Shown piece after piece: positions 1-64,000 of a stretch of 64,000 nucleotides of DNA; positions within the stretch are counted from its first letter, which is position 1; each line of letters opens with the position of its first letter. The translations under genes and the position numbers were made by a program. The stretch comes from Microbacterium sediminis (GTDB lineage: Bacteria > Actinomycetota > Actinomycetes > Actinomycetales > Microbacteriaceae): positions 372,001-436,000 of the forward strand of contig NZ_CP038256.1 in NCBI RefSeq assembly GCF_004564075.1, written 5' to 3'. Below the pieces are notes generated by a model. It saw nothing but the letters and a program-made list of their open reading frames with translations. It was not told where the DNA came from and ran no database searches.

Positions 1-1
1 C

Positions 2-760
2 GGCCCCGTCGTGTACGGCGTGCTGGGCGGGTTCCGCACCAACGCGCAGATCGCGCAGAGCCCGGCGGGCCTTCCCGACCCGTGGGTGCTCGACAACTAC
101 GCGGGCGTGCTCGCGCCGGACTCCCCGTTCTGGCGCTACGCCGTCAACTCCGCCGTCGTCGCCCTCATCACCACCGCGATCGTCGTGGTGTTCGGGATCA
201 TGGCCGCCTATCCGCTGGCCCGATACCGGTTCCGCGGGCGCGAGGCGCTGTTCATGGTCTTCGTGATCGGCCTGCTGTTCCCGGCGACGGTGGCGATCGT
301 GCCGCTGTTCATCCTCATCACCCAGAACTTCGGCATGGGCAACACCTGGTGGGGCGTCGCGCTGCCGCAGGCGGCGTTCGCGCTGCCGATGACGGTGGTG
401 ATCCTGCGCCCGTTCCTCATGGCGCTGCCGCAGGAGCTGGAGGAGGCGTCGATGCTCGACGGCACCAGCCGGATCGGCTTCTTCTGGCGGATCCTCATCC
501 CGCTGTCCGGCCCGGGCATGGTCACGGTCGGCGTGCTCGCCTTCGTCGGATCGTGGAACTCGTACCTGTTGCCGCTGCTGCTGCTCCAGAGCGACATGAA
601 GACCCTGCCGCTCGGCGTCGCGGACTTCTCGTCGGAGCACTCCGCCGACACCGCGGGCGTGTTCGCCTTCACGACCCTCGCGATGATCCCCGCGCTGGTG
701 TTCTTCCTGGCCATGCAGAAGCGGATCGTCAACGGCCTGCAGGGGGCGGTGAAGGGATGA
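2..760 (+). CDS. Carbohydrate ABC transporter permease (MalG type), 5' partial
   Basis: Inner-membrane permease subunit of a sugar ABC importer; substrate probably a beta-glucoside or oligosaccharide, judged from the next gene. The reading frame is open to the window edge, so the true start lies upstream; the first usable internal start is GTG at 11. Several hydrophobic segments are visible (SAVVALITTAIVVVFGIMAA, ALFMVFVIGLLFPATVAIVP, MVTVGVLAFVGSWNSYLLPL). The EAA-type cytoplasmic loop that contacts the ATPase is present as EASMLDGTSRIGFFWRILIP. The C-terminus MQKRIVNGLQGAVKG is typical of MalG-like permeases. The stop overlaps the beta-glucosidase start by 4 bp (ATGA), so the two are translationally coupled. 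Confidence 0.93.
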   Translation, partial: GPVVYGVLGGFRTNAQIAQSPAGLPDPWVLDNYAGVLAPDSPFWRYAVNSAVVALITTAIVVVFGIMAAYPLARYRFRGREALFMVFVIGLLFPATVAIVPLFILITQNFGMGNTWWGVALPQAAFALPMTVVILRPFLMALPQELEEASMLDGTSRIGFFWRILIPLSGPGMVTVGVLAFVGSWNSYLLPLLLLQSDMKTLPLGVADFSSEHSADTAGVFAFTTLAMIPALVFFLAMQKRIVNGLQGAVKG

Positions 761-3126
761 GCACCCTGTCCACCACCGCCGCCGAGCCGTTCCCCGAGGA
801 GGAGCCCGTGACCGACGCCCCCGACATCCCCGCCTTCCCGGCCGGGGTGTCCGACCGTGTGCGCGCCCTGCTGCAGCGCATGACGCTGGAGGAGAAGACC
901 GCGCAGCTGGTGGGCTACTGGCTCGACCAGGGCGGCGAGGTCGTCGCGCCGATGGCCGACGAGATGAGCACCGCCGGCGACGGCCGATCGTTCGCCGACA
1001 TCACGCGCGACGGGATCGGCCACTACACGCGGGTCTACGGCACGCGACCGGTGGAGCCCGCGGAGCGCGCGGCCTGGCTGTGGCAGGAGCAGCGGCGGCT
1101 CAAGCGCGAGACGCGGCTGGGCATCCCGGCGATCGTGCACGAGGAGTGCCTGACCGGCCTGGCGGCGTGGAAGGCCGCCACGTTCCCCACGCCCCTGGCC
1201 TGGGGCGCCTCGTTCGACCCCGAGCTGGTGGCCGAGATGGGCGAGGCGGTGGGGGCGTCGATGCGCGAGCTCGGCATCCACCAGGGCCTCGCGCCCGTGC
1301 TCGACGTCGTGCGCGATCCCCGCTGGGGCCGCGTCGACGAGTGCATCGCGGAGGACCCGTACGTCGTCGGCACCATCGGCACGGCGTACGTGCGCGGGCT
1401 GCAGCGCGCCGGGATCCACGCGACGCTCAAGCACTTCCTCGCGTACTCGGGCTCCCGCGCGGGCCGCAACCACGCCCCCGTGCACGCCGGCGCCCGCGAG
1501 GTGCGCGACGTGTTCCTGCCGCCGTTCGAGATGGCGATCCGCGACGGCGGCGTGCGCTCGGTCATGAACAGCTACGCCGAGATCGACGGGGTGCCGGTGG
1601 CGTCGGATCCGGCGCTGCTGACCACGCTGCTGCGCGAGGAGCTCGGCTTCGACGGCGTGGTCACGGCCGATTACTTCTCGGTCGCGTTCCTCGAGACCAT
1701 GCACGGCGTCGCCGCCGATCGGGGCGAGGCGGGCGCGCTGGCGCTGCGGGCCGGCATCGACGTGGAGCTGCCCACGGGCGACGCCTACCTCGAGCCGTTG
1801 CGCGAGCAGGTGCGCACCGGCCGGCTCGACGAGACGTTCGTGGATCGCGCCGTGCTGCGCGTGCTCGCGCAGAAGGAGGCGCTGGGCCTGCTCGACGCCG
1901 AGGCGTACGAGGATGAGCCGCCCGCGGCGGTCGAGCTCGACGGGCCGCGGCACCGCGACATCGCGCGGCGCCTGGCGGCGGAGTCGATCGTGCTGCTGTC
2001 GAACGAGGGGCTGCTGCCGCTGGCGGCGACGGCGGGGCGGGTGGCCGTCATCGGCCCGAACGCCGATCGCGCGGAGGCGCTGCAGGGGTGCTACTCGTTC
2101 GCCAATCACGTGCTCGCGCATCACCCCGAGCACGAGCTCGGCTTCGAGATCCCCACGGTGCGCGAGGCGCTGGAGCGGGCGCTGCCGGAGACCGAGATCG
2201 GGTACGCCCGCGGCTGCGACGTGGAGGGCGACGACCGCAGCGGCTTCGCGCAGGCGGTCGCGGCGGCCGCGGGCGCCGACGTCGCGGTGGTGGTCGTGGG
2301 CGATCACGCCGGCCTGTTCGGCCGGGGCACGGTGGGCGAGGGCAACGACGCGGAGTCGCTCGAGCTGCCCGGCGTGCAGCGCGAGCTCGTCGAGGCCGTC
2401 GTGGCCACCGGCACGCCCGTGGTGATGGTGCTGCTCACCGGCCGCCCGTACGCCCTGGGCTGGGCGCTCGACGGCGACGGCCCGCGCCCGGGCGCCATGC
2501 TGCAGGCGTTCTTCCCGGGCGAGGAGGGCGGCACGGCGATCGCCTCGGTGATCCTCGGCCACACGTCGCCGTCGGGCCGGCTGCCGGTGAGCCTGCCGCG
2601 CTCGGCGGGCGCGCAGCCCTACGGATACCTCCGGCCGGTGCTGGGCGGGCCGTCGGAGATCACGAAGACCGATCCGACCCCGGTGCGGCCGTTCGGCTTC
2701 GGCCTGTCGTACGCCGCGTTCGCCTACGACGACCTGCGCGTGGACGACACGGCCGCGACCGACGGGCGCTTCACGGCGAGCGTCACCCTGACGAACACGG
2801 GCGCCGTCGCGGGCGCCGAGGTCGTGCAGCTGTATGGGCGCGATCCCGTGGCGTCGGTCACGCGGCCGGTCGCGCAGCTGCTGGCGTATGCGCGCGTGGA
2901 GCTCGCGCCGGGGCAGTCGCGCCGCGTGAGCTTCGACGTGCCGGCGCGGCGCTTCGCGTTCACCGGCCGCGGCCTGCGGCGGGTCGTCGAGCCCGGCACG
3001 GTGGAGGTGTGGCTCGGCCGCGACGCCGAGACCGAGGCGACGCCGCGCGCCGTCGTGACCCTGACCGGCGACGTGCACGAGGTCAGCGTCGACGACCCGC
3101 GCGTCGTCGACGTGAGCGTCGCGTGA
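757..3126 (+). CDS. Glycoside hydrolase family 3 beta-glucosidase-like enzyme
   Basis: Predicted exo-acting beta-glycosidase (789 aa) with no signal peptide, so it probably hydrolyses imported oligosaccharides in the cytoplasm. The N-terminal (beta/alpha)8 domain has the GH3 KHF motif (about residue 225, KHFLAYSGSRAG) and the nucleophile region GFDGVVTADY, with Asp about residue 305. A middle alpha/beta sandwich domain follows (RLAAESIVLLSNEGLLPL, a GH3 hallmark), then a C-terminal fibronectin-III-like domain (NTGAVAGAEVVQLYGRDP). I chose the ATG at 757 because it overlaps the permease stop; the longer frame back to 82 has permease-shadow composition. It forms an operon with the upstream transporter. 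The aglycone specificity (xylose or glucose) cannot be told from sequence. Confidence 0.93.
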   Translation: MSTLSTTAAEPFPEEEPVTDAPDIPAFPAGVSDRVRALLQRMTLEEKTAQLVGYWLDQGGEVVAPMADEMSTAGDGRSFADITRDGIGHYTRVYGTRPVEPAERAAWLWQEQRRLKRETRLGIPAIVHEECLTGLAAWKAATFPTPLAWGASFDPELVAEMGEAVGASMRELGIHQGLAPVLDVVRDPRWGRVDECIAEDPYVVGTIGTAYVRGLQRAGIHATLKHFLAYSGSRAGRNHAPVHAGAREVRDVFLPPFEMAIRDGGVRSVMNSYAEIDGVPVASDPALLTTLLREELGFDGVVTADYFSVAFLETMHGVAADRGEAGALALRAGIDVELPTGDAYLEPLREQVRTGRLDETFVDRAVLRVLAQKEALGLLDAEAYEDEPPAAVELDGPRHRDIARRLAAESIVLLSNEGLLPLAATAGRVAVIGPNADRAEALQGCYSFANHVLAHHPEHELGFEIPTVREALERALPETEIGYARGCDVEGDDRSGFAQAVAAAAGADVAVVVVGDHAGLFGRGTVGEGNDAESLELPGVQRELVEAVVATGTPVVMVLLTGRPYALGWALDGDGPRPGAMLQAFFPGEEGGTAIASVILGHTSPSGRLPVSLPRSAGAQPYGYLRPVLGGPSEITKTDPTPVRPFGFGLSYAAFAYDDLRVDDTAATDGRFTASVTLTNTGAVAGAEVVQLYGRDPVASVTRPVAQLLAYARVELAPGQSRRVSFDVPARRFAFTGRGLRRVVEPGTVEVWLGRDAETEATPRAVVTLTGDVHEVSVDDPRVVDVSVA

Positions 3127-3197
3127 CGGCCGCCGCCCGCGCCGCCGCGCGGTGGGCGTGCGCGGTGGGTGCCGCCCGGCGGCGATAGATTTCCAGG

Positions 3198-4349
3198 ATG
3201 GCGACGACGAGATCGGTGCGCCCCGCGGCGACGGGCGTCGAGGGCGTGCGTCGCAGCAACCTCGGTGAGGTGCTGCGCCTCGTGCACCACGAGGGCCCCC
3301 GCTCGCGTGCCGTGATCACCGCCGAGACCGGCCTGAACCGGTCGACCGTGTCGGACCTCGTCGGCACGCTCGCCGCCGCCGGCCTCGTGGAGGAGCGCGA
3401 TCCGGATCCCACGCGCCGCGTGGGGCGGCCGTCGCCGATCGTCGCGCCCAGCGACGCGGTCGTGGCGATCGCCGTCAACCCCGAGGTCGACGCGCTCGAG
3501 GTGGGCGCGGTGACGCTCGGGGGTCGCGTGCGGGTGCGCGTGCGCGAGGCCGCCGCCGGCGACGTGGGCGTGGACGACGTCGCGTCGGCCGTGGCGCGGA
3601 TCGTGGACACCTGGCGCTCGGGCCCGCTGCGGCGCGCGAGGATCGTGGGCGGCGCCGCGGCCGTGCCCGGACTCGTGCGCGCGTCGGACGGGGTCGTGCG
3701 GCTCGCTCCCCACCTCGGCTGGCGCGACGAGAACGTGGGCGCCCGGCTGGCCGACGCCACGGAACTGCCGTTCGCGGTCGGCAACGACGCGTCGCTCGGC
3801 GCCCGCGCCGAGCACCTCTTCGGCGCCGCGCGCGATCACGCCGACGTCATCTACCTCAACGGCGGCGCCTCGGGCATCGGCGGCGGGCTCATCCTGCACG
3901 GCCTGGCGATCGGCGGCGCCGACGGTTACGCGGGCGAGTGGGGCCAGAACCGCGCCGACGGCGGCCTGCTCGAGGACGAGGTCAACCGCGCGCGGCTGCT
4001 CCAGGCCGTGGGCCTGCCCCAGGCCGACGACGACGCGCTCGCCGACGCGCTCGCGGCCGCGTCCGACCCGGCCGTCGCGGCCGAGATCGAGCGCCAGCGC
4101 GCGGTGCTCTCCGCCAGCCTCGCCAACGCCGTGAACGTGCTGAACCCGTCGGTGATCGTGCTGGGCGGCTTCCTCGCGATGCTCCGCGACCGCGACCCGG
4201 AGGGGCTCCTCGCCGCCGTGCGCGCGCAGGCGCTCGCTGCCCCGGGCGAGAACCTCGACATCCGCGCCGCCGCCCTCGGCGCCGATCGCCTGCTCATCGG
4301 CGCGGCCGAGGCCGCCTTCGCGCCGCTGCTCGCCGATCCGCTGGGGTGA
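3198..4349 (+). CDS. ROK-family transcriptional regulator
   Basis: Sugar-responsive DNA-binding protein, probably controlling the preceding transporter/glucosidase operon (inference from position). An N-terminal winged HTH (about residues 20-65: SRAVITAETGLNRSTVSDLVGTL) is fused to a ROK domain with the family region GGGLILHGLAIGGADGYAGEWG. The Cys-rich zinc motif usual in ROK kinases after the HxxGH position is replaced here (EWGQNRADGGLLEDEV), so this is a regulator and not a glucokinase. No Shine-Dalgarno sequence is visible. A -10-like TAGATT at 3186-3191 ends 7 nt before the ATG, suggesting a leaderless transcript separate from the glucosidase message. Confidence 0.9.
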   Translation: MATTRSVRPAATGVEGVRRSNLGEVLRLVHHEGPRSRAVITAETGLNRSTVSDLVGTLAAAGLVEERDPDPTRRVGRPSPIVAPSDAVVAIAVNPEVDALEVGAVTLGGRVRVRVREAAAGDVGVDDVASAVARIVDTWRSGPLRRARIVGGAAAVPGLVRASDGVVRLAPHLGWRDENVGARLADATELPFAVGNDASLGARAEHLFGAARDHADVIYLNGGASGIGGGLILHGLAIGGADGYAGEWGQNRADGGLLEDEVNRARLLQAVGLPQADDDALADALAAASDPAVAAEIERQRAVLSASLANAVNVLNPSVIVLGGFLAMLRDRDPEGLLAAVRAQALAAPGENLDIRAAALGADRLLIGAAEAAFAPLLADPLG

Positions 4350-4352
4350 GCG

Positions 4353-5354
4353 TCAGAGCCACTTCTTGTACTTGAAGATCGAGTACAGCGTGATGACGAA
4401 CACGACCATCGCGCCGAGCGCCAGCGGATAGGCGAACGGCCAGGCGAGCTCGGGCATGTGCGTGAAGTTCATCCCGTACACCGTGCCGATCAGCGTCGGG
4501 GCGAAGATGATCGCCGCCCACGACGAGATCTTCTTGATCTCGTCGTTCTGCGCGAGGCTCGTCTCGGTCTGGCGACGGGTGACCAGCGCGGAGTGCACCG
4601 TGAGCGCGTTGTCGAGGATCGCGCGGAACGCCGAGATCCGCTCGTCGACGCGGATCGTGTGGTCGAGCACGTCGCGCAGCGACCGCTGCAGCTCCACATC
4701 GACGCTGTACTTCACCGATCCGCGCTGCAGGAACTCCAGCATGTCGCGCAGCGGCTGCACGGCCCGCTGGAAGTGGATGACCTCGCGCGAGAGCTCGTAG
4801 ATGCGGCGGGAGAGGGCGTCGTCGTCGCTGTCGCCGAACAGCTGATCCTCGATCTCGTCGATGTCGTTCTCGAGGCCCGCCACCACGGGCTCGTACTCGT
4901 CGACGACCTCGTCGAGCACCGCGTAGAGCACCGCCTCAGGGCCCATCGCCAGCAGCTCGGGGTTCTGCTCCATGCGCCGGCGCACCGCGCCGAGGTCGGG
5001 CGACTCGGCGTGGCGGATGGTCACGACGAAGTCCGGCCCGACGAACACGTGCAGCTCGCCGAACTCGACGGTCTCCTCGCGGTCCCGGTAGCGCGCCGGG
5101 CGCAGGACGACGAAGAGGGTGTCGCCGTAGCGCTCCACCTTCGAGCGCTGGTGGCCGTTGAGCGCGTCCTCGACGGCGAGCGGGTGCAGGTTGAACTCGG
5201 CGGCGACCGACTCGATCTCCTGGGTGCTGGGTCGATACAGGCCGATCCACGCCATCCCGCCGTGCTCGCGCATCAGCTCGTAGGTCTCGTCGAGGCTGTG
5301 GGGCGTCTCGAGGCGCCGGCCGGCGACGTACACGCCGTTGTCGATCAGGGGCAT
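4353..5354 (-). CDS. corA: CorA-family magnesium/cobalt transporter
   Basis: Divalent-cation channel of the inner membrane, 333 aa and of normal family length. The N-terminal cytoplasmic domain is acidic and alpha/beta (MPLIDNGVYVAGRRLETPHSL), followed by long helices. There are two C-terminal transmembrane segments; the signature YGMNF (GMN about residues 294-296) closes the first, the periplasmic loop THMPELAWP follows, then the last TM and a basic tail (KYKKWL). It is convergent with the ROK gene, 3 bp apart, with no hairpin between them. It has no link to its neighbours. Confidence 0.95.
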   Translation of the reverse strand: MPLIDNGVYVAGRRLETPHSLDETYELMREHGGMAWIGLYRPSTQEIESVAAEFNLHPLAVEDALNGHQRSKVERYGDTLFVVLRPARYRDREETVEFGELHVFVGPDFVVTIRHAESPDLGAVRRRMEQNPELLAMGPEAVLYAVLDEVVDEYEPVVAGLENDIDEIEDQLFGDSDDDALSRRIYELSREVIHFQRAVQPLRDMLEFLQRGSVKYSVDVELQRSLRDVLDHTIRVDERISAFRAILDNALTVHSALVTRRQTETSLAQNDEIKKISSWAAIIFAPTLIGTVYGMNFTHMPELAWPFAYPLALGAMVVFVITLYSIFKYKKWL

Positions 5355-5584
5355 GGGTATCTCGTTTCGTCGGGTGCAGCCGCGATGGCTGCGGGTCTCC
5401 GGGGTCGGGAGACGCCGCCCGAGAAAGCGAGGCGTGCGGTGAGCGCGTCAGCGCGCGACGCACGCGACGGAGCGCGATGCTCGGGCGGCGCCGCTACTAT
5501 CGCCGGCCATAGCCCTCACCGCCCTTCCGTCCGTGGGCCGCGCATCGGCCCGGAGCGATCCTAGCCCGGGCGCTCCGCGATGCG

Positions 5585-6118
5585 TCAGGGCCGCAACCCC
5601 GCCAGCACCACGCCGAGGAACAGATCCCGGTCGCGGCCGCCGCCGAGCCGCACCGCGTGCTCCACGCCGCACACCAGGCGCTGCAGCTGGTCCACGCTGA
5701 TCCCGGTGCGCAGGGCGCCCGCCTCGGCGGCCCGGTCGAGGATCCGCTGCACGAGCGGCATCAGCTCGTCGCGCAGCGCGCGGGCATCGGGCGAGGCGTC
5801 GGGGGAGAGCAGCACCGACTGCAGGCCGTCGCGCTCCACCTGCAGCTGCACGGCCTCGCGCACGAACGCGTCGAGTGCGGCAGCGGGGTCGGTCGCGTCG
5901 AGCGCGGCGCGGGCGCGCTCGACGAGCAGCTCGAGCGCGTCGTGATTGAGCGCCTCGACGAGCGCGGGCATGTTCGGGAAGTGCCGGTAGACGGTGCCGA
6001 CCCCGACGCCGGCCTCGCGCGCCAGCTCGTTGAAGCGCAGGTCGTCGATCGCGCGGCCGCGGGCGGCGCGGAGGATCTGCTGCCGGGAACGTGCGGCGTC
6101 CGATCGAAGCGAGCTCAT
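5585..6118 (-). CDS. TetR-family repressor
   Basis: 177-aa one-component regulator. The N-terminal HTH is clear (RQQILRAARGRAIDDLRFNELAREAG then VGVGTVYRHFPNMPALVEAL), followed by a helical ligand-binding domain with no recognised ligand. The start is set at the ATG of MSSLRSDAARS; the frame upstream is only open because it is antisense to the SDR gene. It is divergent from the SDR gene with 81 bp between starts, and that gap holds two identical-format inverted repeats (6137-6151 and 6171-6185). Autoregulation and repression of the SDR gene are likely (inference from family and layout). Confidence 0.9.
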   Translation of the reverse strand: MSSLRSDAARSRQQILRAARGRAIDDLRFNELAREAGVGVGTVYRHFPNMPALVEALNHDALELLVERARAALDATDPAAALDAFVREAVQLQVERDGLQSVLLSPDASPDARALRDELMPLVQRILDRAAEAGALRTGISVDQLQRLVCGVEHAVRLGGGRDRDLFLGVVLAGLRP

Positions 6119-6136
6119 GCGATCATCATACCGATC

Positions 6137-6185
6137 CGGATTCCGTATCCGTTTGTGTGCTACGGTGAAGCGGATAACCGATCCG
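6137..6185. promoter_or_regulatory. Two TetR-type operators in the TetR/SDR divergent promoter
   Basis: Two inverted repeats share the exact format CGGAT-N5-ATCCG: 6137-6151 (spacer TCCGT) and 6171-6185 (spacer AACCG), 34 bp centre to centre. The second ends 3 bp before the AAGGAG ribosome-binding site of the SDR gene (6189-6194). Repeated perfect half-sites between a TetR gene and its divergent partner are the classic arrangement. Binding itself is inferred. Confidence 0.8.
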
Positions 6186-6199
6186 TTTAAGGAGTCACC

Positions 6200-7108
6200 G
6201 TGCCGTGGAATCCCGAACGCCTGCCCGACCTGGGCGGGCGCACCTATGCCGTCACCGGAGCGACGGGAGGCATCGGCTACTTCGCCGCCGAGCAGCTCGC
6301 GGCCGCCGGAGCCGACGTCGTGCTCGTCTCGCGATCGGCGGGCAAGCTCGAGACCGCCGCCCGCGCGATCCGCGCGCACGCGCCGCGCGCCGTCACCCGC
6401 GCGGTGACGCTCGACCTCACGTCGCTCGCGTCCGTGGCCGACGCGGCCGACCGCCTGGGGGAGCTGCCGCTGGACGGCATCTTCCTCAACGGCGGCCCGA
6501 TGGAGTTCTCGATCCGCGCGCTCACCCGCGACGGCCTGCCGCTGCTGCTCGGCGCGCACACCGTCGCGAACGTCGCGCTCATCGCCCGTATGCTCCCCGT
6601 GCTCGCCGACCGCCCGGTGCGGTTCGTCCACGCCTCGACGGGCTTCGTGCAGCGCTTCAGGCCCGACGTGCGCGACGTGCGCCGCGTCCCGCGCTCGGGC
6701 GTGGGTGCATACACCAAGGCCAAGGCGCTGACCGAGGTGTACGCCTTCGAGCTCGAGCGCCGCCTGCGCGCGCGGGAGCTGCCCGCGGCCTCGATCGTCA
6801 CCCGCCCGGGCGTGGGCGTCGACGCCAAGACGCCCGAGCGCGAGGGCATCCGCGACGCCGCCACCCCGTACCGCGCCAACCCCTTCACGCCCTGGGCGCA
6901 GGGCAAGGACGCGGCCGCGTGGTCGGGCGTCCGTGCCCTGGCCGACCCCGAGGCTCGCGGCGGCGAGTACTACGGTCCCGAGGGTGGTCTGCGCGGCCGC
7001 CCGGTCGCGGTGCCGCTCAACCCCCGCACCGCCGAGCCGGCCCCGGAGCTTGCCGAGCACGTGTGGCAGGAGCTCCACGCACTCGCCGGTGTGGAGCCGC
7101 CGCTCTAA
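6200..7108 (+). CDS. SDR-family oxidoreductase
   Basis: Short-chain dehydrogenase/reductase, 302 aa, cytoplasmic, NAD(P)-dependent. The Rossmann glycine motif is TGATGGIGYF (about residues 17-26). The catalytic Tyr-Lys pair is YTKAKA (about residue 171) with a Ser/Thr in HASTGF before it. The usual NAG motif reads LNGGP here. The GTG start is supported by AAGGAG 6 nt upstream. It resembles retinol dehydrogenase/WW-domain-oxidoreductase-like SDRs, but the substrate is unknown. Probable repression by the divergent TetR suggests it handles a xenobiotic or a stress metabolite. Confidence 0.88.
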   Translation: MPWNPERLPDLGGRTYAVTGATGGIGYFAAEQLAAAGADVVLVSRSAGKLETAARAIRAHAPRAVTRAVTLDLTSLASVADAADRLGELPLDGIFLNGGPMEFSIRALTRDGLPLLLGAHTVANVALIARMLPVLADRPVRFVHASTGFVQRFRPDVRDVRRVPRSGVGAYTKAKALTEVYAFELERRLRARELPAASIVTRPGVGVDAKTPEREGIRDAATPYRANPFTPWAQGKDAAAWSGVRALADPEARGGEYYGPEGGLRGRPVAVPLNPRTAEPAPELAEHVWQELHALAGVEPPL

Positions 7109-7169
7109 GCGGGCGTCGCGGATGTCGGTGGCCGGGCGTACGGTCGGCCGTGAGAGAAGCGAGGACCCC

Positions 7170-7538
7170 ATGGACTTCCGAATCGAGCTCATCTTCGTGC
7201 CCGTCTCCGACACCGATCGCGCCGTCGCGTTCTACGGCGAGACGCTCGGGTGGAACGTCGATCACGACCGGCGCGTGAACGAGTCGCTGCGCTTCGTGCA
7301 GGTCACGCCGCCCGGCTCGGCCTGCTCGATCGCGTTCGGCGAGGGCATCGCGGAGGACGCCCCGGGCAGCATGCGCAACGTGCAGGTCGTGGTCGACGAT
7401 GCGGATGCCGCGCTGGCATACCTGCGTGAGCGCGGCGTCGAGGCCGACGGCGTGGACGAGCAGCCCTGGGGCCGCTTCGTCACGTTCGCCGACCCCGACG
7501 GCAACCGCTGGGTGCTCCAGCAGCTCGTGCCGCGGTAG
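7170..7538 (+). CDS. VOC-superfamily (glyoxalase/bleomycin-resistance-like) protein
   Basis: 122-aa vicinal-oxygen-chelate fold protein, one subunit with two beta-alpha-beta-beta-beta modules: module 1 IELIFVPVSDTDRAVAFYGETLGW, module 2 VQVVVDDADAALAYLRERGVEADG. The C-terminal FADPDGNRWVLQQ is a family hallmark. The ATG at 7170 is preferred over upstream in-frame codons because it begins exactly at the fold. It lies 61 bp after the SDR gene and could be co-transcribed with it. The function may be small-molecule binding, an isomerase or a dioxygenase; it cannot be specified. Confidence 0.87.
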   Translation: MDFRIELIFVPVSDTDRAVAFYGETLGWNVDHDRRVNESLRFVQVTPPGSACSIAFGEGIAEDAPGSMRNVQVVVDDADAALAYLRERGVEADGVDEQPWGRFVTFADPDGNRWVLQQLVPR

Positions 7539-7542
7539 GCGA

Positions 7543-8434
7543 TTATGCGGCGACGGTGATCGCGACCTTGCCCGACCGGCTCTCGGCGCGCTCGTGGGCG
7601 CGCGCCACGTCGTCGAGGGCGAACGTCGCGGCGACCCGCGGCGTGTACCCGCCCGCGGCGCCGAGCTGCGCCGTCACGGCGAGCGACGCCGAGACATTGG
7701 CGGCGTTGACGAGGCGCACGCCGAGGTCACGGGCACCGGCGCCGTCCGCGACGGTGACGACGCGGTCGGCGGAACCCGCCAGGGCCACGAGTTCGGGCAG
7801 CGTCCCGGCCCCCGCCGCGTCGAGGGCGAGGTCGATGCCCTCCGACGCGATCGGTCAGACCCGGGCCGTACGTCACGGGCGTGACGTTGATCGAGGCGAG
7901 GAAGCCGTGGTTGCGCTCGCTCGCCGTGCCGATCGCCCGGGCGCCGCGGCTGACGGCGATCGCGGCGGCGGCCGTGCCGACGCCCCCGGCCGCGCCGTCG
8001 ATGAGGAGGGTCCTGCCGTCGAGGTCGCCGAGTGCCGCGAGGGCGGGCACCGCGGTCGCGGAGGCCAGGCCGGCGGCCGCGGCCTCGGGCATCGTCCACG
8101 TCTCCGGCACGTGCGCCCACGCCGACAGCACGGTGCGCTCGGCCGTCGCGCCGGTCACGCCGGTGAGGCCGAACACGAGGTCGCCGATCGCCGTGTCCGT
8201 CACCCCCTCGCCCACCTCGTCGACGACGCCGACCGCGTCGCGACCGGGGATCGCGGGGAAGGTCACGGGGAGGACCCCCTCGAGGCGACCGGCGCGAAGC
8301 AGCCAGTCGATGGGGTTGATGCTCACGGCGATCGTCGCGATGCGGACCGTCCCGGGCGTGGCATGGGGCGCGGGGAGCTCCTCGACGGCGAGCACCTCCG
8401 GTCCGCCGAAGGCTCGGTAGGTTGCGGCGCGCAT
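7543..8434 (-). pseudogene. NADP-dependent quinone oxidoreductase-like gene with a frameshift
   Basis: Medium-chain dehydrogenase/reductase of the zinc-free quinone-oxidoreductase type. The N-terminal part runs from ATG 8434 (MRAATYRAFGGPEVLAVEEL) through the cofactor motif LLIDGAAGGVGTAAAAIA to about 7850. The C-terminal part continues in another frame (AGSADRVVTVADGAG ... HERAESRSGKVAITVAA) to the stop at 7543. The switch lies near 7835-7862, where the frame changes by one base around GACCGATCGCGTCGGAG. Joined, the product would be about 300 aa, normal for the family. Either a genuine single-base lesion or an assembly error. It is divergent from a MarR gene and shares its palindromic control region. 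Confidence 0.8.
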
Positions 8435-8453
8435 GGTCGACTCGTTCACGGAA

Positions 8454-8504
8454 TCATTTGACACGGAAAGTAACCTAGAGCGAGATAGTTTCCGTGTCAA
8501 ATGA
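8454..8504. promoter_or_regulatory. Large palindromic operator overlapping divergent promoters
   Basis: Perfect 16-bp arms: TCATTTGACACGGAAA at 8454-8469 and its reverse complement at 8489-8504, with a 19-bp spacer. Each arm contains a consensus -35 TTGACA (8458-8463 on +, 8495-8500 on -). On the minus strand a 17-bp spacer leads to TAGGTT, a fair -10 for the oxidoreductase. A MarR protein bound here would block both divergent genes. Confidence 0.8.
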
Positions 8505-8521
8505 TCGCTAGGATGGTGCCC

Positions 8522-9025
8522 ATGTCGAACCGTTCCGAAGGCCTCAGTGGCTCGCAGGAACAGGCATGGTCGCTGCTCGTCGGCGTGACGACCTGGCTGC
8601 CCACGACGATGGACGCGAACCTCGCGCAGGTGGCGGGTCTCAGCCACGCGGAGTATCAGGTGCTCCGCTGGCTCGCGCGCGCCGAGGGCGGCGCGCTGCA
8701 CATGACGCGACTGGCCAACACGACGAGCGTGACGCAGTCCCACCTCTCCCGCATCGTGGCGCGGCTCGAGAAGCGCGAGCTCGTCAGCCGGGAACCGGAC
8801 CCCTACGACGGCCGCTACACCCTGGCCCGTCTCACCGACGCCGGCGCCGCGGTGGTCTCCGCCGCGGACGGCGCGTACGGTGCCTCCGTGCGCGAGCTCG
8901 TCTTCGAGGACGCGCCGGACGAGGACATCGCCGCGCTCGCCCGGGTCTCGGCGCGGATCCTCCAGCGGATCCGTCCCGAGTGCCTCGACGCCCACGCCGC
9001 GCAGCCCGAGCCCGCCGGGTCGTAG
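8522..9025 (+). CDS. MarR-family transcriptional regulator
   Basis: 167-aa winged-helix regulator. The wHTH is visible as HMTRLANTTSVTQSHLSRIVARLEKRELVSREPDPYDGRYTLARLTDAG, which covers the recognition helix (VTQSHLSRIVARLEKRELV) and the beta wing (DGRYTLARLT). The start at 8522 is supported by AGGATGG 7-13 nt upstream; in-frame starts at 8501 and 8513 would extend it by only 3-7 residues. It is divergent from the oxidoreductase pseudogene and probably represses it and itself through the palindrome at 8454-8504. The inducer is unknown. Confidence 0.9.
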   Translation: MSNRSEGLSGSQEQAWSLLVGVTTWLPTTMDANLAQVAGLSHAEYQVLRWLARAEGGALHMTRLANTTSVTQSHLSRIVARLEKRELVSREPDPYDGRYTLARLTDAGAAVVSAADGAYGASVRELVFEDAPDEDIAALARVSARILQRIRPECLDAHAAQPEPAGS

Positions 9026-9035
9026 CGCGCCCGCC

Positions 9036-9914
9036 TCAGCTCCCAGGGGCGGTCTCGCGGGCGAACTCGAGGAGCGCTGCGGCGAGGCCCTCGGGGGCCT
9101 CCTCCGCCATGTGATGGCCCGACTCGATGCCGTGGCCGCGGAGGTCGTCCGCCCACGATCGCCAGATCCGCAGCGGATCGCCATACAGATCCTCGAGGTC
9201 GTCGCGCAGCGACCACAGCACCTGCACGGGCATCCTCAGGCGCCGGCCCGCCCGGCGATCGGCGCGCTCGGCCTCGGCGTCGACGGTCAGGCCCGCGCGG
9301 TAATCCTCGAGCATCGCCCGCACCACCGCGGGGCGCCGGATGCACGCGAGCCATTCGGCGTGGTTCTCCGCACCCATGCTCTCCGGATCCGCGTGATACC
9401 AGGCCTCGGGATCGGCGTTGATGACCCGCTCCGGGATCTCGGGCTGCGCGAAGAAGAACCAGTGCCACCACGCCGTGGCGAAGCGCGCGTCGGCCCGGTC
9501 CAGGTGCTCGCTGATCGGCAGGCAATCCAGCAGGCTCACGCGGGCCACCGCCTCGGGGTGGTCGAGCGCCAGGCGAAGGGCGACATAGCTTCCGCGATCG
9601 TGGCCCGCGAGGGCGAACCGCTCGTACCCGAGCGCCCGCATCACACCGAGCATGTCGTTCGCGACGGCGCGCTTGGAATGGGAGGCGTGATCCGGCGTGG
9701 GCTCCGGACCGATCGATCGCCCGTAGCCTCGCAGGTCGGCGCACACGACGGGCAGTCCCGCCTCGGCCAGCAGCGGCGCGACGCGGTGCCACATCGCCGA
9801 CGTTCGCGGGTGCCCGTGCAGCAGAAGCACCGGCGCGCCCTCGCCCGCGCGGTGCCTTGTCAGGATCGACGCCTCGCCGACATCGATCATCTCCTCCGTG
9901 AACCCCTCGAACAC
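9036..9914 (-). CDS. Alpha/beta hydrolase, haloacetate-dehalogenase-like
   Basis: 292-aa cytoplasmic alpha/beta hydrolase. LLLHGHPRTSAMWHRVAPLL holds the oxyanion HG region, DLRGYGRS follows, and the nucleophile elbow is GHDRG with Asp in place of Ser, the mark of epoxide hydrolases and haloalkane/haloacetate dehalogenases. A later Asp (SLLDCLP) and His (SGHHMAEEAPE) complete the triad. The cap-domain Trp-rich stretch WWHWFFFAQPE is shared with fluoroacetate-dehalogenase relatives. I chose GTG 9914 because family members begin [M]FEGFTEE; ATG 9890 has a Shine-Dalgarno too close to use. Downstream of, and probably co-transcribed with, the SRPBCC gene. The substrate is inferred from family only. 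Confidence 0.83.
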   Translation of the reverse strand: MFEGFTEEMIDVGEASILTRHRAGEGAPVLLLHGHPRTSAMWHRVAPLLAEAGLPVVCADLRGYGRSIGPEPTPDHASHSKRAVANDMLGVMRALGYERFALAGHDRGSYVALRLALDHPEAVARVSLLDCLPISEHLDRADARFATAWWHWFFFAQPEIPERVINADPEAWYHADPESMGAENHAEWLACIRRPAVVRAMLEDYRAGLTVDAEAERADRRAGRRLRMPVQVLWSLRDDLEDLYGDPLRIWRSWADDLRGHGIESGHHMAEEAPEGLAAALLEFARETAPGS

Positions 9915-9988
9915 GCCGCCATTCTCGCCCGAGATCCGGTGCGGGCCGGTCGCCGCCCCGACGGCACCCGCGATCGGTGCTGCCGTCG

Positions 9989-10402
9989 TCAGGCCTCGCC
10001 GAGGCAGGCGTCGCGCAGCCGCCCGAGGTGAAAGCGCCAGCCGTCCGCGTGCTCGGCGGCGAGGGCGGCCGGGGTGCCGGCGTCCGCGAACCCCGTCTCG
10101 GTGATCGCGACCTCGGTCGCGGCCCCGTCCTCGGCCAGATCGATCGACACGTGCGTGCTGCCGCGCCACTCGGGCTGCCGCCAGTCGAACGCCAGCAACC
10201 GGGGCCGCTCCGCCGCCGTCACGGTTCCCGACGCCTCCCGCCGCTCGCCGTCCTCGATCCACGTCTCGATGAGGGGCGCTCCGGCGGCGGCCTCGAACAC
10301 CATGTCGGGCCACCACACGGACCGCCCGACGGTGAGCGCGTGCCACACCGCCTCCGTACCCGCCTCGATCCGCAACGAGACCCGCACGCCGTCACCCGTC
10401 AC
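9989..10402 (-). CDS. SRPBCC-domain (AHSA1/polyketide-cyclase-like) protein
   Basis: 137-aa START-like lipid/hydrophobic-ligand-binding fold. Typical elements in order: IEAGTEAVWHAL near the N-terminus, VWWPDMVFEAAAGAPLIETW, a central FDWRQPEW strand, TEVAITETGF, and the C-terminal helix HADGWRFHLGRLRDACLG. GTG 10402 is preferred because GGGGGAG sits just upstream; longer frames are antisense noise. It precedes the hydrolase gene by 74 bp on the same strand. Such proteins often act as ligand carriers or regulators' partners; no specific role is readable. Confidence 0.8.
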   Translation of the reverse strand: MTGDGVRVSLRIEAGTEAVWHALTVGRSVWWPDMVFEAAAGAPLIETWIEDGERREASGTVTAAERPRLLAFDWRQPEWRGSTHVSIDLAEDGAATEVAITETGFADAGTPAALAAEHADGWRFHLGRLRDACLGEA

Positions 10403-10525
10403 GATCTCCCCCGTGCGCCGTCGATCGCGGACCTTGTCATGGCCACAGTCTGCGGCATGGCAGAGGGCGCGCGCAGGCGCGGGCAGAACCGCTCGTGCCA
10501 CGGGCGCCGCGGCTAGCGTGGGGAG

Positions 10526-11257
10526 GTGCCTCGTCCTCTCACGCTCATCACCGGTGGAACCCGCGGCATCGGCGCCGCCGTCGCGCGGCGCCTCGCCGCG
10601 GAAGGCCACGACCTCGTCCTCGGCTATGCGCGCGACGAGGACGCCGCGACCCGGATGCGCGCCGCGGTCGAGTCGCTCGGAGCGTCCTGCCGACTCGTGC
10701 GCGCCGACCTCACCAGCGACGAAGGCATCGACGCGCTCTTCGGGGAGGCGGCCGAGGCCGGCCGTCTCGCCGGCGTCGTCAACAACGCCGGCGCAACCCT
10801 GCACATCGGGCCTCTCACCCAGACACCGAGCGACGTCATCCGTCGCGTCATCGACCTCAACCTGACCTCCGCCGTGCTCGTCGCGCGCCGCGCGGTCGCC
10901 GAACTGGCGGAGGGTGGCGTGCTCGTCAACATCTCTTCGGGTGCCGCGACGACCGGCTCGCCGGGGGAGTACGTGCACTACGCCGCCGCGAAGGCGGGCG
11001 TGGACGCGCTCACGAAGGGCCTCGCGATCGAGGCGGCGGATCGCGGCATCCGCGTGGTCGGTGTCGCGCCCGGCACCATCGACACCGACATCCACGCCGA
11101 CGCGAGCGATGCCGGCCGCGTGGCGCGCGTCGCGGCCTCGCATCCCCTGGGGCGCGCCGGCCGGGCCGAGGAGGTCGCCGGCGTCGTGGCCTTCGCGCTC
11201 TCGTCGGACGCCTCGTACGTCACGGGCACGACGATCCGGGTGGCCGGCGGCCGCTGA
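10526..11257 (+). CDS. SDR-family oxidoreductase (FabG-like)
   Basis: 243-aa classical SDR. Cofactor motif TGGTRGIGAAVA (residues 8-19), NNAG motif (NNAGATLHI), catalytic Ser in NISSGAA and YAAAKAG as the YxxxK pair. The C-terminal TGTTIRVAGGR is typical of 3-oxoacyl-ACP reductase-like proteins. The GTG start follows GGGGAGG. It originally preceded the tRNA-Phe locus: its stop lies 19 bp before the terminator copy that begins the island repeat. The substrate is unknown. Confidence 0.9.
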   Translation: MPRPLTLITGGTRGIGAAVARRLAAEGHDLVLGYARDEDAATRMRAAVESLGASCRLVRADLTSDEGIDALFGEAAEAGRLAGVVNNAGATLHIGPLTQTPSDVIRRVIDLNLTSAVLVARRAVAELAEGGVLVNISSGAATTGSPGEYVHYAAAKAGVDALTKGLAIEAADRGIRVVGVAPGTIDTDIHADASDAGRVARVAASHPLGRAGRAEEVAGVVAFALSSDASYVTGTTIRVAGGR

Positions 11258-11275
11258 GCGCTCCCGCGAAACGCG

Positions 11276-11349
11276 AAACCCCCGGCGAACCGGGGGTTTC
11301 AGGTGGTGGCTCCGACGGGCGTCGATCCCGTGACCTCACGATTTTCAGT
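11276..11349. repeat. Left attachment repeat with truncated tRNA-Phe
   Basis: Identical to 18917-18990. 11276-11299 is a terminator hairpin (arms AAACCCCCGG / CCGGGGGTTT, loop CGAA) that also serves the SDR gene. 11304-11349 is the 3' part of tRNA-Phe on the minus strand (CCA end to anticodon). After 11349 the sequence departs from the tRNA (TACATTTC instead of CGTGCGC), marking the crossover. Confidence 0.92.
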
Positions 11350-11456
11350 TACATTTCGCGGGCTGGTGGGTGCTCGTTGGTGCTCAACTCCCGCGTGATT
11401 CCGCGGATGTTGTTCTCGTTGGTCGTGGCTGCTGCCGGGTAGTTTCAGCCGGGTTC

Positions 11457-11474
11457 CCGGCACAGGACCGGCAC
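11457..11474 (+). repeat. Arm-type double repeat, left end of island
   Basis: CCGGCAC occurs twice, 11 bp apart (11457-11463, 11468-11474), separated by AGGA. The same double motif with AAAA spacing lies in the same orientation at 18856-18873 near the other end. One-helical-turn spacing and placement inside both att repeats fit integrase arm-binding sites (inference). Confidence 0.55.
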
Positions 11475-11655
11475 GGGCGGCCGTCGCATTCGCTCGATCC
11501 TGCAGTCGCGCCGAAAGGGTACTGCCCGCGTTTCGACGTGATTCGGTTTCGGTTGTTCAAGTTCGCGCCGTGTTGCGCTGCTGACCAGCAGCGCCGGCCC
11601 GTGCGCCGGAATCGATCGATTCTGAGCAGTCCGAGCAACGCGCGGTGCGCGCCGC

Positions 11656-11682
11656 GAAATATCGGGGAAGCTCCGATATTTC
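11656..11682. promoter_or_regulatory. Palindrome/hairpin upstream of the VIT gene
   Basis: Arms GAAATATCGG (11656-11665) and CCGATATTTC (11673-11682). With one G-U pair the stem reaches 12 bp around an AAG loop. It lies 94 bp before the start of the VIT gene and is AT-rich against the background. It could be an operator or an RNA hairpin; it is not followed by a T-run on the plus strand, so it is not a clear terminator. Confidence 0.5.
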
Positions 11683-11775
11683 AACGTGTGGGAGCAGCTT
11701 TCTTAGCCGCGTCCTCCAGGTATGCGTAGCCTCACCAACGTTGAGCCGGCCGGGCATCGGTGCTTGAGTGAGCGG

Positions 11776-12510
11776 ATGTCGACCGATGGCACCACCGAAC
11801 CAGCGCTGCACCCCGGCGAGCCCCACCGCGGGGGCATCGCGCAGCGTCTCAACTGGCTGCGCGCCGGCGTGCTGGGCGCCAACGACGGTATCGTCTCGGT
11901 CGCCGCCATCGTCGTGGGCGTTGCCGGCGCCACGAGCGCGATCGGCCCCATCCTCACCGCGGGCGTCGCAGGCCTGGTCGGGGGTGCGATCTCGATGGCG
12001 CTCGGGGAGTATGTCTCGGTCAGCAGCCAGAGCGACAGTGAGAAAGCCCTCATCGCGAAGGAACGCGCCGAGCTGCGCGAGTTGCCCGAGGAAGAGCTCG
12101 ACGAGCTCACCGGCCTCTACCGCGCCAAAGGGCTGAGCGAGACCACCGCCCGCCAGGTGGCGGTCGAGCTCACCGAGCGCGACGCACTGTCGGCGCACCT
12201 TGCGATCGAGCTGAACATCGATCAGGACGACGTGGTGAGTCCGTGGCATGCCGCGGCCGCATCCGCGGCAGCGTTCACGATCGGCGCCATCCTGCCGATG
12301 CTCGCCATCCTGCTACCCCCCGCCGACTGGCGCATCCCGGTGACCTTCGTCGCCGTGCTGCTCGCACTGGCGATCACGGGCACTCTGTCCGCGACGATCG
12401 GCGGTAGCTCCCGCCTGCGGGCTACACTCAGAGTCGTCATCGGCGGCGCCCTGGCCCTAGCCGCAACCTACGGCGTCGGCGCCTTGCTCGGAGCCTCCGG
12501 CGTTGTATAG
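11776..12510 (+). CDS. VIT1/CCC1-family membrane protein (iron/manganese transporter-like)
   Basis: 244-aa integral membrane protein of the vacuolar iron transporter family, which exports or sequesters Fe2+/Mn2+. TM1 carries the family motif WLRAGVLGANDGIVSVAAIVVGVAGA (residues about 30-56). The next helix has GLVGGAISMALGEYVSVSSQSDSE. A cytoplasmic acidic/helical metal-binding region rich in Glu follows (KERAELRELPEEELDELTGLY), then three C-terminal TMs. ATG 11776 is chosen as the start of MSTDGTTEP; an in-frame ATG at 11722 would add 18 residues of doubtful composition. It is the only apparently intact metabolic cargo of the island. A terminator follows at 12705. Confidence 0.9.
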   Translation: MSTDGTTEPALHPGEPHRGGIAQRLNWLRAGVLGANDGIVSVAAIVVGVAGATSAIGPILTAGVAGLVGGAISMALGEYVSVSSQSDSEKALIAKERAELRELPEEELDELTGLYRAKGLSETTARQVAVELTERDALSAHLAIELNIDQDDVVSPWHAAAASAAAFTIGAILPMLAILLPPADWRIPVTFVAVLLALAITGTLSATIGGSSRLRATLRVVIGGALALAATYGVGALLGASGVV

Positions 12511-12704
12511 CGGGTGTCTGTTGCGGAAGGTCCGACCTCACTATGGCGGCGGTGGCTGTCGGGAAACGCTCGTGCGAATGGGTGATGGATCGGTGGGTGC
12601 TCAGACCGAGGTCGCTGACGGTCAGGACCCCTGACGTGTTGAAGCTCGCGCAGAACATTATCGCCAGCCAGAACCTCCACCGGTACGTGATCGCAAGCGA
12701 CAGG

Positions 12705-12734
12705 AAAGGGGCCCGCCGGCTGGCGGGCCCCTTT
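12705..12734 (+). terminator. Rho-independent terminator
   Basis: 13-bp perfect arms AAAGGGGCCCGCC / GGCGGGCCCCTTT around GGCT, followed by a short T/C tract. It serves transcripts arriving from the VIT gene. Confidence 0.8.
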
Positions 12735-12759
12735 CTCGTGGTGAGCGAGTATCAATGTA

Positions 12760-12785
12760 CTGTCAGAGTGATATCACTCTGACAG
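12760..12785. repeat. 26-bp perfect palindrome
   Basis: Half-site CTGTCAGAGTGAT followed directly by its reverse complement, centre GATATC, no spacer. Too compact for an RNA terminator; it has the form of a protein-binding operator or recombination site. Confidence 0.6.
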
Positions 12786-13412
12786 CACTCTTAGCTGCCA
12801 TGTTCGGCGCGAAGGACCTCGAGTCCGCGTTGCAGCGCACGCAGCGCCGTCTTGTGTTGCTATCTAGTTCGGCAACGTCTCGGCCAGCCCATGGAGCCCA
12901 GCTTCTCTCGCGACCAATTGCGTTGCTCGAGCGATTGCACGAGTTTCCAGTTCGTCTGCGTCCGCCAGTAGCTCGTTGCCTCTGAGCGCGAGGTCGGAGA
13001 TGGCTTCTTCAGACCTCGCGTCGAACCGAGGCACGGGGACCTCCTGGATGTCGACTGGATCTAGGTGCGGGATAGACGTGCCGGAGGCGTTCCTGACAAC
13101 CAACAGTCGACCGTACGTTTCGTTGGAGAGGAAGGTCTGGAGGTAGCCGCCTGGAATACGCGACTCATCAAGCGCGATCCGGATCAGGTCGTCACTACCA
13201 AAGACTCCGGCCATCGAAGTCGGAATCATGCGAACACGACCAAGCAGCCCGTATACCTGACCCGAGCGGGCCATCACCATCTCGCCGGGGGTGAGATAGT
13301 AACGATCCGGATCCGGAACCAGCGCCGGATAGATCCGCTTGGTGACTGGTGGGTTCACGTCGAAGATTTCAGAGGCGCTCCGGTAGGGCGTACCTGACTG
13401 GCTGTAGTGACG

Positions 13413-13421
13413 CTTGAAGCG
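13413..13421. repeat. Target duplication, IS256 copy 1
   Basis: CTTGAAGCG at 13413-13421 and again at 14839-14847, flanking the element exactly. Confidence 0.9.
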
Positions 13422-14838
13422 CCTGGAGTCCCGCGGGGTGGTGGTCTTTCGGGCCCGCGGCGTCGTGACCGCGACGGGGTGAGCCATCGTGCGATGGTCA
13501 GTGAGAACGACCAAGAACTCACACAGAAAGACGACACCGCACGATGGCTCTTGACCAGTCTGCCCTCCTCGAGCTGCTCGGGGAACTGAAGCTCACCGGC
13601 ACCACCGACCGCATCCGAGCCGCGACCGAGCGGCTCTACCAGGAGCTGATCGACGCGGAGACAGCCGCATTCATCGGCGCCGCCCCCTACGAGCGCACGA
13701 GCGAGCGCACGACTACCCGCAACGGTTCCCGGCCGCGGGTGCTGTCGACCACGGCTGGGGATCTGGAGTTGCGGATCCCGAAGTTGCGGCAGGGGTCGTT
13801 CTTCCCGTCGCTGCTGGAGCGGCGCCGCCGGGTCGACCAAGCCTTGTTCGCGGTCGTGATGGAGGCCTACCTCCACGGCGTCTCAACCCGGAAGGTCGAT
13901 GACCTCGTCAAAGCGCTCGGCGCTGACACTGGCATCTCGAAGTCCGAGGTGTCCCGCATCTGCCAAGGGCTCGACGCCGAGGTCGCATCGTTCCGCGACC
14001 GCTCGCTGTCTGACATCGCCTACCCCTACGTGTTCCTCGACGCGACCTACTGCAAGGTCCGCATCGACCACCGTGTCGTGTCCCAGGCGGTCGTCGTCGC
14101 GATCGGCGTCGCCGCTGACGGGCGGCGGGTCGTGCTGGGCTTCGATGTCGGAGACAGCGAGACCGAGGAGTTCTGGAAGCAGTTCCTGCGCTCGTTGAAG
14201 ACACGAGGTCTGGGCGGGGTGAAGCTGGTGATCTCCGACGCCCACGCCGGACTGAAGAAGGCCGCAGCGACCGTGTTGCAGGGCGCCGCCTGGCAGCGCT
14301 GCCGCGTCCACTTCATGCGCAACGTCCTGACCGCCCTCCCGAAGGGCCGGCAGGAGATGGTCGCCAGCGTGATCCGCACGATCTTCGCCCAACCCGACGC
14401 CGAGCACATCGATGCCCAGTTCGACGAAGTCGTGCGCATGATCGAGCGCGTCCACCCCAAGACCGCCGTGATGCTCACCGACGCCCGTGACGACATCCTC
14501 GCGTTCAAAGCGTTCCCCGCCCGGCATTGGCGACAGATCTGGTCCACGAACCCGCTGGAACGCCTCAATCGGGAGATCAAGCGCCGCACCGACGTCGTTG
14601 GCGTGTTCCCGAACAACGCCGCCCTGCTCCGCCTGGCCGGCTCCGTCCTCGTCGAGCAACACGACGAATGGGAAGCCGCCGACCGCCGCTACTTCTCCGA
14701 AGCCTCCATGACCGAGCTCACCGCGACCACCCCCACCATCGACGAGGCGGTGATACTCCCCGAGATCACCGCCGCCTAAACTAACGACAGCTGATCATCG
14801 CAACGAAGCGAAAGACCACCACTCAAACGGACGCGGCC
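13422..14838 (+). mobile_element. IS256-family insertion sequence, copy 1
   Basis: 1417-bp element with imperfect terminal inverted repeats: left CCTGGAGTCCCGCGGG, right (reverse complement) GGCCGCGTCCGTTTGA, then a shared GTGGTGGTCTTTCG. It is flanked by a 9-bp duplication and interrupts hsdS. It appears identical to copy 2 at 15203. Confidence 0.93.
13544..14779 (+). CDS. IS256-family (Mutator-type) transposase
   Basis: 411-aa DDE transposase that cuts and pastes its own element through a circular intermediate (family knowledge). Catalytic residues are visible in FLDATYCKVR (first Asp), VISDAHAGL (second Asp) and NPLERLNREIKRRTDVVGVFP (Glu). The N-terminal DNA-binding region is MALDQSALLELLGELKL. 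The reading frame is full-length and apparently active. It is identical in length and sequence to the transposase of copy 2. Confidence 0.95.
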   Translation: MALDQSALLELLGELKLTGTTDRIRAATERLYQELIDAETAAFIGAAPYERTSERTTTRNGSRPRVLSTTAGDLELRIPKLRQGSFFPSLLERRRRVDQALFAVVMEAYLHGVSTRKVDDLVKALGADTGISKSEVSRICQGLDAEVASFRDRSLSDIAYPYVFLDATYCKVRIDHRVVSQAVVVAIGVAADGRRVVLGFDVGDSETEEFWKQFLRSLKTRGLGGVKLVISDAHAGLKKAAATVLQGAAWQRCRVHFMRNVLTALPKGRQEMVASVIRTIFAQPDAEHIDAQFDEVVRMIERVHPKTAVMLTDARDDILAFKAFPARHWRQIWSTNPLERLNREIKRRTDVVGVFPNNAALLRLAGSVLVEQHDEWEAADRRYFSEASMTELTATTPTIDEAVILPEITAA

Positions 14839-15202
14839 CTTGAAGCGGTTCTCGAGTCGCACGGACTCGGTCACGTCCGCCAGGCGGACGACCTTTTTCG
14901 CGTTGGATGCGACGAGGCGTTCCACGTCCCGGACCTCGGAGCGCTGGTACTGGGCCTCCAGTCGGCGCCGTCCGCTCAACACCTCCGAGACGGGTACCGA
15001 TTGCCAAACAGTGGTGTCGATTCGTTGACGCTCAGGATTAATGAGGTCGTTCAAGGCGCTGTCCGCATCGTCCAACAGAGCGCGTCCGCGCCGCCTTAGT
15101 TCCAGCGCTTGACTGATCTGCGTTCCGACGGAGGACCGCAATCCTGCCTCAGGCATCACGATGGGCATTTCGCGAACATGCTCGGGCTCGAGATGCTTGA
15201 TC

Positions 15203-16619
15203 CCTGGAGTCCCGCGGGGTGGTGGTCTTTCGGGCCCGCGGCGTCGTGACCGCGACGGGGTGAGCCATCGTGCGATGGTCAGTGAGAACGACCAAGAACT
15301 CACACAGAAAGACGACACCGCACGATGGCTCTTGACCAGTCTGCCCTCCTCGAGCTGCTCGGGGAACTGAAGCTCACCGGCACCACCGACCGCATCCGAG
15401 CCGCGACCGAGCGGCTCTACCAGGAGCTGATCGACGCGGAGACAGCCGCATTCATCGGCGCCGCCCCCTACGAGCGCACGAGCGAGCGCACGACTACCCG
15501 CAACGGTTCCCGGCCGCGGGTGCTGTCGACCACGGCTGGGGATCTGGAGTTGCGGATCCCGAAGTTGCGGCAGGGGTCGTTCTTCCCGTCGCTGCTGGAG
15601 CGGCGCCGCCGGGTCGACCAAGCCTTGTTCGCGGTCGTGATGGAGGCCTACCTCCACGGCGTCTCAACCCGGAAGGTCGATGACCTCGTCAAAGCGCTCG
15701 GCGCTGACACTGGCATCTCGAAGTCCGAGGTGTCCCGCATCTGCCAAGGGCTCGACGCCGAGGTCGCATCGTTCCGCGACCGCTCGCTGTCTGACATCGC
15801 CTACCCCTACGTGTTCCTCGACGCGACCTACTGCAAGGTCCGCATCGACCACCGTGTCGTGTCCCAGGCGGTCGTCGTCGCGATCGGCGTCGCCGCTGAC
15901 GGGCGGCGGGTCGTGCTGGGCTTCGATGTCGGAGACAGCGAGACCGAGGAGTTCTGGAAGCAGTTCCTGCGCTCGTTGAAGACACGAGGTCTGGGCGGGG
16001 TGAAGCTGGTGATCTCCGACGCCCACGCCGGACTGAAGAAGGCCGCAGCGACCGTGTTGCAGGGCGCCGCCTGGCAGCGCTGCCGCGTCCACTTCATGCG
16101 CAACGTCCTGACCGCCCTCCCGAAGGGCCGGCAGGAGATGGTCGCCAGCGTGATCCGCACGATCTTCGCCCAACCCGACGCCGAGCACATCGATGCCCAG
16201 TTCGACGAAGTCGTGCGCATGATCGAGCGCGTCCACCCCAAGACCGCCGTGATGCTCACCGACGCCCGTGACGACATCCTCGCGTTCAAAGCGTTCCCCG
16301 CCCGGCATTGGCGACAGATCTGGTCCACGAACCCGCTGGAACGCCTCAATCGGGAGATCAAGCGCCGCACCGACGTCGTTGGCGTGTTCCCGAACAACGC
16401 CGCCCTGCTCCGCCTGGCCGGCTCCGTCCTCGTCGAGCAACACGACGAATGGGAAGCCGCCGACCGCCGCTACTTCTCCGAAGCCTCCATGACCGAGCTC
16501 ACCGCGACCACCCCCACCATCGACGAGGCGGTGATACTCCCCGAGATCACCGCCGCCTAAACTAACGACAGCTGATCATCGCAACGAAGCGAAAGACCAC
16601 CACTCAAACGGACGCGGCC
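15203..16619 (+). mobile_element. IS256-family insertion sequence, copy 2
   Basis: Second 1417-bp copy in the same orientation, with target duplication TGCTTGATC at 15194-15202 and 16620-16628. Its own duplication shows an independent insertion and not a tandem duplication of copy 1. Only 364 bp of hsdS separate the two copies. Confidence 0.93.
15325..16560 (+). CDS. IS256-family (Mutator-type) transposase
   Basis: 411 aa, the same protein as 13544-14779, with the full DDE set (FLDATYCKVR, VISDAHAGL, NPLERLNREIKRR). Two intact identical transposases imply recent activity in this genome. Confidence 0.95.
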   Translation: MALDQSALLELLGELKLTGTTDRIRAATERLYQELIDAETAAFIGAAPYERTSERTTTRNGSRPRVLSTTAGDLELRIPKLRQGSFFPSLLERRRRVDQALFAVVMEAYLHGVSTRKVDDLVKALGADTGISKSEVSRICQGLDAEVASFRDRSLSDIAYPYVFLDATYCKVRIDHRVVSQAVVVAIGVAADGRRVVLGFDVGDSETEEFWKQFLRSLKTRGLGGVKLVISDAHAGLKKAAATVLQGAAWQRCRVHFMRNVLTALPKGRQEMVASVIRTIFAQPDAEHIDAQFDEVVRMIERVHPKTAVMLTDARDDILAFKAFPARHWRQIWSTNPLERLNREIKRRTDVVGVFPNNAALLRLAGSVLVEQHDEWEAADRRYFSEASMTELTATTPTIDEAVILPEITAA

Positions 16620-17151
16620 TGCTTGATCATGTGCCCATACTGGGCAGATCGCGCAATGCTGTAGAAGATCGGCGTCTTCATATACGCATAGATCCACCCG
16701 AGTTCGTCTGCATCATGCGCTTCGATTCGGAGCAGGTCGTGGGTAATGAGTCGGTCGATATGCTCCGCGTAGGTTGCCGTGACCTTGCCAACCTCGCCGG
16801 AACAGGACATCAACAGCATGTCCAGGGACACCTTGCGTGACGCGACATCCCGAACCATTGGCTCGGCAACCCACTTCCGCACGCGCGGCCGAGCTTCGAA
16901 GACCTGGCCGGCGGAGAGGAACGGCAACCCCTTCCCCGCGGGCACCACGTATCCCTTGAGACGGGACGGTTGCCACACGCTCGCGACCTCGCTGATGCGT
17001 CGAGAGTGGGCGGGTCCGTCCTCGATTCGGCGACGGAGGCCGTAGCCATCGGTGAGGTATGTTCGCGCCTCGAGCCTCCGTTGCTGAGTGGCGACCAGCG
17101 AGAGCGCCACGGAGGCCCAGGGGAGATCGATCTCCTCGGCGGGCGCGGTGT

Positions 17152-17241
17152 TTACTGCTGGTGTTGCTGCAGCCATGCTCGGAACGCCTTCGCAATCTCC
17201 TGGGTGTTGTCGTCGGGCACGCGCTCCTGAGCTAGGTGAGG
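17152..17241 (-). pseudogene. hsdM: C-terminal stub of a type I methylase subunit (HsdM)
   Basis: About 29 residues ending AKAFRAWLQQHQQ-stop, preceded by AQERVPDDNTQEI, the usual C-terminal shape of HsdM. The stop (17152-17154) lies inside hsdS, whose ATG at 17176 overlaps it by 25 bp, a normal hsdM/hsdS arrangement. Upstream of about 17241 the frame runs into transposon sequence on the other strand, so the rest of hsdM has been deleted or displaced. Confidence 0.65.
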
Positions 17242-17249
17242 CTGCGCGT

Positions 17250-17504
17250 CGCGACATCACCGAGATCCGCGTCTTCGATCACGACGAATTCGTCTGCAAG
17301 GCCGTCAACCAAGAGCACCACGATCAAAAGGTCAGCCTCAAGGAGATCCAGGCCGCGCGCAACGCCCGCCGCCGAGCGCTGCGAGCCAGCATCAACGAAC
17401 GCATCGCCCTCGTGGCCGCACCTACCGAGACGCCACGGATCACCGAAGCACCGGCTCCGGCGCCGAGGTCGGCGTTGAAGATCTACAAGGAGGACCTCAG
17501 GTGA
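17250..17504 (+). pseudogene. C-terminal remnant of a Mu/TniA-type transposase
   Basis: About 84 residues matching in style the Mu-transposase C-terminal region (RDITEIRVFDHDEFVCKAV, VSLKEIQAARNARRRALR). The catalytic DDE domain is absent; the fragment begins abruptly where the hsdM stub ends. The stop overlaps the start of the ATPase gene (GTGA), as in tniA-tniB pairs. Confidence 0.75.
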
Positions 17505-18319
17505 GCCAGCGCTTCATCGTCACCAAGGAGCACCGCCGCTTCACCGAGTTCGCCGACGCCGTGCGCCGCGGGCACACCATCGGTTTGTGCTTCGGATCAG
17601 CCGGCGGAGGAAAGACACTCTCCGCGCGCCGCTACGCACACTACGAGAAGGCTCATGACCTGCTGACCTACTGGGGGCCGCGCTCCGACGACGACGCCAA
17701 GATCTACGCCGCCTTGAACCGGAGCCGCACCGTGCTCTACACCCCCAGCGTGCTGACCACCCCGCGGACCCTGAAGGACGAGCTGACCCAAGCCATCACC
17801 CGCACCAACATGTGCATCGAGCAGCACCTCGTACCTCCCGGCACGGCCACTCCCGAGGCCTGGGGATGGCGACACGGCAGGAACTACGTGGAGCTGATCA
17901 TCGTCGACGAGGCCGAACGACTGCGTCCCGCCGCTCTGGAACTGCTGCGCGATCGCTACGACCGCGACGACATCGCCCTGATCCTGATCGGCATGCCCGG
18001 CCTGGAGAAGCAGTTCAGCCACTACCCCCAGTTCTACAGCCGAGTCGGCTTCGCCCACCAGTACCGGCCCCTGGGACAAGACGAACTGCTGTTCGTCCTC
18101 GAGCGACACTGGCGATCCCTCGGCAATACCCTCGACCCCGACGACTTCACCGACGCCCAAGCCATCGCAGCCATCGCACGGATCACCCGCGGCAACTTCC
18201 GGCTCCTCGAACGCCTCTTCCCCCAGATCCAGCGGGTCCTGAAGATCAACGAACTCGACACCATCACCAACGACGTCATCGAAGCCGCACAGAGCACCCT
18301 GGTCATCGGTGTCACCTGA
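17501..18319 (+). CDS. TniB/MuB-like AAA ATPase of a transposon
   Basis: 272-aa P-loop ATPase that would select target DNA and activate the TniA transposase. Walker A GSAGGGKTLSA (residues about 31-41), Walker B ELIIVDEAERLR, a sensor-1-type LILIGMPGLEK, and a C-terminal helical lid (RITRGNFRLLERLFPQ). The GTG start is coupled to the truncated transposase. With its transposase partner broken it has no evident function here. Confidence 0.85.
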   Translation: MSQRFIVTKEHRRFTEFADAVRRGHTIGLCFGSAGGGKTLSARRYAHYEKAHDLLTYWGPRSDDDAKIYAALNRSRTVLYTPSVLTTPRTLKDELTQAITRTNMCIEQHLVPPGTATPEAWGWRHGRNYVELIIVDEAERLRPAALELLRDRYDRDDIALILIGMPGLEKQFSHYPQFYSRVGFAHQYRPLGQDELLFVLERHWRSLGNTLDPDDFTDAQAIAAIARITRGNFRLLERLFPQIQRVLKINELDTITNDVIEAAQSTLVIGVT

Positions 18320-18728
18320 CCCCGCCACGAAGCGACCGAAGAACCCCGCCATTCAGCAGACGAAGTCACAGCAGATCCTTTCGCGCATGTGCGCCCTCGA
18401 CGTACGGGTGGCCGTGTGGGTGGTGAAGCAGCTGCCCGACAAGGAAGCCCGTCCGCTGTCGTTGGGAGCGCTCGTAGAGGAGGCCGCTCGCGCGGGTGTG
18501 AGTCAGTTGATCATCGAGCGGGACGAGTCGCTCGAGCGCGCCGATCGCCGGCTGATCGCCGATGTCCTCCGTCGAGAGGGCGGGTCGGAGTTGCTGTATC
18601 GCCATGTTGCGCCGCATGAGCATCCGCTGCTGTGGGTGAGCGATGCGGTGGCGTGGTGCTACTCGAACGGTGGCGACTGGATCCGTCGCGTAGAGCCGAT
18701 CGTTGAGGCACGCGTCACTCGGCTGTAG
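18309..18728 (+). CDS. Hypothetical transposon-associated protein
   Basis: 139-aa soluble protein; GTG start overlaps the end of the ATPase gene by 11 bp, so it is part of the same transcript. Basic N-terminus (ATKRPKNPAIQQTKSQQ), then a compact alpha/beta region with ARAGVSQLIIERDESLERADRR and LLWVSDAVAWCYSNGGDW. The latter resembles the C-terminal part of some DUF3800-like or nuclease-like proteins of mobile elements, which I cannot confirm. Possibly an accessory gene of the truncated transposon. Confidence 0.6.
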   Translation: MSPDPATKRPKNPAIQQTKSQQILSRMCALDVRVAVWVVKQLPDKEARPLSLGALVEEAARAGVSQLIIERDESLERADRRLIADVLRREGGSELLYRHVAPHEHPLLWVSDAVAWCYSNGGDWIRRVEPIVEARVTRL

Positions 18729-18855
18729 AAACACGTGAGCCTGGCTCGTCATACCGTCCGGAAGACTGCCAGGCTCCGAGGGCTATTGCCCGCCGTATCT
18801 CAAGTGTATCGCGGTCCAGGTGGGACGGTCCAGCGGCGCCGGAACTGCGTCGTTA

Positions 18856-18873
18856 CCGGCACAAAACCGGCAC
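18856..18873 (+). repeat. Arm-type double repeat, right end of island
   Basis: CCGGCAC at 18856-18862 and 18867-18873, separated by AAAA; counterpart of 11457-11474. Confidence 0.55.
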
Positions 18874-18916
18874 AACCTTGGAGTTAGCCGACGCAGCACC
18901 ATCCGCCCCAACGAGA

Positions 18917-18940
18917 AAACCCCCGGCGAACCGGGGGTTT
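18917..18940 (-). terminator. Terminator downstream of tRNA-Phe
   Basis: Arms AAACCCCCGG / CCGGGGGTTT with loop CGAA, 4 bp past the tRNA CCA end on the minus strand. It is duplicated at 11276-11299. Confidence 0.85.
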
Positions 18941-18990
18941 CAGGTGGTGGCTCCGACGGGCGTCGATCCCGTGACCTCACGATTTTCAGT
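18917..18990. repeat. Right attachment repeat (terminator plus 3' end of tRNA-Phe)
   Basis: Identical 74 bp to 11276-11349; here it is continuous with the 5' half of the tRNA. Confidence 0.92.
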
Positions 18991-19020
18991 CGTGCGCTCT
19001 ACCAACTGAGCTACAGAGCC
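18945..19020 (-). tRNA. tRNA-Phe (GAA)
   Basis: 76 nt including encoded CCA. Acceptor GGCTCTG pairs with CGGAGCC; anticodon loop CTGAAAA gives GAA; T-loop GTTCGA-type sequence reads GGATCGACGCC. It is the integration target of the adjacent island. Confidence 0.96.
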
Positions 19021-19093
19021 TCGCGGCGTGATCCGAGGAGCTTGCCGCGTCCTATACGAAAGGCCTCCTCGAAAGAAGGCCCGTCGCTTGGAG

Positions 19094-19167
19094 CGACCCT
19101 GACGGGACTTGAACCCGCGACCTCCGCCGTGACAGGGCGGCACGCTAACCAACTGCGCTACAGGGCC
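19094..19167 (-). tRNA. tRNA-Asp (GTC)
   Basis: 74 nt, acceptor GGCCCTG / CAGGGTC with one G-T pair, anticodon stem CCGCC/GGCGG with loop CTGTCAC (GTC). CCA is not encoded. Confidence 0.96.
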
Positions 19168-19194
19168 AGATATATGTAATTGTACCGGTTCGTG

Positions 19195-19267
19195 TGACCC
19201 CAACGGGATTCGAACCCGTGCTACCGCCGTGAAAGGGCGGCGTCCTAGGCCGCTAAACGATGGGGCC
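19195..19267 (-). tRNA. tRNA-Glu (TTC)
   Basis: 73 nt, acceptor GGCCCCA / TGGGGTC, anticodon loop CTTTCAC (TTC), T-arm GGGTTCGAATCCC. CCA is not encoded. First gene of a Glu-Asp-Phe minus-strand cluster. Confidence 0.96.
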
Positions 19268-19438
19268 GAGGTGAACCCGGGGCTCACGCTTGCCGACGAT
19301 CCAGCATACGCGGAAGCCGCCCGGATTTCCAAAACGAGGGCGCGGCAACCTGCGTCCCGGGTGTGTCGCGTGCAGAATCGCGGGGGCGATCGTCACCCGC
19401 CTCGCCCGCACGTCAGCTGCCGTTCACCCGCCCGAGGG

Positions 19439-19466
19439 TTGCAGATGTGACTGTTGTTGTTAGTGT
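19439..19466 (+). promoter_or_regulatory. Probable sigma-70 promoter of the M23 peptidase gene
   Basis: TTGCAG (19439-19444), 16-bp spacer, TAGTGT (19461-19466); the start codon is 30 bp further on. Confidence 0.5.
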
Positions 19467-19496
19467 GACTGAAGCAAAGATAGGGGTGAACCGGGC

Positions 19497-20900
19497 ATGA
19501 CCGCCGATCTCGACGCCGACGTGTGCGACTGCGCGCCGACCGCGGCTGAACGCCGTGTGCTCTGGGGACCCGTCTCCCGCCGCGCCGCCCTTGCCGCCGG
19601 AGGCATCGCCGCCGCGGCCGCCGGCATCGCCGCCTTCGCGACTCCCGCGTTCGCCGTCACCTACGACCCCGATGACTACCCCTCGTGGGCAGACGTCGAG
19701 GCCGCCCGCAAGAACGAGTCCGCCAAGGCCGGCGAGATCAGCCGCATCGAGACGATGATCGCGCAGCTCAAGCAGCGCGTCGCCGAGGCGCAGGCCGCCG
19801 CGCAGGCCGCCGCCGACGCCTATTACGAGGCGCAGCAGGCGTTCTACGAGGCCGCCTACCGTGCCGATCAGCTGCAGGCCCAGGCCGATGAGCAGTCGGC
19901 GAAGGCGGATCAGGCCGCGCTGGCCGCTGCCCGCGTCGCCTCCCAGATCTCCCGCACGAGCGGATCGGCCACCTCGCTCGAGGTGCTCTTCGCCGACTCG
20001 GCCGAGAACGCCGATCAGCTGCTCACCAAGCTCGGCCAGATGGACAAGCTCGCCGAGAAGAACGAGTCGATCTACGCAGAGGCCGTCAGCGCCCGCGACG
20101 CCGCGCAGTCGCTGAGCGACCAGGCCGCCGTGGCCCGCGCCGAGCGCGACCGCCTGCAGAAGGAAGCCGAAGCGAAGATGGTCGCCGCGCAGGAAGCCGC
20201 GATGGCGGCCGAGCAGGCGCTCGCCGACCAGGAGGCCAACCTCGTCACGCTCGAGGCCCAGCTTGCGGCGCTCAAGGACAGCACCGCCAAGACGGTCGCC
20301 GACTACCAGGCCGGCGTCCAGGCGAAGAAGGAGTGGGAGGCCGAGCAGGAGCGTCTCCGCATCGAGCGCGAGAAGGCCGCCGCGGCCGCGCGTGAGAAGG
20401 CCGCTCAGGAGGCCGCCCAGAACAGCGGCGGCGGCCAGCCCGCCGGCGGCGGTGGTGGCGGCGGCGGCGGGGGCGGCCAGGGACCCGGCAACGGCTGGGT
20501 GCGCCCCTCGAGCGGTGGCTGGACCTCGGGCTACGGTCCGCGCTACAGCCAGTGCGGCCCCAGCTACTGCGCGAGCAGCTGGCACCTGGGCGTCGACATG
20601 GCGGCCGGTTGCGGCGCGCCGATCTACGCCGCTCACTCGGGCACCGTCACCTACGCCGGCTACAACGGCGGCTACGGCAACTACGTGCGCATCGACCACG
20701 GCGGCGGCGTCGCCACCGGCTACGGTCACAGCTCGCGGATCCTCGTCGGCTGGGGCCAGTGGGTCAACGCCGGCCAGGTGATCGCCTACGAAGGCCAGAC
20801 CGGCAACTCCTTCGGCTGCCACCTGCACTTCGAGGTGTACGTCAACGGCGCCACGGTCAACCCGAGCAACTTCATGAGCGCGCGGGGCGTCTGGCTCTAA
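19497..20900 (+). CDS. Tat-exported M23 peptidase with long coiled coil
   Basis: 467-aa secreted peptidoglycan endopeptidase or amidase activator. The N-terminus carries a twin-arginine signal (SRRAALAAGGIAAAAAGIAAF, cleavage near ATPAFA). Residues about 65-315 are an Ala/Glu/Lys-rich coiled coil with heptads, then a Gly-rich linker. The C-terminal LytM/M23 fold has the zinc residues HLGVD and HLHFEV. A coiled coil plus LytM is the layout of EnvC/NlpD-like or RipA-partner division proteins, so a role in daughter-cell separation is likely. All zinc ligands expected from these motifs are present, so it may be catalytically active. Confidence 0.92.
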   Translation: MTADLDADVCDCAPTAAERRVLWGPVSRRAALAAGGIAAAAAGIAAFATPAFAVTYDPDDYPSWADVEAARKNESAKAGEISRIETMIAQLKQRVAEAQAAAQAAADAYYEAQQAFYEAAYRADQLQAQADEQSAKADQAALAAARVASQISRTSGSATSLEVLFADSAENADQLLTKLGQMDKLAEKNESIYAEAVSARDAAQSLSDQAAVARAERDRLQKEAEAKMVAAQEAAMAAEQALADQEANLVTLEAQLAALKDSTAKTVADYQAGVQAKKEWEAEQERLRIEREKAAAAAREKAAQEAAQNSGGGQPAGGGGGGGGGGGQGPGNGWVRPSSGGWTSGYGPRYSQCGPSYCASSWHLGVDMAAGCGAPIYAAHSGTVTYAGYNGGYGNYVRIDHGGGVATGYGHSSRILVGWGQWVNAGQVIAYEGQTGNSFGCHLHFEVYVNGATVNPSNFMSARGVWL

Positions 20901-21062
20901 GGCTCCCCGGCGGCGCCATCGGCGCGCGCCGACGCACGGATCTCGGCGTCGCGCACACGGATCCGGCACGGATCTGTCACGGAAGGTGCGATCTGTGCGC
21001 GACGGCGCGCGGCCGGCGGCCGGCGCTGCGCGTCCGCGCCCAGCACCCGCCGCAAACGGGAA

Positions 21063-21088
21063 AGGGGACCCGCCGTGGCGGATCCCCT
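21063..21088. terminator. Terminator between convergent genes
   Basis: 12-bp arms AGGGGACCCGCC / GGCGGATCCCCT with one mismatch, between the M23 stop and the ppa stop; it can serve both. Confidence 0.7.
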
Positions 21089-21103
21089 CCCGAGAGATGT
21101 GCG

Positions 21104-21637
21104 TCAGAGCGAGCTCGGGATCTCGCCGGAGCCCTGCGTGCGGGTGTCGCCCTCGTGCTCCTGGAAGCGCGCGTAGGCCTCGGTCACCAGGCGCTCGGCC
21201 TCGGCGGCACCGGCCCACTCGTCGACCTTGACCCACTTGTTGGGCTCGAGGTCCTTGTAGTGCTCGAAGAAGTGGCCGATCTCCTTCTTCGTGAACTCGG
21301 GGAGGTCGTCGACGTCCTGGATGTGGTCCCAGCGCGGGTCCTTGGCGATGACCGCGATGACCTTGTCGTCGCCGCCGGCCTCGTCGCTCATCTTCAGCAC
21401 GGCAACGGGGCGAACCTTGACGCCGACGCCGGGGTAGACCGAGTGGTCCATGACGACGAGCACGTCGAGCGGGTCGCCGTCCTCACCCAGGGTGTTCTCG
21501 AAGAACCCGTAGTCGGTGGGGTAGCCGAACGTCGTGTACAGCACGCGGTCGAGGAACACGCGGCCCGTGCCGTGGTCGACCTCGTACTTCACGCGGCTGC
21601 CGCGCGGGATCTCGATGACTGCGTCGTACGCGCCCAT
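21104..21637 (-). CDS. ppa: Inorganic pyrophosphatase (family I)
   Basis: Hydrolyses PPi to two Pi, pulling biosynthetic reactions forward; cytoplasmic. 177 aa, normal for family I. Signature [10 protein letters not shown] (Asp ligands for Mg2+) and the N-terminal [15 protein letters not shown]. Also [17 protein letters not shown] and the C-terminal [17 protein letters not shown]. The start ATG at 21637 is preceded by AAGGAG, which rules out the much longer antisense frame. Divergent from tilS with 67 bp between starts. Confidence 0.97.
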
Positions 21638-21704
21638 GCCTGTTTGCTCCTTGGGAAGACGGCTGATTAGCTGGCTAAATCCTATCCGCGCTACGTTGAC
21701 GATC

Positions 21705-22691
21705 GTGCTGGATCCCGCCGTCGCCGCCGTCCGCCTCGCCGTGAGGGAGTCGCTCGCGCCGCTGGAGGGGAGCGGATCCGTCGTGCTCGTCGCCCTCTCG
21801 GGCGGCCCCGACTCCCTGGCCCTCGCCGCCGCCGCGGCCCACGAGGGCCCCAAGCTCGGGCTGCGCGTCGCCAGCGCCACCATCGACCACGGCCTGCAGC
21901 AGGGATCGGCCGAGGTCGCCGCGCGCGCGGTCGAGGCCGCTCGCGAGGTGGGGATCGCCGACGCGCGCGTGGTGCGGGTCGAGGTGGGCACCGAGGGCGG
22001 CCCGGAGGCGGCCGCGCGCGAGGCCCGCTACGCCGCGCTCTCGCGCCTGGCGGTCGGCGTCGACGCCGCCGCCGTGCTGCTCGGCCACACGCTCGACGAC
22101 CAGGCCGAGACCGTGCTGCTCGCGCTCGCCCGCGGCGCCGGCGCGGGGAGCCTGCAGGGCATGGCGCCTCGCCGCGTCGACGAGCTCGGCACCGCGTGGA
22201 TCCGCCCGCTGCTCGGCATCCGGCGCGAGCAGACGCGCGCCTTCTGCGCCGCCTCGGGCCTGGAGGCGTGGACCGATCCGCACAACGCCGAGACCCGCTT
22301 CGCCCGCGTCCGCGCGCGCGAGCGGGTGCTGCCGGTGCTCGAGACCGAGCTCGGGCCCGGCATCGCCGAGGCGCTCGCCCGCACCGCCGAGCAGCTGCGC
22401 GAGGACAACGAGGCCTTCGCCGACATGATCGACGAGACGATCGAGGACATCGTCGAGCATGCCGAGGCGGGCATCGCCGTCTCGGCGGCCGCGCTCGCGG
22501 CCAACCCCGCCGCGATCCGGAACCGGATCATCCGCCACGTCGCCCAGAGCGAGTTCGGCGTGAGCCTCACCCGCACCCAGACCCTCGAGATCGCGCGGCT
22601 CGCCACCGACTGGCGCGGCCAGGGGCCGATCGATCTGCCGGTCTTCGAGGCCACGCGCCAGGGCGGGATGATCGTCATGCGGGCGCGCTGA
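21705..22691 (+). CDS. tilS: tRNA(Ile)-lysidine synthase
   Basis: Converts the wobble C of tRNA-Ile(CAU) to lysidine using ATP and lysine, so it is essential for AUA decoding. 328 aa with GTG start. The N-type PP-loop motif is [16 protein letters not shown] (about residues 28-43). [19 protein letters not shown] and the family motif [15 protein letters not shown] follow, with WTDPHN downstream. The C-terminal substrate-binding domain is shorter than in E. coli, as usual in actinobacteria. Precedes hpt and ftsH, a conserved order. Confidence 0.95.
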
Positions 22692-22776
22692 ATCGGATTG
22701 CGGTGGTCGCTTCATCTGCGCGGCTGCGCCGCTGGCGTTCAGCAACCGGGAGGGGACGGATCCGTAGACTCGCCTC

Positions 22777-23328
22777 ATGCGCGCGGCTGACATCCCCGAC
22801 GACCTGACCAACGTCCTCGTCACCGAGGAGGAGATCGACGCCAAGCTGGCCGAGCTGGCCCGCCGCGTCGATGCCGACTACGCCGGCAAGAACCTCCTGC
22901 TCGTGGGGGTGCTGAAGGGCGCGGTCATGGTGATGGCCGACTTCGCCCGGCACCTCGAGCGCCACATGGAGATGGACTGGATGGCGGTGTCGAGCTACGG
23001 CGCCGGCACCAAGTCGAGCGGCGTGGTCCAGATCCGTAAGGACCTCGACACCGACCTGCACGGCCGCCACGTGCTCATCGTCGAGGACATCATCGACTCG
23101 GGCCTGACCCTGAGCTGGCTGCTCGAGAACTTCGAGGCCCGCGGCGCGGAGTCGATCGAGGTGCTCGCGCTGCTGCGCAAGCCCGACGCGGCGAAGGTGC
23201 AGATCGACTGCAAGTACCTCGGCTTCGACATCCCCAACGAGTTCGTCGTGGGCTACGGCCTCGACTACGCGGAGAAGTACCGCAACCTCCGCGACGTCGC
23301 GGTGCTCGCCCCGCACGTGTACAGCTGA
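22777..23328 (+). CDS. hpt: Hypoxanthine phosphoribosyltransferase
   Basis: Purine salvage: hypoxanthine or guanine plus PRPP to IMP or GMP. 183 aa. PRPP-binding motif VLIVEDIIDSGLTL (about residues 93-106), N-terminal substrate loop LLVGVLKGAVMVMADFARHL, flexible-loop SSYGAGTKSSG, and C-terminal VVGYGLDYAEKYRNL. A -10-like TAGACT at 22765-22770 ends 7 nt before the ATG with no Shine-Dalgarno, suggesting leaderless expression in addition to any read-through from tilS. Confidence 0.96.
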   Translation: MRAADIPDDLTNVLVTEEEIDAKLAELARRVDADYAGKNLLLVGVLKGAVMVMADFARHLERHMEMDWMAVSSYGAGTKSSGVVQIRKDLDTDLHGRHVLIVEDIIDSGLTLSWLLENFEARGAESIEVLALLRKPDAAKVQIDCKYLGFDIPNEFVVGYGLDYAEKYRNLRDVAVLAPHVYS

Positions 23329-23455
23329 CTCGCGTTTACGCCCGAGGCGAATCCCAGACGGCGCATAAGCACGCGGCGGTAGCCTGATCGGAAACGCGCG
23401 AGAGCGGGTCTCTCGGCGGCGCCGACGAAGAGGAGCGCGGGCCCCGGCCCACCAT

Positions 23456-25471
<2,016 letters not shown>

Positions 25472-25483
25472 CGGGGGTCGCGC

Positions 25484-26071
25484 GTGACCGTCGATCGTGA
25501 GCGCGTCGCCGAGCTGACGCGCGAGCTGCTGCTCGCCATCGGCGAGGACCCCGACCGGCCCGGCCTGCGCCAGACGCCGGATCGGGTGGCCGACATGCTC
25601 GCGGAGTTCTTCTCCGGGGTGGGGGAGGACCCCGCCGCGCCGCTGGCGCACCCGATCAGCGTGGCCCAGGGCCCCGCGCCCGAGACGCTGCCGACCGGCG
25701 CCGTGATCGTGCGCGACATCCGGTTCCGCTCGATCTGCGAGCACCACCTGTTGCCCTCGACCGGGCGCGCGCACGTCGCCTACCTGCCGGGGGAGCGCGT
25801 CGTCGGGCTCGGGGCGCTGCCGCGCGTCGTGGAGATCCTCGCGAACCGGCCGCAGGTGCAGGAGCGACTGGGCGAGCAGATCGCCGACACCCTGTTCCAC
25901 TCGCTCGACGCGCGCGGCGTGGTCGTGGTGCTCGATGCCGTCCACCAGTGCGTGACGATGCGCGGCGGCCGCCAGCCCGACAGCTCGACCGTCACGGTCG
26001 CGGCCCGCGGCGAGCTGGCCGATCCGGCCGCCCGTGCCGAGATCATCGCCCTCATCGGGGGAGCGTCGTGA
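25484..26071 (+). CDS. folE: GTP cyclohydrolase I
   Basis: First step of folate synthesis: GTP to 7,8-dihydroneopterin triphosphate. 195 aa. Zinc and active-site motif CEHHLLPSTGRAHVAYLP, then RVVGLGALPRVVEI, RPQVQERLGEQI and the second Cys in HQCVTMRGGRQP. GTG start 12 bp after ftsH; its stop overlaps the folP start. Confidence 0.97.
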   Translation: MTVDRERVAELTRELLLAIGEDPDRPGLRQTPDRVADMLAEFFSGVGEDPAAPLAHPISVAQGPAPETLPTGAVIVRDIRFRSICEHHLLPSTGRAHVAYLPGERVVGLGALPRVVEILANRPQVQERLGEQIADTLFHSLDARGVVVVLDAVHQCVTMRGGRQPDSSTVTVAARGELADPAARAEIIALIGGAS

Positions 26072-26865
26072 TCGAGATCTGGGGCATCGTCAACGTCACG
26101 CCCGACTCGTTCAGCGACGGCGGGGCGCACTTCGGCACGGAGGAGGCGATCGCGCACGGACGGCTGCTCGCCGCGCAGGGCGCGACGGTGCTCGACGTCG
26201 GCGGGGAGTCCACCCGGCCGGGCTCGGAGCCCGTGGGGGCGGCCGAGGAGATCCGCCGCATCGCCGGCGTGATCGAGGCGCTCGCCGCCGACGGAGCGGT
26301 GGTGAGCGTGGACACGTATCGCGCCGAGACGGCCGCCGCCGCGATCGCGGCCGGCGCGCGGATCGTCAACGACGTGGCCGGCGGGCTGGCCGACCCCGAC
26401 ATCCTGCACGTGGTCGCGGGGTCCGACGCCGAGTACGCGATCGGCCACTGGCGCGGACCGTCGGCCGACATGTACGCCAAGGCGCAGTACGCGCACGTGG
26501 CCCGGGAGGTCGCCGCCGAGCTGGCGGAGCGTGCCGACGCCGCGCGGGCGGCCGGGATCCCGGCGGAGCGGATCATCCTCGACCCCGGTGTGGGCTTCGC
26601 GAAGGCCGGAGCCCAGAACTGGGAGCTGCTGCGCGACCTCGCCGACGTCTCGGCGCTCGGGTACCGGGTGCTCGTGGGCACGTCGCGCAAGCGGTTCCTC
26701 GACGACGCGCTCGGCGAGGGGGCCGAGCGGGACCGCAAGGATCTCGCCACGGCGGTCACGAGCGTGCTCGCCGCGCAGGCGGGCGCGTACGGCGTGCGGG
26801 TGCACGACGTGGCGGCGACCCGTGACGCGCTCGCCGTCTGGGACGCCTGGGAGGGACGCGCGTGA
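26068..26865 (+). CDS. folP: Dihydropteroate synthase
   Basis: Joins p-aminobenzoate to dihydropterin pyrophosphate; the sulfonamide target. 265-aa TIM barrel. Signature 1 GIVNVTPDSFSDGG at the N-terminus, signature 2 LDVGGESTRPGSEPV, then ARIVNDVAGG, DPGVGFAKAGAQNW and the phosphate-binding GTSRKRFL. GTG at 26068 overlaps the folE stop (GTGA); the longer frame from 25948 is antisense-free but starts inside folE. Confidence 0.97.
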   Translation: MIEIWGIVNVTPDSFSDGGAHFGTEEAIAHGRLLAAQGATVLDVGGESTRPGSEPVGAAEEIRRIAGVIEALAADGAVVSVDTYRAETAAAAIAAGARIVNDVAGGLADPDILHVVAGSDAEYAIGHWRGPSADMYAKAQYAHVAREVAAELAERADAARAAGIPAERIILDPGVGFAKAGAQNWELLRDLADVSALGYRVLVGTSRKRFLDDALGEGAERDRKDLATAVTSVLAAQAGAYGVRVHDVAATRDALAVWDAWEGRA

Positions 26866-27263
26866 ATCCGCTGGATCACATCGAGCTCACCGGTCTGCGC
26901 TGCTTCGGGCGCCACGGCGTGTTCGACTTCGAGCGCGAGAACGGTCAGGACTTCGTCGTCGACCTGCGCCTGAGCGTGCAGACGTCCCGCGCGGCCGAGA
27001 CCGACGACATCGCCGACACCGTGCACTACGGCGAGCTGGCCGAGAAGGTCGTGGCGATCGTGGGCGGCGAGCCCGTCAACCTCATCGAGACGCTCGCGCA
27101 CCGGATCGCCACCGCCGTGCTCGAGGATGAGCGGGTGATCTTCGTCGCGGTCACCGTGCACAAGCCGCAGGCGCCGATCCCCGCCCAGTTCGCCGACGTG
27201 TCGGTGACCGTGCACGACGGCGTTCCCGAGCGCCTCCCGGGCCGCGAGGGGCTGCCCCGATGA
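26862..27263 (+). CDS. folB: Dihydroneopterin aldolase
   Basis: Converts 7,8-dihydroneopterin to 6-hydroxymethyl-dihydropterin. 133 aa; typical elements LTGLRCFGRHGVFDFERENGQ (with the GxHG region), DTVHYGELAEKVVAIV, NLIETLAHRIA and VTVHKPQAPIPAQFADVSVTV including the catalytic-region Lys. Start GTGA overlap with folP, stop ATGA overlap with folK: tight translational coupling. Confidence 0.96.
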   Translation: MNPLDHIELTGLRCFGRHGVFDFERENGQDFVVDLRLSVQTSRAAETDDIADTVHYGELAEKVVAIVGGEPVNLIETLAHRIATAVLEDERVIFVAVTVHKPQAPIPAQFADVSVTVHDGVPERLPGREGLPR

Positions 27264-27832
27264 GCCGGCGCCTCACCGAGCCGCTGCCCGAGCGCGCCCC
27301 GCGCGAGCCGGGCCGCGAGGTCGAGGCCGTCGTGGCGCTCGGCTCGAACCTCGGCGACCGCGCCCGGCTCATGGCCGAGGCGATGCGCGACCTGCGGCAC
27401 CTGCCGCTCACCGATCTCGTCGCCGCCTCGGACCCGATCGAGTCGGTGGCGCTCACCCTCGACGGTCCCAGCGAGGAGCGCCCGGCGTACCTGAACGCGG
27501 TCGCGATCGTGCGCACGCGCCTGGCGCCCGACATGCTGCTGGCGATGCTGCACGTGATCGAGTCGCGCCACGGCCGCGTGCGCGGCGAGGTGTGGGCCGA
27601 TCGCACCCTCGATCTCGACCTCATCTCGTACGGCGACGTGATCAGCGACGACGAGCGCCTGCGCCTGCCGCACCCGCGCGCCGCCGAGCGCGACTTCGTG
27701 CTGGAGCCATGGCTCTCGATCGATCCCGACGCGGTGCTCCCCGGTTACGGTCCCGTCGCGCTCCTGGCCGCGCGGCTGCGCGGCACGGCCGGGGCCTCGG
27801 CACCCGACGGCGAGCGCTCGGAGGAGCCGTGA
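27260..27832 (+). CDS. folK: 6-hydroxymethyl-dihydropterin pyrophosphokinase
   Basis: Transfers pyrophosphate from ATP to the pterin. 190 aa. VVALGSNLGDRARLM at the start of the domain, ERPAYLNAVAIV, the signature DRTLDLDLISYGD (two Mg-binding Asp), and LRLPHPRAAERDFVLEPW. A roughly 22-residue N-terminal extension precedes the domain. Last folate gene; TGATG joins it to the DUF3180 gene. Confidence 0.96.
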   Translation: MSRRLTEPLPERAPREPGREVEAVVALGSNLGDRARLMAEAMRDLRHLPLTDLVAASDPIESVALTLDGPSEERPAYLNAVAIVRTRLAPDMLLAMLHVIESRHGRVRGEVWADRTLDLDLISYGDVISDDERLRLPHPRAAERDFVLEPWLSIDPDAVLPGYGPVALLAARLRGTAGASAPDGERSEEP

Positions 27833-28320
27833 TGAAGCGCACGAGTCCGCTGGCGCTCGTCGTGGCCGCCCTGCTGGGCGGCGTGGTGGCGTTCGCCGCC
27901 GATCATCTGCTCACGCGCAGCGGCGGGGCCACCTTCACGCCCGCCGTGACCCTGCCGATCCTGCTCGTGCTGCTCGGCGCGGCGTGCCTCGCGCTGGCGT
28001 GGCCGATCCGGCGCGCCGTGAGCGACCCGAACGCGCCGCGCGTGGATCCGTTCCGCTCGTTGCGCGTGGCCGTGCTGTCGAAGGCATCGAGCATCGTCGG
28101 GGCCGCGCTCGGCGGGGCCGGGCTCGGGCTGCTCGCATATCTCGCCACACGGCCCGTCACCCCCGGGATAGGCTCGATGGGCACGATCATCGCGACCGCG
28201 GCGGCTGGCGCCGTCCTCATGGTCGCGGCGCTCGTCGCGGAACACTGGTGCACGCTTCCGAAGGATCCCGATGACCGAGAGCCAGACGACCCCGGAGCCG
28301 GCGCGCCCGCCGCACACTGA
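27832..28320 (+). CDS. DUF3180 membrane protein
   Basis: 162 aa with four hydrophobic segments (LALVVAALLGGVVAFAADHLL, PAVTLPILLVLLGAACLALAW, ASSIVGAALGGAGLGLLAYLA, IIATAAAGAVLMVAALVAEH) and an acidic C-tail. No known function. It always sits after folK in actinobacteria of this type (family knowledge). Its 3' end overlaps the next gene by 50 bp. Confidence 0.85.
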   Translation: MKRTSPLALVVAALLGGVVAFAADHLLTRSGGATFTPAVTLPILLVLLGAACLALAWPIRRAVSDPNAPRVDPFRSLRVAVLSKASSIVGAALGGAGLGLLAYLATRPVTPGIGSMGTIIATAAAGAVLMVAALVAEHWCTLPKDPDDREPDDPGAGAPAAH

Positions 28321-28942
28321 CGCTCCCACGCCCCCGCTGCCCCCGCTGCCGGCCGAGCAGGCCGCCGCCCTCGGCGGCCCGGCACCCGCAGCCCACACGG
28401 CGCCACACACGCCGGCGGTGCTCGACGAGGGAACCTTCACGCAGATCCGCGAGCCGCGGAACGAGGGGCGCCTGCCGCTCGACGGCGACTGGCACCAGAT
28501 CTCGCCGAAGTACGTGATCTCGCAGACGGTCCAGAACGCGATCTTCGTCGCGATCGTCGTCGTCGCCATGCTGGTGGTCGGGCTGGTGCTCGAGCAGCAC
28601 TGGGTGTGGTGGCCGGGTGGAGTGGTGCTGGCGATCACGATCGTGACCCAGATCGTCCTGCCGCGGCAGGCGCGAGCACTCGGCTACATGCTGCGCGAGG
28701 ACGACATCGTCTTCCGCAAGGGCATCCTCTGGCAGCGCGTGGTCGCCGTGCCCTACGGGCGCATGCAGCTCGTCGACATCACGCACGGCCCCATGGACCG
28801 CGCCTTCGGCATCGCCAAGCTCAAGATGGTCACCGCCGCGGCGACCACCGGCGTCGAGATCCCCGGCCTCTCGCAGCCAGCCGCCGAGGCGCTGCGCGAC
28901 ACCCTGATCCAGGTCGCCGAGACCCGACGGACCGGCCTGTGA
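28271..28942 (+). CDS. PH domain-containing membrane protein (YdbS-like)
   Basis: 223 aa: Pro/Ala-rich cytoplasmic N-terminus (about 60 residues), two TMs (NAIFVAIVVVAMLVVGLVLEQ; WWPGGVVLAITIVTQIVL), then a bacterial PH (bPH2) domain with RQARALGYMLREDDIVFRKGILWQRVVAVPYGRMQLVDITHGPMDRAFGIAKLKM. The start lies inside DUF3180 but has AAGGAT 7 nt upstream. It pairs with the next gene; such YdbS/YdbT pairs are linked to envelope stress or secretion in Firmicutes (family knowledge, role here unknown). Confidence 0.88.
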   Translation: MTESQTTPEPARPPHTDAPTPPLPPLPAEQAAALGGPAPAAHTAPHTPAVLDEGTFTQIREPRNEGRLPLDGDWHQISPKYVISQTVQNAIFVAIVVVAMLVVGLVLEQHWVWWPGGVVLAITIVTQIVLPRQARALGYMLREDDIVFRKGILWQRVVAVPYGRMQLVDITHGPMDRAFGIAKLKMVTAAATTGVEIPGLSQPAAEALRDTLIQVAETRRTGL

Positions 28943-30924
28943 CCGATCAGTTCACTCCGTCGCCGGCGCCCGAGGCGCCGCTGGCCGGCGGCGGCTCGTC
29001 GTCGCTGGCCGACGGTGACTGGCACCGTCTGCACCCGCTCACGCCGCTGTTCAAGGGCGGGATCGCGCTGATCATCGTGGTCGGCATCATCCTGGGCAAC
29101 CTGCGCGACCGGGTGATCTTCTGGTTCATCAGCGTCTTCGCCCCGCACGACCTCGAGGACGACGCCGTCGACTACGACGGCGGCGACCCGATCGGCTGGT
29201 TCCTCGACTGGACCGTCGTCAACAACATGATCCTCGTCGTGGCGCTGGGCGTGCTCGCCCTCGTCGCGATCGTGTGCGCGGGGTTCTGGGTGGCCTGGCG
29301 GGCGCATCAGTTCCGCATCACGGGCGAGCACGTCGAGGTGCGCAAGGGCATCATCTTCCGCACGCACCGCCGCGCGCCGCTGGACCGCGTGCAGGGCGTG
29401 AACCTCACCCGCCCGTTCCTGCCGCGCCTGATCGGCATGGCCAAGCTCGAGGTCGACGGCGCCGGCACCGACGCCAACGTGCCGCTGGAGTACCTGTCGA
29501 CGCGGCGCGCCGAGGAGGTGCGCTCCGACATCCTGCGCCTGGCCTCGGGGGCGCGGGCGGCCAAGCAGGCGCGGCGCGACGGCGTCGAGGTCACGCCGGA
29601 GGGGCGGCGGCTGCAGGCCACCGTCTCGGCCGGCGTGCACGAGCTGATCGAGGGCGCCGACCTCGCCGACGTCGCGCCCGAGAGCGTCGTGAAGCTGCCG
29701 GTGGGCCGGGTGATTGGCTCGCAGCTGCTCGAGAGCGTGTTCTGGATCGCCCTGTTCGGCGGCATCTTCCTCGTGACGATGGTGGCCCTCGTCCCCGTCG
29801 CGCTTGCCAACGAGGACGGCGAGGGCTTCGCGATCCTCGGGATCACGAGCCTGTCGACGGGCATCCCGATGGCGTTCACGGTGATCGGCGTGGTGTGGTC
29901 GGGCCTGTCGAAGGCGCTGCGCTACTCGATCGCCCCCACGCCCGACGGCGTGCGCGTGACCTTCGGCCTGCTCACCACGGTGACCCAGACGATCCCGCCG
30001 GGGCGCATCCACGCCGTCGAGCTCGTGCAGCCGCTGCTGTGGCGCCCGTTCGGCTGGTGGCGCATCAGCATCAACCGCGTCTCGGGTCAGAGCGCCGCCG
30101 CGCAGGCCTCCTCGTCGCAGCAACAGTTCAACCAGGTGCTGCCGGTGGGCACGCGCGACGACGCGATCCGCGTGCTGCAGCTGATCCTGCCGTTCCTGCC
30201 GCCCGAGGACCTGCCCTTCGTCGTCGATCACGGCATGTTCGGCCCCGTCGAGGGCGCCGATGACCCCTACCGCGTCATGGCCCCGCGCGCCCGCTGGCGC
30301 CGGCTCGCCTCGTGGCGCCGCCACGGCGCGATGGTCACCGGCTACAGCCTGCTCCTGCGCCGCGGCACCGTGTGGCGCCGTCAGGCCGTGTTCCCCCTCG
30401 CGCGCCTCCAGGGCGTCTCGATGTCGCAGGGGCCGATCTCGCGCGCACAGCGGGTCGGCTCGCTGCAGGCGCACGCCGTGACCGGCGCGGTGTCGGGCGC
30501 GCTCGTGGGTCTCGACCGCGCCGACCTGACCGCGCTCTTCGGCGAGGTGCGCCGGGGCGCGGTGGCCGCGGCGGCGGCCGATCGCACGCACCGCTGGGGC
30601 GAGAACGGCGGCGTCCCCGCGTACGCTCCGGCTCCGGCATACGCCCCGGCCCCGGGAGCCTGGCCCGCCGGTGCCGCGGCCCCGGGTTACGCTCCGGCTT
30701 ACGCGCCGCCCCAGGCCCCGGGGACGTGGCCCGCGGGTGCCGCGACGGCTCCGGCTTACGCCCCGCCCCCGGCCCCGGGGACGTGGCCCCCGGGTGCCGC
30801 GACGGCTCCCGGTGGCGCATGGCCCGTGCCGCAGCCGGGCGCGCCCGGGTGGGCGCCGGCCGGCTCGGGTGCTGCGGCGTCGCCGTCGCCGGCCGCTCCC
30901 GACGAGCCGGGGCGCTCCGCGTGA
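28939..30924 (+). CDS. Large PH domain-containing membrane protein (YdbT-like)
   Basis: 661 aa, GTG start overlapping the previous stop (GTGA). Two TMs early (GGIALIIVVGIILGNL; NNMILVVALGVLALVAIVCAGFW), a first bPH2 domain (FRITGEHVEVRKGIIFRTHRRAPLDRVQGVNLTRPFLPRLIGMAKLEVDGAG), two more TMs (about 265-330), a second PH domain (PDGVRVTFGLLTTVTQTIPPGRIHAVELVQPLLWRPFGWWRI), and a third, partial repeat (RRGTVWRRQAVFPLARLQGVSMSQGPISRAQRVGSLQAH). The last 100 residues are a Pro/Ala/Tyr/Trp repeat tail encoded by a 57-bp direct repeat. Confidence 0.88.
   Translation: MTDQFTPSPAPEAPLAGGGSSSLADGDWHRLHPLTPLFKGGIALIIVVGIILGNLRDRVIFWFISVFAPHDLEDDAVDYDGGDPIGWFLDWTVVNNMILVVALGVLALVAIVCAGFWVAWRAHQFRITGEHVEVRKGIIFRTHRRAPLDRVQGVNLTRPFLPRLIGMAKLEVDGAGTDANVPLEYLSTRRAEEVRSDILRLASGARAAKQARRDGVEVTPEGRRLQATVSAGVHELIEGADLADVAPESVVKLPVGRVIGSQLLESVFWIALFGGIFLVTMVALVPVALANEDGEGFAILGITSLSTGIPMAFTVIGVVWSGLSKALRYSIAPTPDGVRVTFGLLTTVTQTIPPGRIHAVELVQPLLWRPFGWWRISINRVSGQSAAAQASSSQQQFNQVLPVGTRDDAIRVLQLILPFLPPEDLPFVVDHGMFGPVEGADDPYRVMAPRARWRRLASWRRHGAMVTGYSLLLRRGTVWRRQAVFPLARLQGVSMSQGPISRAQRVGSLQAHAVTGAVSGALVGLDRADLTALFGEVRRGAVAAAAADRTHRWGENGGVPAYAPAPAYAPAPGAWPAGAAAPGYAPAYAPPQAPGTWPAGAATAPAYAPPPAPGTWPPGAATAPGGAWPVPQPGAPGWAPAGSGAAASPSPAAPDEPGRSA
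30714..30809 (+). repeat. 57-bp-period direct repeat encoding a Pro/Ala tail
   Basis: 39 bp at 30714-30752 recur at 30771-30809 with one mismatch, period 57 bp (19 codons, core APGTWPAGAATAPAYAPPP). Degenerate copies of the GCTCCGGCTTACGC unit extend upstream to about 30626. Confidence 0.8.
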
Positions 30925-31628
30925 GGCGCGACGGCCGACTCGGCGTCGGTGTCGTCGGTTCCGGCAGGGTCGGCCCGGTCGTCGGGGCGGCGCTCGCCGG
31001 CGCGGGCCACGCCCTCACGGGGCGCACCGCCGGCTCCGACGAGGAGCGCGCCTCCGCGATCCTGCCCGAGGTGCCGGTGCTCGAGGCGCCGGAGGTGCTG
31101 CGCCGCAGCGAGCTCGTGATCCTCGCCGTGCCGCGCGCCGACCTGCCCGGGATCGTCCGCGGCCTGGCCGACGCCGGGCACTGGCAGATGGGCCAGCTCG
31201 TGCTGCACACCGACGCCGCGCACGGCATCGAGGTGCTGCGCCCGGCGGCGGAGAAGGGGGCGATCCCGCTCGCCGTCCACCCGGCGATGACGTTCACGGG
31301 CACGTCGATCGACCTGCGGCAGCTCGCGGCCACCTATGCGGCGGTGACCGCGCCGGCGCCCGTGCTGCCGATCGCGCAGGCGCTCGCGGTGGAGCTCGGC
31401 TGCGAGCCGATCGTCATCGACGAGGAGGACCGCGCCGCGTACGCGGAGGCGATCGCGACCGCCAGCGAGTTCTCGCGGCAGATCGTGCAGCAGGCCACGG
31501 GCATCCTGCGCGGCATCGGCGTCGAGAACCCCGGCGGGTTCCTGTCGTCGCTCGTGCGGTCCACGGTCGATCACGCGCTCGCCGAGGCCAGCCCGGCGAT
31601 CCCGGATCTGCCGCCCGACCTGGACTGA
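30921..31628 (+). CDS. Rossmann-fold DUF2520 protein
   Basis: 235 aa; GTG start overlapping the previous stop. N-terminal NAD(P)-binding motif VGVVGSGRVGPVVGAALAGAGH, then LVILAVPRADLPGIV and the DUF2520 region HPAMTFTGTSIDLRQLAATYAA and YAEAIATASEFSRQIVQQA. The fold resembles ketopantoate/pyrroline-carboxylate reductases; the reaction is unknown. In many actinobacteria panC follows, but here lysS is next and panC is not seen. Confidence 0.88.
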   Translation: MRRDGRLGVGVVGSGRVGPVVGAALAGAGHALTGRTAGSDEERASAILPEVPVLEAPEVLRRSELVILAVPRADLPGIVRGLADAGHWQMGQLVLHTDAAHGIEVLRPAAEKGAIPLAVHPAMTFTGTSIDLRQLAATYAAVTAPAPVLPIAQALAVELGCEPIVIDEEDRAAYAEAIATASEFSRQIVQQATGILRGIGVENPGGFLSSLVRSTVDHALAEASPAIPDLPPDLD

Positions 31629-31667
31629 TCCCGCCCCGGCGTCTTGCGCCGGGCGCGTACGCCAAAG

Positions 31668-31715
31668 GTATGAGAAATGGCTGCCACGAGACATCGGAAC
31701 CGCGATTTCTCATAC
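31668..31715. promoter_or_regulatory. Long inverted repeat upstream of lysS
   Basis: Perfect 11-bp arms GTATGAGAAAT (31668-31678) and ATTTCTCATAC (31705-31715), 26-bp loop, with flanking AAAG/CTTT partly extending the match. AT-rich in a GC-rich region. Lies 152 bp before the lysS start and 81 bp before a -10-like TAGACT (31797-31802). Could be an operator or a terminator remnant for the folate/PH operon. Confidence 0.5.
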
Positions 31716-31866
31716 TTTCCGAGTCGCCGGCCGCCGCGGCCACGGGCCCGGCGGGCCGCTGTATGCCCGCCGAGAGTCGCAAACTCACCTGATCACTAGA
31801 CTGAAACCCGTCTTCCGCGGCCGCTCGGCCGCGATCCGCCTCCCGCACACGTCGAGGAACCCGCGC

Positions 31867-33387
31867 ATGTCCGAAACCCCCGCCGAGAACGCCGCCGCCG
31901 AGCCCGAAGAGGACATCTTCGAGCAGAAGGCCGTGCGCCTGGCGAAGCGCGAGCGGCTCATCGCCGAGCGCGACACCCCCGCGGGCGGCGCGTACCCGGT
32001 GTCGGTGCCGGTGACGACCACGATCGGCGCCCTGCGCGCGCAGTACGGCGACCTCGAGGCCGGCGCCGAGACGGGCCAGACCGCGTCGGTGGCGGGCCGC
32101 GTGGTCTTCAGCCGCAACACCGGCAAGCTCTGCTTCGCGTCGCTGCAGGCCGGCGACGGCTCGCGCATCCAGGCGATGGTGTCGCTCGCGAACGTCGGCG
32201 ACGACTCGCTCGCGCGCTGGAAGGAGCTCGTGGACCTCGGCGATCACGTCGCCGTCACGGGCGAGATCGTCTCGAGCCGTCGCGGCGAGCTGTCGATCAT
32301 GGTCAGCGACTGGCAGATCGCGGCCAAGGCCGTGCTGCCCCTGCCGAACCTCTACAACGACCTCAACGAGGAGACGCGGGTCCGCCAGCGCTACCTCGAT
32401 CTGATCGTGCGCGAGCAGGCCCGCACCACGGTGGTGGCGCGTGCCAAGGCGAACGCGAGCCTGCGGGCGACCTTCGCGGAGCACGACTTCCTCGAGGTCG
32501 AGACGCCCATGCTGCAGGTGCAGCCCGGCGGCGCCACCGCCCGCCCCTTCATCACGCACTCGAACGCGTTCGACACCGAGCTGTACATGCGCATCGCGCC
32601 GGAGCTGTACCTCAAGCGCGCGGTCGTGGGCGGCATCGATCGCGTCTTCGAGATCAACCGCAACTTCCGCAACGAGGGCGCCGACTCCACGCACAGCCCG
32701 GAGTTCGCGATGCTCGAGGCCTACCAGGCGTACACCGACTACAACGGCATCGCCGATCTCACCCAGGAGCTGATCCAGAAGGCCGCCGTCGCGGTCGCCG
32801 GGTCGACCACGGTGACCTGGGCCGACGGCACCGAGTACGACCTCGGCGGCGAGTGGGATCGCGTGTCGATGTACCCGTCGCTGTCGGAGGCGGCCGGCGT
32901 GGAGGTCACGCCGCAGACGTCGATGGACGAGCTGCTGGCCCTGGCCGAGCGCTCGGGCGTCGAGGTGCCGCCGCACGTGACCCACGGCAAGCTCGTCGAG
33001 GAGCTGTGGGAGCACTTCGTCAAGGCCCACCTGACGCGCCCCACGTTCGTGATGGATTTCCCCGTCGACACGAGCCCGCTCGTGCGCGAGCACCGGTCGA
33101 TTCCCGGCGTCGTGGAGAAGTGGGACCTCTACGTGCGCGGCTTCGAGCTCGCCACGGGCTACTCCGAGCTGGTCGACCCGGTCATCCAGCGCGAGCGCTT
33201 CGTGGAGCAGGCGGCCCTGGCCGACCGCGGCGATGACGAGGCCATGCGCATCGACGAGGACTTCCTGCGCGCGCTCGAGCACGGCATGCCGCCGACGGGC
33301 GGCATGGGCATGGGCATCGATCGCCTGCTCATGGCGATCACCGGCCTCGGCATCCGCGAGACGATCCTCTTCCCGCTCGTCAAGTAA
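31867..33387 (+). CDS. lysS: Lysyl-tRNA synthetase (class II)
   Basis: 506 aa. OB-fold anticodon domain (TASVAGRVVFSRNTGKLCFASLQAGDG), class II motif 1 around VETPMLQVQPGGATARPF, motif 2 FEINRNFRNEGADSTHSPEFAMLE with the ATP-binding Arg, and motif 3 GMGMGIDRLLMAITG. Complete at both ends. No T-box or other riboswitch is apparent upstream. Confidence 0.97.
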   Translation: MSETPAENAAAEPEEDIFEQKAVRLAKRERLIAERDTPAGGAYPVSVPVTTTIGALRAQYGDLEAGAETGQTASVAGRVVFSRNTGKLCFASLQAGDGSRIQAMVSLANVGDDSLARWKELVDLGDHVAVTGEIVSSRRGELSIMVSDWQIAAKAVLPLPNLYNDLNEETRVRQRYLDLIVREQARTTVVARAKANASLRATFAEHDFLEVETPMLQVQPGGATARPFITHSNAFDTELYMRIAPELYLKRAVVGGIDRVFEINRNFRNEGADSTHSPEFAMLEAYQAYTDYNGIADLTQELIQKAAVAVAGSTTVTWADGTEYDLGGEWDRVSMYPSLSEAAGVEVTPQTSMDELLALAERSGVEVPPHVTHGKLVEELWEHFVKAHLTRPTFVMDFPVDTSPLVREHRSIPGVVEKWDLYVRGFELATGYSELVDPVIQRERFVEQAALADRGDDEAMRIDEDFLRALEHGMPPTGGMGMGIDRLLMAITGLGIRETILFPLVK

Positions 33388-33415
33388 CCGCATCGCGTAT
33401 CGGCGGGTCGCCGCG

Positions 33416-34486
33416 TCACGCGACGGCCCGCTCGAAGGCCCACGCGGGCAGGTGCGCCGCGTCGAGGATCTCGCGCAGCAGCCCCGCCAGCCCGTGTTCG
33501 GGATCGCTGACGAGCGCACGCTCGACGTACCAGCCGGCGTGCGTCGAGTTTCCCAGCGCCCAGCTGATCCACCCCGCGCTGGCCAGCGCCCCGGCGCGGT
33601 AGCGGGCGGGCGCCCCCGCGGCGACGTATCGGGTCAGCTCGAGCGCGCGCCGCAGCCGTTCCGGGTCGGGCCGCGGCCCGTCGCCCGCGAGGCGCAAGGG
33701 CTCGTCCGGCACCGCGCGCTCGCCGCGCTGCCACCGCAACTGCCACTCCAGGGTGCGCTGCCCGCAGGCGAGATCGGCGCTCCACTGCGTGAGCGCGACG
33801 TCGCGGAGCAGGGGCGTGGCGAGCGTCACGGTCAGCACGGCCGCCTCGGCGGGGTGCAGGTCGGCCGGGTCCCACGAGAGCGCGTCCTCGAACACGCCGG
33901 TGAGGAAGTCCAGCGACGTGCGGCTCGAGGTGCCGCCCACCCCGCGCTCGCTGATGAGCGGCGCGAGCTCCTCGATCGCTTCGGCGACCCGGCGCCGGGC
34001 CGCCTTGCCGAGCTTCGGCAGCGCGGCGCCGGCGCGCTGGTCGGCGGAGACATCGTCCGCGGCATCGCCCCACGCGGCCGGCGCGATCTCGCCCAGGGGG
34101 CGCGGGCCGTCGTCGCCGTCGCAGGAGCCCCACCCGTCCGCCGCCACGAGGTGCGCGCCGTGCACGGCCAGGCCGCAGTCCCGCGCTCGCTCGCGCACGC
34201 GATCCACGAGCGCGCGATGGGTCGATCTCGCGGCGACGAAGGGGGTGTCGGCGTACACGACGATCGCGAGGGCGTCGGCGTCGCGCACGCGGCAGACCAT
34301 GCCGATCGCCGTGGCGGCGTACTGGGCGAGGTCGGCGTCGTGGGGCAGGTCGAGGCGCAGCACGCCGATGCTGCGGGTGCCGTGGAAGGGGACGAGCACG
34401 AGGCTCTCGCGCGGGGTGCATCCGGCGAGGTGGGGCAGCAGCGACAGGAACCGGTCGGGCGAGGGGGCGGGGAGAACGGTGGTCAT
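33416..34486 (-). CDS. DUF4192 domain-containing protein
   Basis: 356-aa soluble protein. The N-terminus LSLLPHLAGCTPRESLVLVPFHGTRSIGVLRLDLP is the DUF4192 signature, found almost only in actinobacteria. A helical C-terminal half follows (AGALASAGWISWALGNSTHAGWYVERAL, a TPR-like pattern seen in this family). The start ATG at 34486 gives MTTVLPAPSPDRF; the upstream frame is antisense. Role unknown. Convergent with lysS. Confidence 0.88.
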   Translation of the reverse strand: MTTVLPAPSPDRFLSLLPHLAGCTPRESLVLVPFHGTRSIGVLRLDLPHDADLAQYAATAIGMVCRVRDADALAIVVYADTPFVAARSTHRALVDRVRERARDCGLAVHGAHLVAADGWGSCDGDDGPRPLGEIAPAAWGDAADDVSADQRAGAALPKLGKAARRRVAEAIEELAPLISERGVGGTSSRTSLDFLTGVFEDALSWDPADLHPAEAAVLTVTLATPLLRDVALTQWSADLACGQRTLEWQLRWQRGERAVPDEPLRLAGDGPRPDPERLRRALELTRYVAAGAPARYRAGALASAGWISWALGNSTHAGWYVERALVSDPEHGLAGLLREILDAAHLPAWAFERAVA

Positions 34487-34621
34487 GCCCCGATGCTCCG
34501 CGCCGATCGCGCGGCCGGCGGGTTGTCCACAGCCGGATGCCGCCGGATCGCGCCGATCCGCGCCTGTGAGCGGCCGCTCGCTCCCAGGATCCGCGCCCGG
34601 GCGGGCGATTAGGATCGAGGC

Positions 34622-34807
34622 ATGGACAGCTACTGGGCAGCCGTGGTGTGGTCGCTCCTGCCGACGATCGTGATCGCCGGGCTGTTCTGGTTCGTGCTGC
34701 GCAGCATCCTGCGCTTCGACCGGACCGAGCGTCGCGCCTACGCCAAGATCGAGGCCGAGGAGCGCGCCAAGCGTGGGCTCCCGCCGCTGACGAAGCCCAC
34801 CGACTGA
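34622..34807 (+). CDS. Small single-pass membrane protein
   Basis: 61 aa: one TM (VVWSLLPTIVIAGLFWFVLRSIL) and a charged cytoplasmic tail (RFDRTERRAYAKIEAEERAK). The pattern is typical of small lysis- or envelope-associated actinobacterial membrane proteins with no known function. A -10-like TAGGAT (34610-34615) lies 7 nt before the ATG, suggesting a leaderless mRNA. A terminator follows at 34822. Confidence 0.82.
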   Translation: MDSYWAAVVWSLLPTIVIAGLFWFVLRSILRFDRTERRAYAKIEAEERAKRGLPPLTKPTD

Positions 34808-34821
34808 TCTCCGGATCGACG

Positions 34822-34857
34822 AAGCCCCGCACACCCTCGGAGGGAGATGCGGGGCTT
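34822..34857. terminator. Rho-independent terminator
   Basis: 10-bp arms AAGCCCCGCA / TGCGGGGCTT, 16-nt loop, then TTCGCG. Lies between convergent genes and can serve both. Confidence 0.8.
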
Positions 34858-34871
34858 TCGCGCGCCGGGCG

Positions 34872-35150
34872 TCAGTCGATCGCGTTGGGGTGCTTCGCGA
34901 GCGGGGTGACCTTCATCGTCATGTACGGGAACAGCGGGAAGCCGCTGAGGATCTCGTGGAGCTCGTCGTTGGAGGCGACGTCGAAGACCGAGTAGTTCGC
35001 GTACTCGCCGACCACGCGCCAGATGTGGCGGAAGCGGCCGTCGCGCTGCAGGGCCTGCGAGAACTCCTTCTCCGCCGCCTTGAGGCGGTCGCGCTCGTCG
35101 GCGGGCATCGATTCGGGGAAGGCGACGTCCATTCGGACCAGATACAGCAC
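34872..35150 (-). CDS. Muconolactone delta-isomerase-like protein
   Basis: 92 aa, the size of CatC. Core features: LYLVRMDVAFPESMPADERDRLKAAEKEFSQALQ, then HIWRVVGEYANYSVFDVASNDELHEILSGFPLFPYM, the CatC/ferredoxin-like alpha+beta fold. The GTG start at 35150 has AGGAG at the right distance; the longer frame lacks one. No other beta-ketoadipate genes are nearby, so the native substrate may differ. Confidence 0.85.
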   Translation of the reverse strand: MLYLVRMDVAFPESMPADERDRLKAAEKEFSQALQRDGRFRHIWRVVGEYANYSVFDVASNDELHEILSGFPLFPYMTMKVTPLAKHPNAID

Positions 35151-35261
35151 GGGATCTCCTTGGGATTCGGGAACGGATGCCACGATACCGATCGGCTCAC
35201 CCCGGCCGCGCTCGGCGGGTTCCCCGACGGCCGCCCGCTACGCTGAGGCGCGGAAGGACGG

Positions 35262-36746
35262 GTGCGTGTGGACGTTCTGAACGAGCTGTGGCGCGTTCTG
35301 GGGTCGTCGTGGTGGGCGATCCTCGTGTGGACGGTCGACATGGTCATCCGCATCGTCGCCGTGGTCATCGTGCCCCGCGATCGCAAGCCCACCTCCGCGA
35401 TGGCCTGGCTCCTCGCGATCTTCCTGCTGCCGACCGCGGGCCTGGCCCTGTTCCTGCTGATCGGCAGCCCCCGGCTGCCGCGCGCCCGCCGCCGCCGCCA
35501 GGCCCAGACGAACGAGTACATCCGCGAGACGAACGACCTGCTCGAGGGCGGCAGTCTCCGGCCCAACGAGCCGGAGTGGTTCACGCAGATCGTGCACATG
35601 AACCGCGAGCTCGGCGCGCTGCCGATCTCGGGCGACAACGGCGTGACGATCATCTCGGACTACCAGCGCAGCCTCGACGAGATGGCCGCGGCGATCCGAT
35701 CCGCACGTCGTTACGTGCACGTCGAGTTCTACATCCTCAAGTCCGACCCCTCGACCGAGGTGTTCTTCCGGGCGCTCGAGGACGCCTGCCGCCGCGGCAT
35801 CGAGGTGCGCGTGCTGCTGGATCACTGGGCGAACCTCGTCAAGCCGTTCCACCGCCGCACGCTGAAGCGGCTCGACCGGATGGGCGCCGACTGGCGATTC
35901 GCCCTGCCGATCCAGCCCCTCAAGGGCAAGTGGCAGCGGCCCGACCTGCGCAACCACCGCAAGCTCCTCGTCATCGACGGCGAGGTCGCGTTCCTCGGAT
36001 CGCAGAACATCACCGATCCGAGCTACAACCTGCGCGCCAACATCCGCCGCGGCCTGAAATGGGTCGACGTGATGGTGCGGCTCGACGGCCCCGTGGTCTC
36101 GAGCGTGGACGCGGTGTTCCTCTCTGACTGGTTCAGCGAGACCGACACCGTGCCGGAGGGCATCGAGCTGGCCCGCAAGGACTCCGGCACCGGCGATCTG
36201 GACTGCCAGGTGGTGCCCTCCGGGCCGGGATTCGAGTCCGAGAACAACCTGCGCCTCTTCCTCGCGCTCATCTACGCCGCCCGCGATCAGGTGGTCATGG
36301 TCAGCCCGTACTTCGTGCCCAACGAGGCGATGATGCAGGCCGTCGAGGCCGCGTGCGATCGCGGCGTGCGGGTCGAGCTGTTCGTCTCGGAGGTGGGCGA
36401 CCAAGCCGTCGTCTACCACGCGCAGCGCAGCTACTACGAGGCGCTGCTGCGCGCCGGCGTGCGCATCTGGCTCTACAGGGCGCCGTACATCCTGCACACC
36501 AAGAGCCTCTCGATCGACGAGGAGATCGCCGTGGTCGGATCGTCCAACATGGACGAGCGGTCGTTCGGTCTCAACCTCGAGGTCTCGCTCCTCGTGCGCG
36601 GCGAGGAGTTCGTGCGTCAGCTGCGCGAGGTCGAGGATCAGTACCGGCAGCACAGCCGCGAGCTGACGCTGTCGGAGTGGGCCGAGCAGCCGATCCGCTC
36701 GCGCATCCTCGACAACCTCGCCCGCCTCACCTCGGCCCTGCAGTAG
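35262..36746 (+). CDS. cls: Cardiolipin synthase (phospholipase D family)
   Basis: 494-aa membrane enzyme joining phosphatidyl groups to form cardiolipin. Two N-terminal TMs (WWAILVWTVDMVIRIVAVVIV; MAWLLAIFLLPTAGLALFLLIG). Two HKD motifs: NHRKLLVIDGEVAFLGSQN (about residue 226) and HTKSLSIDEEIAVVGSSN (about 412), each with the downstream Gly-Ser-x-Asn. Start GTG 35262 or 35268; both fit. Confidence 0.94.
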   Translation: MRVDVLNELWRVLGSSWWAILVWTVDMVIRIVAVVIVPRDRKPTSAMAWLLAIFLLPTAGLALFLLIGSPRLPRARRRRQAQTNEYIRETNDLLEGGSLRPNEPEWFTQIVHMNRELGALPISGDNGVTIISDYQRSLDEMAAAIRSARRYVHVEFYILKSDPSTEVFFRALEDACRRGIEVRVLLDHWANLVKPFHRRTLKRLDRMGADWRFALPIQPLKGKWQRPDLRNHRKLLVIDGEVAFLGSQNITDPSYNLRANIRRGLKWVDVMVRLDGPVVSSVDAVFLSDWFSETDTVPEGIELARKDSGTGDLDCQVVPSGPGFESENNLRLFLALIYAARDQVVMVSPYFVPNEAMMQAVEAACDRGVRVELFVSEVGDQAVVYHAQRSYYEALLRAGVRIWLYRAPYILHTKSLSIDEEIAVVGSSNMDERSFGLNLEVSLLVRGEEFVRQLREVEDQYRQHSRELTLSEWAEQPIRSRILDNLARLTSALQ

Positions 36747-36815
36747 GGCGGGACGGCTTCCCGAGTGCCGTCGTGTCGGCCCAGCGCCGCGCGGCGACGC
36801 GAACGCGCTCGGGAA

Positions 36816-37841
36816 TCAGAGCGCGGCGGTCGGGTGGCCGCGCGGCACCGCGACGAGCAGGCCGCCGGGGTGCACGGCGCAGTCCATGCGCACGGCCTCG
36901 CCGAACGGATCGCCGTCCAGCTCGACCGGCTGCGGCGCGGGCGTGGCCGTCTCGATGCCGGCCACCTGAAGGAACCGGATCGAGGAGTCCTTGCGCCGCT
37001 CCACGATCCGCCGCCCCGCGCGGAACCGCCGCAGCACCGAGTTGTCCCACCAGACCTTGCGCCACACCCCGAACCAGCCGAACGGGCCGGTGGGCTGGAT
37101 GATCGCGACATCGAGCGATCCGTCGGTGATCGACGCGTCGGGGATGAGGGCGATCCCGGCCGGCAGTGCGCCGCAGTTGGCGACGAGGATGCTGTGCACC
37201 TTCGCGGAGTGCAGGCGGGTCGTCGTGCGCGAGCCGCCCTGATCCGGCCGCGGGTCCACGTGGTAGACGATGCGGAACGGCTCGGCGCCGATGAGCGAGC
37301 GGGCCGCGCCGTCCACATACGCCACCCAGCCGACCGACTTCTTCAGGCCCGAGTTCGTGTTCGCGATCATCGCGGCGTCGAGGCCCATGCCCGCCATGAC
37401 GACGAAGGCGTGCTCCTCGGTCTCGCCGTCGGCCCGCCGCAGCCGCGCGATGCCGACGTCGACCGGCACCCTGTCGCCCTCGAACGCCGCGGTCACCATG
37501 GCCTCGGGGCTCGCGAGGGGGAGCAGCAGGTTGCGGGCGAGCAGGTTCCCGGTGCCGCTCGGCACGATCGCCAGGGGGATCCCCGTGCCGTCGAGCGCCT
37601 CGGCCACGGCCCGCACCGTGCCGTCGCCGCCCGCCACGAGCACCGTCGTCGCGCCCTCGCTGAGCGCCCAGCGCGTCACGCCCTGACCCGGGTCCTCGAC
37701 GGTGGTCTCCAGCAGCAGCGGGGGCGCCCAGCCGGCGTGCGCCGAGTGCGTGGTGACGCGGGCGCGCAGATCGGCGCCGTCGGTCTTGGACGGGTTGTAG
37801 ACCAGCGCGGCACGCTTCGGGGCGGTGTCGGCGGAGGTCAC
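36816..37841 (-). CDS. Diacylglycerol/lipid kinase (DagK/YegS family)
   Basis: 341 aa. N-terminal catalytic domain with RAALVYNPSKTDGADLRARV, the ATP/Mg motif TVLVAGGDGTVRAVAEAL, and PLAIVPSGTGNLLARNL. The C-terminal beta-sandwich lobe includes MAGMGLDAAMIANTNSGLKKSVGWVAYV. Likely phosphorylates diacylglycerol or a related lipid, adjoining cls. The GNAT gene lies 9 bp upstream on the same strand, so the two are probably co-transcribed. Confidence 0.92.
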   Translation of the reverse strand: MTSADTAPKRAALVYNPSKTDGADLRARVTTHSAHAGWAPPLLLETTVEDPGQGVTRWALSEGATTVLVAGGDGTVRAVAEALDGTGIPLAIVPSGTGNLLARNLLLPLASPEAMVTAAFEGDRVPVDVGIARLRRADGETEEHAFVVMAGMGLDAAMIANTNSGLKKSVGWVAYVDGAARSLIGAEPFRIVYHVDPRPDQGGSRTTTRLHSAKVHSILVANCGALPAGIALIPDASITDGSLDVAIIQPTGPFGWFGVWRKVWWDNSVLRRFRAGRRIVERRKDSSIRFLQVAGIETATPAPQPVELDGDPFGEAVRMDCAVHPGGLLVAVPRGHPTAAL

Positions 37842-37850
37842 GGGGCCATG

Positions 37851-38477
37851 CTAGGGCCGATCCTCTGGTTCCCCGCGCCACTCCTCGGCCAGCAGGCCGT
37901 AGTTCATGCCGTCCATCCAGACGCCCGAGCGGTGCAGCGCCGTCTTGCGGCTGTGCTCCTCGCGGCGCATGCCGAGGCGCTCCATGAGCTTCCACGACGG
38001 CACGTTGTCGGCGAAGCAGCCGGCGTGCACGCGGCGCAGGCCGAGCGGGCCGAAGCAGAGGTCGATCGCGGCGCGCACCGCCTCGGTTGCGTAGCCGTGG
38101 CCCTGGAAGGCGGGGTCGAGGGTCCACCCCAGTTCGGCCTCGGTGCCGCGCGCATCCTCGGCGACCTCCGCCTGCGCCCAGCCGTCGCCGACGGCGATCA
38201 TGAGCTCGCCGATCACGCGCTCGTCGCCGTCCGCGCCGGGAAGGACGATGGTGACGAGCGTGGCGCGCTTGCCGCGCATGCGCTCGCGGTGACCCTCGAA
38301 CGTGTCGGGGGCTCCGCCGATCCACATCTTCACCTCGGGCAGCTGCCGGAACGCCCACATCGCGTCGATGTCGGCGTCGGTGGCGCGCCGCAGCACCAGG
38401 CGCTCAGTGTGCACGGGCCAGTCGACGGCGTCCAGGGGATCGGCGGCGGCCGCGCGCTCGGTGACGGAGTGTTCCAT
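37851..38477 (-). CDS. GNAT-family N-acetyltransferase (RimJ/RimL type)
   Basis: 208 aa. VHTERLVLRRATDADIDAMWAF opens the domain as in RimJ-like acetyltransferases. Acetyl-CoA-binding motif A is LGWTLDPAFQGHGYATEAVRAAID, followed by LRRVHAGCFADNVPSWKLMERLGMRREEHSRKTALHRSGVW, the usual end. The start ATG 38477 gives MEHSVTERA. The acceptor substrate is unknown. Confidence 0.9.
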   Translation of the reverse strand: MEHSVTERAAAADPLDAVDWPVHTERLVLRRATDADIDAMWAFRQLPEVKMWIGGAPDTFEGHRERMRGKRATLVTIVLPGADGDERVIGELMIAVGDGWAQAEVAEDARGTEAELGWTLDPAFQGHGYATEAVRAAIDLCFGPLGLRRVHAGCFADNVPSWKLMERLGMRREEHSRKTALHRSGVWMDGMNYGLLAEEWRGEPEDRP

Positions 38478-38590
38478 GCGGTCACGGTATCGCGGGTGCA
38501 CGAAGGCCTCCGCGTCAAGTCCCTCGCGCGCCGCGCCGGCCGGGAGCGAGGGTGGGATCACACAGCCGGATCACACACGGGAGGTGCGAC

Positions 38591-38797
38591 ATGAGCATGA
38601 ACGACGACCGCCGCGATCGCGAGAACGACCAGGTCAGCGAGGATCCGGAGCTGCCCCTGGGCGAGGACCCGATCATCGGCGAGAACCCCGATCTGTCCCC
38701 GGGAGAGGATCCGGTCGGCGGCGAGCCGGCACCGGTCGACGACGAGGGTGACGCCGCCGAGGGCGACAGCGAGCCGCCGGAGGCCGAGGGCGAGTAG
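38591..38797 (+). CDS. Small, highly acidic hypothetical protein
   Basis: 68 aa, nearly all Asp/Glu/Pro/Gly with repeated GED/GEN-P units ([21 protein letters not shown]). Predicted disordered. ATG preceded by GGGAGG. Sits just upstream of serS. Function unknown; it may bind cations or act as a polyanion mimic, but nothing in the sequence decides this. Confidence 0.7.
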
Positions 38798-38835
38798 GCG
38801 GCGGCACGCGGCGCCCGCGCCCTAGACTTGAGCGC

Positions 38836-40119
38836 GTGATCGATCCGGCCCTTCTGCGTGAGAACCCCGACCTCGTCATCCGTTCGCAGGTGGCGCGCGG
38901 GAGTTCGCCCGACACCGTCGCCGTGGCGGTGGAGGCCGAGAAGGCGCGGCGCCAGGCGCTGACGGCGTTCGAGGAGCTGCGCGCCGAGCAGAACGCGTTC
39001 GGCAAGACCGTCGCGCAAGCGCCCAAGGAGGACAAGCCCGCGCTCGTGGCGCAGGCCAAGGAGCTCGCCGCCAAGGTCAAGGAGGCGCAGCAGGCCGCGA
39101 ACGAGGCCGAGGAGGCCTTCACCCGGGCGATGGCGGCGATCGAGAACGTCGTCATCGACGGCGTGCCCGAGGGCGGCGAGGACGACTTCGTCACGCTGCG
39201 CGAGGTCGGCGAGATCCGCACCTTCGACCCCGCCGAGTTCCCCGACGGTCCGCTCGACCACCTCGCGCTCGGCGAGAAGCTCGGCGCCATCGACATGGAG
39301 CGGGGCGCGAAGGTCTCGGGCGCGCGGTTCTACTTCCTCAAGGGCGTGGGCGCCCGGCTCGAGATCGCCCTCATGAACTACGCGCTGAACGTGGCGATCG
39401 AGCAGGGCTTCACGCCGATGATCACGCCCACGCTGGTGCGCCCCGACATCATGGCCGGCACCGGCTTCCTCGGCGCCCACTCGGACGAGATCTACCACCT
39501 CGAAGAGGACGACATGTACCTCGTGGGCACCAGCGAGGTCGCGCTCGCCGGGTACCACAAGGACGAGATCATCGACGTCTCGAACGGTCCGATCCGCTAC
39601 GCCGGCTGGTCGACCTGCTACCGCCGCGAGGCCGGATCGCACGGCAAGGACACCCGCGGCATCATCCGCGTGCACCAGTTCAACAAGCTCGAGATGTTCT
39701 CGTACATCGCGCCCGAGGACGCCGAGGCCGAGCACGAGCGCCTGCTCGCCCTCGAGGAGCGCATGCTGCAGTCGCTCGGCCTGGCCTACCGCGTGATCGA
39801 TGTGGCCGCCGGGGACCTCGGATCCAGCGCCGCCCGCAAGTTCGACACCGAGGCCTGGGTGCCCACGCAGGGCGCCTACCGCGAGCTCACCTCGACCTCG
39901 AACTGCACGACGTACCAGGCCCGTCGCCTGAACGTGCGCCACCGCGTGGAGGAGGGCGGCAAGACGCAGCACGTCGCCACGCTCAACGGCACGCTCGCCA
40001 CGACCCGGTGGATCGTCGCGCTGCTCGAGACGCACCAGCAGCCCGACGGATCGGTGAAGGTCCCGGCCCCGCTCGTGCCGTACATGGGAGGCCTCGAGGT
40101 GCTCGAGCCGATCGCCTGA
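38836..40119 (+). CDS. serS: Seryl-tRNA synthetase
   Basis: 427 aa. N-terminal antiparallel coiled coil that holds the long variable arm of tRNA-Ser ([25 protein letters not shown] ...). Motif 2 [29 protein letters not shown], the serine-site [18 protein letters not shown], and motif 3 region [32 protein letters not shown] start 8 nt after a -10-like TAGACT (38823-38828), leaderless in appearance. Two tRNA-Ser genes lie 1-2.4 kb downstream. Confidence 0.97.
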
Positions 40120-40185
40120 ACCGACGATCCACAGGGCCGTCAAGCCCGGTTCGCCGCGTGCGGCGTGCCCCATAGACTGGGCCGC

Positions 40186-41007
40186 ATGAGCTCTGCAACC
40201 CGTCGCCTTGTCGCACTCGACATCGATGGGACGGTCCTCCTGGAGGACGAGACCTTCAGCCCCGGCGTGGCAGAGGCGGTGCATCGCGCGGTCGCTCAGG
40301 GTCACCTGGTCACCCTCGCCACCGGCCGCAGCTGGGAGGCGACGTCTCACGTGCTGCACGAACTGGAGATCACGCCCGAGTACGTCGTGTGCTCGAACGG
40401 TGCCGCGATCCTCATCCGCGACGAGGACAGCGAGACCGGGTACGCGCGGCACTTCACCGAGCAGTTCGACGCGACCGAGGTGCTCGAGCTGCTCGAGACG
40501 CACCTGCCCGACGCCAACTACCTCGTCGAGCTGCCCGACGGCACGCGCCTCTACACGCACTTCGTCGAGGACTGGGGTCTGCACCGCGAGAACGCCCGCA
40601 AGGTCACGCTCGAGGAGATGAAGGGCCTCATGGTCTCGCGCGTGGTCGTCGTCTCGCCCGATCACACCGAGCAGGACTTCGTCGACATGGTCGATCAGAT
40701 GGGCCTCAACCAGGTCTCGTACGCGGTCGGCTGGACCGCGTGGCTCGACATCGCGCCCAAGGGCGTCGACAAGGGCACCGCGCTCGAGCGGGTGCGCGAG
40801 CTCACCGGCTTCGCGCACGAGAACATCGTGGTGATCGGCGACGGACGCAACGACATCGGCATGTTCCGCTGGGCCGCCGAGCACGGCGGCCGCGCCTTCG
40901 CGATGGGCCAGGCGCCCGAGGACGTGACGCATGCCGCGACCGACATCACCGACGATGTGGAGGACGGCGGCGTCGCCACGGCCTTCCAGACCCTCGGGCT
41001 TCTGTGA
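40186..41007 (+). CDS. HAD-superfamily Cof-type phosphatase
   Basis: 273 aa. Motif I ALDIDGTVLLED (nucleophile Asp), LVTLATGRSWEA as motif II, the C2 cap in the middle, Lys of motif III in APKGVDKGTALERV, motif IV VIGDGRNDIGMFRWA. Substrate unknown; probably a sugar phosphate or nucleotide. ATG 40186 preferred over 40165; TAGACT at 40173-40178 suggests leaderless transcription. Confidence 0.93.
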   Translation: MSSATRRLVALDIDGTVLLEDETFSPGVAEAVHRAVAQGHLVTLATGRSWEATSHVLHELEITPEYVVCSNGAAILIRDEDSETGYARHFTEQFDATEVLELLETHLPDANYLVELPDGTRLYTHFVEDWGLHRENARKVTLEEMKGLMVSRVVVVSPDHTEQDFVDMVDQMGLNQVSYAVGWTAWLDIAPKGVDKGTALERVRELTGFAHENIVVIGDGRNDIGMFRWAAEHGGRAFAMGQAPEDVTHAATDITDDVEDGGVATAFQTLGLL

Positions 41008-41093
41008 CGCGGAGTCCAGGGCCCGCACAGGCCGCGACGGCACAATAGCGGGAATCGCGCTCGACTAGACTCGGGTTCCTGGCGGCGACGCCG

Positions 41094-41178
41094 GGAGGGT
41101 TGTCCGAGCGGCCGATGGACCTGGTCTTGAAAACCAGTGGGCAGCAATGTCCCGTGGGTTCGAATCCCACACCCTCCG
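41094..41178 (+). tRNA. tRNA-Ser (TGA)
   Basis: 85 nt with a long variable arm. Acceptor GGAGGGT / ACCCTCC, anticodon loop CTTGAAA (TGA), T-arm GGGTTCGAATCCC. CCA is not encoded. TAGACT at 41066-41071 is a likely -10. Confidence 0.96.
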
Positions 41179-41190
41179 CGAAAGGATCCG

Positions 41191-42474
41191 ATGAGCGAGC
41201 CGAAGCGCCACGCACGACGCACCGTCGCCCGTCACGGGCAGCTGCCCAAGGCGAACCCGGTGCGGCAGTTCTTCGCCCTCATCGGCATCGCCGTCGCGAC
41301 AGTCCTCGTCGCCGGCATCGGCGTGGTCGGCTACGCGGTCGGCGACCTCTACTCCGCCTACGCGTCGGACACCACCGACATCAACGAGGGCGAGGAGGCG
41401 CCGGCCATCGGCGAGCTCGACAACCGCGGCTTCAACATCCTGCTCGCCGGCCTCGACGTGTGCGACTGGGATCACCACGAGATCATGGGCGCCCGATGCT
41501 CGAGCGACCCGGCCGACTACGGCGAGAACGGTCTCGAGCTCGACTCGGCGCGCAGCGACGTGAACATGCTCATCCACATCTCGCCGGAGCCCCGCCGGGT
41601 CACGGTCGTGAGCTTCCCTCGTGACCTGAAGGCGTACATCCCGCTCTGCGAGAACGAGGACGGCACCCAGGGCGGCGACGGCGTCGAGATGATCAACGCC
41701 GCCTACTCCTACGGCGGGCTCGGATGCCTCGTCGACACGATCGAGAACCTCACCGGCCAGACGATCGACCACGCGGCGAGCGTCACGTGGGGCGGTGTCA
41801 TCGACATCACGGATGTGATCGGCGGCGTCGACGTGTGCGTGAGCGGCGGGATCGCCGATCCCAAGTCGGGCGCCTACTTCAACGACGGCATGAACACGGT
41901 CAGCGGCGACCGCGCTCTGGCGTTCCTGCGCACCCGCGAGGGCGTGGGAGACGGCAGCGACATCGCCCGCATCAGCAACCAGCAGGTGTTCATGAGCGCG
42001 CTCGTCAAGAAGCTCATGAGCGAGGAGGTGCTCACCAACTGGGGCACCCTCTACAACCTCGCCCGCGTGATCGTCGAGAACATCGAGAAGACGCCGGCCC
42101 TGGCCGATCCCGTGTACCTCGCGCAGCTCGCGCTCGCGGTCAAGGACGTGCCGATCGAGAACTTCGTCTTCACCCAGTACCCCGTCTTCGTCGATCCCGC
42201 CGACGAGAACCGCCGCATCCCCGACGAGGAGCAGGCTGAGGATCTCTTCGCGAAGATCAACGCCAACGTCGACCTCGCCGTCACGGCCGAGGGGCCGGGC
42301 TCGGTCGACGAGGGCGAGGCGGCGGGCGACGTCGAGACCCCGGACGCCGAGCAGCCCGCCGAGCCCACGCAGACCCCCACGCCCGAGGCGACCGAGGACC
42401 CGGGCCAGCTCGGCTCGAACGTCACCGGCCAGACGGCCGCCGACAACCGGTGCTCGGCCGGAAATCTCGGTTGA
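41191..42474 (+). CDS. LytR-CpsA-Psr (LCP) family protein
   Basis: 427 aa, type II membrane protein attaching wall polymers to peptidoglycan or arabinogalactan-like glycans. TM at about residues 27-50 (FFALIGIAVATVLVAGIGVVGYAVG). LCP domain: ILLAGLDVCDW, SARSDVNMLIHISPEPRRVTVVSFPRDLKAYIP (Arg/Asp phosphate-binding residues), MINAAYSYGG, DRALAFLRTREGVGDGSDIARISNQQVFM. A Pro/Thr/Glu-rich tail follows. Starts 13 bp after tRNA-Ser. Confidence 0.94.
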   Translation: MSEPKRHARRTVARHGQLPKANPVRQFFALIGIAVATVLVAGIGVVGYAVGDLYSAYASDTTDINEGEEAPAIGELDNRGFNILLAGLDVCDWDHHEIMGARCSSDPADYGENGLELDSARSDVNMLIHISPEPRRVTVVSFPRDLKAYIPLCENEDGTQGGDGVEMINAAYSYGGLGCLVDTIENLTGQTIDHAASVTWGGVIDITDVIGGVDVCVSGGIADPKSGAYFNDGMNTVSGDRALAFLRTREGVGDGSDIARISNQQVFMSALVKKLMSEEVLTNWGTLYNLARVIVENIEKTPALADPVYLAQLALAVKDVPIENFVFTQYPVFVDPADENRRIPDEEQAEDLFAKINANVDLAVTAEGPGSVDEGEAAGDVETPDAEQPAEPTQTPTPEATEDPGQLGSNVTGQTAADNRCSAGNLG

Positions 42475-42518
42475 TCGGATCAGGTACGATAGACCGACGC
42501 ACCCGTTCGCGGGTGCAT

Positions 42519-42608
42519 GGAGACGTCGCATAGTCAGGCCTAGTGCACCACCCTGCTAAGGTGGAGTCCCCTTTAAGGGGACCGAGGGTTCAAATCCCTC
42601 CGTCTCCG
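42519..42608 (+). tRNA. tRNA-Ser (GCT)
   Basis: 90 nt; acceptor GGAGACG / CGTCTCC, anticodon loop CTGCTAA (GCT), variable arm GTCCCCTTTAAGGGGAC, T-arm GGGTTCAAATCCC. The integrase gene 200 bp downstream points at it, so its 3' end is the likely attachment site of the second mobile region. Confidence 0.96.
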
Positions 42609-42729
42609 CTCTTGTCTGTGCCCCTCGACCCCTTGAAAACACTGGGATCGCGGGCCATAGGTTTCTCGCGGGAACACCGTTTGCGAAGGATCTGCGAACA
42701 AACGTTGAGAAATCGACCTGTGATGTCTC

Positions 42730-42796
42730 GGACATTGGTGACAGACGCGCGTCTCAGGACACTGGTGACAGACGCGCGCGTCAGGACACCGGTGAC
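42730..42796 (+). repeat. Three tandem 27-bp imperfect repeats
   Basis: Core GGACAYYGGTGACA at 42730-42743 (GGACATTGGTGACA), 42757-42770 (GGACACTGGTGACA) and 42784-42797 (GGACACCGGTGACG), 27-bp period, with shared GACGCGCG between. Lies between tRNA-Ser and the integrase stop. Either integrase arm sites or remnants of IS481-like ends. Confidence 0.7.
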
Positions 42797-42810
42797 GGTG
42801 CCAGGCGTAG

Positions 42811-43917
42811 TCAGAACAGCTTGTCGACCCCGACCTTTCGGGCACCCTTGTCCAGCCGCTTCGAGACGGCGTCGAGATCCTCGTCGAAGAGATCTGAGTA
42901 CACGTCGAGTGTCATCGCAGCGGACGTGTGCCCCAGCATCCGCTGGATCGTCTTGACGTTAGCGCCGGACTGCACGGCAAGCGACGCCGCCGTGTGGCGC
43001 AGGTCGTGAGTCGTCATGTTCGGCAGTTCCGCCGTCGCCAAGGCCGTCTTGAACCACGAGCGTGATCCATCGTCCGAGCGGGTGCGGCGAAGGTAGCCTC
43101 CATCGATCCCTGGGAGTGCAAGATCGTGACGCGACCTTCCCTGCAAGGCGATCGCGAGTTGATCGAGAAGGAACTTCGGCACGGGCACGGCGCGGCCTGT
43201 GTGAGATTTCGGGGTCCCGACGTGGATCTTCCCATGGACCTCGACTGCGTTCCGTCTGATCCGAAACCGTCCGCGCTCGAAGTCGATGTCCTCTACGCGC
43301 AGCGCCACGGCTTCGCCCCAGCGTATGCCCGTGTACGCAAGGACCAGCACAAGCAGCTTCCGATCGCCGGCTGCCCGAGCGAGTCGGAACACCTCCTCGT
43401 GCGTGAGATAGCCGTGCTTCCCGCGCGACTTTCTCGGCAACCCGATGCGTCCAACCCGCGCGGGATTCACCGCGATCCGGCCGTCGTAGACCGCGTCGTC
43501 GAGAATGCTCGCGAGTACGCCGAACGTGCGGATCGTCACGGTGGCTCCCGTTGACTGCGTGAGTTCGGCCACCCAAGCTCTGATGTCCGTATGGCGGATG
43601 TCGGCGACCTCCCACCCGCCCCATTTCGGCTGCACGCGAAGACGCCAGGCCGTCTCGACCGGCGCGAACGAAGACGGCTTCATGGAGTGCCGCTTCGCCT
43701 CGATCCAGATCGGGCCAAGCATGTCTACGGTCGCGCGAGCCGCTTGCGGATCAATGAAGCTGCCTTTGGCGCGCGATGTCTCTATCTCCGCGAGCCAGAT
43801 CTCCGCGTCCCGCTTGCGGGTGAATCCTCGCTTTGCGCCCTGTTTGCCGTTCGGCTTTCGGTAGCGCGCCTCGTAACGCCGGCCCTTCGCTGCCTGGTAC
43901 GCGTGAACGCTACCCAC
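42811..43917 (-). CDS. int: Tyrosine site-specific integrase
   Basis: 368 aa. N-terminal arm-binding domain (GRRYEARYRKPNGKQGAKRGFTRKRDAEIWLAEIE), core-binding SAM-like domain (about 60-160), and catalytic domain with Arg in AYTGIRWGEAVAL, Lys in the beta-hairpin GTPKSHTG, HDLRHTAA (His-x-x-Arg), LGHTS (His) and the nucleophile in LDVYSDLFDED. All catalytic residues are present. It would integrate and excise the element at the neighbouring tRNA-Ser. Confidence 0.95.
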   Translation of the reverse strand: MGSVHAYQAAKGRRYEARYRKPNGKQGAKRGFTRKRDAEIWLAEIETSRAKGSFIDPQAARATVDMLGPIWIEAKRHSMKPSSFAPVETAWRLRVQPKWGGWEVADIRHTDIRAWVAELTQSTGATVTIRTFGVLASILDDAVYDGRIAVNPARVGRIGLPRKSRGKHGYLTHEEVFRLARAAGDRKLLVLVLAYTGIRWGEAVALRVEDIDFERGRFRIRRNAVEVHGKIHVGTPKSHTGRAVPVPKFLLDQLAIALQGRSRHDLALPGIDGGYLRRTRSDDGSRSWFKTALATAELPNMTTHDLRHTAASLAVQSGANVKTIQRMLGHTSAAMTLDVYSDLFDEDLDAVSKRLDKGARKVGVDKLF

Positions 43918-44548
43918 CGGCCGGTCGACCAGCGTTGTAGTTCATGCCTCTGAGCCGCCCGGCGGCGCGCGCGGCGATGATCCACGACGACGCTGTGCGG
44001 TGGGGCACGCCGAGTTCAGTTTGGATCAGCTTCGCCGGCGGCTGCCCCGCCAACGCCGCCGACCCGTACAGCAGCTCGATGACCTGCATCCGTGCTTCAC
44101 CAGCGCCGCGCCGCACGACCTCGGCAGCGAGCGCCGGCGGCAGGAGCCGCCCCTGCGAGGTGGTCAGTTCCGACACGGACAGCCAGCGCGCGAGGGGGTC
44201 TGCCTCGTCGTCAAGCGTGAGGAAGATGCATCGCGGTGCCGCGGTCTGCACGATTGCCTGCATGCCGACCTTCGCGACGGTCGGGTAGTTCAACTCGACG
44301 TCGTCCCTGACGGCGGTGTTGGTGACGGACTTGATGACGTACCGGCCAGCATCCGCGACATACAGAGCCGTCATCGCCGTCGACACCCCCAGGGGGACGT
44401 CCGCGGTCGTGGCGATGAATGCGGGAGCGATGCGAAGTGCGGACCCGACGGGCTGCGTCGCATCCTGCGATGTCAAGGGGGAGCCTTCGAGCGTTGTCAC
44501 GTCGACCTTCACCTCCTCAGTCTGTCTAACCGCACGGTGCTTTCGCAT
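43910..44548 (-). CDS. Hypothetical protein with C-terminal HTH, next to integrase
   Basis: 212 aa, overlapping the integrase start by 8 bp, so translated with it. Middle region is beta-rich (RYVIKSVTNTAVRDDVELNYPTVAKVGMQAIVQTA). The last 60 residues look like a helix-turn-helix (LIQTELGVPHRTASSWIIAARAAGRLRG), similar to phage or plasmid regulators. I do not recognise a named family. A role in control of integration is possible (inference from position). Confidence 0.7.
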   Translation of the reverse strand: MRKHRAVRQTEEVKVDVTTLEGSPLTSQDATQPVGSALRIAPAFIATTADVPLGVSTAMTALYVADAGRYVIKSVTNTAVRDDVELNYPTVAKVGMQAIVQTAAPRCIFLTLDDEADPLARWLSVSELTTSQGRLLPPALAAEVVRRGAGEARMQVIELLYGSAALAGQPPAKLIQTELGVPHRTASSWIIAARAAGRLRGMNYNAGRPAGG

Positions 44549-44625
44549 TCACCTCTTGCGAAGAGTAGCACATAGTGCTTCACTCATGTCTAACGACGGT
44601 GATCATGCGCAAGTGGAGGTGAACG

Positions 44626-44874
44626 ATGGTCACGATCATGCAAGTGCGTTCGGACGATCCCGAGCACACGTTCCTCACGCCGCAGGAACTCGCCGACTTG
44701 CTCCCTGGCGTCCCGCTCAGTCGACTCGGGTCATGGCGGCGCACTGGCGACGGACCGAACTTCGTGAAGTTCGGTCGCACCGTCGTCTACAAGCTGTCCG
44801 ACATCGAGGTGTGGATGGCGGCGCAGACGCACCGGAGCACCGGCGACACGCTTCCGAAAGCCCTCCGGCGATGA
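44626..44874 (+). CDS. Excisionase/AlpA-like HTH protein
   Basis: 82 aa MerR-type winged helix: HTFLTPQELADLLPGVPLSRLGSWRRTGDGPNFVKFGRTVVYKLSDIEVWMAAQ, the standard helix-turn-helix-17 layout of recombination directionality factors and plasmid regulators. Divergent from the integrase operon; its stop overlaps the next gene start (ATGA). ATG 44626 or 44641 could start it. Confidence 0.85.
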   Translation: MVTIMQVRSDDPEHTFLTPQELADLLPGVPLSRLGSWRRTGDGPNFVKFGRTVVYKLSDIEVWMAAQTHRSTGDTLPKALRR

Positions 44875-44966
44875 TCACCGTGTATATGTCGGGAGTTGCC
44901 TGCATGCAGTGCCGACTGACGAAGCAGGTGATGGATGCCGAGGGCATCGCCCATACGGACATCGAC

Positions 44967-45965
44967 CTAGGTGTGATGTCCAGGTAGGTTGTTTTCGATC
45001 CTGCTGATAGGCGGGCCTCCGATCGCGGAGTGGTGCCTGTGATGATTGTAGAAGTGCAACCAACCCGGAAGCGCCGCGCGGCGCTCGGCTTCTGATCCGT
45101 AGAACCGGGCATATGCCCAACCATCGGCGAGGGTGCGGTGGAACCGCTCGATCTTCCCATTCGTCTGCGGCCGGTAGGGGCGGGTCTTCTTCGCCGTGAT
45201 TCCGAGCTGGGTGCAGGTATCGCGCCAGGCATATGACTTGTAGGCGGAGCCGTTGTCCGAGAGGACACGCTTGACGCGGACGCCACGGTCGGCGAACCAG
45301 GCGACGGCGCGGCGCAGGACACCGATCGCGGTGTCCGCTTTCTCGTCCGAGCAGATCTCGGCGTAGGCGACGCGGGAGTGGTCGTCGATGACGGTGTGAA
45401 CGAACGCGGTGCCCAGGCGCGGCTCATAGCGGTGGTTCCGGCTCTGCAGACGGGTAGCGGTGGCCTCGCGGTTGCGCTCGCCCTGGACTCGGCCGACGTA
45501 ACGGTGCCCGCCGCCATCGGGGATGTTGCCGAACTTGGTGACGTCGACGTGGAGCAGCGAGCCGGGATGATCATGCTCGTACCGGCGGATCGGCTCACCG
45601 CTGACCCGGTCGATATGGCTGAGTCTGTTGATCCGGCATCGCACCAGGACTGCGTGGACGGTCGAGGCGGGCAGACCGAGCTCGCCAGCGATCTGGACCG
45701 GGCCGAGACGGCGTCGCCACCTCGCTTTCACGATCTTCTTGACCACGGGCAGCGGTGTCCTCGCCGGCATCGACCGTGGGCGGCTCGATCGGTCCGTCAT
45801 CCCGGTCGGCCCCTCGGCTCGGAACCGGGCAGCCCACTTCCTGGCTGTGACGGGCGAGACCATGAACATCTTCGCCGCCAGGGACGGCGGCCAGCCGTCC
45901 TCGACGATCAGGCGCGCCAGCCGAAGACGAGCGCGTGGTGTCAGGGCAGCGTTAGCGTGGGACAT
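44967..45965 (-). CDS. IS481-family transposase
   Basis: 332 aa DDE/integrase-core transposase: N-terminal HTH (SPVTARKWAARFRAEG), LHVDVTKFGNIP (first Asp), RVLSDNGSAYKS (second Asp), NGKIERFHRTL (Glu). The TAG stop (44967-44969) lies wholly in the target duplication, outside the element: the CTAG target supplies the stop codon. Full-length and apparently functional. Confidence 0.93.
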   Translation of the reverse strand: MSHANAALTPRARLRLARLIVEDGWPPSLAAKMFMVSPVTARKWAARFRAEGPTGMTDRSSRPRSMPARTPLPVVKKIVKARWRRRLGPVQIAGELGLPASTVHAVLVRCRINRLSHIDRVSGEPIRRYEHDHPGSLLHVDVTKFGNIPDGGGHRYVGRVQGERNREATATRLQSRNHRYEPRLGTAFVHTVIDDHSRVAYAEICSDEKADTAIGVLRRAVAWFADRGVRVKRVLSDNGSAYKSYAWRDTCTQLGITAKKTRPYRPQTNGKIERFHRTLADGWAYARFYGSEAERRAALPGWLHFYNHHRHHSAIGGPPISRIENNLPGHHT

Positions 45966-46081
45966 GAGGGCCTCCTGGTTCGTGAAGCGGTTGAACTCAA
46001 CAGCTCCACTTCATAACCGGAGGCCCTCGCCCATCAGCTCCTCACAGCCGTGTCGCCGAAACAACGTCCCTGGACATCACA
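44972..46081 (-). mobile_element. IS481-family insertion sequence
   Basis: 1110 bp, terminal inverted repeats beginning TGTGATGTCCAGG at both ends, flanked by the 6-bp duplication CCTAGG (44966-44971 and 46082-46087). The NCTAGN target form is known for IS481. The right-hand duplication includes the first base of the adjacent IS5 element. Confidence 0.9.
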
Positions 46082-46134
46082 CCTAGGGCGTGTTGATCAA
46101 GAGGTTCCGCTCCTCGGTGGGTGAGTCTTGAACG

Positions 46135-47020
46135 GTGACGCGACAGGAGATCTCTGACGAGGTGTGGGCCGTGATGGAGCCGTTGATGCCGACGGTGACC
46201 GGTCGGTCGCGGCCGTGGACGGATCACCGGCTCGCTATCGAGGGGATGGCGTGGAAGTACCGGACCGGTGCGCCGTGGCGTGACGTTCCGGAACGGTTCG
46301 GGAAGTGGAACTCGATCTACAAGCGGTTCAACCGGTGGGCCGGGGACGGCACCTGGCAGAAGCTGCTCACCGAGGTGCAGAAGCAGGCCGACGCCGCTGG
46401 GGAAATCGACTGGGTCGTCTCGATCGACTCCACGATCGCGCGCGTGCATCAGCACGGCGCGACCCTCGCCCGGGACACAGGGGGCTGTGCCGAATCACAA
46501 GAATCCGTGGTCCGAGCCGCCTGATCACGGGATCGGACGCTCCCGCGGCGGGCTGACGACCAAACTGCACCTGGTCTGCGACGGGCGCGGCCGGCCGCTG
46601 AGCATGATGATCACCGCCGGGAACATCAACGACACCACGATGATGAGCGCGGTGCTGGAGAACATCCGCGTTCCCCGCGACGGGAAGGGCCGCCCCCGCA
46701 CCCGCCCCGACCGGGTGCTCGCCGACAAGGGGTACCCCTCAAGGGCGAACCGCGCCTGGCTCCGCGACCGGAGGATCGCGGCGACCATCCCCGAGCGGGA
46801 CGACCAGATCGCGCACCGCCGCAAGAAGCCGGGCCGGCCGATCGCTTTCGGCGACAAGCAGAAGGAACGCTACAAGGGACGCAACGTCGTAGAACGCTGC
46901 TTCAACCGTCTCAAGCAGTGGCGCGGCATCGCGATGCGCTCGGACAAACTCGCCCGCAACTACCGAGCCGCCGTCAGCCTCGCCGCGGCGCTGATCTGGA
47001 TCAAGACCGATCTCCGCTGA
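46135..47020 (+). CDS. IS5-family transposase, two overlapping frames
   Basis: OrfA 46135-46524 (RQEISDEVWAVMEPLMP; first Asp in VSIDSTIARVHQ) and orfB read in the +1 frame from about 46487 to 47020 (AVPNHKNPW, GLTTKLHLVCDGRGRPL, second Asp in RVLADKGYPSRANR, Glu in VVERCFNRLKQWRG). Joining across the ACAGGGGGCTG run gives 294 aa, the usual IS427-type product, so a programmed frameshift at the G run is likely. Both copies share the same arrangement, which argues against random decay. Confidence 0.88.
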
Positions 47021-47330
47021 GCGCTTCGCGCTCCTGCAGCGTGCGCTCAAGCTGTCCCACCGTCGGCGCACCCGCAAAGCCGCGCTCGGTCAGATAGACC
47101 CTGCACGCCAAGTCGGCAGTGTTCCCCTGGGACGGGAACAAGTCCTGACCGTCCAGAAGAATCGTGGGCGAGCCCGCGAAACCAGAGCTCACCGCCTCAG
47201 CCTCGGTGCGGATCAACACGAACTCCACCGGAACATCGCCCCGTCCGATCGAGTCGAGCACCAGCCGTACTCGATCGCCCGCCTCCTGCCAATTCGGGCA
47301 ATCCTCGATATGCAGCACCTGGATCTTCAC
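47001..47330 (-). CDS. Passenger gene: small thioredoxin-fold-like protein
   Basis: 109 aa, inside the IS5 element and antisense to the transposase end (20-bp overlap). MKIQVLHIEDCPNW starts a beta strand with a single Cys in CPNW; FAGSPTILLDGQDLF keeps the cis-Pro region of the thioredoxin fold; RGFAGAPTVGQLERTL ends it. Related actinobacterial proteins are often labelled thioredoxin family or alkylmercury lyase-like (my recollection). Metal or thiol chemistry is plausible. Presence in both copies shows it is an integral part of the element. Confidence 0.78.
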   Translation of the reverse strand: MKIQVLHIEDCPNWQEAGDRVRLVLDSIGRGDVPVEFVLIRTEAEAVSSGFAGSPTILLDGQDLFPSQGNTADLACRVYLTERGFAGAPTVGQLERTLQEREALSGDRS

Positions 47331-47547
47331 ACGCCCATTCTCCCGCGCAACTCACGGCGGCTGGCCACCCCGCACCTTCTTGATCAACACGCCCTAGCCG
47401 AACCGGGCAACGTGGCGGCGCGTGAGTACGTCACCGACGACCTGGGGTACTCGCAGGCGCCGGTGGTGGTTGTCGACGATCACGACCATTGGTCAGGCTT
47501 CCAGCCGGCGAAGATCAGGGAGTTGGCCGCGCGGATCGGAGCGACCG

Positions 47548-48441
47548 ATGAGTGACGAAGCCGACGACCGCATTTCCCGCGAAACGGAGGACGTGCGCTT
47601 GCAGATCGCGCACGCCCAGGCGCAGTTGTACGACCGGGCGAAGCGCAAGCGGGATGCGAGACGCCAGTACGCGCGGGACTACTACGCGCGGCACCGCGAC
47701 GAGCAGCGCGAGTACCAGCGGCAGGCTCGGGCGAAGCAGCGCGCGCAGGATCCCGATGCCTACCGAGAGCGCGTCAGGGCACGCAACAAGCGCTGGCGTG
47801 ACAAGCATCGCGAGCAGGCGAATGCCCACCAGCGCGAGAAGTACCACGCCGATCCGGAGAAGCGCCGCCGGCGCCGCCGCGAGGCGTACGCCCGCAACCC
47901 CGAGGAGCAACGCGCCAGACGGCGCGCCTACTACGCCGCAAATAAGGAGAAGTCCCTCGCTGCGCAGCAGCGCTGGCGCGATCGGGAGAAGCGTCGCGTC
48001 GAGGCAGGGCTCCCCGTGCGGCGACTGCACCGGGTTTCCCTCGAAGAGCGTTTTGCGAACCGCGCGGCTGCTGATGGGTTCTTCGACCGGGAGTGGACGA
48101 AAACTGAGCTTGCCCTCGCGCTGCGGGAGATTGCCACACCGCCCGAACTCTTCGCCGCGTGGAAGCGAGAATCCCTTCGAGTTCGTGCCGCGCACCACCT
48201 CGCCGTTCAGAAGGAGGAGCTTGAGCGTCTCCGCAAGGCACTCGGTCGCGGGCGCCTAGGCCCGGAACCGAGTTCGCTCCTGACGCCCGAGCAGATCGAG
48301 GACGCGCGGATGGATGCGATCGCCCGGCAGGTCAACGACCGGCTCCGTCACCGTGAGCCGCCACGACGCCGACACCATCTCGACCCCGCTGCTCCACACC
48401 CGCAGGCGCTCAACAACGACCAGATGGGAATGAACCGATGA
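47548..48441 (+). CDS. Arg/Tyr-rich repeat protein of unknown function
   Basis: 297 aa, start ATGAGTGA overlapping the stop of the broken redoxin gene. Residues about 30-165 are strongly basic and repetitive with Tyr every 14-20 residues (RQYARDYYARHRDEQREYQRQ ... REKYHADPEKRRRRRREAYARNPEEQRARRRAYYAANKEK). The C-terminal half is helical and mixed charge (FDREWTKTELALALREIATPPELFAAWKRESL). Such Tyr-Arg repeats occur in phage and plasmid nucleic-acid-binding or HNH-associated proteins. No zinc motif is seen. A DNA-binding scaffold is the best guess. Confidence 0.75.
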   Translation: MSDEADDRISRETEDVRLQIAHAQAQLYDRAKRKRDARRQYARDYYARHRDEQREYQRQARAKQRAQDPDAYRERVRARNKRWRDKHREQANAHQREKYHADPEKRRRRRREAYARNPEEQRARRRAYYAANKEKSLAAQQRWRDREKRRVEAGLPVRRLHRVSLEERFANRAAADGFFDREWTKTELALALREIATPPELFAAWKRESLRVRAAHHLAVQKEELERLRKALGRGRLGPEPSSLLTPEQIEDARMDAIARQVNDRLRHREPPRRRHHLDPAAPHPQALNNDQMGMNR

Positions 48442-48707
48442 CCACCCTTCACGACACCCATCCCAGCTTCATCGATCGATCGCAGACCGAGACTGTGCTC
48501 TACAGGGTCGCCGTCAGCGCGCTCACCTGGCGGGCAGATGCCGAACCGGGATACAGCATCGAGGAAGAGCAGCGCTGGTGCCTGGCCCCGCTGCAGGGCA
48601 TCGACCCAGGGCTGCCGATCCGAGTGCTCGTCGTCGACACAATCCTCGACCCGTCGCGCCACCGTACCGAACTCGTCCAGGCGCTCGTCGCGCTCAGCGA
48701 TGGATGA
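48438..48707 (+). CDS. Small hypothetical protein
   Basis: 89 aa, ATGA overlap with the Arg-rich gene, so same operon. Acidic, with VLYRVAVSALTWRADAEPGYSIEEEQRW and LPIRVLVVDTILD. No known family recognised. The stretch after it to 48953 holds no gene I can support. Confidence 0.7.
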   Translation: MTTLHDTHPSFIDRSQTETVLYRVAVSALTWRADAEPGYSIEEEQRWCLAPLQGIDPGLPIRVLVVDTILDPSRHRTELVQALVALSDG

Positions 48708-48953
48708 CGTCGTGAACACGATCGCGAGCGACTTCCCGGTGGCTGATCGTAGCTCCCTCCACGGTGCTCCGTTCCGGGCTTTCGCGGCATATCCTCACCC
48801 CTCCGCTGGCGCTCCGGGCCTCCGGTATTCCACGACCCGGCACTGCACACCCCTCCGGTCGCACTCCGTGCCACTTACCGGGAAGACGCCGCAGACAGGT
48901 CAGGTGGAAGCTCCACGCGCGAGCGAGAACTCCCTCGGCGCGAGGCTGGCATC

Positions 48954-49199
48954 GTGGGTATCGAAGTCGTAGCGACCGCAGCGATCGTCGCCGTGGTCGT
49001 GAGCGGTGCTCTCGCGGTCGTAGCCATCGCAGGGCTTGTAGGAGCCGTGTGGGTAGGAAACGAGAGGCGGATGCTCCGCCTCGGAGCACTCGTCGTCGCG
49101 CTGGCATCCGTTGCCTTCGCTGCCGCGCTGGTGCTGACTGCTTCGGGAGTGCCCGAGTGCCCGGCGTGCGTGGTCCTGCCGCAAGACGTGCTCGGATGA
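48954..49199 (+). CDS. Small membrane protein
   Basis: 81 aa with GTG start and two TMs (VVATAAIVAVVVSGALAVVAIAGLVGAVWVG; LGALVVALASVAFAAALVLTASG), then CPACVVLP with a CxxC pair. No family recognised. Reading on the plus strand, convergent with the zeta toxin. Confidence 0.55.
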   Translation: MGIEVVATAAIVAVVVSGALAVVAIAGLVGAVWVGNERRMLRLGALVVALASVAFAAALVLTASGVPECPACVVLPQDVLG

Positions 49200-49219
49200 G
49201 TCGCGCGGGGTGCAGCCGC

Positions 49220-50224
49220 TCAGCCCGGTCCGATGTCAGGGCTCGGTACTGAGGGGGTGGTCGTGGGCGCGGCGATGTCGACAAGTGCGCCCTCAGTCGG
49301 GACTGCCCGTCGCAGCGCGTCGATCCGAGCGTGAATTGTCGTCTCCGCTCTCGAGCGCGCCAGAGACTCCGCCGGCAGTGGCAGGCGAGGGAGTACCTCA
49401 CTCAGCGCGAGCTCGTGCAGTTCCACAAGGACTTCAGCCAGTGGACCGTGCGCACGACCGGCGTTCAGCGCGAACTCCGTGCTTGCGCGGAGTTCCGACA
49501 GCCACCGCCTTCCCTCCGGTCCCGACATCGGCGTCACCTGCTCACGTATGAGCGCCCGGCTGGCTCCCGCGAAGCCGTCCGAGCGGTGAGCATCGAAGAC
49601 CCAATCGCCCGCGCGACCGACCACAGTAAGTCGATCGACGGATGCCTCGTCGTCGAACTGGCTCACCAGCGCCCGCGTCGCCTCGAACCCCGCGTCGTGC
49701 GTTCGGAGGTCAGGCAACGGAGCGCTCCGTGCGTTGAGAGCTGCAAGCAGGTGCCTCGATGCCTCGGACAGGAGGCTGACAGCGCGGGGCTGGGCGACGA
49801 CGGCAACGTGCGTCTCGAACCCTTCACGTCGGAACAGATCCGCGGTGGCGACCGCTACTTGAGCGGACGAGAAGGAGCCCACGACCAGGAGCGGCCGTCG
49901 ATTCGTGCGCGCATACGCGAGGCAGTCACGCAGCCATACTGAGGCTGCTTCGGCGAAGATGCGCAGCGCTTCCGGCGACCGGGACCGCGACAACTCCACG
50001 TAGCGAGGGTGGAACGCACGCAAGCCGTCTCTGTCGACCACTGCTGCACCAGGATTCTCGGCGAGCAGCCCGCGCGCCGCTCGTCCGCCACCAGCCCCGG
50101 GTTGACCGACTACGAGCGTCAGCGTGGGTGTTGTGCGTCGGTCCGTGGGGGGGAACAGGACAGGGACGATCTTCGCATCGAAGACCGACCGGGCCTCTGC
50201 AGCTTCCAGCTCGAGGTCCGTCAC
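49220..50224 (-). CDS. Zeta-toxin family protein
   Basis: 334 aa. Zeta toxins phosphorylate UDP-GlcNAc and block wall synthesis. The P-loop region reads TLVVGQPGAGGGRAARGLL: the Lys of a canonical GxGKS/T is replaced by Gly. The zeta substrate motif VDRDGLRAFHPRYVEL is conserved, as is FSSAQVAVATADLFRREGFETHVAVVA. A helical C-terminal extension follows. Its start overlaps the stop of the small upstream gene by 4 bp, the usual antitoxin-toxin order. Confidence 0.85.
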   Translation of the reverse strand: MTDLELEAAEARSVFDAKIVPVLFPPTDRRTTPTLTLVVGQPGAGGGRAARGLLAENPGAAVVDRDGLRAFHPRYVELSRSRSPEALRIFAEAASVWLRDCLAYARTNRRPLLVVGSFSSAQVAVATADLFRREGFETHVAVVAQPRAVSLLSEASRHLLAALNARSAPLPDLRTHDAGFEATRALVSQFDDEASVDRLTVVGRAGDWVFDAHRSDGFAGASRALIREQVTPMSGPEGRRWLSELRASTEFALNAGRAHGPLAEVLVELHELALSEVLPRLPLPAESLARSRAETTIHARIDALRRAVPTEGALVDIAAPTTTPSVPSPDIGPG

Positions 50225-50475
50225 GGCAGTGGTCCTGAGAGCTCAGCGATGCGGCTTGTCATTCGCGCGAGCAGCGTTTCGAGCGCCGAACGGTTGAAGG
50301 CGTCGACTTCGACCAGCTCCCGTCGGATCGCGGATGCCTCGGCGAGGGCGTGCTCATGCAACATCGCGCCGTCATCAGCGAGACCCAACAGGGCCGCGAT
50401 TGCGCCGTTCGCTGCCTCGCACGCCGCGTCGTAGGCGGCTAGGTCGTTCGCTCTCCATGCCGATCGAGGCTCCAT
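50221..50475 (-). CDS. Putative antitoxin of the zeta module
   Basis: 84 aa, all-helical, with EHALAEASAIRRELVEVDAFNRSALETLLARMTSRIAEL; the size and helical make-up fit an epsilon-like antitoxin. It is translated before the toxin with ATGA overlap. No DNA-binding motif is obvious. Identification rests on position. Confidence 0.7.
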   Translation of the reverse strand: MEPRSAWRANDLAAYDAACEAANGAIAALLGLADDGAMLHEHALAEASAIRRELVEVDAFNRSALETLLARMTSRIAELSGPLP

Positions 50476-51697
50476 CAGTCCTCCAAGTCGAGTCTACGAG
50501 CAAGCGTCGAGCGGGCCGGCGCGACCGCTACCGACCGATGGTCGATCGGCTTCGGGATCGGCCCTGATCTCCTGGCGCCTGAGGCAGTGTTTTCTCGATC
50601 AGCGTGGCGGCGAACGAGATCGCGGCGGGATAGGAGCCGCCGCGCCCGTGTCACTGATTGCACTGGCAGGCTCGCTGCGCGCCTCCCAGCGACGTCGGTG
50701 GCAGCCAATAGCCTGGTGTAGATGCCCACCTCGAGTCTCGATACACCTTCGCTGCGTAAGGCACGTGGGGCCTTCTTTACGCCTGACGGAGTGACGCGGC
50801 ACCTCGCGGAGTGGGCGATCCAAAGTGCCGATGACACGGTCCTTGAGCCAGCCGCGGGGGAGGCGGCGTTCCTCGTGGCCGCAGTTGACCGGCTCCGCGC
50901 CCTTGGTGCAGCGGAGCCAGTTGTGCACGGCGTCGAGCTTCATGAGGCGTCCGCGCGCGTCGCTGGCGAGCTCGTCGCTGATGCTGGCGGAGTTGCAAAA
51001 ATTCGAGTTTCAGACTTCTTCCTCACCGAGCCCAGTGGTACCTACTCTGCCGTGATCGGCAACCCGCCGTTTATTCGGTACCAGGACTTCTCGGGCGACG
51101 TGCGTGACCGTGCCCGGTTCGCCGCGCAGGCCCAGGGTGTCGCTCTCACTGGGCTCGCTTCGTCGTGGGCCGCCTTCGTGGTGCACTCGGCTGCGCATCT
51201 GCGACGCGGCGGACGGCTCGGCATGGTGCTCCCGGCCGAGCTGCTGAGCACGAACTACGCGGCACCGGTGCGCTCCTTCCTTCTGTCACGCTTCGAGTCG
51301 GTGGAGCTCATTACATTCGAGACGCAAATCTTCCCGGACGCCGAGGCCGACACTGTGCTGGTGAAGGCCGCGGGCTGGCTGGGGGAGCCCGCGGGGGTCG
51401 CGACTCTGCGGCAGACCCGTGATGCCACGACCCTCGGCAACTTGGATGAGGGAACGACGTGGGCGACGACGGATCCCGCGGCTCGTTGGACGCCGTTGCA
51501 CATTCAGGACGCCACTGTTGAGGCCATCGCACGGCTTATGCCATCCGGGGCGTTCGTGCCGCTGCAGGAGTTCGGTGAGACAACGCTCGGCATGGTGACC
51601 GGTGCGAACAAGTTCTTCACGCTGTCGCCGCAGCGAGTGCAGGAACTAGGGCGTGTTGATCAAGAGGTTCCGCTCCTCGGTGGGTGAGTCTTGAACG

Positions 51698-52583
51698 GTG
51701 ACGCGACAGGAGATCTCTGACGAGGTGTGGGCCGTGATGGAGCCGTTGATGCCGACGGTGACCGGTCGGTCGCGGCCGTGGACGGATCACCGGCTCGCTA
51801 TCGAGGGGATGGCGTGGAAGTACCGGACCGGTGCGCCGTGGCGTGACGTTCCGGAACGGTTCGGGAAGTGGAACTCGATCTACAAGCGGTTCAACCGGTG
51901 GGCCGGGGACGGCACCTGGCAGAAGCTGCTCACCGAGGTGCAGAAGCAGGCCGACGCCGCTGGGGAAATCGACTGGGTCGTCTCGATCGACTCCACGATC
52001 GCGCGCGTGCATCAGCACGGCGCGACCCTCGCCCGGGACACAGGGGGCTGTGCCGAATCACAAGAATCCGTGGTCCGAGCCGCCTGATCACGGGATCGGA
52101 CGCTCCCGCGGCGGGCTGACGACCAAACTGCACCTGGTCTGCGACGGGCGCGGCCGGCCGCTGAGCATGATGATCACCGCCGGGAACATCAACGACACCA
52201 CGATGATGAGCGCGGTGCTGGAGAACATCCGCGTTCCCCGCGACGGGAAGGGCCGCCCCCGCACCCGCCCCGACCGGGTGCTCGCCGACAAGGGGTACCC
52301 CTCAAGGGCGAACCGCGCCTGGCTCCGCGACCGGAGGATCGCGGCGACCATCCCCGAGCGGGACGACCAGATCGCGCACCGCCGCAAGAAGCCGGGCCGG
52401 CCGATCGCTTTCGGCGACAAGCAGAAGGAACGCTACAAGGGACGCAACGTCGTAGAACGCTGCTTCAACCGTCTCAAGCAGTGGCGCGGCATCGCGATGC
52501 GCTCGGACAAACTCGCCCGCAACTACCGAGCCGCCGTCAGCCTCGCCGCGGCGCTGATCTGGATCAAGACCGATCTCCGCTGA
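51698..52583 (+). CDS. IS5-family transposase, two overlapping frames (copy B)
   Basis: Same two-frame product as copy A: orfA 51698-52087, orfB to 52583 in the +1 frame, about 294 aa after frameshift at the G run near 52045. Confidence 0.88.
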
Positions 52584-52893
52584 GCGCTTCGCGCTCCTGC
52601 AGCGTGCGCTCAAGCTGTCCCACCGTCGGCGCACCCGCAAAGCCGCGCTCGGTCAGATAGACCCTGCACGCCAAGTCGGCAGTGTTCCCCTGGGACGGGA
52701 ACAAGTCCTGACCGTCCAGAAGAATCGTGGGCGAGCCCGCGAAACCAGAGCTCACCGCCTCAGCCTCGGTGCGGATCAACACGAACTCCACCGGAACATC
52801 GCCCCGTCCGATCGAGTCGAGCACCAGCCGTACTCGATCGCCCGCCTCCTGCCAATTCGGGCAATCCTCGATATGCAGCACCTGGATCTTCAC
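52564..52893 (-). CDS. Passenger thioredoxin-fold-like protein (copy B)
   Basis: 109 aa, identical to 47001-47330, with MKIQVLHIEDCPNW and FAGSPTILLDGQ. Confidence 0.78.
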   Translation of the reverse strand: MKIQVLHIEDCPNWQEAGDRVRLVLDSIGRGDVPVEFVLIRTEAEAVSSGFAGSPTILLDGQDLFPSQGNTADLACRVYLTERGFAGAPTVGQLERTLQEREALSGDRS

Positions 52894-53659
52894 ACGCCCA
52901 TTCTCCCGCGCAACTCACGGCGGCTGGCCACCCCGCACCTTCTTGATCAACACGCCCTAGGCATACCGCGACGCGACCTGCGCCGCGTTTCGCCTCCTGG
53001 CAGTTCGCACCTCCGTGGCCTCGCGCTCACTGATTCGGCGATGACTCGACTGGGGCAGGCAGGGCAAGCGACGTGGTTGCTCTATCCGAGCAACCACCCA
53101 GCTTCGGAGACCCTGGCCTACATCGAGTCCGGACACGCTACGGGCGTGGACACCGCATATAAGTGCCGCGTTCGAAAGCCCTGGTGGAGAGTGCCGGTGC
53201 TCGAGCCGGCTGATCTGCTGCTGACCTACATGAATGCTGATACCGCTCGACTCACGACGAACCAGGCCAGCGCACTCCACCTGAACAGCGTCCACGGCGT
53301 CTACTTGAAGCCTGAGGTGCGTGACGTCGCTCGGGAAGTCTTGCCGGTTGCTTCGCTCAATTCGGTCACGTTGCTCGGTGCCGAGCTTGTCGGTCGCAGC
53401 TATGGCGGTGGCGTGCTCAAGATCGAACCGCGTGAGGCTGACCGATGGTGGATGCCGAGCGTCGTGACGATGACCAAGCATCGCGATGCGCTCGTCGAGC
53501 TGAAGCCACGGGTTCAGCGGCTGTTGCAGACCAAGAATCTGCTTGGCGCGGTCGCCTTGGTTGACGAGGTGATCCTCGGCGACCTTAGCGAGGCGCAGCT
53601 ACGCGCGGTCCGCGACGACCACGCCGCATTCATGCAGCGACGAGTGACAAGGGGAAAGA

Positions 53660-54754
53660 GTGGCTGAACCGAGCCTGAAACAGAGGGCTTGGCCGCTCTT
53701 TGACCGCATCGTCGAGGTGGCAGCCGCTAGGTCAGAGTTCAAAGATGGGCCCTGGCGCGGTGACGATTATGTCCCCGACATCCCAACTCTCCAGACCTTG
53801 CTCGGCGTTCCCCGGTTACTCAACGCAAATAGTCAAAGCGGCGTGCCAGCGCTCGCGCTCGACGTGTGGGTCGCATACGAACTGAGGCGAGCGGGGTTCG
53901 CGTACGACGCTGTCTGGCCGCGCGCAACTCACCCTCGGGTCATGCCGACCCCGGTAGCGAACTATGTCGCGGGTACGACCAAGGATCTTCGTGCGAAGGT
54001 CGGCGCGCAACTTGCGCGACAGACGCCGATGAAGGGCGTCGTCGCTACAGACGCCAAGGTCCTCGGGCGCCACTACATCAAGCAGGTGGATGTGGTCATG
54101 TCCGCCTGGGAGACGGGACCCGAAATCCTCATCTCAACGAAGCGCATGGATAGCTCGTTCGGCAAGAACGCGGCGAACCGAATCGAGGAGGCGTACGGCG
54201 ACGCCAAGAACCTGCGTAGTCGACACCCGCTTGCTGCACACGGCTTTTTGTATGGACTTCGCTCGACGATCTTTGAATCGGAGCCAGACAAGGCCAGGTG
54301 GCTGATCGACTTGCTGGGGAAGCTCTCGCAGGAGGACGACGCGTACGACGCTGTGTGTCTGCTCATGTTGCACTACGAAGGTGCGGCCCCGGAAGGTTCG
54401 GAGGGAGGGCATGAGGATGAGGGCGACGCCGTCCTGAGCGAGCTCAGCACTGAGATCGAGGTCGATGCCCAGGAGGACGAGGGTAGCGAAACTGAAGCCG
54501 TCAGCGTTGAAGTCTCCGGGGTGGAGATTGAGACGGCGATCGCCAACTTGCCGACGGTGAGCATCATCGATCACCCAGATGTTCCGAGAGAGCTCGGAGC
54601 AGGGGTGTTCCTGAAGAAGACCGTGGAGCACGTCCTCCGGTCTACGCCAATCACGATGCACCGCAAAGCCCGAGTCCTCCATGGGTGGCCCGTGGGCGAG
54701 GACCCCGAGGCGACGAAGAAGCGGGCCAACGCGGCTGGCGGCGCCGCTTCGTGA
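53660..54754 (+). CDS. Probable type II restriction endonuclease
   Basis: 364 aa, overlapping the methylase stop by 8 bp. A candidate PD-(D/E)xK-like core is visible: IKQVDVVMSAW, then GPEILISTKRMDSSFGKNAANRIEEAYGDAKNL, where Asp and ISTK could be metal and catalytic residues. The helical region HGFLYGLRSTIF follows. An acidic linker (about 245-285) separates a C-terminal domain (SGVEIETAIANLPTVSIIDHPDVPRELGAGVF). Identification rests on its position behind a methylase plus the ISTK motif; I cannot name a subtype. The gene looks intact although its methylase is broken. Confidence 0.62.
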   Translation: MAEPSLKQRAWPLFDRIVEVAAARSEFKDGPWRGDDYVPDIPTLQTLLGVPRLLNANSQSGVPALALDVWVAYELRRAGFAYDAVWPRATHPRVMPTPVANYVAGTTKDLRAKVGAQLARQTPMKGVVATDAKVLGRHYIKQVDVVMSAWETGPEILISTKRMDSSFGKNAANRIEEAYGDAKNLRSRHPLAAHGFLYGLRSTIFESEPDKARWLIDLLGKLSQEDDAYDAVCLLMLHYEGAAPEGSEGGHEDEGDAVLSELSTEIEVDAQEDEGSETEAVSVEVSGVEIETAIANLPTVSIIDHPDVPRELGAGVFLKKTVEHVLRSTPITMHRKARVLHGWPVGEDPEATKKRANAAGGAAS

Positions 54755-54768
54755 TTGGCGCACGGCGA

Positions 54769-54802
54769 CGCGTCGGAGACCGAGGCGTCGCCCTCCGACG
54801 CG
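54769..54802. repeat. Inverted repeat after the endonuclease gene
   Basis: 10-bp arms CGCGTCGGAG / CTCCGACGCG, 14-nt loop, no T-run. It lies 15 bp after the endonuclease stop and 153 bp before the relaxase start, so it may be a terminator or part of an oriT region. Confidence 0.5.
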
Positions 54803-54954
54803 CTGACGTCGAGAGCGCCGGGGGCATGCATTCGGACTCAAGGTCGCGAAGAATGCCGCGAAGCCACTCAAGGCAACTCGACTCAGGGCAATGCACGCAG
54901 GCACTGTATGTGTAAACACTCGCAAGTTAGACATTAGCGGCGTACGCTGAACCT

Positions 54955-57900
54955 GTGCGCGGGGGACTCGAGCGCTGGAAGCGGGGTGTCGGATCGCAGG
55001 GGGTTCGGCAGGCGATGGCCTACGCGTTCAAGGGGAGCTGCGACTCGCACCTGCGCGCGGTGACGGGAGTCGAGGCGCTCGCGGCGTACAGCCGCGCAGA
55101 CGCCCAGCATGTCACCCGATTCACGGTGGAAAACTGCGCGGTGACCGTCGACGGCCTCGACGCCGCTGCGCTCCGCCGCTGGGTCGACGGCCGCGACCCC
55201 GTCACGGACGTTCCGCGCGGCCGCGAACTCGGTTCGCCACAGGCCGATCTGATCTTGGACGGCACGATCAACGCGCCGAAGTCCTATAGCATCGCGGCCC
55301 TGATCAACGACGACCTCGCCACGGAGTTCGAAGCGCTGCAAGACCGGCTCCGCACGCGCATTATGACGACCTGGCGGCGTGAGCTGAACGCGCGCCGAGG
55401 CGCGGGCGGCAGCATCCGGGAGTCGCTTCACCGGATCGAAGTTGTCGAACTTCAGCACAGGCGTTCGCGGGCTTTGGACCCGCACATCCACCGGCACCTA
55501 TGGCTGAACGTCAAGGTGCTCGGCGAGGACGGTAAGTGGTCGAACGTCGACTCCCGGGTAGCGATGAAGCTGCACACGCTGATCAACGCGGAGGGCGAAC
55601 TCGCGGCGCGCACCGACCCGGACTGGATAGCAGCGCTCGTGCGCAACGGCTACTCGATCGGCGACGACGGGGAGATCGCGCAACTCGCCCAAGCTGTCCG
55701 GCCGCTGTCGCGGCGCTCGAACCAGATCGAGGCGAACCGCGCCAAGCTTCTTCTGAAGTGGCGCTCGGAGCATCCCGGCCAGGAGCCCGACCACGACGTG
55801 CTACAGCACCTCGACCGGCTTGCGTGGGCGAAGAACCGCCCGGACAAGCCCGGCGCCGTGGACGAATCGGAGTGGGAGCAGCTCATCCGAGACGAGCTTC
55901 ACGCGATCGACGCCGGGATACTCCGAGAGCGTTCGGCAGCCCGCTCGTGGCCAGCAGCGATCGAGACGCTCGACCGCGACCTGCTCGCTGCCAAGGCGAT
56001 CGTGGATGCCGATAGCCGGTCGACCGCGTGCGGGGGGAGGTTCAGTAGCTATGACCTTCGGGCCGGCGCGACGCGGGCGGTCGCTGCATCCGGAGTGGTT
56101 GCCCGCCGCGACAACCTGCAGGTGCTGATTGACGACGTCGTGGCGCGCGGGCTCACCCAGACCGTCGACCTGCTCGAAGCCGAGGGCGATCGCCCACAGC
56201 ACATCAAGGGATTCATGGCGTCATCGACTGCCCGGCTGAAGGTCGAGCTCGCCGCCAGGTTCGACGCCCTGACGCGGGTCGGCGAGTCGTTCCGCCCCCG
56301 CGCGATCCTCGACATTGCAGGCGCGGTCCTCGATGCTGATGTCACGCTCGACGAGGGACAGATCACAGCGGCGTCGGCGATCGCCGGAACAGATCGGCTC
56401 GTCTCGGTCACGGGCCCCGCGGGCGCTGGAAAGACGACGATGCTCAGGGCCGCTCGCATCGCGCTCGCTCAGCAACAACGTCAGCTCGTCGTCGTCGCGC
56501 CGACCAAGAAGGCAGCGTCTGTCGCGGGCCGCGAGATCGGCGTGACCGCCGTGAGCCTGCATGCGTTGTTGGCCGACTATGGATGGCGGTGGGGTCGCGA
56601 CGAAGCCGGCGCGGAGGTGTGGAGGCGACTGCAAGCGGGCGAGATCGATGAGTGCGTCGGGCGGATCTACACCGGCCCGCGCTACTTTGCACTGGGCGCA
56701 GCTGACCGGGTCGTCGTCGACGAGGCGGGGATGGTCGACCTGCACACCGCCAATGCCCTGGCGGCTATCGCAGCAGAGACGGGCGCGGGCATCGCGATGG
56801 TCGGCGACCATCTGCAGGCCATGCCCGTCGGTCACGCCGGTGCGATGGCATGCATGACCCGACGCGCGACTGCGGTCGTCGAGCTGACGGCGGTGCATCG
56901 CTTCCGCGATCCGAGCTACGCCGCGCTCACGCTCCGCATGCGGGAGCCGGCATCCAAAGAAGCCGCGCTCGCAGTCGCGACCGAACTCGACGCGCGCGAA
57001 CAGATGCACCGTGTGACGGATGCCGCGCAAGCAAGGGATGTGATGGTCGAGGCGTACTTCCGTTGGACGGCCGTGCGCAAGCGAGTCGCCCTCGTCACGA
57101 GCACGAACGATGAGGCGGATGCGATCAACGAGGCGATCCAGGAACGCCGAGTTGAGCTCGGGCAGCTGCATCCGGATCGTCTTGTGGTTGGGCAGGGCGA
57201 ACAGCGGCTACTCGAAGGGGACATCGTTCAGACGCGGCTCAACGACCGAGTGGCGGATGTTGAAAACCGCGCGCTGTGGACGATCCGCCGGGTCCGCGCG
57301 TCCGATGTCGAGCTCGTCGCCCTTGGCGATCGTGGGGACGTGCGGCGCGTGTCGCTCGACTACGCGGCCGAGCACATGCACCTGGCCTACGCGTCGACAG
57401 TGCACGGAATCCAGGGCGAGACGACGGATGCGTCGGTGGTCGGGCCGGGCGTGGATGCCTCGGGACTCTATGTCGGCATGACCCGCGGGCGGGTTCACAA
57501 CGAGGCGATCGCGATGGGGTGGACAGCCAGCGCCGCGCGCGAGCAGATTGCGGACAGCATGATGCGCGGCGTCGCAGAAGTGACGATCGAGGACTCGGTG
57601 CGTGCGGCGCGGGGCGAGTTGGGGAGGGCAGCGAAGGTGACTCGTGACCGAGGGTGGCGTGTCGGAGCGAATGACGATCAAAGCGCAGCGCGCCAGCTCG
57701 ATCACTGGCTGATCTCGAGCCGGGGCGCGCTAGCGTCCCTCGATGCGCGGATCGCCGACGAGGAATCGCAAGGGCACGGTCGCGCGGTCGATTCGGGCGG
57801 TTGGCGTGAGCTTGTCAGTCTGCGAGCCCGTCTTAACGAGCGAGTCGCGGTGGCGTCTCGAAGCGTCGTGGAGCGTACTCGACAGGATGGGCATGTCCGC

Positions 57901-58008
57901 AATGTCGACCCAAGCCAGGTCGGCGTACGCGGGCATCGGAGTGAAGTGGCAGATCCCGTGGCGCGCGGTTCCCTGGTAGGGACTCGCGACGGGCTGGTCG
58001 GGCACTGA
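54955..58008 (+). CDS. MobF-family relaxase/helicase (TraA/TrwC-like)
   Basis: 1017 aa. The N-terminal relaxase domain nicks oriT and stays bound to the 5' end: ILDGTINAPKSYSIAALI matches the TrwC FSAPKS region and ALDPHIHRHLWLNVKV gives the three-His metal site. The middle and C-terminal part is a RecD-like helicase: Walker A VTGPAGAGKTTMLRAA (about residues 484-499), Walker B RVVVDEAGMVD, and STVHGIQGETTDASVV plus GLYVGMTRGRVHN (motifs V-VI). Catalytic Tyr is probably near the N-terminus, but I cannot place it firmly. No coupling protein or T4SS lies nearby. Confidence 0.9.
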   Translation: MRGGLERWKRGVGSQGVRQAMAYAFKGSCDSHLRAVTGVEALAAYSRADAQHVTRFTVENCAVTVDGLDAAALRRWVDGRDPVTDVPRGRELGSPQADLILDGTINAPKSYSIAALINDDLATEFEALQDRLRTRIMTTWRRELNARRGAGGSIRESLHRIEVVELQHRRSRALDPHIHRHLWLNVKVLGEDGKWSNVDSRVAMKLHTLINAEGELAARTDPDWIAALVRNGYSIGDDGEIAQLAQAVRPLSRRSNQIEANRAKLLLKWRSEHPGQEPDHDVLQHLDRLAWAKNRPDKPGAVDESEWEQLIRDELHAIDAGILRERSAARSWPAAIETLDRDLLAAKAIVDADSRSTACGGRFSSYDLRAGATRAVAASGVVARRDNLQVLIDDVVARGLTQTVDLLEAEGDRPQHIKGFMASSTARLKVELAARFDALTRVGESFRPRAILDIAGAVLDADVTLDEGQITAASAIAGTDRLVSVTGPAGAGKTTMLRAARIALAQQQRQLVVVAPTKKAASVAGREIGVTAVSLHALLADYGWRWGRDEAGAEVWRRLQAGEIDECVGRIYTGPRYFALGAADRVVVDEAGMVDLHTANALAAIAAETGAGIAMVGDHLQAMPVGHAGAMACMTRRATAVVELTAVHRFRDPSYAALTLRMREPASKEAALAVATELDAREQMHRVTDAAQARDVMVEAYFRWTAVRKRVALVTSTNDEADAINEAIQERRVELGQLHPDRLVVGQGEQRLLEGDIVQTRLNDRVADVENRALWTIRRVRASDVELVALGDRGDVRRVSLDYAAEHMHLAYASTVHGIQGETTDASVVGPGVDASGLYVGMTRGRVHNEAIAMGWTASAAREQIADSMMRGVAEVTIEDSVRAARGELGRAAKVTRDRGWRVGANDDQSAARQLDHWLISSRGALASLDARIADEESQGHGRAVDSGGWRELVSLRARLNERVAVASRSVVERTRQDGHVRNVDPSQVGVRGHRSEVADPVARGSLVGTRDGLVGH

Positions 58009-58159
58009 AAGGGCATTGACGAGTTGCCGAGCGGGCCGCTCATGGTGAACTGCCATGTCGGTCTGCGGGGACACCTCGTCACTCGGATCCTGACCCAGCG
58101 GGTATCCGTTGCGCGTAACCTCGACGGCGGCGACAAGACCTGGCGCCACGGCACCGAGA

Positions 58160-58189
58160 TTGCGATCAGTACAGCCCTGGATGTATAGT
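58160..58189 (+). promoter_or_regulatory. Promoter of the cmtR-CDF operon
   Basis: TTGCGA (58160-58165), 18-bp spacer, TATAGT (58184-58189). The -10 ends 7 nt before the GTG, predicting a leaderless transcript; a CmtR-like repressor would bind here (inference). Confidence 0.65.
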
Positions 58190-58195
58190 CATTGC

Positions 58196-58555
58196 GTGCT
58201 GACCATTGCTTCCCGAATCGACGTGATGAACCGGCTGGGTCGGGCGATGGCCGACCCGAGCCGCTCCCGGATCCTGATGACCCTCCTCGGCGGGCCGAGC
58301 TACCCGGCCGAGCTCTCGCGTTCACTGGACCTCTCGAGGTCGAATGTCTCCAACCACCTGACGTGCCTCCGCGACTGCGGAATCGTGGTCGCCGAGCCAG
58401 AGGGTCGACAGACCCGGTACGAGATCGCTGATCCCCATCTCGCCGCAGCGCTGACGGCGCTCGTCGATGTCACCCTCGCCGTTGACGAGAGCGCACCCTG
58501 CGTGGACGACTCGTGCACCGTGCCCGGCTGCTGCGGAACGGCGGCAACCGCATGA
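58196..58555 (+). CDS. cmtR: CmtR-type ArsR/SmtB metal sensor
   Basis: 119-aa winged-helix repressor that leaves DNA on Cd2+ or Pb2+ binding (family knowledge). IDVMNRLGRAMADPSRSRILMTLL, recognition helix LDLSRSNVSNHLTCLRDCGIV with the CmtR Cys pair CLRDC, wing GRQTRYEIADP, and a Cys-rich tail (CVDDSCTVPGCC) supplying the third thiol ligand. GTG start by family alignment ([M]LTIASRIDVMNRLGRA). Stop overlaps the CDF gene (ATGA). Confidence 0.92.
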   Translation: MLTIASRIDVMNRLGRAMADPSRSRILMTLLGGPSYPAELSRSLDLSRSNVSNHLTCLRDCGIVVAEPEGRQTRYEIADPHLAAALTALVDVTLAVDESAPCVDDSCTVPGCCGTAATA

Positions 58556-59220
58556 GCGCGCCACTGACCACCAAGCGCCGTGCCACGCTGCACCGTCGCG
58601 TGCGCTTCATCGTCGGCTTCACGATCACCTACAACGTCATCGAAGCCATCGTCGCCGTCTGGGCCGGCGTGCTGGCCTCCTCCGCGGCGCTGATCGGCTT
58701 CGGCCTCGACTCCGTCGTCGAAGTCCTCTCGGCGGCCGCCATCGCCTGGCAGTTCACACGCAAGGACCCCGAGCGGTGGGAGAAGGTCACTGTCAAGGCG
58801 ATCGGCCTGGCGTTCTTCGCCCTCGCCGCCTACGTCACCGTCGACGCCGTCCTGAGCCTCGTACAGACAGAGGGCCCCGACCACAGCCCGTTCGGTCTTG
58901 GCATCACCGCGCTGAGCCTGGTCGTGATGCCGTTGCTGGCGTGGTTCGAGATCCGCACCGGCCGCGAGCTCGACTCCAAGAGCGTGCTCGCCGACGCCAA
59001 GCAGCTCATCCTCTGCGTCTACCTCTCCGGCGCCGTGTTCATCGGCCTCATCCTCAACACTCTGTTCGGCTGGTGGTGGGCGGACTCGGTGGCGGCCCTC
59101 GTGGTCGCGGTGCTCGCGATCCGCGAAGGCCTCGAGGCGTGGCGGGGCGACGTCGAATCGCCCTTCGAGGTCCTCGAAGACCTCGAGGACGATGACGACA
59201 GTGAGGTACAGGTCCGATAA
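58552..59220 (+). CDS. Cation diffusion facilitator-type metal exporter
   Basis: 222 aa. TM1-TM2 carry ITYNVIEAIVAVWAGVLASSAALIGFGLDSVVEVLSAAAIAW with the metal-site Asp in GFGLDSVVE; further TMs follow (AFFALAAYVTVDAVLSLVQ; LGITALSLVVMPLLAWF; LSGAVFIGLILNTLFGWWWADSVAALVVAVLAI, with the second Asp in WWADSV). The long cytoplasmic C-terminal domain of many CDFs is missing, replaced by a short acidic tail. Co-expressed with the CmtR sensor, so Cd/Zn/Pb efflux is likely. Confidence 0.9.
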   Translation: MSAPLTTKRRATLHRRVRFIVGFTITYNVIEAIVAVWAGVLASSAALIGFGLDSVVEVLSAAAIAWQFTRKDPERWEKVTVKAIGLAFFALAAYVTVDAVLSLVQTEGPDHSPFGLGITALSLVVMPLLAWFEIRTGRELDSKSVLADAKQLILCVYLSGAVFIGLILNTLFGWWWADSVAALVVAVLAIREGLEAWRGDVESPFEVLEDLEDDDDSEVQVR

Positions 59221-59403
59221 CCGGGACCTCCCGATCGAGTGCACGCGCGCGACCACCGGCGAGGGGACCGACACCGAGCTGACCATTCACTATGGCAAGG
59301 TCGACGAGGAACGGTTCCTCGCGCGCTTGCTTACGGGCGGCATGTCCTCACTTCGGACACTGTCACCACCGTGGTCCATGCCGCCCAGGTCTGTGTCCTC
59401 ACC

Positions 59404-60069
59404 TCACCGGCGACGTGACCTCGCACGAAGAGCGAAGAACCCACCGGCGAAAGCTGCAGCCAGTAGCGCGCCAGCCCCGATCACGCCGGCCACGACCAGT
59501 CCGGCGCCCTCGTTCTCCACCTCTGTGGTCTCCGAGGCGCGCGGCTGCGGCGCGGGTGTGCTCGCGGATGCCTCCGCGGTCGATTCGGGTTGTTCTGCAG
59601 GCTCGGGCACGGCGCCGGGCTGCGTGCGGGTGTCCTCGTTGCGGCAGGCGGGCTCATCCCATCCGAGCGCAGGTTCGGCGCCCTCAGCCGGCGCGTACGT
59701 GAACTCGTAGGACTCCGAGATGGGGTGACCGTCGCTGGAGACGGCATTCCAAGCAATCGTGTAGGTGCCGGCCTCTCCGAGCGCGACCGGCGTAGTCAGG
59801 ACATTCAGGTCGATCGTCGAGCAGGACGTCTCGTAGTAGAGGCCGTCCGGCCCCTGCACCTGGGCGTAGCTCGCTTGCCCGAAGTCGATCAGCTCAGCGC
59901 TGAAGGTCAGCGTCACCGCGTCAAGCGCCGCCACCGTCGTGCCCGCCGCTGGGGACGCTTCGAGGAGGTTGTCGTGCGCGGAAGCAGACTGGGCCGGGAG
60001 CAACACGAGAGTTGCGGCAGTGATCAGCCCCGTGAGGGCTCCGAGTCGTGTGTGGCGGCGGTGGGCCAT
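59404..60069 (-). CDS. CopC-domain copper resistance protein
   Basis: 221 aa. Signal peptide (LGALTGLITAATLVLLPAQSASA) followed directly by the mature His of AHDNLLEASPAAGTTVAALDAVTLTFSAEL, the N-terminal His used by CopC to bind Cu(II). WNAVSSDGHPISESYEFTYAP contains the second conserved Asp-x-His. A Thr/Pro/Glu-rich linker and a C-terminal TM (GLVVAGVIGAGALLAAAFAGGFFAL) with basic anchor finish it, giving a membrane-tethered extracellular protein. Overlaps the upstream CopD gene by 46 bp. Confidence 0.92.
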   Translation of the reverse strand: MAHRRHTRLGALTGLITAATLVLLPAQSASAHDNLLEASPAAGTTVAALDAVTLTFSAELIDFGQASYAQVQGPDGLYYETSCSTIDLNVLTTPVALGEAGTYTIAWNAVSSDGHPISESYEFTYAPAEGAEPALGWDEPACRNEDTRTQPGAVPEPAEQPESTAEASASTPAPQPRASETTEVENEGAGLVVAGVIGAGALLAAAFAGGFFALRARSRRR

Positions 60070-61940
60070 GAGTGTCCTTTCGATGAGGGCGGGATAGATG
60101 CAACGTGGTCGGCCGAGCCGAATCGACGCCCGACGGTGGCCAGGAGAATGGGCAGGATCGCGCCGACGATCGCTATGAGTCCGGCGTTGCGTTGGTCTTC
60201 GATCGGTGAGGCCCCCCATGTGCGCCCCATCGCCCCGAACCAATCCGCGAAGGCGAGCCCTGGCTGAAGCAGATTCCAGAGTCCGAGCGCCGTCGCAGCG
60301 ATCGTGATGGCGCCCGTGACGGCGGCACGCACGGCCGGCCGCGCGGATGTCAGGACGTTCCAGGCCAGGAGGCTCCCGACTGCGAGTGAGTGCGCGATCG
60401 CCCATTCGTGGCCGAGCGGATCGACGAGAGTCCAGGATAGGACGCGAGTCGCGCCGAGGCCCCACAGAGTCGCCACCATCAGGATTGTCGCAACCGCCGA
60501 GTGCCGGAGGATCCGGAGGGCGGGTGATCGGGTGGCAGCCTGGAGCCACTCGCGGATCCCGTGGCTGCCATCGTTGCGGTGAGCGATTGCTTCGAGGGCG
60601 AGGCGATACGGGGCACCGAGGACCAGAAGCGGCGGGATGACGAGGAGCAACTGGATCCTCCCAAGCATATTCATGCTGTGCAGGTAGTCGCCGTACGCGG
60701 CTGCCGCGCCTGACGTAGTCCAGAACAGCAGCAGCATTCCACATGTCCAGAGGACCGTTCTGGACTTCGGCCAGGCCCGGCCAACGCGGCGCAGGCGGCG
60801 GACCCCGGCGAGATAGAACACCACTCCGCCGGCCGCGACGACGGCCCACAGCAGATCGACCTCCCAGGCTGTGAGCCACGCCAGCGGCGTGAGCTCGGGC
60901 GGCAGCGGCGCCTCGGTGAGGATCTCTGCCGCTGTCGTGAGGGCGGGCGCGAGGACGTCGGCGGGAGCCGGGGTGCGCGCGAGCGCGGCGGCGGCGCCGC
61001 TGGCGATGCCCATCATGCCGAGCTCGGCGACGATGAGCCACCAGAACGCTGCCCCGCCCGTGCCCGTCATCCGGGCGATGAGGCGGCGACGATAGACCAC
61101 GCCAAGCGCGCCGAGGACGAACAGCGCCACGGTCTTGGCGGCGAGCAGCGCCCCGTAGGGGCTGAGGAGTTCTCGCGGATCGGTGATCGACGTCAAAGTG
61201 CGGGCAGCGCCGGAGACGGCGACCAGCGCGAACGAGGCCAGTGCCAACGTGGAGTAGCGTTCCACCACGATGCGGACCCGCCCGGCCGTGAGCGCTGGGC
61301 GGAGGAAAACGAGCGTCACGAGTCCACCGAGCCAGACGGCGACGCCGACGACATGGATGATCAGTGCCATGACCGCGGCGTCGTGGTTGGCGAGGGTTCC
61401 GGAGTGGCCCTGGGTCGCCATCGGCACCAGTGCTGCGATGGCCACGAGCGCGGTGACGAGCGTCGATGCCCAGCCGCGAACCGCGAACGCGAGGATGGTG
61501 ATGACGGCCGCGGCGACGGTGCTGATCAGCCATACGCGGCCGAGCTCCGTCTCGGTGAGGTATCGACCGAGCTGCTGACCGAACGCCATGCCAGCGGAGA
61601 CTTCCGGGTTGAAAGTGGACACGAACGTGAAGAAGCCGGTGGCGCCCGCAGCCACCGTGAACACCGCAGCGGCGGCCGACGCCACGTCGAGGGCGAGGCT
61701 GAACTCGCGTTCTCGGGCACGGAGGGCGAACAACGCCACGATGAGAGCGCCGACCATGGTCGCGGCGGAGAGGTTCACGAGCAGCTTCACCACGGGCAAG
61801 CCCCAGCGGATGACCGGTCCAGGATCCGAGATCAAGCGCGGTGCCGCACCGCCGCCCATCAGCAGTCCGACGATGAGCGCGGCCAGGGCGGCCAGGGCGA
61901 GGATGAAGGGCCCTGTTAGCCGGAGCATGCGTGAGTTCAT
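60024..61940 (-). CDS. CopD / CtaG-like copper membrane protein fusion
   Basis: 638 aa, about 15 TMs. The first half matches CopD (copper uptake) with IIHVVGVAVWLGGLVTLVFLRP and LASFALVAVSGAARTL. The second half matches the cytochrome c oxidase assembly factor CtaG/caa3-type domain: LTPLAWLTAWEVDLLWAVVA, YGDYLHSMNMLGRIQLLLVIPPLLVLGAPYRLALEA, DPLGHEWAIAHSL. This two-part protein is common in actinobacteria. It likely moves copper with CopC. The start ATG 61940 overlaps the lipoprotein gene stop. Confidence 0.9.
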   Translation of the reverse strand: MNSRMLRLTGPFILALAALAALIVGLLMGGGAAPRLISDPGPVIRWGLPVVKLLVNLSAATMVGALIVALFALRAREREFSLALDVASAAAAVFTVAAGATGFFTFVSTFNPEVSAGMAFGQQLGRYLTETELGRVWLISTVAAAVITILAFAVRGWASTLVTALVAIAALVPMATQGHSGTLANHDAAVMALIIHVVGVAVWLGGLVTLVFLRPALTAGRVRIVVERYSTLALASFALVAVSGAARTLTSITDPRELLSPYGALLAAKTVALFVLGALGVVYRRRLIARMTGTGGAAFWWLIVAELGMMGIASGAAAALARTPAPADVLAPALTTAAEILTEAPLPPELTPLAWLTAWEVDLLWAVVAAGGVVFYLAGVRRLRRVGRAWPKSRTVLWTCGMLLLFWTTSGAAAAYGDYLHSMNMLGRIQLLLVIPPLLVLGAPYRLALEAIAHRNDGSHGIREWLQAATRSPALRILRHSAVATILMVATLWGLGATRVLSWTLVDPLGHEWAIAHSLAVGSLLAWNVLTSARPAVRAAVTGAITIAATALGLWNLLQPGLAFADWFGAMGRTWGASPIEDQRNAGLIAIVGAILPILLATVGRRFGSADHVASIPPSSKGHSWPTAATHDSEPSRG

Positions 61941-62446
61941 CGGCCGTCCCCATCGACAGCCGTCGGTGCGTCTTGCTGACCGGTCTCGACGTCTGGGGCG
62001 GTGCACTCACCGGTCGCGGGCAGCTGCTGGACCGCGGTGGAGAGCACGCCGAGCACCTCGTCGGCTGATACGACAGTGGTGTCGATGTAGGCCTGGGCGG
62101 CGGGTTCACGCCCGTAGGTGGTCAGGCGCAGGTTCGGCGTGTCGGTTTCGTCGACGATCCAGTCGACGCCGCCGATCGTCACGCATTGCAGCGTGGTCGG
62201 GGCGGGAGGCTGAAGGCCGCAGCTGCACACGACGGCCGTGGGGACGCCCCAGGCGCCGGTGGCCTGCGCGTCGGTCCAGCGCCGTTCGAGGTCGCCGATG
62301 GTCTCGGGAAGACGGACGGAGGCGTTCGCGCATAACGGGCTCTCCGCGTCCGCTGCGGCATCGAGCGAGACCGTGTACGCGCAGCTGGCTAGCGCTAGTA
62401 CGCCAGCGAGGAGCGCGGCCGCGAGAACAGGGCGTGGACGCTTCAT
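61937..62446 (-). CDS. DUF3515-like lipoprotein
   Basis: 169 aa with a lipoprotein signal (RPRPVLAAALLAGVLALASCAYTV, lipobox LASC). The rest resembles DUF3515: SLDAAADAESPLCANASVRLPETIG, TGAWGVPTAVVCSCGLQPPAPTTLQCVTIGGVDWIVDETDT, AYIDTTVVSADEVLGVLSTAVQQL. Five Cys after the lipobox may form disulfides or bind metal. 4-bp overlaps on both sides place it in a single operon with lnt and copD. Confidence 0.82.
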   Translation of the reverse strand: MKRPRPVLAAALLAGVLALASCAYTVSLDAAADAESPLCANASVRLPETIGDLERRWTDAQATGAWGVPTAVVCSCGLQPPAPTTLQCVTIGGVDWIVDETDTPNLRLTTYGREPAAQAYIDTTVVSADEVLGVLSTAVQQLPATGECTAPDVETGQQDAPTAVDGDGR

Positions 62447-63930
62447 GAGAGGTTCCGTTCTTCGAGGCGGAGCGAAAGGCCGCGGCGCGCGATCCCGAGG
62501 AGTAGCAGTGCCAGGACCGCCCCGCCTGCGCCGATCGCGGTCGGCCACGGGCCCATCAAGACGGCGGGGGTCAGCCCGGTGCGCAGCGGGATGTCGCCGA
62601 TCCGGGCCGCGGTCGTCCCGGCTGCCGCCTCGTCGAGGACGGTGCCGTCGGGAGCGATGAGCTGGCTCGTGCCCGTGGTGGAGATGTTGGCGACGGAGCG
62701 GCCCGTCTCGATCGCACGCATCCGGGCGGTGGCGAGCTGCTGGAGGTTCTCGTCGGTGCCGCGGAAGTCGGCGTTGTTGGTCTGGAACACGTATGCCTGA
62801 GCGCCGCCGAGCGCGCCCGCACGGATGACATCGTCGTAGATGACGTCGAAGCAGATCGCGAGCCCGAGCGCGACATTCCCGACCGTGACCAGCGGCGGAT
62901 TCGCCCCTGGGGTGTACTCGCGCTGGATCAGCCCTATCAGCTCGGGGGCGATCGCCTCATAGAACCACCTATCGGGCACGTACTCGCCGAACGGCACGGG
63001 GTTGATCTTGTCGTGCATCTGCGGTGCGCCCTCCCTCGTCCAGAGCAGCGACGTGTTGTAGGTGTCGTCGCCGCGCTGGGTGGCGGCGTTGGCGAGCACC
63101 GGTGCCTCGGCCCGGCGTACGACGTCATCAAGCACCGCGGCCGTCGCCGGCTGGTTCAGAGGATCCGAGTCGACGGATCCTTCGGGCCAGACGAGCAGGT
63201 CCATGTCCTGTCCGAGCAGCGTCTCGGTGGCGGCCAACTGCGCGGCGAGGATGTCACCGGAGGCGCGCTCGTCGAAGTAGGCCGATGGCCCGTTCGCCTG
63301 CACCCAGCCGATCCGCAGCTCGCCTGCCGGGGTTGTTGGGAACGCCGGCAGCAGCGCGAGCACGACCGCGACTGCCAGCGGAATGAGACCGCGACGCGGC
63401 TCCCGTGCACGGCCCGCCTGGATCGCTGAGGCAGACAGGACGACGACGAGGAATGACAGTCCGCCCGTCCCTGTCCAGGATGCGATCTGGGCGAAGGGTC
63501 CGTCGACCTGGCTCAACCCGATTCGCGCCCATGGGAATCCCGTGTATGGCCATGCTCCGCTGACCAGCTCGCGCAGCGTCCACAACCCCGCGACCAGCAG
63601 TGGTGGCAGAACGACGCCGGCCCGTCGTGGCAACCACCGGTACGCGAGCGCGATCGGCACCGCCCCAATGGCGAACAGCGTCGCCTGCAACGCCGCCAGT
63701 GCGATCCACGGCAGCGGACCGAGGAACTCGTCCACCCAGATCAGATGGAGCGGGAAAAACCCGACGGCGAATGCGAGCCCGACGCCCAGCGCCCCGGGGA
63801 CGCTCCGCCCGATCAGCGTGAGCAGGCCGAGCGTCACGGCGACGAATGCCGCGGGCCACCACCCGACGGCGGGGTACGCGAGGTCGAGGATCAGCCCACC
63901 GGCCAATGCGGTCGGCATGGCAAGGCGCAT
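62443..63930 (-). CDS. lnt: Apolipoprotein N-acyltransferase (start uncertain)
   Basis: At least 495 aa; adds the third acyl chain to lipoproteins. N-terminal TMs (about 1-190), then a nitrilase domain with the triad Glu in LLVWPEGSVD, Lys in MHDKINPVPFGEYVPD and Cys in LAICFDVIYDDVIRAG. A C-terminal TM follows (LMGPWPTAIGAGGAVLALLLLG). ATG 63930 has no ribosome-binding site and the frame stays open to the window end, so the true start may lie outside. It is first in the operon leading to the lipoprotein and copper genes. Confidence 0.9.
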   Translation of the reverse strand: MRLAMPTALAGGLILDLAYPAVGWWPAAFVAVTLGLLTLIGRSVPGALGVGLAFAVGFFPLHLIWVDEFLGPLPWIALAALQATLFAIGAVPIALAYRWLPRRAGVVLPPLLVAGLWTLRELVSGAWPYTGFPWARIGLSQVDGPFAQIASWTGTGGLSFLVVVLSASAIQAGRAREPRRGLIPLAVAVVLALLPAFPTTPAGELRIGWVQANGPSAYFDERASGDILAAQLAATETLLGQDMDLLVWPEGSVDSDPLNQPATAAVLDDVVRRAEAPVLANAATQRGDDTYNTSLLWTREGAPQMHDKINPVPFGEYVPDRWFYEAIAPELIGLIQREYTPGANPPLVTVGNVALGLAICFDVIYDDVIRAGALGGAQAYVFQTNNADFRGTDENLQQLATARMRAIETGRSVANISTTGTSQLIAPDGTVLDEAAAGTTAARIGDIPLRTGLTPAVLMGPWPTAIGAGGAVLALLLLGIARRGLSLRLEERNLS

Positions 63931-64000
63931 TCGCAGCAGGGGACGGGCTGCGCCGACCGGTGTGGGGGAGGGGAGCGTCTCAGTCGGCGATGGCGCGATC

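Follow-up and report, generated by a model that had tools for sequence, protein, structure and literature searches.

Can a bacterial cell carry a complete restriction endonuclease gene beside a methylase gene that has been broken? The question is raised by a locus of Microbacterium sediminis within a window of 64,000 nucleotides (C1, 372001-436000), to which all plain coordinates below refer; the genome consists of two contigs (C1 and C2, 2.92 Mb). By the classic argument, losing the methylase before the endonuclease is lethal. The first-pass annotation of the locus likewise held that an active endonuclease without its methylase should kill the cell, which made survival a paradox, and it offered four ways out: blocked expression, protection by another methylase, an inactive protein or an absent target site.

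The paradox is softened by published cases. Of 272 solitary endonucleases analysed by Ershova et al. (2012), 74 full-length ones adjoin possibly inactive methylase genes; restriction types are not separated in this count, and some of the 74 cases were thought by the authors to be sequencing errors (PMC3488263). The same paper tells that deletion of the PaeR7I methylase is not lethal because the endonuclease is then inactive. A whole endonuclease beside a broken methylase is an already known kind of remnant. Literature searches aimed at this combination returned no paper whose title names a type II methylase split by an insertion while its endonuclease stays whole.

Interruption of the Methylase Gene

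The gene at 50722-53667 encodes an adenine methylase of the Eco57I/TaqI/BseCI type and is interrupted by an IS5-type element (Table 1). The N half matched the Pfam domains N6_Mtase (2.6e-14) and Eco57I (1.7e-11) and carries the GNPPF motif, and the C half matched M_Eco57I_C (2.9e-13) at 52960-53667. A single PADLOC type II methylase profile, PDLC03301 (604 positions), is covered by the two halves in succession, at positions 66-372 and 371-601. What defines a gamma-class adenine-N6 methylase of the Eco57I/TaqI type, an N6_Mtase/Eco57I catalytic domain with NPPF followed by an Eco57I-type C-terminal domain, was found in two pieces. The methylase model of the intact relative has the fold and domain order of CamA, M.BseCI and M.TaqI (Foldseek E 8.7e-21, 9.8e-19 and 5.8e-14, respectively), but identity is 11-17%, and the methylase of M. 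sediminis, unlike these enzymes, is in two pieces.

Table 1. Features of the interrupted restriction-modification locus (window coordinates).
Feature	Position	Strand	Basis and remarks
Methylase, N half	50722-51687	+	Gamma-class adenine-N6 methylase; Pfam N6_Mtase, Eco57I
IS5-type insertion element	51649-52957	+	1,309 bp; inverted repeats of 16-17 bp; six genome copies; DUF4096, DDE_Tnp_1
Transposase, two overlapping frames (51698-52087 and 51831-52583)	51698-52583	+	ORFs, PF13340; the copy at 46268-47020 matches PF01609
Passenger ORF of the element, 'DF family (seleno)protein'-like	52564-52893	-	NF049942, 64.2 bits, below the cut-off of 70
Methylase, C half	52873-53667	+	Native from 52957; M_Eco57I_C, PDLC03301, start scan
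Predicted type II restriction endonuclease, intact	53660-54754	+	Homologues, conservation, structural model, methylase upstream in relatives

The N half, 88% identical to an intact relative from Microbacterium esteraromaticum, reads through native codons to about 51648 and then adds 11 element-coded residues and a stop. All native residues are kept, the N half ending in ...QELG and the C half restarting at LGIPRRD, and both halves are still open reading frames. In the start scan of the C half, ATG 52873, inside the element, was the only in-frame ATG, GTG or TTG ahead of the native part, and no Shine-Dalgarno-like stretch was found at it.

The split of an adenine methylase by IS5, as first annotated, was borne out by the domain and profile matches, but its placement between the catalytic and recognition parts was not: it is probably the recognition part itself that was cut. 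In the C half, PF22837 is matched from profile position 114 onwards, starting at residue 53, so that by extrapolation the domain would start about 60 residues ahead of the cut. The structure predicted for the intact relative places the cut site where helix 304-310 ends.

The target of the insertion was CTAG, duplicated at 51646-51649 and 52957-52960 (TA, or CTAG counting the shared ends). A DDE transposase, terminal inverted repeats and this short target duplication place the element in the IS5 type. CTAG is rare in the window (25 occurrences, where a Markov model predicts about 58); the methylase gene has only one, the insertion site, and the sole other one in the methylase-endonuclease stretch lies at 53727, within the endonuclease. 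Because the insert and the duplicated target add up to 1,311 bp, the methylase frame is kept; stops occur in every frame through the element.

Five of the six genome copies of the element lie on C1 and one on C2. The whole element is identical among three copies compared end to end, including that in the methylase, and the five C1 copies have identical 1,200-bp cores, the C2 copy having two differences. When 76 relatives were compared, with three diverged ones excluded, the methylase halves departed from conserved columns at 13 positions, of which 12 were common to the intact relative and the thirteenth was V to I; from this alignment, neither half appears to have undergone private decay. As the element copies are identical or nearly so and private decay is not apparent, the insertion is, judged from these comparisons, recent. 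Values of omega against the intact M. esteraromaticum pair were 0.06 and 0.09 for the methylase halves and 0.09 for the endonuclease, rough figures since dS exceeded 1.

The Downstream Gene and Its Family

The overlapping downstream gene had been described as endonuclease-like and without visible lesion, which was upheld in full. Its frame of 364 aa, overlapping the methylase stop by 8 bp, has no internal stop or frameshift and departs at none of the 101 columns that are at least 95% conserved in an alignment of 195 homologues, made up of 80 loci and, after the removal of five short fragments, 115 of 120 listed proteins. Residues D144, S159-x-K161, E176 and E177 are invariant among 32 aligned endonuclease sequences. 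Structure prediction had been proposed as a check, with the lack of a nuclease fold counting against an endonuclease; a PD-(D/E)xK-like core was seen in the model, and restriction endonucleases occupy the six best rows of the structural comparison, Foldseek giving no match at E<=0.001. Since a methylase lies upstream in the relatives, the predicted core is nuclease-like and the conserved residues are intact, the ORF very probably encodes the cognate endonuclease of the split methylase.

The family comprises at least 2,578 homologues, with loci in actinobacteria and proteobacteria, and all 28 source names among 120 listed homologues read hypothetical or uncharacterized. Pfam, NCBIfam and PADLOC profile searches with the endonuclease gave no match; one PADLOC type II endonuclease profile was weakly matched by 13 of the 32 family members (best E 0.0058). 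A PDB sequence search returned nothing for the single endonuclease and two irrelevant rows (E 0.7-0.9) for the family profile, and no relatives were found in viral contigs with patterns taken from the single sequence. The most useful by-product of the analysis is this large family, nameless in the libraries searched, which is brought to light together with a testable target guess, CTCGAG.

Two known endonuclease families were considered and rejected. Pfam includes the XhoI endonuclease family, and no XhoI-type family was among the seven Pfam families found for 32 members (E<=1), which argues against the XhoI/PaeR7I family. The CCGG family (NgoMIV/Cfr10I) is described as having an R-S-D-R-like motif a few residues beyond the catalytic lysine (PMC6326814); here K161 is followed by R-M-D-S-S-F-G-K-N, in which no such motif is present. 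Among the closest known endonucleases, BbvCI, PspGI, Kpn2I, AgeI and BsaWI, identity to the M. sediminis endonuclease was 6-14%.

Methylase and Endonuclease in Relatives

Relatives were sampled as the best 80 of 166 confirmed loci. The methylase lies directly upstream of the endonuclease on the same strand in 79 of them, the 80th being interrupted by a contig end, and the two genes were also linked within 1.5 kb in 12 of 15 other genomes. Gene linkage in intact relatives, as is characteristic of type II restriction-modification, was therewith observed. With the nearest start codon ahead of the matched part taken as the endonuclease start, 73 of 79 relatives have it overlapping the methylase stop; the overlap is 11 bp in 62 of them and 8 bp in 7. 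The M. sediminis endonuclease has a Shine-Dalgarno-like stretch of its own, AAGGGGAAAGA; a loose test finds such a stretch in 74 of 79 relatives as well. One relative (G009, L027) has the endonuclease adjoining quite different methylases.

Stops were found in the matched range of none of 79 methylases. Among 80 endonucleases, only that of Massilia terrae is interrupted internally, at codon 75; two more stops, both at codon 341, mark the natural end. Given these counts, a whole endonuclease with a broken methylase is the rare state, and the counts are consistent with the classic argument on lethality.

Candidate Target Site

Site avoidance points weakly to CTCGAG as the best single candidate target, and it serves as a lead only. 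Over the 80 carrier loci, it had the lowest combined score of the 64 palindromic 6-mers in three groups (observed/expected 0.70, 0.76 and 0.65), followed by AGATCT. When carriers were compared with non-carriers, CTCGAG was the lowest of the words compared both in Microbacterium (0.80 against 0.89, z -1.5) and in the genus of genome G320 (0.54 against 0.75, z -2.5). In a second region set from the same genomes it reached z -1.4 only and came second after CCATGG; with both sets combined it was first (z -2.75), and ACGT reached -2.63 among the 4-mers.

A per-genome test of 10 carriers against 7 non-carriers gave a one-sided p of 0.044 for CTCGAG, uncorrected over 34 words, and a lower one, 0.028, for GCCGGC. 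Carriers were uneven: genomes G040 and G033, the latter of which has the closest methylase-endonuclease pair, showed no avoidance (1.02 and 1.05), and the M. sediminis genome had 0.90. CTCGAG is also the site of PaeR7I. In general, roughly half of such systems show site avoidance, with residence time as a determinant, as reported in PMC4687349.

Survival of the Cell

The balance of evidence tips, modestly, towards an operon of a widespread, unnamed type II restriction-modification family that was recently broken by an insertion element and whose endonuclease is most likely not made in harmful amounts. Among the four options of the first-pass annotation, blocked expression of the endonuclease fits best. 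We infer that the intact endonuclease would be active, that its translation is probably coupled to that of the methylase and that it is now silent; coupling is proposed because its start codon lies inside the methylase 3' end. By landing on the sole CTAG of the methylase gene, the element would have severed the coupling and the shared transcript in one step, silencing the endonuclease and leaving a young remnant heading for decay. A scan of the + strand of 50400-54800, limited to the sigma-70 consensus, gave no promoter-like site.

Two observations speak against silencing. The transposase is co-directional with the endonuclease, and a search of the element gave no terminator-like site on the + strand, so that read-through into the endonuclease is possible; moreover, the endonuclease retains its own Shine-Dalgarno-like stretch. 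The intactness of the gene tells little about its present use, because the insertion is recent and no later decay is visible.

Other readings place the safeguard in the proteins. The endonuclease might require its methylase for full activity and be harmless alone even if made; this is doubtful. The nearly unbroken pairing with a methylase suits it, and the weak avoidance signal favours the very site of PaeR7I. That enzyme also offers a precedent for dependence on a methylase (Discussion of PMC3488263), but the 32 family members lack an XhoI-type Pfam match, and the pairing with quite different methylases in G009 also speaks against this reading. It is unlikely that the methylase halves still assemble into a working enzyme, in which case the cell would be protected and the endonuclease might be active. 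All native residues are present in two open frames, the element itself provides the ATG for the C half, and fragment complementation was demonstrated for the cytosine methylases M.SssI, M.HhaI, M.BspRI and M.BsuRI (PMC3404938). Against this, the element probably interrupts the recognition part rather than a linker, ATG 52873 lacks a Shine-Dalgarno-like stretch, and the best artificial M.SssI pairs, again cytosine enzymes, showed about 4% activity in extracts in the same source. The fuller version, a natural two-piece adenine methylase whose fragments protect the genome while the intact endonuclease still works, and hence a heterodimeric methylase made by a transposon in one step, is distinctly unlikely. 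An endonuclease already inactivated by a change not visible here (promoter, variable residue or folding) is likewise improbable. Survival of the lineage would require harmlessness at or before the insertion, and published endonuclease homologues include some that show no visible activity (HindVP, told in PMC3488263), but none of the 101 conserved positions departs, and the rough omega of the gene is similar to that of the methylase halves.

Two further options of the first-pass annotation found little favour. Protection by the remaining methylases is unlikely, and the chance that one of them covers the same site is rated as very small. Several are present: two type I HsdM, a type IIG-like ORF of 1360 aa that looks whole (profile positions 132-1371 of 1378) and a truncated Eco57I-type piece on C2; an N6/N4 methylase is shared by 57 of the 59 genomes compared from the genus, including M. 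sediminis. However, a search of the genome with the methylase of the intact relative returned only the two halves and two weak matches (E 6.8e-5 and 0.003), so that no second cognate copy was found; PF22837 occurs once, and neither PF00145 (cytosine-5) nor PF02086 (Dam-type) methylases were found in the genome. A target site missing from the genome, or very rare in it, is scarcely credible, despite the precedent of PacI (told in PMC3488263). Only 6 of 64 palindromic 6-mers, five A/T-only words and ACTAGT, are missing from 156 kb of the genome, in which CTCGAG occurs 192 times, so that, should CTCGAG be the true target, the cell would not owe its survival to a missing site; the reading may still be compatible with an 8-bp or AT-only site.

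Silencing of a recently interrupted operon, the preferred reading, can be set against known cases. The locus resembles PaeR7I in that CTCGAG is the weak best guess here. It differs in belonging to an endonuclease family without an XhoI-type Pfam match. Loss of the methylase without cell death is a further likeness, as told for PaeR7I in PMC3488263. With the class described in that paper it shares a full-length endonuclease, a disrupted adjoining methylase, intact orthologous systems elsewhere and no other cognate methylase found; unlike the truncations, frameshifts and premature stops given there, the lesion here is an identified recent element with all native codons kept. The locus offers a recent and clean test case for cell survival after the loss of a type II methylase.

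Other Restriction Systems of the Genome

At C1:186.9-189.4 kb, the hsdS gene of a type I system is divided by the same IS5-type element between its recognition halves; hsdM and hsdR of this system appear whole. In a second type I system, hsdR runs into an IS481 copy and stops there; past another IS481 copy lies an ORF with a weak match to the C-terminal part of hsdR (E 4.8e-6). Of the six copies of the IS5-type element, two interrupt restriction genes and one more is flanked by the IS481 copies cutting hsdR; no significance is claimed for this clustering, since insertions into dispensable DNA are expected. With both type I systems and the split type II system, all three multi-gene restriction systems found are interrupted by insertion elements, and the strain probably admits foreign DNA more readily.

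Genes flanking the methylase-endonuclease locus

The genes on either side of the split adenine methylase and the predicted type II endonuclease are listed in the table below. The Zeta-toxin-like gene is overlapped by a small minus-strand ORF. A related pair is carried by pCha1, a MOBF plasmid from Corynebacterium halotolerans. The passenger ORF of the IS5-type element scored 64.2 bits against the profile of the family that it resembles, under the cut-off of 70.

Features discussed, in window coordinates or by region (L) and genome (G; G000, source genome, contigs C1 and C2)
Feature	Coordinates	Strand	Remark
Zeta-toxin-like gene	49220-50475		just upstream of methylase; PF06414, 2.6e-26
Passenger ORF in IS5-type element	52564-52893	-	resembles DF family (seleno)protein
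TrwC/MobF-type relaxase-helicase	54955-58008		directly downstream of endonuclease
Split type I hsdS	L040:6909-9419 (G000:C1:186.9-189.4 kb)		
Second type I system	L039:8354-15322 (G000:C1:99.4-106.3 kb)		
Eco57I/IIG-type methylase piece	L042:3010-8701 (G000:C2)		
N6/N4 methylase	L043:5471-6412 (G000:C1:2560473-2561411)		
Endonuclease homologue	L027:5426-9870 (G009)		
Endonuclease homologue	L028:7570-12317 (G061)		N-truncated
Surroundings of intact relative pair	L026:3370-5735 (G033)		

Other restriction-modification genes of the genome

The IS5-type element that splits the methylase was also observed in a type I hsdS, inserted between the two recognition halves; hsdM and hsdR were whole in appearance. 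Half-HsdS proteins can be active, so altered specificity is possible. In the second type I system, hsdR was interrupted by a pair of IS481 copies that flank an IS5-type copy.

The Eco57I/IIG-type piece appeared N-truncated and was neighbored by one IS5-type copy, whose flanks formed a palindrome in place of a target duplication, and by two IS110-like ORFs. The N6/N4 methylase was found in 57 of the 59 genomes of the genus and is apparently a core orphan.

Endonuclease homologues in other genomes

In G009, the homologue adjoins, in divergent orientation, a cytosine-5 methylase with a C-terminal part judged by eye to be Vsr-like, followed by a different adenine methylase; this arrangement is a partner exchange. 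In G061, the homologue lies immediately 5' of a HamA/HamB (Hachiman-like) pair. In G033, a genome of the same genus, the intact methylase-endonuclease pair follows a 547-aa ORF and an ORF named by eye as caspase-like, and its surroundings are perhaps a defence island.
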